A stretch of DNA of 64,000 bases from Owenia fusiformis (lineage: Eukaryota; Annelida; Polychaeta; Sabellida; Oweniidae), in the NCBI GenBank assembly GCA_903813345.2, contig CAIIXF020000006.1:35006436-35070435 (forward strand), in the 5' to 3' direction. Below are positions 1-64,000 of this stretch, piece after piece. The position numbers and the translations under genes are program-made. The notes beneath the pieces are model-generated. The model made no database searches, was not told where the DNA came from, and saw nothing but the letters and a program-made list of their open reading frames with translations. Numbering within the stretch: position 1 is the stretch's first letter; the number at the start of each line of letters is the position of its first letter.

Positions 1-220
1 TATTAAGTTTAGTTATCTTCAAAGTATTTCTACAGCAAAACATGCCTCATCCAAAACACCAGCAAAATGTGTTCAGATTGGCACATGTTCAAGGTTTTTT
101 AACATGGAACTCCAAATTAAAAAGAAAATGGAGACCTCACATTTGAAAGTTGTTCATATTAAGAGGTTTTCAAATATGGTTATACTGTATATCATTTAAA
201 GAATAAAGATTAAAACTTAC

Positions 221-3077
221 GTGCTCCACCTCTCCTGTACTGGTCTCTATCAGCACGGTCTCCACCGCGTCTGTCGGCACCTCCCTCAGCTAAAACAGAA
301 ATCCAAGAAATCTAAGTTCTTCACTTCAATAAACCTGTCATGAAAAGGAGAATCGGTTCGGATCAGAACTTTGTCTCACAGATTGGAACTTTCGGAACCC
401 CTTTCGGACCACAAATGAAAAGAAACAAAAAAGAAACGAACCTACTTGATAAGTTGATACGACAGTGTCTTGGCATAATTATATAAAAGAAGTGTAGGTT
501 GTAAAGATCTAAAGATCATTATTAAACTGATTTATTTATTTTTATCTGTGAGTGATTCCACCCCGTCGATTCCTACTTCCAGTGAAAACTGAAGGTCATA
601 GACTCAAATGGCACAGCCCTACAATGTACTAATGAACACTTTGTAGATGTGACCAAAAAAATTTAAAATATCCACACCCTCATAAAGCTAAACAAGCTTT
701 TATTTCCAGATATTGAAACATGCAATTATGAATTGAAACAAATTATGAATTTAAACACACATAGAAAATCTTGACCAGCTCAGATTTACAGGATGTGTTT
801 AGACTGTGTTCTCATCTACGATAGCACAAAACAATGTAAAATGTCAAGCACAACTAAGAGATGACACATTACTGTGGCATGAATTAATCCCCCCAGACTG
901 ACACCAATATTCAGAATGGGTCTACTGACATGCCGTTCAATGTACATGTAATAGTTGCTTTAATTTGACAGCCGTTTTGATTTGGCGGATTGATGACAAC
1001 TGCCAAATTAAGTCTCAGTCATTTTTTTTTAAATCCTAGGCAGAGATTTTTCATCCAGTTACTCGCCCTTGTGTGACCTTGCAGGATAAAAACATTTGAA
1101 AAGACCCCACCTAAATATTGAACTATTTTTGAAGATTGACGGATTCACTGCTGGTCCAGACAAAAAGATCGGATACCAAGCGAGATAAAATAGAGTTTTT
1201 AAGAGAGGGGTATTGAGGATGATCTAAAATACGACAAGTGTGTTGTTATGGACATTGATTTTTGAAAAACTAGGGCAATATTTGCATCTTTGTATGAACC
1301 CTCCAACATCCATATTTCTATGATGGGTAAATCTGCCAAATTAAATAGAAGCCAAAATTTCAAAAGTTCTCCATCCGCCAAATTCAACAGCGCCAAATAA
1401 AAGCAACAGTGGTTTGAACTATTTTTCTTCAGTAAATTGTACTTTTGTCAAACGTTTTCTTCAGTAACAGTCCTTGAAACAATTTATTCATAAAATTCAG
1501 CCAGTCAAGGCCACTGTTGATGACCGACACATCGCACAATCAATTATTTCTGCTTTTCATTACAAATGAATAGATTGAACTTACCCTTAGGTCTGGGCCT
1601 GGCAGCCTCATTTCTGGTCTGGCGTTTCAATGTGGATGGTACAATCTCTGGGGGCAGATGTAAGAAATCACGGAGATATTGGATACCCTGGTTTGTCAGG
1701 TACCAGTAGTAGTGGCGCCAGGCGAACTGTTCAGTCACCATACCACGTGATTTCAATGACTGGAATATGAAAAAGTACTTATTAGGTGTGTGACTATTTA
1801 ATAGATAAATTTTAGATGACCTGCAACCACTTGGTAGAAGTTAGACATTAGTGTGAAATGCAATGAATAAACGAAATGTGGACTGTAAGAAAACTAATAG
1901 TGCCAAAAATATAACAGTTGACATAATGTGATCAGAAATAAATGCAAAAATTCGGGTCCATGTTTGTAATTATGTCAGTGAATATGTTAACCAAACCCGT
2001 CTGGCCCAGTAATCTACTCCCGATTCTGAATTGTCGTAGATCTAGGGCCAGACAAGGTCCAATGCAAAAAAGGGGGTATTTACTCCGGAAAAAACACACT
2101 GCTGAATCATCACTTATTATTCATTCCCTATTAGCCATCCAACCAAAACATCGGGTACTATGTAAACCCAAGTATTTATTTGAAATAAAGAGAACATAAC
2201 TTACGCGTAAATGTGGTGTTTTGTTTGTTATATTGATGTTGAAATGGGCACAACATTTCGTCAATATTTCGTCAGCTCTCCGCACCGAATAAAGTCACGT
2301 GATGTGACGTAACACGAATGTGACGCGATAATTTTTTTTAACTTTCATGGAACGAAAATACATTTCCCGGGAATCAATACATTCCAAATATTACGATTTG
2401 TTCAGCAGATTTGTTATCAAAACGTAGATTACTTTATAAAACAGACGTGTCTGTGTTGTATTTAAACTGGAAAGAAATATGGTGGACATTAAATACGATT
2501 TTTCAATTTGTTGAACTGACGGAATGTAGTACTGAACGAAATAAGCAGCCGAGACTTCTCGATATTCTACGAGATCACGAACAGATTGCAGAAGAATTTT
2601 TCTTTTTGCTGCGTTTAGACGTTTCGTTCTTATTTATTAGCCGTCATCCAGCGATGGAAACCTAATATAAATACAAAGTTTGATACAAGGAACAAACACG
2701 TAAGTGATTTTTATGATGTTTATTCATTTATCAGCACGTATTATACATTGAAAAACCAGTGTGTTTTTTCCGGAGTAAATACCCCATTTTTTGCATTGGA
2801 TCGAGTCTGGCCCAGATCTACGAGGTCAGGAGTAGATAACTGGGGCAGACGGGTTTGGTTATGAATATGTATGAATTAAAAATACAAATCTACGTAGCCA
2901 TAAGAATGATATACACTCTGACGAAGACCCTACCTGTAAAGCCTTGATCACATGAAGGTTGGGCACACTTTCCAACTCTGGATGCTTTGGGGCGTTGAAG
3001 TCCTTCTTTGCAACCATAACACCCTCCTTGAAGAGGTGTTCATAGATGGCCACTCTATTCTTCTTGGGCATCAACAT
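221..3077 (-). CDS. RPS10: 40S ribosomal protein S10, 3' end outside the window
   Basis: Component of the small ribosomal subunit near the mRNA entry region. Three coding exons are visible: 3077-2934 (48 codons, begins MLMPKKNR), 1759-1585 and 289-221. Phases are 0, 1 and 1, and all sites are GT-AG. The acceptor before the first coding exon lies directly at the start codon (ttttag then GATG). Landmarks typical of eS10 are [52 protein letters not shown] and RPRPKG, followed by the Arg/Gly-rich tail region ([20 protein letters not shown]). About 129 residues are present; the family is usually about 160, so only the end of the Gly/Arg tail lies left of base 1. Intron 3 carries a decayed TIR element (954-1407). 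Identification is certain; the end of the gene is not visible. Confidence 0.97.
954..1407. mobile_element. Decayed TIR element with TTTGGCG motifs
   Basis: Left end GTTGCTTTAATTTGACAGC and right end GCGCCAAATAAAAGCAAC are imperfect inverted repeats. Internal TTTGGCGG / CCGCCAAA pairs resemble the element at 48327-48796, though the outer ends differ. It lies in RPS10 intron 3. No coding capacity is seen. Confidence 0.5.
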
Positions 3078-3509
3078 CCTAAAATTAAAGGAACAATTAA
3101 TTTCAAATCAATCAAGTATATCATGGTAAACTGACTGGACTGCAGGAAAATGCACCGTTTCAGATTCAATGATAAAGACAGATTCACACAAAAAAGGTAG
3201 TAAACTTGAGATAATGAAATTGCCTTGCATTCGAGCAAGCCTACCTTTAGAAGTTCGGACTGTTACATGACCCAAAGGAGCCGAGGAAACAAAATTGACT
3301 AAAGGAATATTTGAAAAGAAAAATCCCCAAAATATTCGGACATGCATAGTTTTATGAGCAAAATTATTGAACTTTTCAAATAGTGATGAATTAACTATTG
3401 TGAAAATCGGAAACATTACTACTCAGTCTGCTATCAAGATTACAAGTTATGTACAAAAGAAGAAGGATGGATGAGAAATCGGTCGATATTTAGAGGAGAA
3501 ATTTCGTAC

Positions 3510-3542
3510 TTGCAGTTCCAATATGGCTGCTTGCGAGAAAAG
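3510..3542 (-). promoter_or_regulatory. RPS10: Predicted RPS10 non-coding first exon with a 5' TOP start
   Basis: On the minus strand the sequence CCTTTTCTCGC at 3543-3533 looks like a 5'-terminal oligopyrimidine start, expected for ribosomal protein mRNAs under mTOR control. It is followed by GCAGCCATATTGG, the reverse complement of a YY1-type motif (AATATGGCTGC), and then a donor (AACTGCAA, gtacga) at 3510/3509. The first coding exon starts with an acceptor at 3079-3080, so a short non-coding exon upstream is required. The exact start site is inferred; 5' end data would settle it. Confidence 0.5.
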
Positions 3543-3633
3543 GACGAGACTTGACGAGACTTCCGGCGAGATGTAAATATTGAAAAAATTCTACTTTCTT
3601 TTTCTTTCTACCATTGTCTACTTTATAGTAATT
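3543..3633. promoter_or_regulatory. Shared RPS10/TAF11 promoter and TAF11 5' leader
   Basis: The inferred RPS10 start (minus, about 3542) and the TAF11 start codon (plus, 3634) are only about 90 bp apart, so both genes must use one compact divergent promoter. A perfect ETS-family core (ACTTCCGG, 3559-3566) and several CpGs are visible; no TATA box is seen at a suitable distance. The YY1-like motif lies at 3521-3531. That one site set serves both genes is an inference from spacing. Confidence 0.5.
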
Positions 3634-6600
3634 ATGGACTCGAATATCAATGATGTAGACGAGAAAAAAGAAATTGACAATCTTGAGGATCTCGAGACAC
3701 TTGAACCATTACCAAAAAGAATCAAAATTGAAGAAAATGAGCCAAATGAAAAAGATGAAAAAAAATTGGGGGAAGAAATTCAAACTGAAACTCAAACTTC
3801 TCAAAATCAAGGTGAAAACAAAGACGAAGCATCAAAAGCAGCAGGTAAACATACAGAGGATCCATCAATCTTGCTTCAATTGAAGGCACAGGCCCAGGAA
3901 GATTTAAATCCCCCCCCCCCCAAGTCACTGTATAGCTAATGTAAAAAAATCTACCTAAATATAGTGAGTGGGAGGGGGATGAACTCTTGTTCCCGTGTCT
4001 GTGGTTGAAGGCGTATATCCTCTACAGACTAGCATAGTCCTGGTAACATAAATACAATTTTATTTTTTATTCTGGGAAGCAGTTCACATGGGAAAACTCC
4101 ACTAGAGGCAATCTACTACATGCGCAATTGATAACTTATAGTTTCTTTGCATTGTTTGCACTATTTGTTGAGAAGTGGATTGTTTTAATGATCTTATATG
4201 TTTTGTCATTAAAGGGCCATCTGCTCCTGCACCAACAGTAGAAGAAGCTGAAACTGGTGAGGAACAAGGGGAGGATAGCAAGCAATCTAAGAAGGAAAAG
4301 CAAGAGGAAGAACGAAAGAAAATGCAGTAAGAAAACTGTTTCAAATAGTCTTGACTTTTTTGTCAAGACGGAGTGTACTTTTTGTACATGAAAATACAGT
4401 ATGTTTTACATGTAAACTGCTGCATTGAGAATGGTTTTGTGGTAAAAGTTTTTTTAAGAAACTCCATAACCTAATACCATTTTAAAGAGGTTGACTTTCA
4501 TCTTTAAAGGACAGCCTCGTCTGCGCTCTTTCAAGTAATAATCCTTTGATCTTGCCTTAACGCATTAGAAGCCTTCAAGCATACTTTGGTCAAAATCAAC
4601 TGAACGCCTTATTGGCTAATCACTTCACCACTGACATGCATTTCAATTTTGAACTTTGAGCATGGTTTATTTAATAATGGTGATTTATGGTTATCCCTTA
4701 TACAAATTTACTGGCTGTCACAGCCCGCTGTCACAGCGCTCTCACAGCCTGCTGTCACAGCGCTCCCGCAGCACGCTGTCACAGCGCTCTCGCAGCCCGC
4801 TCTCACAGCGCTCTCGCAGCCCGCTGTCACAGCGCTCTCACAGCCCGCTGTCACAGCGCTGCGACAGCGCTCTCACAGCGCTGTGACAGCGCTCTCAAAG
4901 CGCTGTGACAGCCCATCGGAATGTACCATGCAAATGAGGCTGCGACAGCGCTGTCACAGCATTGCCATATATGGCATTGATTATGTATCCTTCATACACA
5001 TAAATCTTAATTACCTATAGCCTATAAATTTAAATATCTTTAAAACGTTCCAAATTATAAATTTCAAATTCAGCATGGAAAAAGTAGATTCTAGGCTTGT
5101 AATACTAGTAATAGGTAATCAAAATTAAAAAATAGCTGTTACATCTTACCAGTCACACTGTTAAACCTGGCCAGTCACTATTTTTGCTGCATACATACCA
5201 ATATTAATATGAATCCCATTAACGAAATTAATAACTCTATTTGACTAGTTGACTAAACGTTAATAAGAAACGATTTTAAAAATATGGGTTGAAATTGGAG
5301 TGCCTGCTAAGGGGAGCAATTATTAGCTATTTCTTTTGTTTCCAACCTTTATTATTACCAGTTATTACCACCTTGCCGGGCCAGTTCTAGGGGTTTTAGT
5401 GCTAGTTTAGAAGGCATTCATTTTTTTACTATATCGACCTGAGAAATGTGTGACGTCATAGTGGTGGTCCATATGGACCGGTCTAGAATATATTCTGGAC
5501 CGGCAATTTTTCCCCGGGAAATTAGATATCGTTCAATGCGTAAGATTTTCTTGCTATTTCAGCCCTGGTTGTCAACGGTGGTTATAATACTAATAACGTC
5601 ATTTCTGCGAGCAATATAGTGAAATATTGGACCTTGGGCCTTCGGCCCTCGGCCCAATATTTCACTATATTGCCCTTAGAAATGACGTTATTGTACTATT
5701 ATTTGACAAGTTTCATAAACAATTACTCTCTTTGACTTGATCGACTTAGCTTACATTTGCCAATCCAACTGCTGGTTGTTGGCTGATGGATTAACCTACT
5801 AATTCATGACCAACTCATTTATATTCATATTTAAATGAACTGGCCATGAAATTAGCTGGAGTTTGTTTTCCTTATGACTGGCAGGAGAGGGAGGAGGGGT
5901 GAACCAACTGTGAATTTTCTGAAAGGTGACCCCCCCATTGGCTTCAGGCCCAACATGTTTTTTTCTTATGTCTGGATGGGTTCTGCAACAATTTTTGGTC
6001 CTTTCCTTTGGCATTTTTGCATACATATTTAAAGTCATTTAACCCATTCAACTTATCAAATGTGAACCAACCTGGAATTTTCTGAAATTATAAAGTTCAT
6101 CTGCAAGTCTTTATATGGACATATAGTTTATATGGACTATATACATTGATATTTCAGACTTCTAGTTTAACCAGTACTAACTTGCACAAAATTCATATCA
6201 TTTGATCCTTTTCCTTAGATCACTAAAACATTCCAAAGGTATCTATAAATAATCAGTAGTACAATACCTTACATGTGCTTTATAAATCAGTAATGATATA
6301 ATGGCCATTTCAGCATAATTCCTTTGCTTTTTCCTCCTACAAACTTCCTGCTCTAACTGATTTTCAGTTTGAATTTTTTAACCCACAATGCATTGGTACT
6401 TCCTGCTGTGAGAGGGCTGTGAGAGGGCTGTGAGAGCGCTGTGAGAGCGCTGCCACAAACTCTGGCTAAGATAGCATGTTGCTGTAATTGATCCAGCCAC
6501 TTTATTACTGTCACATCCCTCTCGCAGCGATGGATGGAAATACAATGCTGTGACAGCGCTCTCACAGCGTTCTCGCAGCGTATGGATGTGAGAGCATTGT

Positions 6601-9600
6601 CGCTGAAATTGATCCAGCCATCAGTTTAAGCCTATATGCTGTCACAGCGCTGCGACAGCGCTGTGGCAGCGCTGTCACAGCTTTTATTTTCCGTAAGGGA
6701 TGATATCAAAGCCATGACCACTGGACTCTGACTTGACCCTTCTATTGATTGTACATGTTAGAAAATAGTGTCCTCTCAGTGACAAAGTGAGAGGAGTTCA
6801 GTTGAGGGATATTTTGATTTATACAGGTTTTACTGTACAAGGAAGATAATAGGGAGTTTAAGCTCGCAATGTTTTTCACAACCTAAACGTGAACGGAAAA
6901 TATTTAAGCGATGCATTTGTATGGACAATTGGTCATATGTATAGGTTGATCTTTTGACTTTATATGCAAGCCTAAACGCAACCTGATGGTTAGGGATTGT
7001 TAGATGTTGTTCATTATGGATATGCATTTATCTTCTGTTTCAGGGTTCTTGTGTCCAACTTCTCAGAGGATCAGCTAAACAGGTATGAGATGTACAGACG
7101 AGCAGCTTTCCCAAAGGCGGCAATCAAGAAGGTATGGAAAGTTTCATTTCTTACTTGTAGTTACATGTATGACTTACAGTTTTGTTGTTTGATGTTTCTA
7201 AGCTCATGGAATTTGATTTTTTTTTTTTTAAATTTTGAATGCAGTAAGACCTGTGTACGTGGATTACCTTTGGTACTAAAATATATTCCACTTAGAAGGT
7301 GTTCCATTACAGAGATGCATTTTACATTAAATTAATGACATCCCCTTTACAGATTTTACTGTATTGTATTAAATAATTATTGTGTAATAGCAAGCAATTA
7401 GATGAACATACTTGTTAAATTCCAACGACTGAAGACTATTTTTGAGTCATGTGTTACATCATGGGCTTTCAATTAGATCTTACAGGGCTGATTGTATTAG
7501 ATTTGCCCACTGTGTCAAACGTATTTAGCTGACCAGAAGTTGTCTAGTCCTAATTTCCCTCTTCTTATTAATTATACGTAGTTACTAATACAAATTCATT
7601 GTTACAGTTGATGTCATCAGTGACAGGATCTATATCATCACAGAATGTTGTCATAGCAATGGCATCATATATGCTTTACTAATACAAATGCATTGTTATT
7701 GTGTGTTACAGTTGATGTCTTCAGTGACAGGATCTATATCATCACAGAATGTTGTCATAGCAATGGCATCATATATGCTTTACTAATACAAATCCATTGT
7801 TATTGTGTGTTACAGTTGATGTCTTCAGTGACAGGATCTATACCATCACAGAATGTTGTCATAGCAATGGCATCATATATGCTTTACTAATACAAATCCA
7901 TTGTTATTGTGTGTTACAGTTGATGTCTTCAGTGACAGGATCTATACCATCACAGAATGTTGTCATAGCAATGGCATCATATATGCTTTACTAATACAAA
8001 TCCATTGTTATTGTGTGTTACAGTTGATGTCTTCAGTGACAGGATCTATATCATCACAGAATGTTGTCATAGCAATGGCATCATATATGCTATACTAATA
8101 CAAATGCATTGTTATTGTGTGTTACAGTTGATGTCTTCAGTGACAGGATCTATACCATCACAGAATGTTGTCATAGCAATGGCATCATATATGCTTTACT
8201 AATACAAATGCATTGTTATTGTGTGTTACAGTTGATGTCTTCAGTGACAGGATCTATACCATCACAGAATGTTGTCATAGCAATGGCATCATATATGCTT
8301 TACTAATACAAATCCATTGTTATTGTGTGTTACAGTTGATGTCTTCAGTGACAGGATCTATATCATCACAGAATGTTGTCATAGCAATGGCATCATATAT
8401 GCTTTACTAATACAAATGCATTGTTATTGTGTGTTACAGTTGATGTCTTCAGTGACAGGATCTATATCATCACAGAATGTTGTCATAGCAATGGCATCAT
8501 ATATGCTTTACTAATACAAATCCATTGTTATTGTGTGTTACAGTTGATGTCTTCAGTGACAGGATCTATACCATCACAGAATGTTGTCATAGCAATGGCA
8601 TCATATATGCTATACTAATACAAATGCATTGTTATTGTGTGTTACAGTTGATGTCTTCAGTGACAGGATCTATACCATCACAGAATGTTGTCATAGCAAT
8701 GGCATCATATATGCTTTACTAATACAAATCCATTGTTATTGTGTGTTACAGTTGATGTCTTCAGTGACAGGATCTATACCATCACAGAATGTTGTCATAG
8801 CAATGGCATCATATATGCTTTACTAATACAAATCCATTGTTATTGTGTGTTACAGTTGATGTCTTCAGTGACAGGATCTATACCATCACAGAATGTTGTC
8901 ATAGCAATGGCAGGCATATCCAAAGTTTTTGTTGGAGAACTTGTCGAAGAAGGTATGGTTTATTATGTAGTTGATGTAGTTTAATTGGAAGCTTTCATTT
9001 GACACCTTAAACATCTCAAACGAGACATATCGTAGATTAAGCCCCATTGACACTGACTGGTCTTTTTTGATCCCCTGTGTATTTCCAATGGAGGGAAAGA
9101 CCACTAAACTTTACTTTTACATTTTATGGAATAGGAAGTAGGTGGCATTGTGCGCAGAGCACTGACACTTATTGGCAGACATTAACATTGAAACAATATT
9201 ATCAATTTGAAAATGATTGTGCTAATTTGTATCTATGAACATAACACTTCTCCTTTTATATTATCTTGAAAAATAGATGTCAGCATTACATTGTATATAA
9301 ATTGTTTGGTGAACCTTGAACCTTTGAAGACACAATAAAAATTAATCTCTTAATCTTTACAAAACTAGTACCGATACAGATCTTTGAACTTCTCATGCCG
9401 TTTTCTTTTTTTTGCCCGAGGAAAGGTTTGTTTATTATTCAATTGACTGTGTGAGTGATGATGAGTTTCTACTTATTCATTATCACATATTTTTTCATTT
9501 TTATGTCACTGCCAGAAATGGTGACATATTGTTATAGTCTCCAACTGTTTTGGCCAGTTTTTGGCAATTGGTGTTTGGCATTTGGGGTCTGTAACAGCAG

Positions 9601-9812
9601 TCAGCATCTGTAACAAATGGCAGGTGGTGACATTTTGCATGTTAATGCCTTGTATATATTTTACCTTTTATTCATTTCCAGCCTTAAATGTGATCGAACA
9701 GTGGAATGAGAAGCCACCTATACAACCTAAGCACCTGAGGGAAGCAACAAGGAGGCTTAAACACAAAGGACTGTTTCCAAACTCTAAACACAAACAGAAA
9801 TTATTCTTATAA
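3634..9812 (+). CDS. TAF11: Transcription initiation factor TFIID subunit 11
   Basis: Histone-fold subunit of TFIID that pairs with TAF13. Five exons: 3634-3844, 4215-4326, 7044-7131, 8856-8952, 9682-9812. Phases 1, 2, 0, 1 join cleanly, giving 212 residues, close to the usual length of about 211. The N-terminal part (residues 1-107) is acidic, Lys/Glu-rich and poorly conserved. Conserved core motifs are [20 protein letters not shown] and FPKAAIKK (exon 3), [20 protein letters not shown] (exon 4) and [12 protein letters not shown] with PNSKHK (exon 5). The start is the ATG at 3634; the frame is open further upstream but has no earlier ATG. Intron 2 holds a foldback-like element, and intron 3 ends in twelve 104-bp units that each copy the acceptor and part of exon 4. 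Only the exon 4 at 8856 continues into GISKVF and has a donor. Confidence 0.96.
4695..6699. mobile_element. Foldback-like element with AGCGCT arrays in both arms
   Basis: The left end (CCCTTATACAAATTTACTGG) and right end (inverted: CCCTTACGGAAAATAAAAGC) match at CCCTTA, share an A/T-rich spacer, and both lead into tandem arrays whose units carry AGCGCT and CTGTCACAGC. The left array (about 4719-4965) has a period near 24 bp; the right array (about 6405-6682) is its inverted counterpart, seen as CTGTGAGAGCGCT. The 1.4 kb interior has no transposase frame and holds a separate palindrome (5593-5695). The whole lies in TAF11 intron 2. At most 2 bp (AT) of target duplication can be proposed. Confidence 0.6.
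5593..5695. repeat. About 100-bp near-perfect palindrome
   Basis: AATAACGTCATTTCTGCGAG and GCAATATAGTGAAATATTGG are followed, after a short GGGCCTTCGGCCC-type centre, by their reverse complements (CCAATATTTCACTATATTGC, then AGAAATGACGTTATT). Arms are roughly 45 bp, with mismatches only beside the outer block. As RNA or single-stranded DNA this would form one long hairpin. It may be a small palindromic element nested in the larger one. Confidence 0.75.
7242..7361. mobile_element. Small TIR element, CAGTAAAACCTGT family
   Basis: Begins CAGTAAGACCTGTG and ends AGATTTTACTG, with internal text (TTTGGTAC, GTGTTCC) shared with a related sequence starting near 57440 (CAGTTAAACCTGTGTAAAG). It lies just upstream of the acceptor array in TAF11 intron 3. 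The ends suggest a Tc1/mariner or pogo-type non-autonomous element; a TA duplication is not clear here. Confidence 0.45.
7608..8855 (+). repeat. Twelve tandem 104-bp copies of the TAF11 intron-3 acceptor plus partial exon 4
   Basis: Exon-like starts (TTGATGTC) occur at 7608, 7712, 7816, 7920, 8024, 8128, 8232, 8336, 8440, 8544, 8648, 8752 and finally 8856, exactly 104 bp apart. Each unit holds about 55 bp of exon 4 (through ATAGCAATGGCA) and then TCATATATGCTTTACTAATA, a spacer and TTGTGTGTTACAG. So each unit carries a branch-point-like TACTAAT and an AG acceptor but no good donor. Units differ at only a few positions (ATC/ACC, GCATT/CCATT, CTTTAC/CTATAC), which points to recent expansion or homogenisation. 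The acceptor of the first unit is 10 bp shorter (it lacks TTGTGTG-type sequence) and that unit has TCATCAG instead of TCTTCAG; it is probably nearest the founder. Confidence 0.95.
9501..9656. repeat. Dispersed repeat, TATGTCACCACCAAAA family (copy 1)
   Basis: Starts TTTTATGTCACTGCCAGAAA, continues GGTGACATATTGTTATAGTC and ends GGTGGTGACATTTTGCATG. Related copies lie at about 26463-26590 (minus), 49914-50275, 52782-52914, 54790-54935 (poor) and 56089-56236. The two ends of each copy are partly inverted (TGTCACCACC / GGTGGTGACA), so it may be a small TIR element. This copy sits in TAF11 intron 4. Confidence 0.55.
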
Positions 9813-10275
9813 TATAGGAAATGGGATGGATTATTTTATCATCAACGTCTCTGATATATCTCTATCATCATCACCACCATGACATTACCCTGAGATCACA
9901 GAAAAACCACACTACAATTTGACGAGGATCGATCATTTAGAATTTGGAGATCAATGAATCAGAAACTACTGTAGGCCCATGATAATTATATGCATGTAGC
10001 TTGATAATACAGAAATCGCCATGGCTGAGCAATGACAAACTCTGATTGACTCATTACATGTGGAGGTTTATCGCTAAATTTAAAGTATGTGTGCTGTGCG
10101 CATCTATACCGTAAATCCTATGTTCGACTTTTATTTAACAGTTGTATTCTCACATGTTTATACATGTGACAACTTGTGGGGCAATTAAGATCATTATCAA
10201 GTTATTAAATGTTGTTTGCGTAGGCTGTTGTATTTTAGTTGTAGTTATAGAAAAGACTGGTAGGCTTGCAATTGA

Positions 10276-10287
10276 AATAAAAATAAA
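10276..10287 (+). terminator. TAF11: Likely TAF11 polyadenylation signals
   Basis: Two overlapping AATAAA hexamers (10276-10281 and 10282-10287) lie about 465 bp after the TAF11 stop codon, giving a plausible 3' UTR. Further AATAAA copies downstream could serve as alternatives. Confidence 0.4.
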
Positions 10288-10397
10288 TACACTGGGTGTA
10301 TGAGTGAGTGTATAGGCAGGTATGAGTCAGACGAATTTTAAAGAAAATTTTTTTGCACAATATCTGAATAAAATTGTGAAAATGATGAATACAAGTA

Positions 10398-10540
10398 CAG
10401 GGGTTTCATGAGCAGCAGCCAACAGGCGATTTTCCTTAGGGACTTTTAACTTTTCCATGTTAAATTTATGATTTCTATTAACTTTGCCTGTTGTTTTCAT
10501 TTAGTTAGCCTGTTGTGAAAAAATTCTAGTGACACCCCTG
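10398..10540. mobile_element. 143-bp TIR element with 5-bp target duplication (CAGGGGTTTCA family)
   Basis: Starts CAGGGGTTTCATGAGCAG and ends CTAGTGACACCCCTG, flanked on both sides by AAGTA (10393-10397 and 10541-10545). A second copy (41412-41585) shares the ends and most of the interior, including CCATGTTAAATTTATGATTT and GCCTGTTGTTTTCATTTA. Confidence 0.75.
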
Positions 10541-12308
10541 AAGTATGAGCCTCTTATGTGACTGACATGTTACGCCTATTTATATTCTGTTTAGGTTTTA
10601 TTTATCATCTCATATTTTTCAATCATGGGTGTACATGCACTTCTTAGTGTTGTGATAATTTACATGTCACATTTTGATTGAAATGTATATGTTGTACTCT
10701 TAGTCTCTAGGCTGGTTTTTGAAAAAATATATATTGAACGATTTTTTAAATAAATGTATATTTTGTCCAATATGATAGCCTAATGGAAGCAATTATAAAT
10801 AGAACAAGAGTTGCGGCACAGAATTCAGAATGAATGACTCCTGACTTTAATAAGACCTCCAAATGCAAATGGTTTGCTTATCATAGTAATATCAAAATAA
10901 ACTGACAAACCTTGGAACTATAATTTATCACAATTACTAACCAGACATGATATTGTGAATTTGCTTGGCGCTATATCATAAGCAACGGCAAATGGCTACA
11001 ACGCTATGTGAATCGCCCAACTTGGCATTATGATCAGCTTAACAAAGAACCTTAAATGCTCGCTGTTTGACGAGATCTTGTAAGTAGCCTACCTATGAAT
11101 TATCTAAAATCATGTCATTAGACTTTATTCTGTCCTTTGCCAAAGACTGCTTCATATCTTTCATCGATGTTGTCACTTTTAGAATTATTGTGCATAAAAA
11201 AATCAGTGAACAGGTTTTTCACGATGATGAATCATGATATTCTGTGTCGTGAGCAATGTGACAATATAACGATGACAACGATAAAATATGATACATTTAC
11301 ATTAATTGCATACATCTAAATATACATTAAATGCACAATATGTGTATGTTATTAATATGTTGTCAGTCACTTTGTGTGACACTATATTTATTGGATTACA
11401 TTAATAGCTATCAGCTATACAAAATGTTTTCCATACACATTATTTCATCTTATCATTGGTAAAAAGGGGAGGGTGCAGCATTGGGAGACATAAAATCATT
11501 TTTAAAATCTTCGTGAATTAATGAAATATCGATACAGTTCTTCAATAATCATTTATTTTCTTCGTCCGAAAGGAACTTTGTAATGATGCCCTAATAAAGG
11601 GGAGGGACCTATCAGATACTCAAAATTATTTTTTGACCCTCAAATGCAAAGACTGAGATTGTGATAGAAAGCAAAAATGACATTCCTCACTTTTGTAGTC
11701 ATGTGATTTATCTTAAATTTGGAACATTATAATATGTACATCATTACATAAAGTAGTCTGCTTTTTGAATTTTATATTATTTTTGTCAGATTTTATTTTT
11801 TGATGTGGTCACTATGTCAAATCAAGGAATTAGATCTCCCTCCTCTATCTTTTTCCCTACTGGATATACCATATGTAAGGGAGGCGGGGGGGGGGGTTAC
11901 AAATGACCTTGATATGAGACTGTAGTAAACAACTCAAACCTAAAATATTCCTTGCAACTTTAGCATATCCCTCATTTACCTTGGCTTTACAGATTTAACC
12001 GTCAATAAATCTTGGCTGAGTTTCTCCGATGTCTGAGTAAACAAGTTATAATAATGAATTTAATCCTACGCGTGTAATAAATGGCGAGTTTGACTGGGAG
12101 ATTTCTATTAGACTAGATTACATCAGGATAAAGGAAGTAATTTTGTAAAATATTAGTTCTCTTGACTTGTGTAATTTCATCCTCTTCTTAATACAAGAGA
12201 CCTCACTGACAGTTGTATCTAATTAGCTCTTTGTGAGGCCATAATAAAGTAAATTCATGGATGTTTTGTCCAGCATTATCGAGGTCTACTGGAGAAGATA
12301 TCTTAATA

Positions 12309-12700
12309 TGAGTCCCCAGAAGGAGATGCATGAGTCTCTTTATGAGATGCTTGCTGTCTCAGTCTCATGAAGGAGATGTATGATGTATGAATCTCTTAAG
12401 GAGATGCTTGTTGTCTGAAGTCTCCTGAAGGAGATGTATGAGTCTCTTTGGGAGATGCTTGCTGTCTGAGTCTCCCGAAGGAGATGTTTGAGTCTCTTTA
12501 GGAGATGCTTGGTGCATGAGTCTCCCGGAGGAGATGAATGACATATGAATCTCTTCAGGATATGCTTGGTGTATGAGTCTCCCGAAGGAGATGTATGATG
12601 TAAGAGTCTCTTTAGGAGATGCTTGTTGTCTGATCTTTTTAAGGAGATGCTTGGTTTATGAATCTCTTTTAGGAGACACTTGCTGTCTGAGTCTCTTGTT
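12309..12700. repeat. GGAGATG / GAGTCTC minisatellite
   Basis: About 390 bp of degenerate tandem units built from GAAGGAGATGTATGAGTCTC and GGAGATGCTTGGTGTATGAG alternating, roughly 45-55 bp per unit. Open frames across it are repeat artefacts. Confidence 0.8.
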
Positions 12701-13842
12701 TTACCAGACCCCCTCTTATATGTCATTTGTGAGGGATTTGGAGAGTTCAAGACAATTATATAAAGGGAGTATGTTATTGATATGGGACAACATAGGGGTT
12801 TTGAAAAATATTTGAGGTTGACAGAAATACATTTTGAAAAGGTTCACACAAATAATACATGTGCTAGGTTTGTACATTACCATTTTCCTGTTTGATAGAA
12901 AAATGAAAAATTGTGAATTCTTTAACGTGTAACAAAGAGAAAAGAATATTATTATCCTCAAGTGCATTTGTCAAATGATTAGAAAAATCAATCTCAATTT
13001 ATATCTGTTTGAGACGCACTGACCTTGTATTTATTTTTACTCAGTGATTTATCATGGCATTATTGAATGAATTGAACACCTCTTAGGTATCGCATTAGCT
13101 AAATGATAAGAGAACATGATTTTTAGCATTGAATTCTTTGATACGGTGATTTTTACCTGTACAGCTAGTTAAAACTCAATACTTGCTATTATAGCCATAC
13201 TGAGTTTTCCCTGTCCCCGTCATTCTGTTTCAGAATTTTCGTTACATTCGAGTCATAGAACATAGTACTAGAAAATTTTTATTCACGATTTGTTCACAGG
13301 TCTCTTATATTAACTGGCCATTGGAATATTTTTGGAATTTCATTTTCTTGTTTACTTTTGAGCTGTTCTTAATATATTCAGTTGTTATGCCCAAGTCATT
13401 GTGCAAAACATTACGCCCACGGTGTTTCTGTTTCTTCTTGTAAATTATGGCATTTCTCATTGGAAAACTGAATTAGCAATACTCTTTGTGTAAGGGGACC
13501 TGTTATGTTTGACAAGATGAAGTAGCAAACCATTGCCCCTGGGAAGTTATCAAGTTTTCCAATCAATCTTGCAAATGTTCAATTACTTCAACCAATTCTG
13601 GCTGGCATTCCTCAGACCTGCATAATAGACATCATTGGTTCAAGGGTATTTCACTTTCGATAGATGCTGTGGTAGCAGTGTAGCAGTTGTGGAATATGGA
13701 TAAATAGAGGCTAAAACGCTTCAAAATCTCTGTGAATTATGTTCTTTTTAATAGGATTTACATATTTCACTAGATTTCATTCTATTTGATGCATATTTGA
13801 ATTATGCACATATATTCTACGAGGGAGACTTATGTACTTATA

Positions 13843-14788
13843 CAGTGTGTCTCAAAAAAATGTTTCACTTACAAAAAGTTCAATATCTTTCATAATTTTA
13901 ACTTTTCCCCTAAAATGTACTTTGGATACCAAAAGACAAATCTTTTTCAAATAATTTGAAACCATCAGATTCAAAATCTGTCCTTGATTGGCTCCACAGG
14001 ACAGCTTTTAGTGTCCCATGGTAAAATCTGACTTGCACCAACTTCTAAGTGATTGAATGGACCAAATGACAAAAGAGGAACAGTTTCTTTAACATTTAAC
14101 TTTCTTCTGAGTAGAAGCTTGACCTTTAATTCAGTCATTCTGTAATTTTCCTATTTGTCTTACATATGATCATTGGGTCCATCCACATAAACATAAACAT
14201 GTGGTCCCCTCAACATGTTCTCCAAAGCAAATCTGAGGTACCCTTGCCCATGCGCACACGCATTGTAATATCACACTGATTCCATCAATTATTTTTGCTC
14301 AAGTTCATTTAGGTCAGTTTGTGATGCTGTAAAGCACTTTCAGAGGCCATTTAAAAAATCAAGGGTGTAAAGTGGGATGACCCTGGGGACCAATCCATTT
14401 TGTAATACAATGCTATCTTCTGATTTCCAAAGATTTCTACCAAACAATCTGCCACAGGCCTTTGCACCATCCTGTTGCCATCATACGTAACAAAATTGAA
14501 CACCCTGACAATGAAATCTTGTATTTCTATCCAGGAAAGAAACAACTGAATCATTAATCATATCAAGATATCACTGTCCACAGCATTCCCACCAAAAAAG
14601 AATTGATCACCACATATCCAACCACTGAGAAGTTGGCGCAAATCAGATTTCACATGCGTCTATAAAATCTGCTAATCATGGACAGATTTTGAATCTGATC
14701 TGATCTAAGTACATTTTAGGGGAAAAGTCAAGATCATGAAAGATATTGAACTTTTTGTAAGTGTAGCATTTTTTTTTGAGACACACTG
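13843..14788 (-). mobile_element. Mariner-like element with decayed transposase
   Basis: Termini CAGTGTGTCTCAAAAAAA and its inverse are followed by about 75 bp of inverted repeat (ACTTACAAAAAGTTCAATAT and its mate near 14740). On the minus strand near 14350-14430 a fragment reads FGNQ, then DWSPGSSHFTPLIF, resembling the mariner/Tc1 block WPPRSPDLTPxDFFLWG. Several stops break the frame, so it is defective. Flanks are TA and CA, consistent with a worn TA duplication. Confidence 0.65.
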
Positions 14789-15181
14789 CATATTCACTTT
14801 TATATAATTTCTCAAGTTCTCAAGTAGGATCAGACTAAATCCCCATTGATACTATGTTAAAAATTCCTTGAAAGTTGATTAAACAACAGATTACATATGC
14901 CAATTTTATTTACAATTATCCATTTATAAATATTTGATTAAAAAAATTTAGTAACTAGTCAATTTTTAGCTTAATCCATAATCTGGTCCAACCCAAACTT
15001 ATACTGCCATTTATTCTATCTGAATAACAGGTACGCCATTCCTTTATTGAAAATGATGTATATTTCCTATGCATTAGTCCCCCTTGGCTCATACCGCTGA
15101 TTCCACAATGCAGGCGACTGAACAGTCAAGAATGAAGATGGGATTCAATTTCCCTGTGCTTTCTTGGGTTAAATGCAAATG

Positions 15182-15379
15182 CAGTGTTCTCCGCAGGATT
15201 TTTTCTCAAGTGGGTACAAAATAATCATTTGCACAATTCAGACCAAAATTGGTCAAAATATGCCTATTTTTTCATGATTTCCAAGTGGGTGAAAATGGAT
15301 TCCCAGGTGGGTGCAACCCTATTATCAAAATCTCAGGTGGGTCCTGTGCTCACTTGCTTTAATGCTGGGAAAATCACTG
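15182..15379 (+). mobile_element. TIR element, CAGTGATCTCC / AAGTGGGTGCAAA family (copy 1)
   Basis: Starts CAGTGTTCTCCGCAGGATTT and ends TGCTGGGAAAATCACTG, flanked by AAATG and AAATA (4 of 5 bases). It carries the family's internal direct motifs CAAGTGGGTACAAAA and CAGGTGGGTGCAA. Other copies: 42116-42321, 50692-50897 (minus), 53785-53960 (minus, worn) and about 33062-33215 (minus, worn). Confidence 0.75.
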
Positions 15380-17177
15380 AAATAGTTAGATGAGGGATGT
15401 GGTGTTATTCTTGACACAATGATTCTTTGTTTGTTTTTAATTTGGTGCCCTCTTTAATTTTTTTAATTTGGTTTGTTGTATGGCAAGAAAATGTAAAGGA
15501 CCACTACAATATAACGAATTAGCAATTTCAAATGTTAGAATATAACAAAACCAACTGTATGCATATTTCTTACATTTTTATTTAGTTTTAACATATACTG
15601 ATTTCCAAAAAACAACAACATTTTTCACTCATAAATTAAATCTTTATAATCTGACAACCACCACTCAATTATATTGTGACATCCATGGGAGGGGATTAAG
15701 AAAGTATATGGTTTACATCATGTGCTCACTATAATCGTCTTACATCTGGGCATTACAACAGAGGCTACTAAAATCTATTGAATACTGCCCATGAATTCTA
15801 TACATGTTAAAGATGTTTCTATACATATTAAAGACAAGAGACTACTATTAGTCTAATATGCATGGGTGCTAAGAAAACCTCAACATACCACTGACTTGCA
15901 AACACACACAACCCCTTGCCTTAGCTAGGATACTAAACAAACTGTATCATGAGATATGGTAAGTTTCCGTGACGAATGTCTATTTATTTTCCATTATCAT
16001 AACTTATAATACTATGGATCTATAGGATGTATTAAGAATCCAGGACTGCTTATTTAAGGCTAGAGCACAAAAACAATGTTTAACATCCCCTTATCCAGAT
16101 CAAAGAAATACTGTATTTCATATATTTAATACTATCCTGGAGGCATTTTTGAAAAATAACCATAGTTAAACTATTTTGAGAGAAATAATGTTACATACAA
16201 ATGATACATGATCGTCCAAACGAGTTTTTAGTATATAAGAATAAAATAATTTTAAACAAAGTATTATTAACCCCAGCCTTTAAGAAGTACATAAGACCAG
16301 CCATTCAATAAATAAATGATATAGAAATTCCCCATAGCCACAACAATCAATAATGTTACTGCACAAATGCCTGTTATTTAATCGACTATACCAATATGAC
16401 ATTGAAATCATTTCATAGATCCCGAAACAAGAATTAGACTTTCAGAAAATAAATGTCTGATAACAAGATAACTAAATTATAAATAACTCCCTTCTTGTTT
16501 TGTCATAACAACTATTATATTGAAGTGTTATGATAACAATCCCGCTGTAAATCAATATTCTAGTTTCGTAGGGAATACGTCAATTTATAAGGATTTATGA
16601 TAAGAAAAACAAATGTTTATGTTTTTTCCTTTTATAACATAAATTATGATAAATTGATTTGTGTTTCATTTCGTGGAATGTTTTATTTGGTATCACGTAC
16701 CAGGTTAAAATGGTAAAATATCATTTTTGCGAGAAAATGGATATTCTATTAATGAGTCTTGTATTTTTCTATTCTACAAATGCTTTTAAACAAGTCAATT
16801 TTCAATATTTATTTAGAGTGTACATTGACTGAAATGTCTTCCTCGAATTTTGTTGAAAATTGTTGATTTATGCCAAGCAAATGAAATGACCCATTGCCCC
16901 TCTTTCTAACCATAACTATCATATTACTTGTTTTCTTATTGTAAATCAATATAATTTCCATTTCCTAGTTGTGTCATCTTTGAAACAATACCTTATGCTG
17001 AAATCCACAATTTAGCTGAATTTCTGACAATATAAACATGATTTTCCAATTTTGTTTATAATTCAATACAGCAAAATCAGATAATATAACAACTATAACA
17101 TACATTCTTTTCACTTTCTTCAACATTTACTTACATCGGAAGCATTTTGTTACTCGAACAGCAGTCTCAAATCTCAG

Positions 17178-17360
17178 GCCCGTAGCCATGAGGAGGGTTC
17201 GAATGACACCTGGCCAAAAATTCTTTCAAAATCATGCAGTTTTTCACCATTCTGAGCACGTTTCAATTGATTTTGAGCCAAAGTTGTCAATTGTGAACCT
17301 CCCCTGGAATTTTTTTGAAAAGTGACCCCCCTGGCAAAAGCTGTTTATGGGCCTGGATCT
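17178..17360. repeat. Dispersed repeat, GGCCCGTAGCCA family
   Basis: GGCCCGTAGCCATGAGGAGG, then GGCCAAAAATTCTTTCAAAA, and ends GGCAAAAGCTGTTTATGGGC. Ends are partly inverted. Clear relatives are 27824-27965 and 53460-53626; partial pieces occur near 5878-5960 and 23489-23560. No target duplication or coding sequence could be assigned. Confidence 0.6.
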
Positions 17361-17689
17361 CAAAATGTCCTTTAAACACTACATCTCTAGCTCACAGTTA
17401 TATTTCAATTTAAGTACATCTTATACATCTTCCCCCAAAGCCACTTGTTTGAAATACATTGCCCTGTGTGTGTGTTACTTAAAGCCTCATTCATAAAACA
17501 CCGATGACACCAAAACAATATTCAAGAATTTGAGATCTGATAATGTACAAGCTTAAAGATGATATTAATATGTACTTGCAATTTTTTCTATTCTATGATT
17601 ATAACCTTTTTAATTTTTCTTTCATTATTACTATTTTTTTAATTACGGCTGCACCATAAATTAACAATGTGACCAAATCATAAGAGTAT

Positions 17690-17815
17690 TATGAGGTTAT
17701 ATAATGATTGATTCTGTATATCGTGTTTATTCACAAGTGACTGAAGGGAACGAGTGAATATATCATATACTCACGAGAGTATAATGATATACAGAATCAA
17801 CCATTATATGATCTT
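17690..17815. repeat. Imperfect hairpin
   Basis: GGTTATATAATGATTGATTC and TGTATATC on the left pair with GATATACAGAATCAACCATT and ATATGATC on the right around an 80-bp centre. It may be a small TIR element. Next to it (17830-17935) a short degenerate repeat TTGTATACGCT is seen. Confidence 0.5.
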
Positions 17816-18741
17816 ATTATCCCACGCTAAACTGAGCAGTTGTATATCAAGTCGAAGCGTTGTATACGCTGCCCAGGACTTGTATACGCTATCTAGGAGT
17901 TGTATATCGTTCTCGGGAGCTGTATACGATGAGTGTTGGTTTTATATTGCAGTTATACAATGCTATTATACAATCATATAAAGCACTTAGGGTGGGATAA
18001 TTACATAATATCCGTTCAATGCCTAGTAAAAGACTACAATGTAGGTTAGATATATATATTTGTATGTGCAAATATTATGTAACACAATGCTATGTACACT
18101 AAATGAGCAGAGAGTGAGGTGTCCTATTGTTATAAGCTCTAATAATATAAAGTGAGGAGAAATGCAGATCTAGTGGAATATACATACATGTACAACACAT
18201 GTACATTTACATGATAAATGTACATGATAGATGTACATGATAAAGTGATACCATAGATATATGTTTAATAATATGTGTAAATAGAAGCATATCTACAAGT
18301 GTATATACAATGTATACATGTTATAGAGGGGTAAATAAAAGCAATATCTACTATTTCATACTATAAATTGGTTTATTTTGGTGGAATTTACTCCAGGGAA
18401 TTTGCCACATTCAGAACATTCGTGGCTTTTCGATTTGGCAAAATGACATGATAAACGAATAACAGACAAACATCTAATTTAGTGATCTAATGTACAGAAT
18501 ATGTTAATCACTAAAGTAAAGCAATTTACAGTATATAGTAGGTGTAGATCAAAGCAGTGTAAAAGCACATAACAGTGTAAAGGAAAGAAAACATTTCTTA
18601 ATAAGTTAAAATATACAGTTTGATGCACAACCTCATGAATGGAAAATCAGTAATTGTCCAAAGTATACCAATGGAAAAAATCACAATTCTTGAGGTTGTG
18701 TGTTAGACTGAATACAGTACATAGTAATAGATGTAAATGTA

Positions 18742-18955
18742 CACTCCCCTCCATAAGTTCGACAACTTGAAATTTTCATTAGAGCATATCAAAACTTGTC
18801 AGTGTGTGAATCTAATTCTGTCCTAATTAAACGTAGGTACAATAATTTCAGAGATCTATGACAATTTTGATAATCCTTTTAAATCACCAAACATAAGCCG
18901 CCTTTGATAAAGGGTAAAGGGCATTAACCAGTTGCCAAACTTATGGAGGGGAGTG
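18742..18955. mobile_element. 214-bp Tc1/mariner-type MITE
   Basis: Termini CACTCCCCTCCATAAGTT and the inverse AACTTATGGAGGGGAGTG are perfect over 18 bp and extend with mismatches (CGACAACTT / AGTTGCCA). TA flanks both sides (18740-18741 and 18956-18957). No coding sequence. Confidence 0.8.
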
Positions 18956-20692
18956 TATGTTGAAGTGTAAAGCTCATAATAATATGAGTATATGAACAAG
19001 TTGGAGGTGTCCACTTTTGATGTGGTTCATACTTAAATTATCATCAAAAGTAAATCAAACCAATAATCATTTCAACCATAAGTTTCAACCATATCAAAAA
19101 TAGACCCAAGAGATTTTGTGAAGTTCTAGATCTAAGCAGTGCTACAATACAACAGTCTGATGCAAAGTTCCCAACAAAAGCATTAAGCATATAATAGGAG
19201 CAATCTTCTATTTGTTTCTCGGGACTAGGCGCTAGACTGATTGATGTTGAAACGAGAGAAAATGGACTTATATGTATATAATTATGAAATATTAACAGTG
19301 AACGATACAACAATCTGTACAAGTGATTTGTAATCCTCAATACAAGACTACTTTAGAACTAAGTAAAACCTCATTAAACACACGGGTAATTTATAATAAC
19401 ATGATTGATAGATAAATACCGCATCGTTTGATGACAGAATGGCAACACCATTTGGCAATGTGTGGCACAACAACCTAATAACAATATTATAATAACAATA
19501 ACTACATGCACTAGGTGGATATGATAACATAGAAAGATATATGCTTTCATACACGAGGAAGTGAAATATTTTATAGTAAATGATACAACAATGATGTTGC
19601 TATGGCAACATGCTATGGTAACTATGCATTAATTGAAACATGATTCATGACATATTCAAAAAATAGCCTCCGTCTTTTTTGCCAAAAATGATAAATTACA
19701 AATTCACATATATTGAATGTTTTACTTCGAATCCTCAGATGATGATGATAATTTTTCAACATCTAGATTTAACTATAGACTTCGTGATACTCAATTGTAT
19801 AAAAAATATTCCTATGTATTTTGCTGCTATGTTAGAACAGGATGAATCTAAGAGATAATTGGATGCTTGGCAGGTGCTGGTTACCATAGAAACACAAATA
19901 CACCTTGAGGTAAATTACATCTAAAGAAGTGCAACAATTCCTTTCATCATCTCATAATTGAATAATTATTTAAAGGTAGAATCCATAAAAGAACATCGTA
20001 AAAATTCTATGTACAGTACAGTAATATCCACATTGTAGAAAAATGAACACAAGGTGTAAAGTCTGTTATTTAAATAAGCCTCTAAGAATCCAAAATTGAG
20101 AATTGTTTTTAAAGAGTTGGTATCTCAATCTACCTTTAAATAATTGCTACAACTACATGTACCTTATCATTCTTGGTCAAATCACCACCTGTCTTCAAAA
20201 CATGACTAAGACAGTGGTAATTATGTGGTAATCAAAAATAATTACCACTTTTTAATTGTCTACTAACTGTCCATTGAAAATGAGTTAATATTTATCAACA
20301 TTGCCATGACAATAGCATAATACACACTAACATTGGGAGACCATTTGGCCAAACAACTGTTTTTCTGTCATAAAGCTTCCTTAGGAATATGTGTACTATT
20401 AAAGCTGAATATAGGTGTAAATATTTACAGAACTAAATAGAAGCATCGATTCGTCATCCTCAAAAAGAGGCTTGCATTGATAAATTATAAAGTGAAGTAT
20501 CAACTTCTTTTCCCGTACCATCCAAGTGGCCCCGCCACTCGTCTGATTGATTGACTGCTTTTTCTTTGATGTGCGCTGATTCAGTTTCAATTTCTTCATT
20601 AAATACTGTCATTTTACGAAATCCAAAACAACGGTGACTTAGTAATCACAACAGTTGTATTGTAGAGTACTGTTTGTTGAAGTCTTGTTAAG

Positions 20693-23600
20693 TTACAATT
20701 TTTTACTTTTCTCCAGAACGATGTCAACTTGACTGTCAATTACAGAGAGCGAAATCATCATTTGTGCGGCATAGTATGTCATCATGATGAATGTGTGTGC
20801 AAATGGCACAGAGAATCTAAACCTGTCCATAGCTATGGTGAGGTCAGACACCATGAACAGAAGAGCACCCATACATCCGCATAATTTCGTCCAAGTCCAA
20901 AGATCGTCATTCCAAGTCCAATCGTCTTCGAAGAACTGTACCCTCGCGATAGCCCTCCATGCCATGAACATGATAAGAGCTGTGTACATAGCAACGAAAT
21001 ACACCATCGGGCCTTCAAGTCCTGGCACTAAATACAGGTACGTGATTGCTCCAACGGTGAAGCATACAGCCCCGGAGATGTGTTTCAGAGGCAGCAACCC
21101 AAAAGCTCTAGCGTAGAATGCTTGGGCAATCGCGAAGGATGCGATCCCATGGAGGAAATAATTTGCTTTCCATACCAGACAGATATCTCCGATCATTGAA
21201 AAAATGAGTCCAAGTAACACGCGTCGTGAATACACATAGACCTCATCCAGGTTCATGCCGTGTAGCAACACAAATACAATCAGCGACAGAATTGGGAGAA
21301 TCTTAATGACACAACAGAACAGTGTTGACGTGTCAGAAGTCGGGAAGAGCACGAAAAATATAGCCACTGTCTTGAAGAATGGCACCAGCTTCGGTCCAAC
21401 ACTCTTCAACTGAAAGAACAAAAAAAAAACTTTTAGTATTATTTTAATTTTACAACATTTTCAATGATGCAAGTTAGGGTCTTTTATGTGACAATAATTT
21501 TGTGAACTGAAGTGAAGAACTAAAAAAGACACACTTTAAAAAATATATAATACAGGTTCCAGAACATATGGCTTCTTAGCAAGAGATTTTAGGTAAAATT
21601 GTGGCCAAGAAAATGTCACTTCCAAAAATTTATTTAACTGTTATTAGTGCACTTAAGAGTTCAGACCCTCAATGTCACTATATGTCTGCTAAAAAATACA
21701 AATTCCAGAGAACACAGACATGTGTCTAAACTCATATTTTGCTAAAAGAGGAAACATTTGATACCCCATTCTATAACCAGCCAATTCCTAAAACAGTGCT
21801 ACCTGTCATTATCAATAAATCATATCTATTTTAGAGGCTACACTTGAAACTATACTTGAAATAGCATTTGTTTATCTAAAGTGATAACACAGTTTTTCAA
21901 TCTAAAAACAGAAGTACCACAGATCATTTAATTGATCGCTTAGATTTTTTTGTATCACATGACTAAAGTGAATTATAATGGTAGCCCAGTTAGTAAACGT
22001 GCCAATTTTTATTTTGTTTTATATTTTCTTAATTTTATGAGTCGCCCTTAAGAAAAAAGCCATGGTAACCATGGTATTCCATGGTACGCCCATGGTAATC
22101 CATGATAATTCATGGCTTTTCATGGTACTTTCCATGGAAATTCATGGACACCCATGGTAATCTTCCATGGATATTTATCATGATTTTCCATGGTAATTAG
22201 TGGTTTGGTAGTTGTTTTTTCATGGATGTGTCATGGTTTTTACCAGGACACACAGAGATCCAAGTTGGTTATTTTAGGTTTAGCAGGAACATGTTAAACT
22301 CAGCTTCCTTACAAATATGTAAAAATTATGTAACTTTTCTAAAAAGAAATATGATAATGCAGTTAATGCAGCACTGAGTAGGCCACAAGATTTCAAAGAT
22401 AAATATGTATAGGGCTTTTGCGTAGATCAAGACTAGATACAGAGATTCCTTATTTTTTAGGCCAAACACTTCTAGTCTTTTGGAAAGATTAAGTCAAACT
22501 AGCCCTACCTCTGTTTTGTTTTCTTATTGTTTCTTTAATATTCAGTTATGAAAATTAAAATTAAATAATTTCAAAAATAAATAACTCTTTTCCTTAAATT
22601 ACATGTCTTACATTTTAGAATGCAATAAAAACCATGGTTTCTTTCTTTGAAGTTGAGGATACTGCAATCAAAAGCCATGGAAGTCGGTTGATTGCAATCG
22701 AAAGCCATGCTTTTCCATGGTTATTTCTTTGATGTTTTGGAAAGTGCAATCAAAAGCCATGTTTTTCCATCGATATTTCTTTGATGTTTTGGAAAGTGCA
22801 ATCAAAAGCCATGGTTTTCCATGGTCATTCTTTTGATCTTTTGAAAAATCCATGGTTTTCCATGACTATTTGTTTGGTCTTTTTGGATGCAGAAAAAAGA
22901 ATAATGTATAATGAACATTGAACTTTTCCAAATAAAGTCTCATTTGACCTTCATGAGCACATTGTCTGAAAAATCCATATACTTTTTAGAATTTTGACTT
23001 GAAATTAAGGTGGGGGATTAAACACAAGCCTATGACTGCCAACTGAAATATAATGCCTAAGTGATCAAAAATCTATTTGTCTATGTACTAAGGTTACTAT
23101 AATTATGTAATCTATTTAAAAAGAAGTCATAATCATTTGCATAATTTTTAAATATTTGGTTGTCATTGTTCTATGTTAATTAGGTTTCTTAACTCTCAAA
23201 TTAGTGTTAAAATTTCTCTTTGCAACAGATTATATAGTTCATTTGTATAATTCTAAAATACATGTATTATGATCTTAATTGTTATTATTTATGATGAGTG
23301 CTTCCTCTTCAGGAATAATTATAATTGTCTGTGAGTGTAGACAGTGCAAGTCAAAAACTCATTGTTGATCAAATAAAACCAAATAGGATTAAAAACTCCA
23401 AGTAAACATGTCTAGATTATGAAAACATCTTTATCATAGAACTAAACATATATCTAGATTATGAAAATAAGGTGCATGGTTGTATTTCAGGCCCATAGTT
23501 AGCTTTTGCCAAGGGGGTTGACTTTCTCAAAAAATTGATGGGGACATCATATTCTTCTCTCTATGATTAGTCTCAATCCAGTTTGGATTCATTCATTAAA

Positions 23601-26600
23601 ACATTGATTCAATTTGGAAGATTTTGGTAAATATAAAAACTGCCAAAATTGTTGATTTTACAACTCCAAGTCACTTAGTATCAGGGTAAAAACATGGCAT
23701 TCCATGAAAAACCAATTACCAAACCACTCATTACCATGGAAGATCATGGTAAATATCCATGGAAGATTACCATGGACGTCCATGAAATTACATGGAAAAT
23801 ACCATGAAAAACGATGAATTTCCATGGAAAACCATGGATAACCATGGACGGACCATGGAATATCATGGCTACCATGGCTTTTTTCTTAAGGGTGAATTGC
23901 AGGATCGAGTACATGTTTGTAAGAGTATGATGTAATTAAGGGCGTTTTTGTATCACATGACTGAAAAGTAAATGGTAGACCAGTAAAAATGCCAATTTTT
24001 ATTTCAAATATCTTTAAAAAATTCTCAAATATATGTGTGGGCTGTAAAAGTACATGTTTATAGCATGATGTAATTAAGAGTGTTTTTTGTATCACATGAC
24101 TGAAAAGAAATTACAATGGTAGAGCAGTAAAAATGCCAATTTTTATTTTATGTCTTATAAATTTTTCTCAATTATATGTGTGGGCTGTAAGAGTACACGG
24201 TTGTTGCATGATGTAATTGATATTGCAATATTGCTTGCACTTGTAAAATTGCTTGCACTTGTGATTATGCTTGCACTTGTGAAATTGCTTGCACTTGTGA
24301 TATTGCTTGCACTTGTGAAATCGCTTGCACTTGTAAATGCAGATCACCCTATCAGAGGCTCAAGGTTTAGATAAGTTAAGAGTATTGATGACTGAATGTA
24401 AATTCCAAATGTAATAATCTATCATATCATATCATATATTCAAGGACATAACCATAATGCCCTTGGCCAATAACCATATTGCATCCAATGATCAAAGGTT
24501 ACATAACTAGTACTAAACCCTTATGATGCTCTATTAACTTAATAAGCTAAAATATGAGACCAACCAGATCAATTATTTTACTTCATCAAATTGTAATCAA
24601 TGTTCAAATGTCACAATTTTTGAAAATGAATGATGGAAAAAGTTCATAAAAATCAAGGGAAGTGCTTCTGTTAAGAACAAAATTAGAATGTCAGAATGAA
24701 ATATGATTCTCATAAAAGTAAGTGTCACAAAAAGCTTTGTAAAATTGCAGTGTTTGCCTAAAAATTATATTTTATGAACCTAATGATTGAATGAAAATCA
24801 GTTGATATAAACCCTGGAAATATATTATATATCAAATGAAAGCTTGTAGGAAAGGTAGTGTTCAAATGATTTTAAAGTACAGGTTTACTGTATTCACCAA
24901 GTTGTATGCATATGAAATTAATAGTTAAATGATATAAAAATTCTTTTGTTACAACTGATTCAAACATACAGTAATAGCATATATTAACCTATTTTTTTAT
25001 TCTGACCAATGGCCTCAAATAACATTGATATTGATTGTAATGTAACTGATCTATAGGTTAACATAGTAAAAGAGACAGATCTGGGTTTAATAAGTCACGT
25101 TTGTGATAATCACCAACGTTTGATGAAATTACGTATTTATTGATATTAGAAAGCTTTTGTTTCATTAAGAATATCATAATTGATCTCATACATTCATAAA
25201 CAGATACCATTGATGTCTCATAAGACTTCAACTATTGTTAGAATTAGAAACCTCGTATAAAATATTTATGGTATGTATAATGTTTTACAAATGACAGCTG
25301 GACTTTTATATTTGATTATAGTTGAAGATATAAACTGAATGTAAAGTACAGGCATCTGTTCACTGATCATTATTTTCTTAATTTAACTACAGTAAAACTT
25401 GTAAAGTGGAACCACTCAATAAGTGGGAAATATATCTTCAAGTTCTGTTATCCAATCTAAAATGAAGGTCTGTAACTGGAACACCTCCAGATTTGAACAC
25501 TTAGAGGCCCTATAGGTGTTTCACTTATAAAGATTTTACTGTACTTTTTCATTAAATTCATACAACTTTTTCAATGAGAATGGACCTATATCGCATCTTA
25601 CTACAGTGAATATATAGGCTGAGTAAAATTAAAGATTCCATGTGCAAGCAGATCTCAAAACTATCCAGCATTGCTTACCTTAATTAATGATAAAATATTT
25701 TGAATAAGAAATTGAATAAGAATATTTTTTATCCAGCAACTAGAAACAGCTGCCACTTTTTTTATCAGAGATGATTAACCTCTTGATTACATAGAGTGAC
25801 GAGAAAATCCGTCATAAAATTGTTCACTAGAATTGCTCTTATTTGAACAATTTTCATCCAATTTACACGATAATTGTTTTAAAATGTGTAGAAATGATCT
25901 CTACCATCTAATTTTACGAAGGTTAAGATTTGTGACAAAGCAATCGTTAACTTATAATTAAGAATATTATTCACAGGCAATAAAAAAGATGGTGAACTAA
26001 AGGGATTCTTGCTAGTATGTAATAGAGCAGACTAAAGAATGTAAACAATGTATTTGTCAGTATGGTGAATGTTTCATGACACAGAAAATGACATTCTACA
26101 TTTTTCAGATTCTACATGTGTATTAGTCCCTTTTCAATTGGCAATTGGCCTTGGCAATTTATGTTTTTCACTGCCAGTAGATTGCCATCCCCAGAAGGCA
26201 GATACAGAGTGATTACTGGGATCTCATTGCCACAAAACATGAAATATCAAGAAACGACATGAGGGTTGATCCAAATTATGATTCATTACCATTACATTTT
26301 TAACGAAAGTGAACAATGGCTGAAATCGTAATATGTAGACAAGACAGGCCATTTGGCATTCAGCTGTTAAAGATATTTTGGGCCTCAATAAAAACTCTGA
26401 GAGAACACTTTAAAAGCTAAATCAATTGTTAAACATTCCAAATATCACCAGTAACAGTTACTTGTCACCAGTTACCCGACATTTGTTACAAATCCTAACC
26501 ACCAGACAACCAACAACAGCCAAACACCATCAACAAAAAAGTTGAAGACTATAACAATGCTATGTGGTAGTGGCATAAAAATTATTTTAGATTTTTAGGC

Positions 26601-27564
26601 TTGACATATGGTCTCTAGAGTTGGTGCATGGTTCCTGTAAGTGGTAAGTGGGTGTTCTTTTGTCATTCCCATCAAAAGTTTAGTCTTGAACCTCAACTAG
26701 GATTCAAGTTTCAACAATCCAGGTTGAACAAGTGCCTGGTTAAAAAATAGGGCATTATTTTCTGACATTAAAATGGTAAAAATATCATATGCTGGCAATT
26801 AGCCATGACTCATAAGTCACAAGATCTATGTGGTATATAGTTCAACAAGTTAAACCCAATACCACGGCTTTCATTTATAATCTGAGTGTTCTTGTTGCCG
26901 TGGTTGGGTTTAACTTCCGTGCTATGCTTTCATTGGTTGCAAATTCTCACAATCAGTTATTAATAAAACGCGCATGGAATTCCATGCGCTGCCATAGGCC
27001 ATCATTAAAAATTTTTGCATCAAGGGCCGAATAGGCACGGATGTTAAACCTAGGGCGGGCCACAAGAAATGTCAGATAAGAAATAAGGCCCAGACTAGGT
27101 TTAACTTGTTGAACTATGTGGTATACATTCACAGCTGATTTTCTATTGGAATAATTCCAAGGTTTTTCTTTATCAAGTTTCAACCCTTCAAACAGCAATA
27201 AATTACACCACTATTTAAACACTCCAGAACATTCCAGGTCATTGGTAATTCAAGATCATCAATTTATATCATATTGCTTGTCAAACATTTTACATCGATG
27301 CTTTTTAGGCAAAATAATATTAGGCCCTTTGTTGTTTACATTTTTTAAGCGGCCATGCTGGATTTGTTAAAAATGTGAGATTTTTTCAGAGCCAAACTAA
27401 ACACCGTCAAATACACTCTTCGGAGATAGTGATTCGTTTAAAAAGACATCTGATAAAAGAATAATACTTACCACACTCAATGGACTTATATTTTTTATCT
27501 TCCGTGGTCTAATCATCTTGAAATTTGAAGGTTGAGACGGAGTATTTTCAACGATCGTCATCAT
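20693..27564 (-). CDS. TMEM86: TMEM86-type lysoplasmalogenase (YhhN family)
   Basis: Multi-pass membrane enzyme of the YhhN/TMEM86 family, which hydrolyses the vinyl-ether bond of lysoplasmalogens. Two coding exons: 27564-27472 (31 codons, opening MMTIVENTPSQPSNF) and 21409-20693; phase 0, GT-AG. The second exon starts LKSVGPKLVPFFKT, the conserved family start, and goes on with SMIGDICLVW, FAIAQAFYARAFG, MFMAWRAIAR, MVSDLTIAMDRF and TYYAAQMMISLSVI. The Asp residues in GDICLV and SDLTIA are characteristic of the family. Total 269 residues against about 226-240 in vertebrates; the extra length is N-terminal. Whether it corresponds to TMEM86A or B cannot be told. The 6.06 kb intron holds a large foldback-like element, a 145-bp tandem repeat and two small MITEs. 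The open frame before 21409 is intronic. Confidence 0.95.
21945..24200. repeat. About 145-bp tandem repeat split by the CCATGG element
   Basis: The motif TTGTATCACATGACTAAAGT with AATGGTAG and GCCAATTTTTATTT occurs at 21950-22030, 23948-24050 and 24088-24170. Intervening text (TATATGTGTGGGCTGTAAAA, GCATGATGTAATTAAG) repeats as well. The first copy lies left of the 1.85 kb foldback-like element and the others right of it, so the insertion came after the tandem duplication. Confidence 0.7.
22045..23892. mobile_element. Foldback-like element with CCATGG arrays in both arms
   Basis: Left end CCCTTAAGAAAAAAGCCATG and right end (inverted) CCCTTAAGAAAAAAGCCATG are identical for 20 bases. Each arm (22060-22225 and 23694-23886) is a cluster of CCATGG and CATGG units spaced by A/T text; the arms also share ACCAAACCAC / GTGGTTTGGT. 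A central block (22640-22880) repeats a unit of about 60 bp (GCAATCAAAAGCCATG). No transposase is present. It is inserted in a tandem array of a 145-bp repeat in the TMEM86 intron. Confidence 0.75.
24232..24337. repeat. 18-bp microsatellite-like array
   Basis: Six units of CTTGCACTTGTGAAATTG with small changes. It gives open frames (LALVKLLALVIL type) that are artefacts of an 18-bp period. Confidence 0.85.
25390..25541. mobile_element. 152-bp TA-flanked MITE, CAGTAAAAC family
   Basis: Starts CAGTAAAACTTGTAAAGTGG and ends CACTTATAAAGATTTTACTG with TA on both sides (25388-25389 and 25542-25543). Relative of 7242-7361; related text also begins near 57440. It is in the TMEM86 intron. Confidence 0.75.
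26838..27116. mobile_element. 279-bp Mutator-type MITE with 9-bp target duplication
   Basis: Perfect termini TAGTTCAACAAGTTAAACC (26838-26856) and its inverse (27098-27116). TGTGGTATA flanks both sides (26829-26837 and 27117-27125); two more bases also agree. A 9-11 bp duplication is the mark of Mutator-like transposition. The interior includes a perfect 20-bp palindrome, GCGCATGGAATTCCATGCGC. It is in the TMEM86 intron. Confidence 0.75.
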
Positions 27565-30500
27565 GAAATCTGTTTTTACTTTTCTGACCTAAATAGGTCA
27601 GAGTAGTGACGACATTTAATTGCTCCCTCTGATTGGTTACACAATGGGGGCACGTCATCATTAGCCAATCCCTGCACAGCAATCAATAACTTTAGTGTGC
27701 TTTTTCGTTCAGTACAACTAGTAGTTAATACCCGGCGATGCCCTTGCGGCGATGCTTTACTTCAAATCACCTGCTGAGGTCACTTGCACTGAGCAAACTG
27801 ACCTATGAGGACAAATTCTGTCCAGCCCCGTAGCCAGCTTTTGCAAATGGGGTTCACTTTTAAAAAAATTCAGGGGGGTTCACATTAGACAACCTGGGCC
27901 AAAAATCACAAAAAGTGCTTAGAATGGTGAAAATTTAAAAGTGCATGAGTTTGGAAGAATTTTAGCTCAATCAGGTGGGGGGGGGGGGGGTTGCCTCATA
28001 TAAAGACTGAATGATCTGGAAGAACTCTACAGGTGGAAATTCATGATATTCACATCAGTGAACATGAAAGTACGCTTTTTGAAAACTTCTTAACATTCAT
28101 AATCTTTTATGGGGGGGTGTATAGAGATATTGTATATCGTATAAGAGGCTGAAAATTTATTGTATATTCGTATAAGAGGGGGCAAAATTTATCGTATATG
28201 GTATAAGAGGTGTAAAAAATATAGTATATGGTATTTTAGAAAATATGGTATATGGTATCTAGAATTAAAGAAGGCTAATTATGAAGAAATTGTACCCTAA
28301 AGTTCCCCCATTGTGCCAACTCTCTTACTGTAACCGTGTTGGAAAAACATGGAAAAGTAGTCTCTATAATTGTTTTCAAATTCCAGGTCAATCGATACTG
28401 TTAGTTTAGAGAAAATCCCTCTCAAACTAAGAGTTTTGTGCCCCTTTCATTCAAATTTTCACAGGAGGTGTTAAATACAGTCTCAAATAAGAATCACGCC
28501 CGGTGATCAGAAGAAATGAACGGAGGGGGGAGTAGATCTAGCTGATTTTCGGTAGAAAATTCAACAAATCTTGAAGATTTATTTTTTCAAGAGAAAGTTT
28601 ACAATTGAATGGCTAAATGAATAGACGCAGTGGACGGGGGAATATGTTAAGTCTTTTTGGATTTTTTTTAATTGTGGAGTTCTAAAATAAAAGATCTATT
28701 AAAAAAGTGCAGCGTCGCCAACATGCAAATGCCAATGTTTTTGCTATAAATCAACCAACAGGGGTCTCCACGACCTGTAATAAATACTTGTAAGTGAAGT
28801 AATTATCACAAAACTATTGGGTTTTGTAAAACATGTTACCATACGTTATATAAAAAGTAATCTCTATGACTGCTTGTCCTGGAGTTAATGCATTGGCCTA
28901 ACATATGCACCTGTTCAAATCCTCAGAAAATAGCCAAAATCCAATATATGACTGAAATCTGTTGCGATACCGTCCGTGGTCCTTTAAAAGAAAGTTAATT
29001 CTAGTTACATAGAGTAGTTTTCATTCTCATCAATACATCTTTGCCTTGAAATCATTTGTGAAACATGTGGTTTGACCTTCATGGAAATTTGCTTAATTTT
29101 GACACACCTTTGTTTAACTTATACTGTCTTTGAGGCTGCCTTATCTGAAACCCCGAAGTGTCTCATGTTTCAAATGTTTAAACAATCAAGTCTCATCTTG
29201 CCTTTATTTCAAACTCTAGTTTCCAGACTCGAGTCCAATCAAAAATGAATTATCTACATGGAAGTTTGTGAAGTCCTTTATTTCTGAAACTGTTTTAAAT
29301 ACTTAATATTTTCCAGGTAACTGCTTTACAAAATTATTGTGCATTGTGAATCTTCATTATCTATCTGATAAATATTTTCCTCAGCAAACTTTATTTTCAT
29401 AGAACACATGATGAATCTTTTATTCAACATTCTCAATTTTGCATCAATTATGTTTCAAGAATTTTTTCCCTGGCTCACTATGAAGGACATTTAAATAAGT
29501 CATGGGAAAGTAGGTCATAAGAAAGAGGAGCACTGGGTTCCACCCATTCCAATGATGCAGGTTTTATGCTAATTTTGAATATCTTTATGGTACTTTTACA
29601 GGTAATGGGCTAATGGCTTTAGCAAATTGCAGCAATGTCATAGTTAGTTTTTTTGGTCAAAGTAGGTTGCTAAATCACTAAAGAGAAGTCATGAATCTTA
29701 TATCATAAATGTGTTTTAAATCAACTTGTTTACCTGAAAATAAAATGTGGTCACAGCTTTTCTGATGCTGATGTACCCGAATGGTGTCTAATTCATAATG
29801 AAATAAATGAAATCATTGTGGTATGTATGTGGAGTCTAGTTGCCTTATAATAATACATTTACTTTAGTACATGGATTCTCTCCTAATATAATATTATTTC
29901 CTTATAAATATCCAAACTTTAATCAAAAGCAGTTTCAAAATTATCGTATATTGTATTTCACCTAAAATATCGTATATGGTATAAGAGCTGTGAAAAATAT
30001 TGTATATGGTGAAAAAATATTGTATATGGTATAAGAGAGCTGAAAAATATTGTATATGTATTTCCAAGACCCTCTAGACACCCCCCCCCCCCTTTTATCA
30101 TATTTCAATCATATCTAAAAATATAGGTCAGGTAAGAAAAGTAGGTCAAACTGCAAATGTAGGTCAAATTACATAATCAATATATGTTAGACTGTAGGAT
30201 AAACTAAAACAGGTTAACTTTTTGCCAAAATTATAAAGCATCCAGCAAAATATTATGTAAACCATGGATACTGTTAACCTTTGGGTCAACGGTACAATTG
30301 AATTTTGCTATTCATTTAAAAAAGTACAAATAAACTTTTTTCCAGGCATTTAAAGGCAGAATCTGATCTATAGGGGGTGACAAAATTACAAGCAACATGT
30401 ATAATTGACCTACAAATCTATTCCTTACAATATCAAACAATATGTTGTAAATTGGTGAAGTTATTAATGATTCAAAGTGCAAAAATGGAAGAAAAATGTT

Positions 30501-32103
30501 TAAATTCTCCCAAATAATAAGAATGGTAACCATTCTTATAGAAAAATAATACATTATTGTAAAAATCTTTAGTTTTCCTGGAATAAAGTATGCACTTTTG
30601 TGATTTTTAGAAAATGGACATGACAAAGAATGACGTGAGCCAAAAATATTCTTAAATTGAAACAATTTTTTGTTTAGCCTGCTCGCTATATCTGATTCTC
30701 TCTTTAACATCTGTCTATAGCCATAACCTAATAACAACAAAACTTAATTACTTTCTATTTATTTATTGCATTATTAAATTCAGCATAACAAGTAATGCTG
30801 ATCTTAGACTCAATACATGTATATATTTTCTCCATTATTTTCTCAACTAAGAGATACACTAATGTTTTTTCAGATTTTCCTCTTCAAAAAATGTGGTAGG
30901 CATTTTTTATTAAAATTTTATTGATTCATGCTCATATTATTACTTTTATGTGTATATAATACGTAGATGATCATCATAACTTGTTGTACCAACCTTAGGG
31001 AAGGTACACTCACTGGACATTTTAAGCAATTATTCTGAATATATAAACCTTGGCGAATGTTTATTCTTCATATTCTTGTACAACTGCTATACTCGGATAT
31101 ACTTTAATTTGTACAAACGGCAATGCAGTAGCCTGTCACGTTGGTAATTAGTATTTATTAGAATTTGCTTTGTGCTTGTTTGTTTGATTGTTTGTAGATA
31201 TTGATATTTTTATAATTGCATGAATGTATCTCCTTTTTATAAAGGGCAATAAATATATACATACATACAAAAGTACTTGAACACTTGTATCACATGTAAC
31301 ATTTTATGCTGGTATATATTGGGGTACATGTGCACTCTGCCTGTGCAACACAATAATACTCTCATTGTATCGAAAATAAGATTATATAAAAAATTGCATA
31401 AGATGAATAATACCATAAAGATTAAATAGAGATTATAATCCATATTACATATATAATCCCCTTTGCATTTAAACATGTACTTTATCCAATTGATGAGTTC
31501 AATTCTATCCAACATGAGAAATAATTTGATCTTAAATGGTTCCTTTAACAGACCACCAATGCCAAAAATGCATCAATTCATGAAATAATGAGACAATGTC
31601 TCCAACTATTAAGTTGGTCCAAAATAACACTTTTTGGAAAAGTTATCCTCTCTGCCATGTAAAAGTGTTGCTTTAGGGGTAAAAAGTAAACAGCTTTTAA
31701 AGCTTATTGGTGTTGTTTTTTCATCAAACTTTGGCAGCTGTGGGGGGGGGGAGTAAAACTGGATATTTTTTCTCATATATTCACTATTCCTTGGTTATTT
31801 CTCAATATTTCTTGAACTTTGTGAAGCAGGGTGGGTACTTATTAGAGATTGGGTGCAAATTACAGAGAATACGGTAGGTAAAAATGCATATGATGTTTAT
31901 CCCTAAATGAACATCATTTCATCTATGAAGCATAATTATTATTTTGGACAACCTTACAGGCTTACTCTATGATTTAAGCAAAACAAAATGGAGAAAATAT
32001 TTGTTGATACAGTCATTTTATACCAAAAATGAGTCATTGTCCCAATAACCATATATCTGCATATACCATTTACAAATGACTGTACAAGTTCATTTTTGAA
32101 ACA
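27565..32103. other. Intergenic stretch between TMEM86 and PELP1
   Basis: The first 200 bp should contain the TMEM86 promoter; no clear core element is visible. A GTAGCC-type dispersed repeat (27824-27965) and a G-rich run (27977-27991) follow, then a 2 kb TIR element (28111-30092). From 30300 to 32100 the sequence is AT-rich, and nothing beyond short chance frames is seen; the PELP1 3' UTR must lie at its right end. Confidence 0.65.
28111..30092. mobile_element. 1.98-kb element with poly-G termini and 6-bp target duplication
   Basis: Starts GGGGGGGTGTATAGAG and ends CTCTAGACACCCCCCCCCCC. TTTTAT lies on both sides (28105-28110 and 30093-30098). Just inside each end is an array of TATTGTATATGGTATAAGAG-type units about 30 bp long (28130-28262 and 29940-30062), in the same orientation at both ends. 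No transposase frame was found. Confidence 0.6.
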
Positions 32104-35100
32104 CTAATCTGAGTCTGGGCTTGCATCAACAAAATCCATCAACATTTCATCTGCTAGGTCACTATCAGCTTTTTTGACTGATGATACATCTTCAACAGTC
32201 AATTTATCAACCTCCTCATCTTTATGAATTTGTGATGCACCTTCCTTTACAAATTCACCTTTACTAATATCTGTTTCAGTTATAACTTCAGGATCTTCAC
32301 CTCTTATTTTATTCTCATTCAAATTCTCAGGTTGATCATCAATAGTGTCATCCTTATCATCATTATACCTGTCAGTATCATCATTATTCTTGTCACTCTT
32401 AACATTATTCCCGTCACTATCATCATTATCCATGTCACTTTCTTCATTAACCATGTCACTGTCATCATCACTTTCTTTTTGATCCTCTGTATTAGAGTCA
32501 TTAGATTCCACAGGGTGGACATCTGATATGTCACTTGGTGGATTGATTTCATTTGAATCATCTTCATTACTTGTTGAAGGCATTTCAACATTCATATTCT
32601 CAGCTGCTTTTTCAGCAGGATTTTTACCAAGTGTCAAGTCATGAGAAATAGTCTCTGAATCTTGATTGGTTGTTTTCTGAGATATCCTCAATTCTGTAGG
32701 AAGATCAGCCAATGAGAGAGGTGATAACAAAGTAGGAGCTCTGGGATGAATGATGGATGTGCATTGAGTCAGTGCTGTTTGACAGAAAGATGAGACCTAA
32801 AATGCAAAAGTCAATGTCACATACATTGTATTACATACAATAAAACAACTTTTAGGTTCAATAGACATTTTGAAATTTCAAAGTGGCAATTTTGATGTTT
32901 TAGAGAAATTAATATTAAGTGTTGAATAGCCATTTGCCCTATTAGATACTCTGGGGTTTAACATTGTATCAATAGCACTCTTATATGATAATTTTTGATC
33001 TGGTTGATCTCTATGATGTGAGAGAATTTTACTGTTAACAAATTGCAGTGATTTCCCCTTCATTGAAGAAAGTTGGCACTGCACCCATTTTAGACTTGGA
33101 AATAGGCTAGTACCAATACCAGCAGCACCAATTTGCACCCACTTGAAAATGAGAAAAACGATTTAACCAAAGTTGGACAAAATGGCAAAAAAACAGATTT
33201 TTGCACCCACTTGATGGAAAAATGCATATTACTGTAGAGCAATAATTGCATACACAAATTAGCTGAATTGTAATTATAGGTATTATTTACCAATGTGTTT
33301 TTATCTAACAGGCCTTGCTTAAAAATTTGCATTGCACACTGGGTTGGAGGTGGCCATTTTGGACAGGGAACCACAACAGTTGCTAGGAGACAGTCATACA
33401 CCAGGTGGCGACACTGGGAGTCTGAGTAAGGATGTGGCAGAGCTTGTGGGTTCTGTTGAATCTCCAGGATGAGTGGTATCAAGAATTCCTGTACAGCCTA
33501 CAAGCACAAATATGCAGTGGTTATAAAATGCTAAGCCTACAATGTACCATCTCAATAAATCACTTTTTATAGATAGATAAATAGATGGTACATGTAGTTG
33601 TGTTTTAACTGGTTGGGCTTGATACAGTACCATTTACATTTTACATTGTTACAGTATTTAATTTTTTTTAATTTGAACTTATAGAAAACTCCTTTGGCAT
33701 ATAATTTGAGGATCTTAATGTTCTGTCACTTGTGATTTTTCCTAAAGAGACATTTTATACTACATGTATATGTACAGTGATAGCTGCACCTGTACCTAAA
33801 ACATCAACCGAATATGAATAAGTTCATAAAAGTATGTGACCTGCATACCAAAATGAATAAGTGAAGTGAACCCAGAGGTGGATAGAGATTAAAAGGGGGA
33901 AAGGGGTGAGGTACCTGATTGGGTGGTTTCTGCTTCATGTGACCTTATTGTGATAACATTGGATCCCAAATAACAAAGGGATACAATAAGAGCCAATGTA
34001 AAGATAACATTTCTTGTACTACCTGCTCAACTCACTGATAACATTTATAAACTACAAGACAATTAGATACTTTTAAACAACTAAGTTATGACCTCATTGC
34101 CATGACCTTCCACTTTACAATATCATCACCTCTCATATTTCAATTTGTCTATGTTTTAAAATGGAGAACAGATTAAAGTATGGATTCACCAACAAATACA
34201 GGAAACAAACATGTTCGAGTACTCAATTTTGATTATACAGAAATACCCCTAAGATTTTCAATTTAGTGAATTTAAAGAAAAAGTGTCCGACAATAGTTAA
34301 GAATTGTTACATTTTCTAGCAGATCACCCAGGTCCATAAAAGATAACATATGACCCTTGGTTAAAAAGCCAAAAGCCAACTGTTATTTTTGCTTTTGTAT
34401 CATACTTTCAATGACGTGTCTGATATTGGTGCATTTCTAGAGAGTTCTGAATATACCGGGAGTAAGTCAACAGTGTACCTGTCAATGTATTCCTTCTATC
34501 TAAATTCTTTTTTATTTCTGTTTGAAAACATAATTCCATGGACATTTATCAGGGGATGTCATTATGTCAGTTGACCAACTGCTTGCCCTTGGAAAAAGGT
34601 TTTATAGAATTCCCTGCAAAGGGAGTATTAAATATGATAACAAGGGAATGTGAATAAGATCATACACATAAACTTCAGTTCTTTCATTGAATATATCATG
34701 GAAACAATATCAGACAACTTATTCTCGGAGAAATTAAATTAAACAAGATAATTTTAAAAAGGGTGACAATGGTTTTTGTACAAATTTTGATACAATTATA
34801 TACTAACATGATGATACATGTATAGATAGCATACCTGCCAATTTATATAAAAATAGACAATTTTTAAAATTAAAAATCAGAAGAAAATTTGGGATCATTT
34901 TCAAAAAAAACGGGAATTGAATTGATAGAAATTCTGGGATATCTAAATCTTATGTTAAAACAATTTGAGAGAAAATCTGGATTTCAACAATTTGAAGAAC
35001 TTAAAGAAAATGAAAGTTGAAAAAGAACTGAAAATGTTGTCCACTTTAACAAATCGTTTTTAAAATCTTCTAAAAAATATGGAGTGTCTTCTGACAAAAT

Positions 35101-38100
35101 TTCATGAAAATTCAAGTGATTTGCTTAAAATTGGGAGTTTCTTTTAAACACATTTTTGTCATATGACTAAAAATCTAGTAAAACATTGGTATATCCCCCT
35201 ATATGTAATTCTTAAGTTGACAGGTATAAAATTTAAATCTTTGAGAAATACCGCATATACTGTTTGTAAAAAATACAGGAGATTATTCATTATCATTCAA
35301 GGACAATAGATGAAGATTAAACTCTAATAAACATGTTATTCTTTATACTCGTGTTCATTTTTTCGACTGTTTTGCCATCTTGCTTTGGACAATATGAGCC
35401 ATGTACATACAATTCCAAGGATGAAACAGCATGGTGTGATGGGAAGAACCTGACAACGATACCACTAAATCTAACAAGAACCACCAAAGTGCTACATTTG
35501 GAGAACAATCTAATGACGAAAATAAACAACGGATCATTTAGTCATTTACCAGTTTTAAAGAACCTTTTCCTGACGAACAATAGCATCAATGACCTCATTC
35601 AACCCACATGGAAAGGACTGAGGAACCTTGAAACCCTAGACTTATCAGGAAATAGTTTAAGAAAGTTAGGGACTTACTGGTTTACTCTTCCAATGCAAAA
35701 TTTGATAATTGATGGAAATAAAGCTTTGAGTGAAATAGAAATGTACACATTCACAACTACTATTCAATCCCTATCTATAAGATTCTGTAACGTCTCAGGA
35801 TTGACCAAAGAAATGTTTTGGACCACGAGTAGAATTAAAACAGTGGATTTTTCTGGGAACCCTTTACAACAAATAGAAAGTGGAACATTTAAGAAAATAA
35901 ATGGTCTTGAAAATATCATCATCAATGAGTGTGACCTTACCATAGTGAGAGATGAATTTAAAACAATTAGAACTGTGAGGAAAATCCATTTGGTCAACAA
36001 TAAAATCACCCACATCAGCGATACAGCATTTGAAGGCAATGTACAGCTGAATGAAGTAAATCTATTTGGGAATGACCTCTCCTCGTTACCAGATGCATTT
36101 CTTACAGTGACATCAATTCAGAATATTAACGTGTCTGGGAATTCCATCACAAAGTTTACCCAATCAGATAGCAGAGTTTTCAACAGGTTGACTCGTTTTG
36201 ATGGGAGCGACAATCCTTTTGAATGTACGCAAGAACTTTTGTACTTCATCAACTTTGCGACATCAGCCAAAGGTGGTAGAGTGGTCCAAAACTGGCCTTA
36301 TGGGTACAAATGTGCTTCGCCTCTTGAACACAGCGGCAAAAGTCTTATTGAGTATTTTAATTTGACACAAGCTGAGACAAGCACTCAGTATATGACCCTA
36401 TATGAAACGTCTGAAGCATATACTACACAGCAAAGCAGTCGTCACACAGAACCATCAACTCAAAGAACGGGGAATTCAGTTGCTCAAACTACAGGAAAAA
36501 TAACAGGTGGGACCAATGCAGTGACATCATCGATGACAACAGAAGACCCTGAAGCTACACCCGAAGCTAGAACTCTTGATCGAAGCACTGGAATAATAGA
36601 TGGCCGCACAACGGGGAAAGTAACAGTTGAGACTGATACAGTGACATCATCGACGACATCAGACATCCCTGCAACTGTGAGTGTGAGACCCGAAGCTACA
36701 ACACAAGAGGAAGTTAACCCAACAAAAGGATCTGAAGGTTTGAAGGATAATTATTCTTGTCTGTGCTTGAAAATGCTAAAAATGAAAACCCAATAAAGTA
36801 TACGAATCATTTTAACCAGTTTGACCAGAATCTTCTCACAATATTGAATGTCCTAATAGTCAAATAATGACATTGACATCTAAAAATGACATTGAGTGCA
36901 TTCGAGTGGTGGCTTGTTGGTTATATAACGTAATGCAATTACATGAAATACTGTGATCCGATTGGCTAGAATTGGACACACCTTGCCTAGCTGCATGTAT
37001 ATCTGAATACATTATTAACTGTTATGTTTTCAGAAGAGCCTGTGAACACTGCAATGATAGTAGGAATTACTGTTGGAGTCTTGATGCTACTACTTATTGT
37101 CATTCTCTTCATAGTTGTCATAATGTAAGTAATATCATCTATAGATGGCAGCTTTGTTGCTCCAATTTGGGGAGACAGACTGTGAAGTCAAATGTCCATT
37201 CGTTATTTATTTATAACAATGTAGAGAACAGTGGGTTACTTTTGTTTACTGCCTTAGATTATCAGATCATGGTTTCGGTATATAGGCTTGTAAATGTCAG
37301 ACTACAGTGCTGTATTGAAACACCTGGTCAAAGGACAGCCCATATCGCTCAAAGGAAATCATTGGTGAACGGTTACACTATATTAGAATATTATAACTTA
37401 ATCTTGAATAATGTAATGTTTTAATGTTTTTGCAGAAAGAAGAAAAAAGAAAAGATTGGGTCATCAAACAATAATGCAACAGCAAATGTTAAGGAAGACG
37501 AACAGATGGAACTACAAAAAGTCACTCCCAGAAATGATCATAATAAAAAACCAGAAGGGGCACTCTTTAAAAATAACAGCCAGATCAAATCTCAAGAAGT
37601 AACTCCAAGAGCTGAGGTAATTGAAGAGTATAAAGACAACGAAGATGATGTTGACCTCTCTAGCGAGGCTTTACCAACACATGAAACACATGAGGAAAAT
37701 GTCAACCCAATGAGGATGGTCAGCCCTATGAGACACAGCAATGAACTGAACATTCCTAATTAAGTTACCCCTGCAAGGAGGGCTAATGCATATAGATGGT
37801 GAAAAGAAACTACCGAAGAGACACAAGAGGAATAAGAAAAAACTAAAGGGAACTCAAGAACTGGACTGAATGTTGATGAAGTTGAGGAAAATGATGAATT
37901 TAAACTGAAAACGTTTCATTGAAATGGTATTTCAGCCATGATTAAGAGCGAGTGGGTGATTCCATAGGCTTGTAACATCAGCCAAAAATGAAATATCATT
38001 CATATAAAAATAAATATGCCTTAGTTTACAAGCCAATGTGACATGAGCAGCTAAGATTGAGGATAACATTAAAGTCCCCGTCTAAAGTTTGAAAATATTT

Positions 38101-41100
38101 TTTTATCATTCATTTACTATTTGTCATGACTTAAAAAGTTATTCTAGAGATTTTTAAAAGAAAATTATTTTTTGAAAAAAAAGTTGTGAGCATTTCATTT
38201 CTCAAATATTCAAATTTCCTGCCATTTTTCAAAAAAGTTGAAATTTTTTAATCATCAAATATTTCTTAATGCACTTCAAAAAAGATTATCTTTTTAACAC
38301 CAATGCAAAGATTGATCAAAGGACACACTATTTCAATAATAAAATGCCATATTTAATGGGCCACTTCAATGTTTTAGCATATCAAAAATATTTTGAAACA
38401 TTAGTGATGTAACAAAGGTAACAAAAACTTTTTGAAAAAAATAGAATTTTTTTTTTCGATGTCAATCTTTTCTGAATATGCTAGACTTCAATAATATACC
38501 AATGTTGATTGTCTAACCAGGTTAAAAGGAAGAATATATTATGATTTAGATATCATTGTACCATTGGTTTCTATGAGAACTAGAATTTTTAAATGCATTT
38601 TTCTCAGAACCATTTTCATGCACTGATAAGTTCATTTCTCGCTTATTTATGAACCGATTTTCTTCCTTTTTTCGGCAAAAAACATGCGAGGATAAATGCT
38701 ATGCATTGGTATGAGTTTTGGCTAATTAAAAGATATGTGTGACCTCTAAAAGTTAGCTTTAAATAAATTCACAAATTTTTGAACAAAAAGTCTCTCAAAA
38801 ACCACTTTTTGAAATTTAAAAAAAAAGTTTCACATATCACATTTTGATAACATTGGGTAAGACTACAATATAAGCCAAAGTGGTTTAAACTTTAGATGGG
38901 GACTTTAAAGGATCATTACATTGTAAATCATACAACGCTAGTAAGTTGTACACAACACATTATTTTTAAAACAAAATTGTATAACAAAGTCAGATTAAAA
39001 TGGAAGGAGACAGGCATGTATAGCTAATTTGAATTAATCTATGAGTTTTTAAACTACACACTTAAATTAAAACTTACTTTTTGTGTGGCTGGTTTCAGTT
39101 CATGTCCAACTGTAGTCAACAGCCACTTTAATGCTGAAACATATAAAACTTTTAAATCAGCAGTCAGCACATAGAATCAAAATCAGGTAGAGATACAATT
39201 ATTACGGTTCTTTTGATTGAAATTGAGAACCAGCCTTTATCTATATGAATCATATATCATAATATAAATGTTTCAATTACACTGTATATTCAATTTTACT
39301 TTTCATTCCTTGAAAAAATTCAAAATCAATTTACAATTCATACCTGCCAGAGAATCACTGCACAACTTGGAGGATCCTTTGGAGATTCCCATTAGCTTTG
39401 AGGGATTTCCTTGGGCCATCCCTGATGAACCTTTTCCCTTTCTCCTCTGTTTTTTATTGAGGGGCTCTGAATAATCTGTTTCTGTTGTTTCATTCAGCTG
39501 AAAAGGAGTTTAGAATTAAAACTACCGAGATGATTGTACTAATATCACCTTATGCGTGTGCATGATGCATGTACTCTTTGATACTACAGGTCAATTGAGC
39601 ATTTCTGTGTAATAAGGTGCCTTTGATACAGCTCTCAAAAATAAAATTCTTTAAAATCAAAACATAGTAAAACCTGTCTCATCTAAATGCCACTGGGACT
39701 GGTCTAAAATGTTTGTATTGGCAGATGTTCACATTCCAATTTTTTATGATGGTAGCCTACATGTATGTCAAATAAAATGAATGTGACTGGAAAAAGTGTT
39801 CATATCGTGAGATGTTCAGATTAGAGAGATGTTCAGATATGCTGGTTTTACGGGCTTGTTTTTCACTTCCTGGGCACATTATCCTATGAAAACATTACAT
39901 ATGAAAATAGAAATCTGCTTGAAATGCACCTTACCTTCAAAATGTCTTTAGGTATTCTAGCATCACTGATGACATTTTCTACAATTGACTCAGCAATTTT
40001 CTGACTATTACTGGATGCCCTTAGTGTCTTCTCCCACATTGACAGTGTCTGGTAGATCTGACTGCGCAATGAGCTGGAGGTATATAATTAAGTTTTATTT
40101 CCCTTATACAGGGTACCACAAAATGCAAGACTGAATATTTTCATAATGTTGTATCCTTACACAAATTTTTGTCTCAACCTGTGCATTAATATTTTATCAA
40201 AACTAAAAAGTGACATTTTTCTCATATTACAGGACTAGAATGCCCATATTTGCACTCAGTGACATGTAAAAATGACAAATGTTGATTAAATTTGGCCAAA
40301 TTGAGTAAATGAAAATTTTGAATTCACTCAAGGGAAAATTGGAGGTTTAGGGAGTACAATAGGGTCATCAATGCTGGGCTTTAGAGCTCCAGAGTGCAAC
40401 ATACCTATATAGTCTAGTTTGCTGGTCCCCAGTTTTAGTCCACGCCAGAGACTGCTTCAATAGCTGGTTCACTGTGTATGTATGTGGCACCAAGTGACCT
40501 TCTATACTGTAACATTAAGTAAGGGATGTATATTAAGAACAATCAGTCCTTGATATTATAATTATGTAATCAGTTAGTTCCACTTTACAGGTTTTACTGT
40601 TTTGACAAAAGTATAATAAATGCTGACTGCCAATGCTGGTCACAATAAACGTTATAACAATTTTTTAAGTGATTTAAGTATTTTTTTTATTGGTGATATC
40701 AGAAGAAAAAATATATTGGGGTTTGCAGCATGGAGATTTTTATTTTCATGGATGATATTTTCATATTCAAAATTTTTGCCTTCATATATCATTATTTCTT
40801 ATCTCCGGACCCTTGTAAGCCACATTTTCCTTATATCCCAATACTGACATTCCATATTTTGTACCCCTTATATTAAACACTTTGCTGCCACCCTTTTTCC
40901 CAAATGTACCCAAGAATACTTGTAATGACTTACGTGGGAATGAGTTGTTCAAGCAATTTCAATGCTTCCTGATGTACATTGGGTAATACAGTTACCAGGG
41001 TAACTCTCTCACTACTAGGCCTGGACAGCTGCAATTAATTACAACATTGTGATAAACAACTGACTTTATCAATTTTAGCTCTAGACAATTAAATAATGTC

Positions 41101-44100
41101 GTATTAAAGTTATTTAACACTACTAATTTTTATACACCAGTCCCAGGTCAAAATCTGCAAAATGTAACTTGTTTAGAACTGTGGGAGTAGATAGATATCA
41201 AAATTAAACACTGAATTTATATTGAAATAATTTAATTTAATATCTTTGATATAATACCAGGTTCATAATAATTTAATTAAAAGATCTGATTGCATATTTT
41301 AATTACCAGAAATGTCCCAGTTATCGCCAGAGTCCTACAGACTATGCCCAGGAGCTCTTCAAGAGGGAGGTTTACAAGTGACGGATAATCAGTTCTGAAA
41401 AAAAGGGTATGCAGGGGTTTCATTAGCAGAAGACAACAGGCGATTTTCATTGGTTGTTCTCACAAAATCGCCTGTTATTTTTAGGAATTTTTCAACTTTT
41501 CCATGTTAAATTTATGATTTCCATTAATTTTGCCTGTTGTTTTCATTTATTTAGCCTGTTGTGAGAAATTCTAGTTAAACCCCTGGTATGATACAGACCA
41601 TTGTGACTTGCTGCAAATAAAAATATATCTTAAACATTCTAAACAACATTTTAGTTTTTTTAAATTTTTAGAAATAACTCAAGTCAACAGAATCATAGTA
41701 GGGCTGTTCCATCTGAAATGCACAATTTGTTCTAACTAAAAAAATATATTTACCTTAGCAACTGGGCAATGCACTTAGCAACGATGCCAAACTGATCAGA
41801 AAGCTGGTGAACTTTCTCGACGTGATCTGTCTTCAGTGGGAGAAGGTTGAGACGATCTTTAGGCACAAAGTAAGTAAAATCGCCTGGAAATAATTGGAAA
41901 AGATCATCAGCCTCAAAATGATATCATCTATATTTTGTGAATTTTATTCATACATGTACATACTCATTTAAGGTTACAATTGCAGTGAAGCCTGACCAAT
42001 CTGAACACCACTTGCACCACCCAAGTGTTAGCTGTTCGCATTTCAATGTTTCTCAATATGCGAGTCAGTGGGAGATAACAAATAGGACCAAGAAAAAGTG
42101 TTCACATTGAGATGTCAGTGATCTCCAAAGGATTTTTTCTCAAGTGGGGGCAAAATTCTCATTTTTACAATTCAGACCAAAATTGGTCAAAGTATGCCCA
42201 TTTTTCATGATTTTTCTCATTTTCAAGTGGGTGCAAATGGATTTTCAGGTGGGTGCAAGCCTGTTTTCAAAATCTCAGTTGGGTGCTACGCCTACTTGCT
42301 TTAATGCTGGGGAGATCATTGGATGTGTTCTGATAAGAAAGGTGTTGGGAAATACAGGTTTTGCTGTATTTAGAGTAAAACTCTGCTATACAGTCAAAAG
42401 TTATTCATTCATGCACAAATTTTGAGAAAATAATTCAAGGAGAGAAACCCTTGACAAATCTCTAGAGATTTACATCCCCTTCCCCCGAAAGTTTTTTTTT
42501 ATTTCAAGTTACATTTACTTACCTGATTCTAGACCGTCATACAGGTTATCAAGTATGTCATTCATGGTTCCAAGTAACTTGTCTAAGTGCTTGGCCCAGG
42601 ACTCTGTATGTTTAATTCCCTGGTTACCTCCTCCACCACACATTGGAACTACGCTATAGCACAAGATGGCGGCCTAAAACGTATTGAAACATAAGTTGGC
42701 AAATATTGTCATAATTTAGAGATTGTGGGTTCACCAACTGACCCGATACATTGGTTGGTGATTAATCGGGACACCCATTCAAAAGAAAACTGCCCCCAAC
42801 ATAGCACTTGAGGGTGCAATGAAAATTATATAAATATGGTGCTTAACAGATAATAATTTAAGATTCTAGTGATATTTGTCCTCTTTTTAAACACCTGTTT
42901 AACATGCCCATTAAACTAGTTAACCCATTATTCTGCTTATAAAATGAATTCACCCATATTCATATTGCAGGAACTGCAGATTTAAAAAAGGGCTGCTAGT
43001 TAAAATTCTGTATTCCAATGAGACTCATAATGTTACTATTGATTCAGAAGTGATATTTACCTTAGACACAGCTGCATCAGAATGCTCCAAATGTGAGACA
43101 GCAAATGTCTCTATTTTGCTTTTGAAAGGCCCACATGCACCATGATAGAATTGAATGCAAGCTCGTGTACACAACAAGGCCCCTTCTAACCACTGTAAAA
43201 ATATGTATTAAAAAGCTTAAAAATTATTCAGAAAAGATGAGATACATGTAGGATTTTAGTTTTCAAATGTTGCATTTTTAGATTTTTTTTAAATCCTGGC
43301 ATCTCATAACAACGACATTACAAAATTGCCTTGAACCTTTTTAGTTTAGGGAAAATACTTATACTTCAGTGTTCATTTTATTTGATAATTTAGTAACAAT
43401 GGATTTTGACATGATTATAGTTCAGAATGTTCTAGTTATGTTCCCACTATGGCCACTTACATGAGGCTTTGCCGCCAATAGAGTATTAAGCAAAGATGGT
43501 AGATGTGTGGTAGAAATCTGCCTTGCAAGCTCTGGGTGGTTAATCGTGTGCTTTAGAAGATGACGCATCGCAACACAAGCTGCCTTGTGTGTCGGAGCTG
43601 GATCATATGACTGTATATAAGAAAGACAAACTTACAATATTAGTGTATATAATGATTCTGGTTGAATTTTAATGTGGAATGTTAAAGCCCGTATAATGTT
43701 GTACATTTTGTGATGAAAACTGAAATAAATTATTTTGAAATTGAAATTGAATTGAAAAATATGATTAATTTTTTAATAGGTGTATATTAAGAGCAGCTTA
43801 AACACAAATTAATATTTTGCTGGAAAACTCCATTTGACATACCTGCAAAGCTTGAGTAAGAAGTGCCATCCAGGTGAGACCATAGTCTGTTATCACCTGA
43901 GCAGAACAATCCTGCAGTATGTGATACAGTATTCCCAAACCTTGAACCCTGCAACAAACATAATAGGTGGTTCAAAAAGTTTTGCAGTTGATGCCATAAC
44001 TTCAAGGAAAATAGGACTTTTACAATGAAACTTGGTACACGTATGTGTTATACATTTATACATTATATTTTAAAATTTGGGACCTCAATTTTGATTGGTT

Positions 44101-47100
44101 CTTAAGATATGGTTGCTATGGTAACCAGAGTGGTGGGTACCATGTTCAACCCGAAATTATGTTTTTCCAAATAGTTTTCTTGCTTGAATAAACTCTTTGT
44201 AAAGTGGCAATTAGCAGGTGTTAGTGTCTTTGGGAAAAGATAAAAGTTCTTATAGAGCAGGGCAGACATATTTCATTAGAGGAAATAAGTGATTTACTGG
44301 ATATATCTAAGGGGTCCTGCCATAAAATTGTCACAAAGATCTTGAAAAAGCGGTATGTTGCAGCAAAGTGGGTTCCAAAGTTCCTCACAGTGGAGTAAAA
44401 GGAAGCGCGTCTTGCAGCATCTAGGCAATTTCTGGATACGTTTTGGCATCATTTCCAAATTCTCCTTGAACCAGTTCATAAGTCTCTTGCAAAGTCTTGC
44501 CATTTTGAACCATGCACTGTATCAGATTTCTATGCTTCCATTTCATCAATTTGGTTGGTGTGGAAACATCTGCCATTTTGAAAATTTTGGAAAAAAAATT
44601 CAAAATTTCCTCACTTTTCCATCTCAATTTTTCAACTGGGTTTTGGACAGTATACATCACAAAGGAACTTATCGTGTCACTTGTCTATTGTGATGTCAAA
44701 GAGACAATTAGAAAAATTGAGGAATTTGAAGAAAAATAGCCACCCAAAGACACTTACACCTGCTAATTGCCACTTTACAAAGAGTTTATTCAAGTAAGAA
44801 AACTATTTGGAAAAACGTAATCCTATTTTCCTTGAAGTTATGGCATCAACTGCAAAACTTTTTGAACCACCTAAGTACTATACATGTTCCACAATCCCCA
44901 CAAGGCCTGGAACTACCAGATTTTAAAGAATAACTACCTGTAATTTCCACCATTAGCGATTTGTTATACCTGTCTTGGAAAATCTCATGATTTGAACAAC
45001 TTACCTCTGATTGTCTTATCCTTATCAAATTACATTTTCTATTTGATTCATTCAAAAGAGTTCCATAACAGTTCAGGAACGATGTTCAATTTGTAAACCA
45101 ATGATATATTTTACCTTAAGTTGATGGAAAATTAATTACCATAATCTCTCTAATGAATGCAGAGTGCACTCCCCAAATTCAAATTTAAAAGGATAAGATA
45201 TTGAGAGATTCTAATAAGCGCACTTATACAAAATTTAGAAAAAAAATATTGCAGATAATCTTTTTAGTTGTTACCACTAAGGTTAACATACTTTACAGCT
45301 CCCTGTATTTCTTTCTCTGCATTAATCATAATCATCAATCATATCTTCTTGGGTAAATAATCTAGTCTAATGCATTAAGCTTTGTGTTTTCTAGAGACCA
45401 TATTCATCATAAAAGTTGCATGCTCATTGGAACTGTGCACTCATAAATGAAAATACCTGAATATATATTTATATGTTAGTCTTGAAGAAGTAACCAAACT
45501 TAAATATATTTTGACACTGGTCTATGATCGTTGAATAGCCCCTCTGCACTCATTGTTGCACCTTTAATTGTAAAAGTTGCATGCATGCTCATTGGAACTG
45601 TGCACTCATAAATGAGTATACCTGAATATATATTTACCTAAACTGTGATGAGTTAAGCCAGGTATTGACGTGACTGACCAGCTCTCGCATACTGCTATTG
45701 CTCTAGAATAAACAAATGAACATTAATTCATTTAGGATCATATAACCAATCAGCAATCAGGGTTAATTATTTCATATAAATTGTACTTACTAGGTTACGC
45801 AACAGGAAATCTTCCAATCATTTCTTCAAGTTCAAGCAGTTGGCAATAGAGGTCAGACAGTTTCAAAACTTTTGGTTTGGTACCGTTTGGTTTTTGAATC
45901 CTTCAGTTTTGGTTTTCAGTCCAGTTGATTCTTGATTGGTTCTTATTGCTCTACTGGATCTAGGCTATACGCCTATTGATATTCTGCTATGAATATATGT
46001 CATAAAACAAAACAAGCCTTTATGACTACCATGTATTAAAACTTATGTTATACATGTAGGCTTGATATTTCAAAAAGTTCATGCTAAACACTGAACAGCT
46101 AAAATAATACATGTATCAGCTGACACTTGGACACTAATATCTTTCTCATCTGTGGGCTTTCCGTTGAATTGAAAGCCTTTGCCACAGAAGACACTTTCTC
46201 GATCTATTGTTACTTCAGAAAATGTGTCTTTACCAACAAACATTCCGGCAATTTACGTTATGTAAAAGCCAAACCAAACCAACTTTTTTATACATGGGTC
46301 TATGGCTAAAGGTAATGAACCTGCATGGACCCCAGCATGGACATGGGCTCTTACACTACAGTTATACAATTAGACTAATGTCTGGTTACTATAGTTGCAC
46401 ATAGCCAGGAGATCCTAACTAAGTAAATGTCTGGATGTTACTCACGTCGAGAGCTACCATGTTAGATTTTGAAAGTATAGCTCTCCATCGTGAGGATCTC
46501 CCAGCTGAAGAATTGTGACATCTAATTTTGATCAGCGCCAGTCAACGGCTTGCTGTTTGTCTCAAACTGTAGCCTACATTATGGGCTCATATGTGTCTAC
46601 TTTCCCCGTTTTGCAGGATCGCGGATGTGCTTCTATGGCGATCAGGAGTTCTAATCGTTTATTGTTCGATACCCATTTCCAATATGGCGGTTAAACGGAA
46701 ATACTATCGACGCATGCGCAACTTGGGAAACGTCAAGCCGCCATATTGAATATACCTGGCCAAAACTTTTGACACGACCAATAAAATGAAGTCCTGATCG
46801 ATACATAGGGCAGTGAGATGTTCTATAGTTGAGCTGAATGAAAGATGGCGATGTAGGAACATTTTCAGGTATATAATGTGCAACATGAGTCAGCTGAATT
46901 CCCTGAAATTTTCTTTGAAGTCAGGATTCTTAAGCTGTTGATTCTAGCGATAGAGAGCTATACTTTCAAAATCTAAGTAGCTCTCGACGGGAGTAATCTG
47001 GATGCACTTTGAATTGATGAAATTTCATTACCAGATTTCATGGAAGAAGTAGAAGGGCGTTGCACCGTTCAAATATATATTTATTGTAGATTTTAAAAGA

Positions 47101-47392
47101 TATAACACTGGTTGAGGCAAATACTATATCCTATAAACTTAGTTCTGAAAATTTTGAAAATTCTTGGCTGAAATTTTCACTCGACTCAGTAAAATTTTTT
47201 AATTTACTAGGAAGATTCGGTCTGGTGGATACATACACTAAACTGAATCCTCACACATTGACTTACCGCATCTTGGAATATAGAGAATTCCCTGGAACAC
47301 GAAATCAGGTTCACTAATTCCAAGGGGTTACCATTATTCTCTGAAATATTATTCAGAATTTGATCGACCACACTTTTCATGGGCGCTGACAT
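32104..47392 (-). CDS. PELP1: PELP1, RIX1-domain nuclear protein (rixosome subunit / nuclear-receptor coactivator)
   Basis: Metazoan counterpart of yeast Rix1: works with TEX10, WDR18 and SENP3 in late 60S maturation and acts as an LxxLL coactivator in vertebrates. Fifteen coding exons: 47392-47267, 45702-45638, 43948-43843, 43610-43461, 43192-43061, 42673-42523, 41883-41754, 41394-41307, 41028-40934, 40506-40405, 40073-39935, 39497-39344, 39133-39078, 33497-33291, 32796-32104. All sites are GT-AG and all phases agree, giving 797 residues (human about 1130). The helical RIX1-type region covers about residues 1-567. Diagnostic blocks are CIQFYHGACGPFKSK, KHTESWAKHLDKLL and PCPKWPPPTQCAMQI. LxxLL motifs seen: LPSLL, LNTLL, LDKLL, LEELL, LKWLL. 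The last exon is an acidic Asp/Glu/Ser/Asn tail instead of the Pro/Glu tail of vertebrates. Intron 13 (5.6 kb) hosts an LRR gene. Confidence 0.93.
33062..33215 (-). mobile_element. Worn copy of the AAGTGGGTGCAAA element
   Basis: On the minus strand the text TTTTTGCACCCACTTGATGG, GCACCCACTTGAAAATGAG and CTGCACCCATTTTAGACTTG is the family's repeated motif. Termini are lost. It lies in PELP1 intron 14 next to the exon at 33291. Confidence 0.55.
35333..37763 (+). CDS. Leucine-rich-repeat type I membrane protein nested in PELP1 intron 13
   Basis: Three exons, 35333-36737, 37034-37124 and 37436-37763 (phases 1 and 2, GT-AG), give 607 residues. Residues 1-20 (LLFFILVFIF-type core, ending SCFGQ) are a signal peptide. 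A short Cys pair region (CTYN, AWCDG) is followed by about ten LRRs with LxxLxLxxN-type lines (TKVLHLENN, LETLDLSGN, IKTVDFSGN, LNEVNLFGN) and a C-terminal cap (NPFECTQELLYF, KCASP). Residues about 350-468 form a Ser/Thr-rich, mucin-like stalk with an internal duplication (TTGKITGGTNAVTSS / TTGKVTVETDTVTSS). Exon 2 encodes the membrane helix (IVGITVGVLMLLLIVILFIV). Exon 3 is a charged 108-residue tail with two VTPR motifs. No TIR or kinase domain is seen, so ligand and signalling are unknown. AATAAA lies at 38009-38014. Confidence 0.85.
38009..38014 (+). terminator. Likely polyadenylation signal of the LRR gene
   Basis: AATAAA about 245 bp after the LRR stop codon and 55 bp before a TTAA-flanked element. 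Confidence 0.45.
38073..38904. mobile_element. 832-bp TTAA-flanked TIR element (piggyBac-type ends)
   Basis: TTAA flanks at 38069-38072 and 38905-38908. Termini AGTCCCCGTCTAAAGTTT and the inverse AAACTTTAGATGGGGACT agree at all but one position. The interior is AT-rich, with many TTTTTGAAA-type runs and no coding sequence. A TTAA duplication is the piggyBac signature. It is in PELP1 intron 13, downstream of the nested LRR gene. Confidence 0.65.
41412..41585. mobile_element. 174-bp TIR element with 5-bp target duplication (CAGGGGTTTCA family, copy 2)
   Basis: Starts CAGGGGTTTCATTAGCAG and ends CTAGTTAAACCCCTG, flanked by GTATG (41407-41411 and 41586-41590). It is 31 bp longer than the copy at 10398; the extra part forms an internal hairpin, AACAGGCGATTTT / AAAATCGCCTGTT. 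It lies just upstream (minus sense) of a PELP1 exon. Confidence 0.75.
42116..42321 (+). mobile_element. 206-bp TIR element, CAGTGATCTCC family (copy 2)
   Basis: Starts CAGTGATCTCCAAAGGATTT and ends GGGGAGATCATTG, flanked by GATGT on both sides (42111-42115 and 42322-42326). It contains CAAGTGGGTGCAAATGGATT and CAGGTGGGTGCAAGCCTG. It is in PELP1 intron 6. Confidence 0.8.
43966..44871. mobile_element. 906-bp mariner element with rearranged transposase halves
   Basis: Termini GGTGGTTCAAAAAGTTTTGC and its inverse at the right end extend over about 50 bp, with TA on both sides (43964-43965 and 44872-44873). Plus strand near 44245-44460 reads IEQGRHISLEEISDLLDISK, then KRYVAAKWVPKFLT, a stop, and KEARLAASRQFL: the second helix-turn-helix and linker of a mariner transposase. 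Minus strand near 44600-44430 reads HRNLIQCMVQNGKTLQETYE and GEFGND, the first helix-turn-helix of the same protein class. The two pieces face each other, so the element is internally inverted and lacks the catalytic part. It is in PELP1 intron 2. Confidence 0.75.
46438..46996. mobile_element. 559-bp hAT-type MITE with perfect 8-bp target duplication
   Basis: TCTGGATG flanks both sides (46430-46437 and 46997-47004). Termini TTACTCACGTCGAGAGCTAC and its near-inverse continue to TTAGATTTTGAAAGTATAGC on both arms, about 55 bp. A second hairpin lies inside (CCAATATGGCGG / CCGCCATATTG, 46678-46748). An 8-bp duplication fits hAT elements. It is in PELP1 intron 1. Confidence 0.8.
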
Positions 47393-48326
47393 CTTGGATT
47401 TTACACTGATTTCATTGGTCCATTCCCATTAAGAACAGGTTTTGGAAAATAATTCGATATAGCGAGATTTAGAAACACATTCTAATTATTTGTACCGTTT
47501 TCAATTGGATATTTCTAAATTATTTACAACAAATCATTTGTAAAATATTTATAAATGAATGAACAGAAATTAAAATGTTGTTCAAAATTAATTCTTATTT
47601 ATCTTATACCTAAAATGAAAGTAAATAAACAGACTGTGTAATCACAATATTTTGTTCCAAAATACCAAAACGTGTTTCGCGCTAAAAGAGTATTTTCTCC
47701 TTTTATACTGACTTATAATCTACAAATTATCGGTAGAAACTTTGTCCAAAAGTAACAGTTAGGTCTGGTAAGAAGTTTTTTATAATTACAATGTTTTCTA
47801 CCTAATCAGAATTTTTTGAAACATGGGAATGATGCGGTTCCCATTTTCTTCAGCAGTTTCAGGTTCATAGATCTAGGCTAGATCTATAACTTTCAAATTT
47901 AATTTTTTTTTCATTAAACTGAAAAAATAAGCAATATAAAATGAATGAATACATTCATATTTTACATGAAAAACATTTGGCTAGAGTCAATACGTCCAAA
48001 TCCAAACAGGGGGGTAAACACGGGTTCCAAATAGTGGCAAGCAGATCATTGAATTGAATAATAGTACCTCTACTACCTCTACATAATATTTATAGCCTGA
48101 AAGATACAATATAATGATGTATACCAACAATCTTACAATAAAATAATCAATTATGATGATTTAGGTGTTCGGAATTACCCCCATGCTAGTGTTTGGAATT
48201 ACCCCCACAAACTCTGTGCGTTTAAATAAATAGATGTCAGTAATAAATGATTTAAATTTGGGTTTCTTGATGAGCAGGGGTGACAGGATCAAGTATCATA
48301 AGTTAAGGGTATCATATAATGATATA

Positions 48327-48796
48327 CTGTAGATTGGGTTAATTTGGCGCTACTTAATTTGGCGATTTTGCCATTTTTGGCATATTGGCGGCTATTTAAT
48401 TTGGCGGATATGCAAGAAAATTAACTTACGCACTGTTTGCGAATTACCATGTAAATGGATAAGTTTGGCTATGTCCATTTTTCTTTTGAGGACCACTGGC
48501 GATCATCCTTTACATTTTGCACCTCGATCGATGCTGCTACTATACCACGCTTTTCCTTTCTAGTTTTTCCCTGAATATTAATGAGTGGCTGACCAGTTCT
48601 GAGCCAATTTATGAGAGACATTTTTCATATTTTTGAAAGAAACTAAACCGGAAGTGACCTAAATACACTGGAGGAAATACTCTAGATAATTCCCGGGGAT
48701 TCATTTTAAATTTTGGCGAAGATTTATATTGGCGAATTTTTCAATTTCGCCAAATTCGCCAAATTAAAGCGGGCGCCAAATTAACCCAATCTACAG
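48327..48796. mobile_element. 470-bp TA-flanked MITE, TTAATTTGGCGC type
   Basis: Starts CTGTAGATTGGGTTAATTTG and ends with its inverse (CAAATTAACCCAATCTACAG), perfect over 20 bases, with TA at 48325-48326 and 48797-48798. Subterminal TTTGGCGATTTTG / CGCCAAATTCGCCAAATT copies repeat. No coding sequence. Confidence 0.85.
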
Positions 48797-49270
48797 TACC
48801 ATCAATCTAATAATTAAAACAATTAAGTTTAAGTTAAGTGTTTGGAATTACCCCCATGCAAGTGTTCGGATTTACCCCCCAAAAAAACTCCTGTTCGGAA
48901 TTACCCCCCTAAAATACCTTGTAGTAAAAATGGAATAACCCAGATATTTTTTACAATTTTTCGTAATTTTTTCTGCAAATGCATTCTACAGTGGATAATA
49001 CACATAATATGTATAGAATCATAGCATAGATGTGCAGTACAGCCAAACTAACTACATTTTTTGATGGGGGTGTTTGGAAATAGACGTACTGACTCTAGTC
49101 TAAGCCATAAAATGTGTGATGTCTTACTTTGATGCTTCACTGTCGTGTTATCTTTGAAAATGTTAACATGGCCAAACTCCAAGGCAACTGTTTTAGTGTA
49201 CATTATTATACATTCCACTTATTTGTCTGGAACATACAAACGTTTCATGTGTAAAATATTAATGTATTTT

Positions 49271-49686
49271 CATTAAGGTACATCTGGAAAGTAACATTTT
49301 GGTAAAAAATTGCTATACCTGCACATGTTATTTTCTGGTACAAAATAAAGTATGAAGGCATGTGTCAATTTCCTTGCTTTTTTCAGGAAAGTATCATTAC
49401 ATTGTCTTCTTTTAGAATATCTGGTAGGCGTTTAATGGGAACTACAGGAAATTCTGATATTTCACACTTTCTATTTTTCCATATTTTCTTTCAAAGTTTC
49501 CAGACAACACAGAAGCTACCATTTACCTGTTCATAGATATTCTAAAAGAAGACAGTGTAATGATACTTTCCTGAAAAAAGCAAGGCAATACACACATGCC
49601 TTCATACTTAATTTTGTACCAGAAAATAACATGGGCAGGTATAGCAAATTTTTACCAAAATGTTACTTTCCAGCTGAACCTTAATG
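49271..49686. mobile_element. 416-bp palindromic MITE
   Basis: Arms 49271-49430 and 49530-49686 are inverted over about 155 bp (GGAAAGTAACATTTTGGTAA, CATGTTATTTTCTGGTAC, GAAAGTATCATTACATTGTC and their mates), separated by about 100 bp. Both ends carry TTAA (CATTAAGGT / ACCTTAATG), so a TTAA duplication is possible but cannot be separated from the TIR. Confidence 0.75.
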
Positions 49687-49913
49687 TAACATTGCATTTT
49701 GGTCTTTTAAGACAAAGCAAAGTGAATTGACTACTAAATAGATAAGCCTAGGCTATTGATTAAAATGACTGTTGACAAGAAGTATAGGTCTACTCCTGGG
49801 GGCCTACTAGCCACACTAAAAATTGGTGGCAATTTTTTTTTCTGAAGATCACAGGCCAATCCAATGTACACACAGTGTATTATCCATGTATTCTGCACTT
49901 CTTATTTTTATTT

Positions 49914-50275
49914 TTATGTCACCACCAAAAAGTGATGACATATGTTATGGTCTCCATTTTTGTGACAGTGGTTGGTGGATGGTGCTGTAACAAATTCTTA
50001 CAATTTCCAAATTTTTTTTCAACTTGCTTCAAATTGACCAAATTTTTTTTCAATTATCTACAAGTTCTCAGAAGCTCAAATCTGACTTTAAATTTGAGGC
50101 TTGACCTTCAATGACCTTCTCAAGGTCAAAAATAAGGTCAAATAAGGTCTCTTTTCAGCTTGCTTTAAATTGACCAAATTATTTTTCAAAATCATCTACA
50201 AGTTCTCAGAAATTCAAATCTGACTTCAGATTTCAGATTTGAGCAACTTGGTGGTGACATTTTGCCATGCCTTTT
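49914..50275. repeat. Dispersed repeat, TATGTCACCACCAAAA family (copy with expanded centre)
   Basis: Starts TATGTCACCACCAAAAAGTG, then ACATATGTTATGGTCTCC, and ends TTGGTGGTGACATTTTGCCA. The centre repeats a stretch of about 110 bp (TTGACCAAATTTTTTTTCAA, TACAAGTTCTCAGAA, CAAATCTGACTT), which makes it longer than the other copies. Confidence 0.6.
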
Positions 50276-50340
50276 AAGAGTATTCTCTCAATCATGATTA
50301 GATTTATCCACTCACAATTTGACTTTAGATCACCGCAGAA

Positions 50341-53300
50341 ATGGAAGAACTCTTAAATATAGAGGGAGTGACAGTAAACTCTGTAAGGCTCATACACAAG
50401 TATGCTAAGGAATTTTACGAGGCCGCTCCCTGGATGAAATACACATTTGTCCATGGCATCAAGATGAAGGCATTTGGTGAGACAAGGTTCATCATGCCTT
50501 TAGGAGCAGGGAGAGGAATAGGTCAGTATTAGCCTTGTTTCAATCCATTATTAACTCACCACCCCCCCCCCCATGTACTCTCAAGCATGGAGGTAAGTGT
50601 ATGCAGCTACCACACCAATGTTCCCATTGAAAAGGTTTGACAAATTTTGACCAAATTTTGGTCAGAATTTAGTTAATTAGAATTGTACCCTCAGTGATCT
50701 CCCAAGTATTACAAAGAAAGAGGGCGTAGCAACCACCTGAGATTTTGAAAATAGGCTTGCACCCACCTGAAAATCTATATGCACCCACTTGAAAATCAGA
50801 GAAATCATGAAAATGGCATATTTTGACCAATTTTGGTCTAAATTGTGAAAATGAGAATTTTGCACCAAGCTGAGAAAAAACCCTGGGGAGATCACTGACC
50901 CTAGTTGGAAAAAACCAGGAGAGAAGCCATTATTGTCACAACTCCATGTCTAAATACACAATGGTACAAATGCACAATTACAATAGTAGAAATTGATTTC
51001 ATTTGTTCCATCTGTCTTCTCAGTTTATATATGAATTATTAACATGCTGCTGTAACATTTTGTGACATTATTCTGATTACACATTGCCCTAAACTGATCA
51101 ATGTATGCAATATTTCATGGTTCAATGCACCATGCGCTGTTTCAATATAGACAAAGAGTATTTTCTTTTTCTTTCCAGGTTCACAGCTTGTTGGACTCAT
51201 TATGTGGGAGCGCTTTGAAGACTTGAAAAATACACTTGATCCCTGCATTGGCGCTGACACCATTGTTAAAAAGAAGCCCGTCTTACTAGAATTTGTCAAC
51301 CAAAATGACGCTGATTATCATACAGTTTTATTCGTACGCAGACACTCGATGTCTTTTAATTGTAATGGTTTACCAGAGTTGAAAACCACCTCCAAAAAAC
51401 TTAACATTGCAGACTTTAAACTCTTAGAAGCAGCATTGGCAAGTCTTCCTGTGTTTTATAATGAGAAGCTTATTGAGAAGAATGCTTATTCCTGTGAAAT
51501 GGCCACTGATGTAAGTGAGGTACGAAGTGGGGCTTCACATGGTAAAAAGGTTATGGTTGAGTTGTCTTATCCAGCCGGGGATATGGAGTATGATTCTTTT
51601 GGATTGTGTGTTCCAGAAGCATTAGAAACATACTTAGACCCTCCTAACTCTGTTGTTTCTGTACGAGATGGTGTCAGACATTATGCAAAACTCCTCGGGC
51701 CAATATCTCTACCAGCTAGAATTACACTAGAGGGGTTATCCACTAAAGAACTAAAAGAGACGCTGACGCAACATCGCATTAATATCAGAGGATGTCTCTC
51801 GCGAGATGAACTCCTAGAGGCAGGCATACACCAGCGACTTTACGAATCAAAGCGTAAAAAACAGTTAACTAGAGTAGAATTAGAACAGATGTATGCACTA
51901 TGTCATTGTTACTGGTTGTGCATGTCTGTACCTACGTCTCTAAAAGCAATTGAATTAGGGTATCTGGCGATAAGTAAATATCACTCTGATCCTGTTGGAA
52001 TACGCTTCTTGATGCTGAATGTGTGTATGGAAATATGTGAGTATTTTTATTTTTTGTCATCACAGAAAAACTTGTGTCTGAAAACCTCTCTAATTCAAAC
52101 TCCTCTAAATGTGAACATTTTTTCTCAGTCCCACTTTTGCTATTTTCCCAAAACCTTGAAATATGAACACGTGTTAATCTGAACACCTTTGGCCAGTCCC
52201 AATGGCATTCAGAGGTTTTACTTGTATTCGATTTGATTTTACTTGTATTCGATTTCATTTGATTTTACTTGTATTCGATTTTTTATTGAAGAAGTCAGCT
52301 AATTTGCATGTGATAAAAACAATAATGAAGAAATGTGTATTTATTCTCATATCGGTTCATCTGGATAGATTGCGATCAGAATTATTTGAATTTGATTCAA
52401 GGGAGTGGGTTGAAGATTCTACTTTTATGTTTGATTAGATTACTTTTATCATTTAGATTACTATTATTATTAAGATCACTATTATCATTTATTAGATCAC
52501 TATTATCATTTAGATCACTATTATTATTTATAATGCACTATGTGTAAAAAAACCTAAATTTTCCGAACCAGCTGCATTATGGATACTTGCTGGTAGATGT
52601 AAACTACTAAAAAATGATCAACATTGATTCTAAGTAATATGCATTTTATTCCTGAAATATTAAGTATTGAATTGTTTCAGTTTAAGAAGCAGTTCATTAT
52701 TCAGCTTTTGATTTTTAGTTACAGAATGCTGTGTATGTGTCCTGCAGTATTCCAAAGATGCCTCATGATCAACTAACGTATTATGTCACCACCACAAGAG
52801 AGATATTGTTATAGTCTCCAACTTATTCGAGGATGGTGTTTGGGGTTAGCATTAGTAACAAATGGCATTTGGTATCCCTAACAAAATGAAGGTGGTGACA
52901 TTTTGCATTTTAATTAATTTCTTTGTTCATTTTACAATCTGTGATATATTGTTAGGGGCATATGATGAGGCCATAAAATTGATGGATCTCTACAGTGATG
53001 AATGGGGCACTATGATGTTCTGGACAAATGCCCTTATCAGCTACATTAAAAAAGGCAGTGAATCTAAGACAGCATTTAAGGCACTGAAACAGGCTGCCAT
53101 GCAGAATCCTCATGTCATGCCCTACCTCACTGGTGAGTATCACTGTTCTACAGCTGGATGACTCTTACTGCAGTAAGCTTCATTCAAGATGGTTGCCAAT
53201 GATCTACTTCATCATCAACTTCAGTTAGGGTCATTCTAAGTGAAGCCATTTTCTTTAAAATTCTCCAATATTGCGGTTTTTGAGCATTTATTTGTGGTTA

Positions 53301-54527
53301 TTTACCATCGTAGCTTTATTAATTTGCATGGTGAACCATTTGGAATCCAGATTCAACTTAGTTTAGGCAACCATCTTGAATGAAGCTAACTGCAGTTAGA
53401 GTCATCCAGCTGTGGAACAGTGAGTATACTGGCATTTTATTTGTGCTTTTGTATCATAGTCAGGTCCATATCCAGTGGGGGTTCAATGGATTCAAACAAC
53501 CCCCCCCCCTGGCCAAAAATTCTTTCAAAATCATACAGTTTTTCACCATTTCAAGCACTTTTTAAGTGACTCCCGGAATTTTCAAAAAGTGAGCCCCCCT
53601 TGGCAAATCCTGGCTACGGGCCTGATAGTCATAGAGATTCTCTTGTACCTAAGTAAGATACGTGTAATTGGCTCTGCCCTAAAATGCCAGCTAAATCAGG
53701 TGCATGCATGAATAAAATCTAATACTTAAGCAAGTTGCCCCTTTAAAGAAGCATACCACTTTTTGTTAATGTATGCTTAGCATTAAAGGAAGTGGGAGCA
53801 GCACCCACCTGAGATTTTGAAAACAGGCTTGCACCCACCTGAAAATCCATTTGAATCCACTTGAAAATGAGAAAAATCATGAAAAATTTGCATGTGTTGA
53901 CCAATTTTGGTCTAAATTGTGAAAATGAGAATTTTGCACCCACTTGACAAAAATCCTGTAAGAGAACAATACATGATGCATGCTCATAAAGATTTTCTGT
54001 CACATATTTTAAATTTTGTTATATATCTCAGAGATCTCTAAATAGTAAAATATGATTCGTTGAAGGACTAGAATATCTCTTCAAGGAGATTTAACTGGAA
54101 TAACTTTTTAATGAAAAAAAGTATTTTCATAGTACATGTATTAATTTAAAATTATGATTCTCAATGTCTGACTGTCATTGTGATTGTAGGGAGAAAAATA
54201 ATCCCTGAGGATAAAGATAAGCCAAAATATGGTGACGCTGAAAATGAAGCATTTACATATCTCAGAACCAATGCACGACACTGGCGTCCTGTTAAAGGTG
54301 CGATACAATGGGTTCGTAACAACTACAATGTTTTATCTAAAATACTGAAAGAACATCGGAATGAAGGAGGAGAAAAACCCTCGTCTGTGACTCATTTAAG
54401 CTGTAAAACATGCAATAAGATTAAACCAAAACTGAAAAAGTGTGCTGGTTGCGAAAAGGTGTCATACTGCAGTAAGGACTGCCAAAGAGATGATTGGAAG
54501 TCACATAAAGAATTGTGCAAAAAGTAG
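50341..54527 (+). CDS. MYND-type zinc-finger protein with a long helical N-terminal region
   Basis: Four exons, 50341-50521, 51179-52036, 52956-53132 and 54190-54527, all phase 1 and GT-AG, encode 517 residues. The only domain recognised with confidence is a C-terminal MYND finger at about residues 477-515: CKTC, CAGC, YCSKDC, DDWKSHKELC, i.e. C-x2-C-x9-C-x2-C-x5-C-x3-C-x7-H-x3-C. MYND fingers bind Pro-rich partners. Residues about 240-400 look helical and repeat-like (YWLCMSVPTSLKAIELGYLA, AYDEAIKLMDLYSDEW), perhaps degenerate TPRs. The segment before the finger (YGDAENEAFTYLR, HWRPVKGAIQWVR) recalls a domain found in other animal MYND proteins. No SET motif is seen, so a SMYD methyltransferase is unlikely. 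The acceptor-like CCGCAG just before the ATG suggests a non-coding first exon. Intron 1 carries a 206-bp TIR element. Confidence 0.85.
50692..50897 (-). mobile_element. 206-bp TIR element, CAGTGATCTCC family (copy 3)
   Basis: Plus-strand ends CAGTGATCTCCCAAG and CCTGGGGAGATCACTG, flanked by ACCCT (50687-50691 and 50898-50902). The same length as the copy at 42116, in opposite orientation. It is in intron 1 of the MYND gene. Confidence 0.85.
52206..52530. repeat. Simple repeats in MYND gene intron 2
   Basis: TTTTACTTGTATTCGATTT recurs three times (52216-52283), and TTAGATCACTATTATCATTT recurs in degenerate form at 52435-52530. They follow a CTGAACACC-rich stretch (52060-52215) related to sequence near 39667 and 41985. 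Confidence 0.7.
52782..52914. repeat. Dispersed repeat, TATGTCACCACCAAAA family (copy 3)
   Basis: Starts TTATGTCACCACCACAAGAG, includes TTGTTATAGTCTCCAAC, and ends AAGGTGGTGACATTTTGCAT. It ends 40 bp before the acceptor of MYND exon 3 (52956). Confidence 0.6.
53460..53626. repeat. Dispersed repeat, GGCCCGTAGCCA family (copy 3)
   Basis: AGGTCCATATCCAGTGGGGG, then CTGGCCAAAAATTCTTTCAA and the end CTTGGCAAATCCTGGCTACG GGCC. Close match to 17178-17360 (GGCCAAAAATTCTTTCAAAA). It is in MYND intron 3. Confidence 0.6.
53785..53960 (-). mobile_element. Worn copy of the CAGTGATCTCC / AAGTGGGTGCAAA element
   Basis: Contains GCACCCACCTGAGATTTTGA, AAACAGGCTTGCACCCACCT and TTTTGCACCCACTTGACAAA (minus orientation). 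Both ends have diverged, so no target duplication is visible. MYND intron 3. Confidence 0.65.
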
Positions 54528-55156
54528 CGGCTATCATAAGACACTTACAGCACTTAGGATATTTGTTACTAAAGAATGCGCCAAATATATGAGGAAAGTG
54601 ATTAAAGATTTATATGTAAAGTAGGAAACAGAGTTCAGCTACCTGTATTTCCTAACTGTGACCATTTATTTGATGTTGTGCAGTTGTACAAATGTCAAGG
54701 TTAAGTGCAAGTTTGATTGTGGGACACTCAATGGCATTAATTTCCTTTTATCTCTAGAATCCCAAAAGTAATACAATCTTTATGTCAAAACCAAGATGGA
54801 ATGACATATTGTGGTATATATTGTAGCCACCATTTTTCATGATCTGTTTTTATTAGTTTTGTGTTGGTGGTTGGCTTTTCTAACAATCTGCTTCATGTTT
54901 AGAACCATATATAAATAATGACAAATCATGCAAAATGTTAATACAAGAGACTGGCTCCTTTTTTTAGTTATACTCATATTGTATAATGTTTTTAGTAGAT
55001 TTATAATTTTATAGTTTTAGTTTTTATTATCAATGAGGACTCAGGATAGGATAAAATAAGGTAAAAAGTCATAAGGAAAAAGATCCTAATTAAAAATGGC
55101 TGCATTGCTTTTAAACAAGACATTTCTAGCTGTTTTAATACATGTAATTATTAAAC

Positions 55157-55162
55157 TTTATT
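55157..55162 (-). terminator. Likely polyadenylation signal of the ShKT metallopeptidase gene
   Basis: AATAAA on the minus strand about 70 bp after the stop codon at 55234-55232. Confidence 0.45.
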
Positions 55163-55231
55163 TTGCAAACATGAGAAATACAGTCTTAATATGTTATTTA
55201 AGTAGTATGTCCCTTTAATTTTTGGTTTAGT

Positions 55232-58200
55232 TCAGCAAGTGCCACATGCAGCTCGACAATTCTGTTTTACATAGTCATTGGTGGAGCAATATCCCTGTGT
55301 TCTCCAGCCTTGGCAGTTCTGGTCCTGATCTCTACATCCTACAAGGGAAAAAAATGTTTTCTAAATGGCATTCTGACCAATATGGACTCTAGAATATGCC
55401 TTTTTATCTCACTTAAAAATGTGATCTTGTGTCACTGGGTAGGTGTGTGCGTGGGTAGATATGACAGAAACTATTAACTTCATTCATTTAATAAAGCATT
55501 GGCTGCAAATTATACCTACCACTTCCAGCACCGCCACATGTTTGACAGCTTCTTTTACAGTTTTGTTTGACATATTCCTTTCTAGTACACTCTCCTTGTT
55601 GACTCCACCACTGACAGTTTTGGTCTTTGTCAGCACATCCTATAATGTATGTATTGTAATCTTGTCAGTGTCTTGATTTATAAGCACAACATATTATTTC
55701 TAAACTAAACAGGAAATTCAATTGAATATTTAAAAAATTGAATCACTGAAGTGGTCAGTCCATGAAGTTTTGTACAAATATTTGTAAAAGAATTTTTTTT
55801 TATTTTCCTCTAAATATTTATGAAATAATTTTTGCAGAAACTTGTTTGAGTTTTTCCTACCTGAAGGGGTGACTCCAGTCCCTCCGCCACCACATGTTCC
55901 ACAAGCTTTCTGGCAGTTCTGTTTCACATATTCGTTTGAGTTACAATATCCTTGGGCTTGCCATCCTTGGCAGTGCTGGTTCTGATCCTGGCAGTTACCT
56001 AGACAGGTGTAAAAGCGTGTTTTTTGGGAATGTTACTCAGAATGGCAAAACATGTTCAGATAAATACCAATGTTCAGATGAAAATTAATTTTTATGTCGC
56101 GACCAAAAAGTGGTGACATATTGTTATGGTCTCTGTTTTTTGTGATGGTGATTGGTGATCAGCAGTTGGCGTCAGCGTCTGTAACAATATTGTGAGCAAC
56201 TAGTTGGTGACCTTTTGTCATTTTAATACCCTGTTTGTCATATGTTTCTGATATCGTTATATCCTTTTGTTTGTTTGTTTGTTTGTTTGTTCGTACTTTG
56301 TTTCTCATTTATTTGATCCATGTCAGTCACAGTTCACTACTGCTCTTAAATTTGCTAAAAAAAAGTTAATTGAAAAAGTTAATTAAAAAAGTTAATTGAA
56401 AATCATGTGCTAATACACATATACATGAATATTTTTTCTACCTGAGGGACGGGTGACTCCAGTCACTCCACCACCACATGTGCCACAAGCCATTCTGCAA
56501 TTCTGTTTGACATATTCATTTGAGCTGCATAATCCCTGAGCTTGCCATCCTTGGCAGTGTTGGTTCTGATCCTGGCAACCTATAGAGGGAAAAAACATGT
56601 TTTAGGCATATGTTCTATATTATTTGAAAGCATCATCAACAAGGTCATGCAATAGTTAATCAAAATTCTCCTGAAAATGCAAGTCTGTTACTAATGCTTT
56701 AAAACAAATTGACACTTAGTTGCAGCATAATCATCTCCTGGGCACTGGCGGGTCCAGGGGGCCCCTCCCCTTTTGTGGGTCCAGAAAAAATTTTAGGGTC
56801 CCAAAAATTTTTGGGCATAATTTGGCCTTTTAGACCTTTTTAGGCCAAATTATTAAACATAGGCCTTAATTTTTTTCCTGGCTCAAAATTTGTCCCCTCC
56901 CCCTTGTTAGCTTCTGGATCTGCCAATGCTGGTGCATTGCATTTCAAGAGTAGTGTTCTTGCTGAGCTTAGTATTGTAGTATTAGAATTCGTGGTGATGA
57001 TTTCTAAATTAAATATTCAGATCTTAACCTTTCCTAACTTGTATAGTTTTATCTTGATAATGATATACTCGATAAGATAATGATATTTATCCAGTTCAGT
57101 TATTGAAGCTGGCACAGAGGTATAGCCAGAATCTAATATAAGGCAAGGTGATGGAAGAAGATATATTACTGCCTTTGGACTTTAATTCAAAAGAAAAGAT
57201 ATAATATCTCAAAAAATAATTCTGTAAAACTTTGGCAATCATTGATCTGTATGTACAAAAGGTCGACTTACCTCCCACTGTAGGTCTGGTAGGTCTTGGG
57301 GTTATATTCCCTCCATCTCCTCCATTACCACCCCCAGTACTCCCACAGTTTATCTTCAATTGCTGGTTTAGTTCAGCACCTTAATCCAACAGAGGGCAAG
57401 AAAGCTGAGAAACATTTAACTGATGTGTAGTAAAAAGCGTAACAGTTAAACCTGTGTAAAGTGGAAGGAACACCTTTGGTACCACAAGTGTTCCCCTATA
57501 AGGAATACCTCCCAAAGAAACACTCAATTGTATATAAAATTCAATCATTTGAAGTGACATATGCAACAACTTCATTTTCCAGAGAGTAGCCTCAAATTTT
57601 AACTTGGCAGATATGAAATACCCATATAAGGCCATGACAGTAACTGTACTCGCACAGCTATGAAATATCAAAACCTTTAAAATGATACTAATGGCAAATG
57701 ATGATCAATTACCTCGATTCTTTTGACAGCGTTTGATGTAATCATTGTTGCAGGGGAAAACCTCCTTAATTATATTGTAGAGCCCAATGTCATAGTTTCT
57801 CAAAGCATTCCTATTACTGATAGGCCCCTGTATGCCATCAGGTATGTCAGAATGACGATTTACACCAAAGTAACTTTGGACTCCTTCGGCCTGTATGCAA
57901 GTCATATAATATTGAATTGGTGAACACAAGTCGTTCAGGTTATTTAATTAAGAGTTTATGAAGAAGTGGTTGAGATCATTAAAATTTAATTTTTTTCTTT
58001 TCAATTTAAAAGTCTTGAACATTGTGTACAATAACGAGGTAAAAGCAAAGCTCTTATATTATTTATAGATAACCTAACACGTGTAATCGACTTTTTGACT
58101 TGTGGCTCATTGCATTTATTTCATGTATGCTAGCCTTTAAACTTAGGCAGCAAGTCTCATGAAAGAATCATGTACTAAATATCAACTACAAATTGTTGAG

Positions 58201-61200
58201 AATTTGGGCTTTAATCCTTTATTCATAAAGACAGTAGTTACCCAGTATTCCTCAACGGTGCTTGTGGAGTAGGTATTGGCCCATTTGCGACTTCTCATAG
58301 CTGAGTTTTACAACCTAGAGAGTCGATCATGGAACCCAGAAATTGCATTGTTTGCTCCAATGAGGTGCAGGGCATGAGAGAACTCATGCAGAACTATATC
58401 TTGCTTATATCTATCATTGGGAAGACATCGAGCATTCTCCTCCCCAGCGGTAGAAACAGGCTGTGCCCACGTAGCTCCCAGACCCCTTGCTCTCTCATTC
58501 CACCATGCTGGGAGATTGCTGTGCTCAGGAATACTTGTTGTGCCTTCATTGACGCCAATTATTGCTACACGGCCCCCAGCTTTGTAAAATGCATTCCTGA
58601 TGTCGGATCTGTCTGCCAGCATAAACCTGAGTGTATAGCATGCTCGCTTCAAGGCATCATTGCTTACTTGGTTAGAACCTAAATGATAGATGCAACAAGA
58701 GTACACCAATACCTCTCTTCATTTGCATCATTTTAATACATAGCATCATCTAAAGTATTGGACATAACATCATATAATGAAGGTTTCCTGTTTTATAGTC
58801 ACTTTTATATTTCTTAAATACCACAGGCCCGAGTTGATTCATTTGGGGGTCTTTGCAAATTTAAATCTGTAAAATATTGTTATGAACAACTACAAAAACC
58901 TTTTAAAGGTCCCCTAGTCTGCACAATTTCTTGATGCTCCTCAACCTGAAATAAAAAGCTCTCACTTACTGACAACTGGTATGTCATAGGCCTCAGTGTA
59001 TTTCTGATAGAATGATGTCAGTCCCTTTGGGTACATATGTGTTCCACTTCTTAATTTGCTTGGTACCCCGCGTATGTTACCACAACTGTTGGAGTTTGTT
59101 GGGCTTCCTGGTCTGTTGCCTCCATAGTAGAGACTGCTGTCTGTTGAGATTTAAAGATTCATACTAGCTGACATGTGTCAAATGATCAATGGAAAATGAT
59201 GTGATATTGATGGAAAATGTGACCCAGCTAAGGCTTAAAATGATGTGATATTGATGGAAAATGTGACCCAACAGCTAAGGCTTAAAATGATGTCATATTG
59301 ATGGAAGATGTGACCCATCAGCTAAGGCTTAAAATGATGTGATATTGATAGAAAATGTGGCCCAGCTAAGGCGTAAAATGATGTGATATTGATGGAAAAT
59401 GTGGCCCAGCTAAGGCGAAAAATGATGTGATATTGATAGAAAATGTGATCCATCTGCTAAGGCTTAAAATGATGTGATATTCAAAGAAAATGTGACCCAG
59501 CTAAGGCTTAAAATGATGTGATATTGATAGAAAATGTGACCCAGCTAAGGCTTAAAATGATGTGATATTGATAGAAAATGTGACCCAGCTAAGGCTTAAA
59601 ATGATGTGATATTGATAGAAAATGTGACCCAGCTAAGGCTTAAAATGATGTGATATTGATAGAAAATGTGGCCCAGCTAAGGCGTAAAATGATGTGATAT
59701 TGATAGAAAATGTGACCCAGCTAAGGCGTAAAATGATGTGATATTGATGGAAAATGTGGCCCAGCTAAGGCGTAAAATGATGTGATATTGATAGAAAATG
59801 TGATCCATCTGCTAAGGCTTAAAATGATGTGATATTGATAGAAAATGTGACCCAGCTAAGGCTTAAAATGATATGATATTGATAGAAAATTTGACCTAGC
59901 TAAGGCTTAAAATGATGTGATATTGATAGAAAATGTGACCCAGCTAAGGCTTAAAATGATGTGATATTGATAGAAAATGTGACCCAGCAAAGGCTTTTAA
60001 GGATGCAATTTGGAATAGTTGATGCATAACAAGATGAACTAATAGTGTGCGCCAAAACTCAAGAAAATCCCATTAACTGATGTTGAGGTAGGTTACTATG
60101 ATTTGACCCATAGTCAATATAGATTGGTTCATTGACTATTCATTTTTACTTGTCTGCACTCAAAAAAGTGACACGAAAGGGCTAAACGGCTTGCCCCAAG
60201 GTGCAACCGTCAAAAAGATGAGTTTGACAAAAATATTTTTTTTCAAATAATAGCAGCGAGTATATGAAATAGGAGGCAAATTTGAAATTGATATGTATGA
60301 TAGTCCATTTGGGTGTGGTCATTTTTATTAAAAACAATAATATTGAAGAATTATACATTTCTGACCTTAAAATGCCATTTTAATGCAAAAGTCACGGTTG
60401 CTATTAATTATATTCCTATTTTACCTATTTAATGTTTTCTATATATTACACTTACCATTATATTCATTTTTGGCAAAGTAATTAATAATGGGGCTCACAC
60501 AAGGATCCACTTTATTTACAACTTTTTCATATTTAGTGATGTTTTGAAAAATTACTACGTTTAACAGAAAATTATTTGTTAAATGTTAAACAAAATAATG
60601 ATTATGTGTTTGTTTCGTTGTTTCAACTGAAAAATGACAATTCATTGCTCTTGATCTTAGAGCGGCAGGGCATATACCAGTACGACCAATCTTCAATACA
60701 GATGATCCTTGTGTGATCCCTACTATTATTTACTTTGTCAAAAACTAATATAATGGTTTTTCAGATATGTGAAAATCATTTGATAGTCAAAATAAGAATA
60801 ATATAATTGACTTTTGAATAATAAAGCATTATAGAGTCAGAAGTACCAAATTTGTACCATAATTGTAGCGTGGCTGCTAGTTAAGGCGGTAGAGCATCAG
60901 AATCTAGATTAGAAGGTACTAGGTTTGGTTCCCACAAACAGAGAATTACCACACAACTCCCCGAAGGAACCCTCGGGTCCTTACAGAGTGCCATATTTGC
61001 ATATTAAAGTAAATAGACGATTTTGCCATCCTCCCGCCATGTTCTTGTGTATGTTTACAATACTAGCAATCTACTGTTCGAGTCGGTCACAGCAGCCCCA
61101 CATGGCCTTAAAAATAATTCCAAATACCTGGCTATTGACTTTTGACCTTTTCTGATGCATGACATGAAATAGCCCAAATGCCTTAAAAGGCTTACCTAGA

Positions 61201-63923
61201 TATTGACTTTTGACCTTGAATTGACATGACCCATCAGTAATGACTTTGACCCCAAGTCGGCTAGTAATGGGTCACCAAGCATCACAGCATCTCCCGAATG
61301 CCTTGAAACACCAATACCTAGATATTGACCTCGACCTTGAGATGATCTTGAATTGAACCATTAAATGATGACTGACCTCATGTCACCTTATCATGAGTCG
61401 CCAAGGGCCACATCACGACAGCAGCCCATGTGGCCTTAAAACGCCAAACACTAAGATATTGAAATTTGACCTTAGATTGACCTTGACCTCAGGTCACGTT
61501 TCAATGGAGTCAAGTGCAGCAGCCACTCCAAAACGCCAAATATTTAGATATTGATCTCTGGCCTTGACCTATAAAAATGACACTGATCTCAGGTCACTTT
61601 ATCATTGGTGATCAAATGTCAGTGTAGCCACAAACAAGCCAACTACCTAGATATTGACCTTTGACCTTACTATAATTTTGAACCATAGATATTGACTTTG
61701 ACCTCATGTCACCTTAGCTTGAGTTGGCAAGGGTTATAGCAGCCCCCAGGGCCTCAAAATGCCAAATACAGAGATTATGACCTTGTAGGAATGACCTTGA
61801 CCTCAGAACACATATCAATGGGTCCTCACATGAAGCAGCATCCCTAAAATGCCAAATATTCAGATACTGACCTCTGACCGTGAGATGACCTTGACCCATA
61901 AACAGTGACATTGGCCGTAGGCCACTTTATCTTTGGTGATCAAATGTTACTGAAGACCCACAGTAGCCAACTATCTATGACCTAGATATTTGACCTTTGA
62001 CCTTGAAACTACCTTGAAATCACCTTATCATTGGTCGCCAAAGGTCACAATTGTTCTCACGTCAACTTGCTAGATATTGACCTTTGAACTTGAAATTTCC
62101 TTGATCCATTCAGACCATTACTTCAGGTCACCTAAGCATTGGTTGTGGAGGGTCAAATCAACGACCAGGTGTCTTAAAAAGCCAACTACCTAAATATTGA
62201 CATTGTACCTTGAAATGACCTTGACTTTTGTAGAATACACTTTTTATGAACAAAAATGAAACATTCAAAGTTGAAAACTGACCGTTTGAAAATAAAATTG
62301 CTGCTAATGTTTCAAAACAAAGGTGTATTGTAAAAGTAATGTTCGAATTGAATAAACTCAAAGAAATATACTTCAATTATATAATTTTCTATCAGACTAA
62401 GTAAAATTGTAATTGTTCTAAATGTAAATGTTGCAATGAAAGCTCACATATATCTTGCTGCATATCAGTCGAGTGCAGCTGCTACAGGTATCACTCTGAC
62501 AAACATCGGTGAACAAATCAAACTTGATGTGATGCAAATCGGTATCTTTTAATTTGGCGTCCACGCAGAATGTTGGACAAAATGGCTAACTGTTAGATAA
62601 ACCATCAATAATAGAATTGTCAAAAGTTGCATTTATAAAATCAATTCCTGCCTCATCACTGTTACACCCATTACTACAAGATGTTGTCTCGACTAGGTCA
62701 CTGTCTGCAAGCTAAAAAAGTATCAAAATCACTGCCTGCTTTATCACAATAAACGTTTGTTACAAATAATTTCAGTAAAATGCAAATAGAAGGCCCATTT
62801 GATATTAATATGGAAAGATAGTCCACTTTGGTGCGGTAATTTTACTGCAACAACTACATAGTACTATATATGTACATGTATAATGCCTTTTTATTCAAAA
62901 GTCAATCATTGTATTCCTATTTAACATATTAAAGGATTTTTATATATCTGAATAATCGTTATATTCATTTTTGGCAAAGTAAATAATCATAGGGCTCACA
63001 CAAGGATCAACTTTATTGAAGACTTTTTGTACTGGTATATGCCCTTCAGCTCTAAAAGCAAGAGCAATGAATTGCGATTTTTAGTTGAAACAATGAAACA
63101 AACACAATACCATCATTTCATTTAATATTTAACAAATACAATTGTGTTAAACTTAGTATTTTTTGAAATCATCACTAAATATGAAAAAGTTGTAATAAAG
63201 TGGATCCTTGTGTGACCCCTATAATTATTTACTTTGCCAAAACCTAACATAATGGTAATTGAAACATTTAGAAAACATTGAATAAGTAAAATAGGAATAT
63301 TATGATTAGCAACAGTGACTTTTGGATTAAAATGGCATTTCAAGGTCAGCAATATATAATTCTTCACCATTATTGTTTTTAATAAAAATGACCACACCCA
63401 AATAGACTATCATACATATCAATATCAAATATGCCTCTTATTTCATATACTCACTGCTATTATTTGAAAAACATGATTTTTTTCAAACTCATATTTTTGA
63501 CAGTTGCACCTTGGTGCAAGCCGTTTAGCCCTTTCGTGTCACCTTTTTAACTGCAGACAAGTGAAAATGAATAGTCAATGAACCAATCTATAATGACTAT
63601 CGGCCACTTCTTAGTAATCTACCTCAACATCGGTTTAGACTAACTAAGCCACTTTGGAAGTGATTTGGCGCATACTATAACCTTCCAGTTTCTACTTTGG
63701 ATGTTACAGCAGCTTGGCAAAAACAGAATTGATTACTCCTACTGTATACTGTAGTTGTTAAAAAACGTTAGCAAATTAAAAATGCAATGTTATGGAAGCA
63801 ATAGAATAAATTTGAAAAAGATAGATCAATTACCGGAATTAAGATACTTGCCTGAGTTGTGGGAAGGATAGATTATGTAATAATGGGACTCATCAAGATT
63901 CAGAGGTATTGCTGCATTACATC
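55232..63923 (-). CDS. Secreted zinc-metallopeptidase-like protein with four C-terminal ShKT domains; 5' end outside, one in-frame stop
   Basis: Nine exons: 63923-63852, 59140-58970, 58678-58242, 57890-57713, 57379-57272, 56579-56442, 55998-55861, 55639-55520, 55338-55232. Each internal junction is phase 1 except 58242/57890 (phase 0). The peptidase core has PLNLDESHYYI, YYGGNRPGSP, the zinc motif HEFSHALH (58388-58365), and EEYW joined across an intron to AEGVQSYF, whose Glu may be the third zinc ligand (inference). A Gly/Pro linker (GGGNGGDGGN) precedes four ShKT domains, one per exon, each with six Cys (e.g. CQDQNQHCQGWQAQG, YVKQNCRMACGTC). The stop follows the last ShKT Cys. Position 58310-58308 is an in-frame TAA inside the peptidase exon, with the frame open on both sides, so the gene may be broken, polymorphic or mis-sequenced. 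Intron 63851-59141 starts with GC and holds a 3.6-kb element plus a 44-bp satellite. Natural substrate unknown. Confidence 0.83.
56089..56236. repeat. Dispersed repeat, TATGTCACCACCAAAA family (copy 4)
   Basis: TTTATGTCGCGACCAAAAAG, GTGGTGACATATTGTTATGG, and ends AGTTGGTGACCTTTTGTCAT. It lies between two ShKT exons and is followed at about 56265 by a short (TTTG)n run. Confidence 0.6.
59192..59999. repeat. 44-bp satellite, about 18 units
   Basis: Unit: AAAATGATGTGATATTGATG followed by GAAAATGTGACCCAGCTAAG and GCTT, 44 bp, with a few units 2-3 bp longer (CATCTGCTAAGG, CAACAGCTAAGG). About 18 copies run without interruption. It starts about 50 bp upstream (minus sense) of the acceptor of exon 59140-58970. 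Confidence 0.9.
60862..60936 (+). repeat. tRNA-like segment, probable SINE head
   Basis: GTAGCGTGGCTGCTAGTTAA with GGCGGTAGAGC resembles an A-box region, and GGTACTAGGTTTGGTTCCC ends like a B box (GGTTCGAATCCC) with two changes. Spacing (about 35 bp) suits RNA polymerase III promoters. The acceptor stem is not convincing, so this is more likely a tRNA-derived SINE than a working tRNA gene. Confidence 0.4.
61130..62240. repeat. Degenerate tandem array rich in TGACCTTGA (nuclear-receptor half-sites)
   Basis: Units of roughly 110-150 bp repeat CTAGATATTGACCTTTGACC, TTGAAATGACCTTGACC, TCAGGTCACCTTATCATTGG and a GGCCTTAAAATGCC-like stretch. At least eight TGACCTTGA-type extended half-sites and many TGACCT sites occur. 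TGACCTTTGACCT, a perfect DR1 element on the minus strand, stands at 61655-61667 and 61991-62003. Confidence 0.8.
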
Positions 63924-64000
63924 CTAAAAACAACAAAACATATATAGCTGACTTACATAAAAGTCAGCAAAAATAACAAAAATATTTTAGATTGGCCCAA

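Follow-up and report, generated by a model that had tools for sequence, protein, structure and literature searches.

A minisatellite across the intron 3-exon 4 boundary of TAF11 in Owenia fusiformis and comparable splice-site arrays in other genes

Minisatellites that span an exon-intron boundary have been described in amphioxus under the name of mirages; the available text of the report places them in the globin genes BflGb6 and BflGb9 and cites Adh3 (PMC3087553). In BflGb6, the end of the intron and the start of the exon are duplicated; one haplotype has 6 units and another has 3. In the same text the authors take RT-PCR and Adh3 data as a sign of undisturbed regular splicing. Boundary minisatellites in human segmental duplications are said in the accessible part of PMC2812944 to alter gene structure and are linked there to intron gain. 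For an annelid, the accessible part of PMC12783039 describes exon-4 duplications and intron-1 minisatellites in an earthworm metallothionein gene. The published assembly of the annelid Owenia fusiformis comprises 505.8 Mb in 12 chromosome-scale scaffolds, and the available text of its description makes no mention of such arrays (PMC9977687); transcriptomes of the species are also described there. Searches of open-licence literature on repeats and splicing listed no report of boundary-spanning arrays in any spiralian. Here, we describe one in the O. fusiformis gene for TAF11 and compare it with arrays in other genes of this genome.

The DNA analyzed (the window) is a stretch of 64,000 nt, C6:35006436-35070435 in a 498-Mb assembly; mitochondrial COX1 was sought and not found. 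TAF11 has five coding exons, beginning with an ATG at 3634 and finishing with a stop whose last base is 9812, separated by introns of 370-2717 nt; the joined translation is intact and gives a product of 212 residues. The gene was identified by the match of its C-terminal 104 residues to TFIID subunit 11 (PDB; E value, 2.4e-47). Features are listed below in window coordinates; decoys are the upstream copies of the exon 4 acceptor.

3634..3844, plus strand: TAF11 coding exon 1, from the ATG (intact 212-residue joined translation)
4215..4326, plus strand: exon 2 (joined translation)
7044..7131, plus strand: exon 3, where the histone fold begins, with donor AAG/GTATGG (joined translation)
7583..7607, plus strand: branch-like motif and acceptor in front of the first unit (TACTAAT...TTGTTACAG), shorter by 10 nt than the others; matrix score 3.0, exceeding 7% of the 46 acceptors sampled
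7608..8855, plus strand: minisatellite of 12 units of 104 bp, each made of 57 bp of exon 4, filler, TACTAAT and the TTACAG acceptor (TRF and unit comparison)
8821..8855, plus strand: branch-like motif and acceptor of real exon 4, the same in sequence as the decoys; score 6.3, exceeding 24% of the same 46
8856..8952, plus strand: real exon 4, 97 nt, with donor AAG/GTATGG at 8953 (behind the sole acceptor that lets the reading continue)
9682..9812, plus strand: exon 5, including the stop (C terminus matches TFIID subunit 11)

A gene that, from its peptide, we take to be RPS10-like occupies 200-3110 on the minus strand, head to head with TAF11, and the two possibly have a promoter in common. Intron 2 of TAF11 holds CACAGC/GCTGTG-type repeats of 11 and 24 bp, in partly opposite orientations, at 4714-4914 and 6405-6681. 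Elsewhere in the window, at 59193-59996, lies a 44-bp minisatellite of about 18 copies with no link to a known exon. A second TAF11 gene is present at about 10.29 Mb (C6:10292331-10297299, L004); its C-terminal part is intact (E value, 3.8e-39 against TFIID subunit 11), and three intron positions in the conserved part are, by eye, the same as in the first gene. By eye, its intron 3 holds a retrotransposon of Ty3/gypsy appearance; no comparable splice-site array was found in this gene.

The array before exon 4 has a TRF score of 2535. TTGATGTC starts 13 times, from 7608 to 8856, at an exact 104-bp period, the 13th start being real exon 4. A first-pass annotation had described twelve exact units; the array is real and of that size, but only 5 of the 12 units equal the commonest one, the other 7 carrying one to three substitutions. 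That annotation gave the duplicated part of exon 4 as 55 bp, which we measured as 57 bp, and noted correctly that TACTAAT and TTACAG occur in each unit. It also spoke of thirteen identical acceptors, and here the first one departs: it lacks 10 nt (TATTGTGTGT), which sets the presumed branch point 19 nt from the AG as against 29 nt elsewhere. The final 24 nt of acceptors 2 to 13 are identical except at one C/G position. The first unit combines three substitutions with a shorter acceptor region, and inner unit 5 also has three substitutions. No evidence of block duplication came from the order of the unit types (shuffle test, p 0.75). A DNA search of the assembly, in which the lack of a match is no proof of absence, found neither the 104-bp unit elsewhere nor a second haplotype copy.

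It is highly improbable that the real genome holds just one or a few units and that the assembly has multiplied them. The analysis used a single assembly, and repeat counts can be misassembled; against this, the units have shared as well as private substitutions, the first has its own 10-nt difference, and 15 other arrays built of different units, listed below, show match levels of 76-100% where TRF measured them.

Acceptor choice determines the predicted product. All 12 upstream acceptors lead to one product of 161 residues, which ends in AMASYMLY before a TAA lying within TACTAAT and would stop inside the part aligned with TFIID subunit 11. The full 212 residues come only from the acceptor ending at 8855. 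Both points had been read correctly in the first-pass annotation. For each of the 12 decoys, the premature stop precedes the last exon junction by 126-1270 nt; under the usual distance rule of nonsense-mediated decay, such transcripts are predicted to be degraded.

Acceptors were scored with a matrix built from 46 acceptors of the O. fusiformis genome, chosen automatically near match starts in 56 loci, with strands correct. The first TAF11 acceptor scored 3.0 and the others that were scored 6.3; apart from the first, decoy and real acceptors score equally, and the real acceptor is therefore no stronger than the decoys. Since 11 decoys share its local sequence, apart from single positions, as well as its score, nothing local hides them. 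Equal acceptors and decay-prone products would suit the proposal, made in the first-pass annotation, that most transcripts are cut: each decoy would take a share of them, and unit number would set the amount of full-length TAF11, the remainder being cut at 161 residues and degraded. We nevertheless consider this unlikely, and the proposal finds no support in the wider comparison. The same layout occurs in four other, unrelated gene families. Some decoys would not truncate (4 of 100 in ten arrays). The 5'-most acceptor, which a first-come rule would favor, is the weakest of those scored. The second, intact TAF11 gene also argues against it, as lost output of the first could be buffered. In amphioxus, there are haplotypes with 6 and 3 units, and RT-PCR gave no hint of disturbed splicing, with the caveat that the cDNA listed for BflGb6 is a partial one (PMC3087553, available text).

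Other arrays were sought with TRF in 56 loci, the best 14 of 48 homeobox, 20 of 92 myosin and 22 of 144 kinesin matches, and in 20 chaperonin (CCT) loci, the best of 60 matches. Most of the TRF rows were inspected, so array counts are lower bounds. The 76 sampled loci of these four gene families contain at least 14 distinct boundary arrays; with TAF11 and a kinesin gene on C2, the total is 16, made up of 11 acceptor-side and 5 donor-side arrays. The 15 besides TAF11 are as follows, with the real site included in each site count.

Hox gene, acceptor side: 14 acceptor sites, period about 76 bp
Kinesin gene on C2 (from the kinesin match table), acceptor side: 18 acceptors, 159 bp
Kinesin gene, acceptor side: 25 acceptors, 64 bp
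Kinesin gene, acceptor side: 4 acceptors, 93 bp
Gene of the 93-bp kinesin array, acceptor side: a further array, of 42-bp units, ahead of a different exon
Myosin gene L060, C4:24504887-24506826, acceptor side: 16 units, period 122 bp, each comprising an entire exon of 103 bp and 19 nt more
Myosin gene, acceptor side: 5 acceptors, 61 bp
CCT L098, acceptor side: passes the period and copy filter
CCT L103, C11:134945-135344, acceptor side: 96-bp units with no stops; passes the filter
CCT L104, acceptor side: 2 copies, below the filter, spans the boundary
Kinesin gene on C12 (L069:1-861 and L086), donor side: at least 44 copies of the donor AAG/GTATGC and exon edge, 61-bp units
Myosin gene L049, donor side: 4 donor copies, with only about 4-5 exonic nt repeated with the donor; the weakest of the 16
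CCT L099, donor side: passes the filter
CCT L093, donor side: 2 copies, below the filter, spans the boundary
CCT L092, donor side: degraded 48-bp units, below the filter, spans the boundary

The kinesin array on C12 is the largest splice-site array among those found, and its count is a minimum, as it runs to the end of the fetched sequence. One decoy site of the Hox array has lost its AG; the Hox cluster of this genome includes members with what we take to be Lox5-, Lox4- and Lox2-type motifs, presumably spiralian signatures. The CCT acceptor-side arrays have 9, 4 and 2 sites. For the chaperonin loci, the criterion was written beforehand and two to three arrays were expected; five arrays pass the filter and three of these span a boundary, in line with that expectation. 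Among the 56 loci sampled first, 11 arrays have a period of at least 50 and at least three copies, and 6 of these span a boundary; this figure was obtained post hoc with overlapping TRF rows collapsed by hand, and since these loci were centered on exons, it says nothing about enrichment. Two candidates were left uncounted: L046, an ambiguous array 24 nt past an exon match, and L074, a degraded repeat at an exon edge in which the GT is gone from the copies. Nearly exact arrays occur alongside two degraded ones (76-79% matches), which suggests birth and decay.

In 15 of the 16 arrays, the sole intact copy is the one at the exon end and the array lies on its intron side. The exception is myosin L060, which is a point against this layout, as 14 of its 16 copies are a whole open exon followed by GT. 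The 19 nt between neighboring copies there look too short for an intron, given the minimum length that introns require.

The decoys of ten of the 11 acceptor-side arrays were also read onward with no further splicing. Of 100 decoys, 96 meet a stop; the other 4, one in the Hox gene and all three of CCT L103, stay open in frame as far as the real exon. Myosin L060 contributes 15 units to the 96, and 13 of those are open up to their own GT. A poison design is therefore not general, and poison by every decoy was dropped as a rule. Since the CCT L103 decoys are all in frame into the real exon, their use is possible; it would insert multiples of 32 residues. A first acceptor weaker than the last was likewise dropped as a rule, as it holds in only 5 of 10 scored acceptor-side arrays (the 42-bp array lay outside the scoring), and is kept for TAF11 alone.

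The TAF11 decoys might also be normally silent and be opened by a splicing factor in some tissue or stage, switching TAF11 off. Every TAF11 unit carries a stop, and a below-average acceptor (24th percentile) could be regulated; on the other side, the units have diverged little (0-3 changes) and arrays of this type are common in this genome, so that we regard such a switch as very unlikely.

In a mutually exclusive exon cluster, each copy has an acceptor, a donor and an open, diverged coding sequence. Splicing of each TAF11 unit as a separate exon, as in arthropod myosin, would fit the acceptor that each unit owns, and clusters of that kind are likely present in this genome, in a myosin and in a GSK3-like kinase. 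The TAF11 units themselves differ by only 0-3 changes, bear a stop each and have no convincing donor: their donor-like sites agree with at most 6 of the 9 donor consensus positions, the four real donors of the gene agreeing with 7, 5, 7 and 7. The TAF11 array was accordingly rejected as such a cluster, and we hold this reading to be extremely improbable.

About 12 exon-sized matches to myosin head positions of about 18-84 stand in a row at C9:37986009-37994334 on the minus strand; this looks like a large alternative-exon cluster of a muscle-type myosin. At C10:2256896-2257205 (L084), a kinase named GSK3-like by eye carries one exon in two diverged versions that are separated by about 47 nt, probably mutually exclusive exons. 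This pair (C10:2256896/2257074), the one close pair examined in a kinase table of 144 rows read by eye, was considered as an array and set aside as a diverged alternative-exon pair.

We have good confidence that the TAF11 array is a mirage, a minisatellite over the 3' end of intron 3 and the beginning of exon 4 that is tolerated and whose copy number is probably near neutral. Tandem duplication at an exon edge would add copies on the intron side and so enlarge the intron. Under exon definition, splice sites are paired across a short exon. This mode is assumed for TAF11 from its intron lengths and from earlier work; it would pair a donor with the nearest acceptor, and only real exon 4 has a donor nearby, 97 nt away. 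The 12 upstream copies would then be spliced out as intron. In donor-side arrays, the first copy keeps an acceptor nearby and would be the one selected. The most likely basis for tolerance of the arrays is that, among competing splice sites, the one closest to its partner across the exon prevails. Rare use of an upstream acceptor would yield truncated, decay-prone RNA at a small cost. Both kinds of array would amount to harmless intron, free to expand and decay, and the TRF match levels fit continuous turnover. It is a tentative further suggestion that this genome is pervaded by splice-site minisatellites seeded at exon edges (in CCT, TAF11, Hox and motor genes), with introns that grow outward, unusually strict exon definition and copy number that may tune some outputs.

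As many as 25 acceptors, or 44 donors or more, of the same or nearly the same sequence follow one another at a single exon, and several conserved genes have such series. Such serial sites differ mainly in their distance to the partner site, which makes them a natural test of position in splice-site choice; counts of junction reads would weigh exon definition against first-come or scanning models. The arrays also suggest a concrete route of intron growth and a possible origin of erroneous gene models for this species.

NAGNAG-type tandem acceptors lie a few nucleotides apart and have one branch site in common. The TAF11 array was rejected as a case of these, with its 104-nt spacing and a TACTAAT for each acceptor. 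Human IFI6 (6-16) reportedly has a minisatellite of splice donors with short donor-like units; both genes multiply a splice signal, and TAF11 repeats the whole boundary with branch motif and acceptor. The repeats in human segmental duplications average 30-bp units in 4 copies, occur in paralogues of recent origin and fall within coding sequence in half of the cases (PMC2812944, accessible part), whereas the TAF11 array repeats 104 bp 12 times ahead of an exon, in a conserved gene that still encodes its full protein. The earthworm metallothionein gene resembles TAF11 as an annelid gene with duplicated exon pieces, which its authors do not detect in the final transcript; unlike for the TAF11 units, the available text makes no statement that its minisatellite units span a splice site (PMC12783039).

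The closest likeness is to the amphioxus mirages. Two structural features define the kind, and the TAF11 array has both: the unit spans the exon-intron boundary, with 57 exonic and 47 further nt per 104 bp, and the authentic boundary is the end copy, the last copy alone reaching a donor. According to the available text on amphioxus, a tandem unit likewise spans the boundary there, with the authentic copy at one end in BflGb6; mirages show concerted evolution inside and divergent edge units, and, as in this genome, both acceptor-side and donor-side cases occur (PMC3087553). Length polymorphism between haplotypes or somatic instability is a further mark of mirages; the assembly showed the TAF11 array in one haplotype. 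The reported mirages are those of cephalochordates, whereas the host here is an annelid, in keeping with its Hox motifs, and the arrays affect several conserved gene families. A search for the GFP family, a weak test of cephalochordate origin, found none. Compared with the 6 and 3 units of BflGb6, TAF11 has 12 decoys and one kinesin gene at least 44 donors. What is new thus seems to be the taxon, the copy number and the frequency of the arrays, the kind itself being already known from amphioxus.
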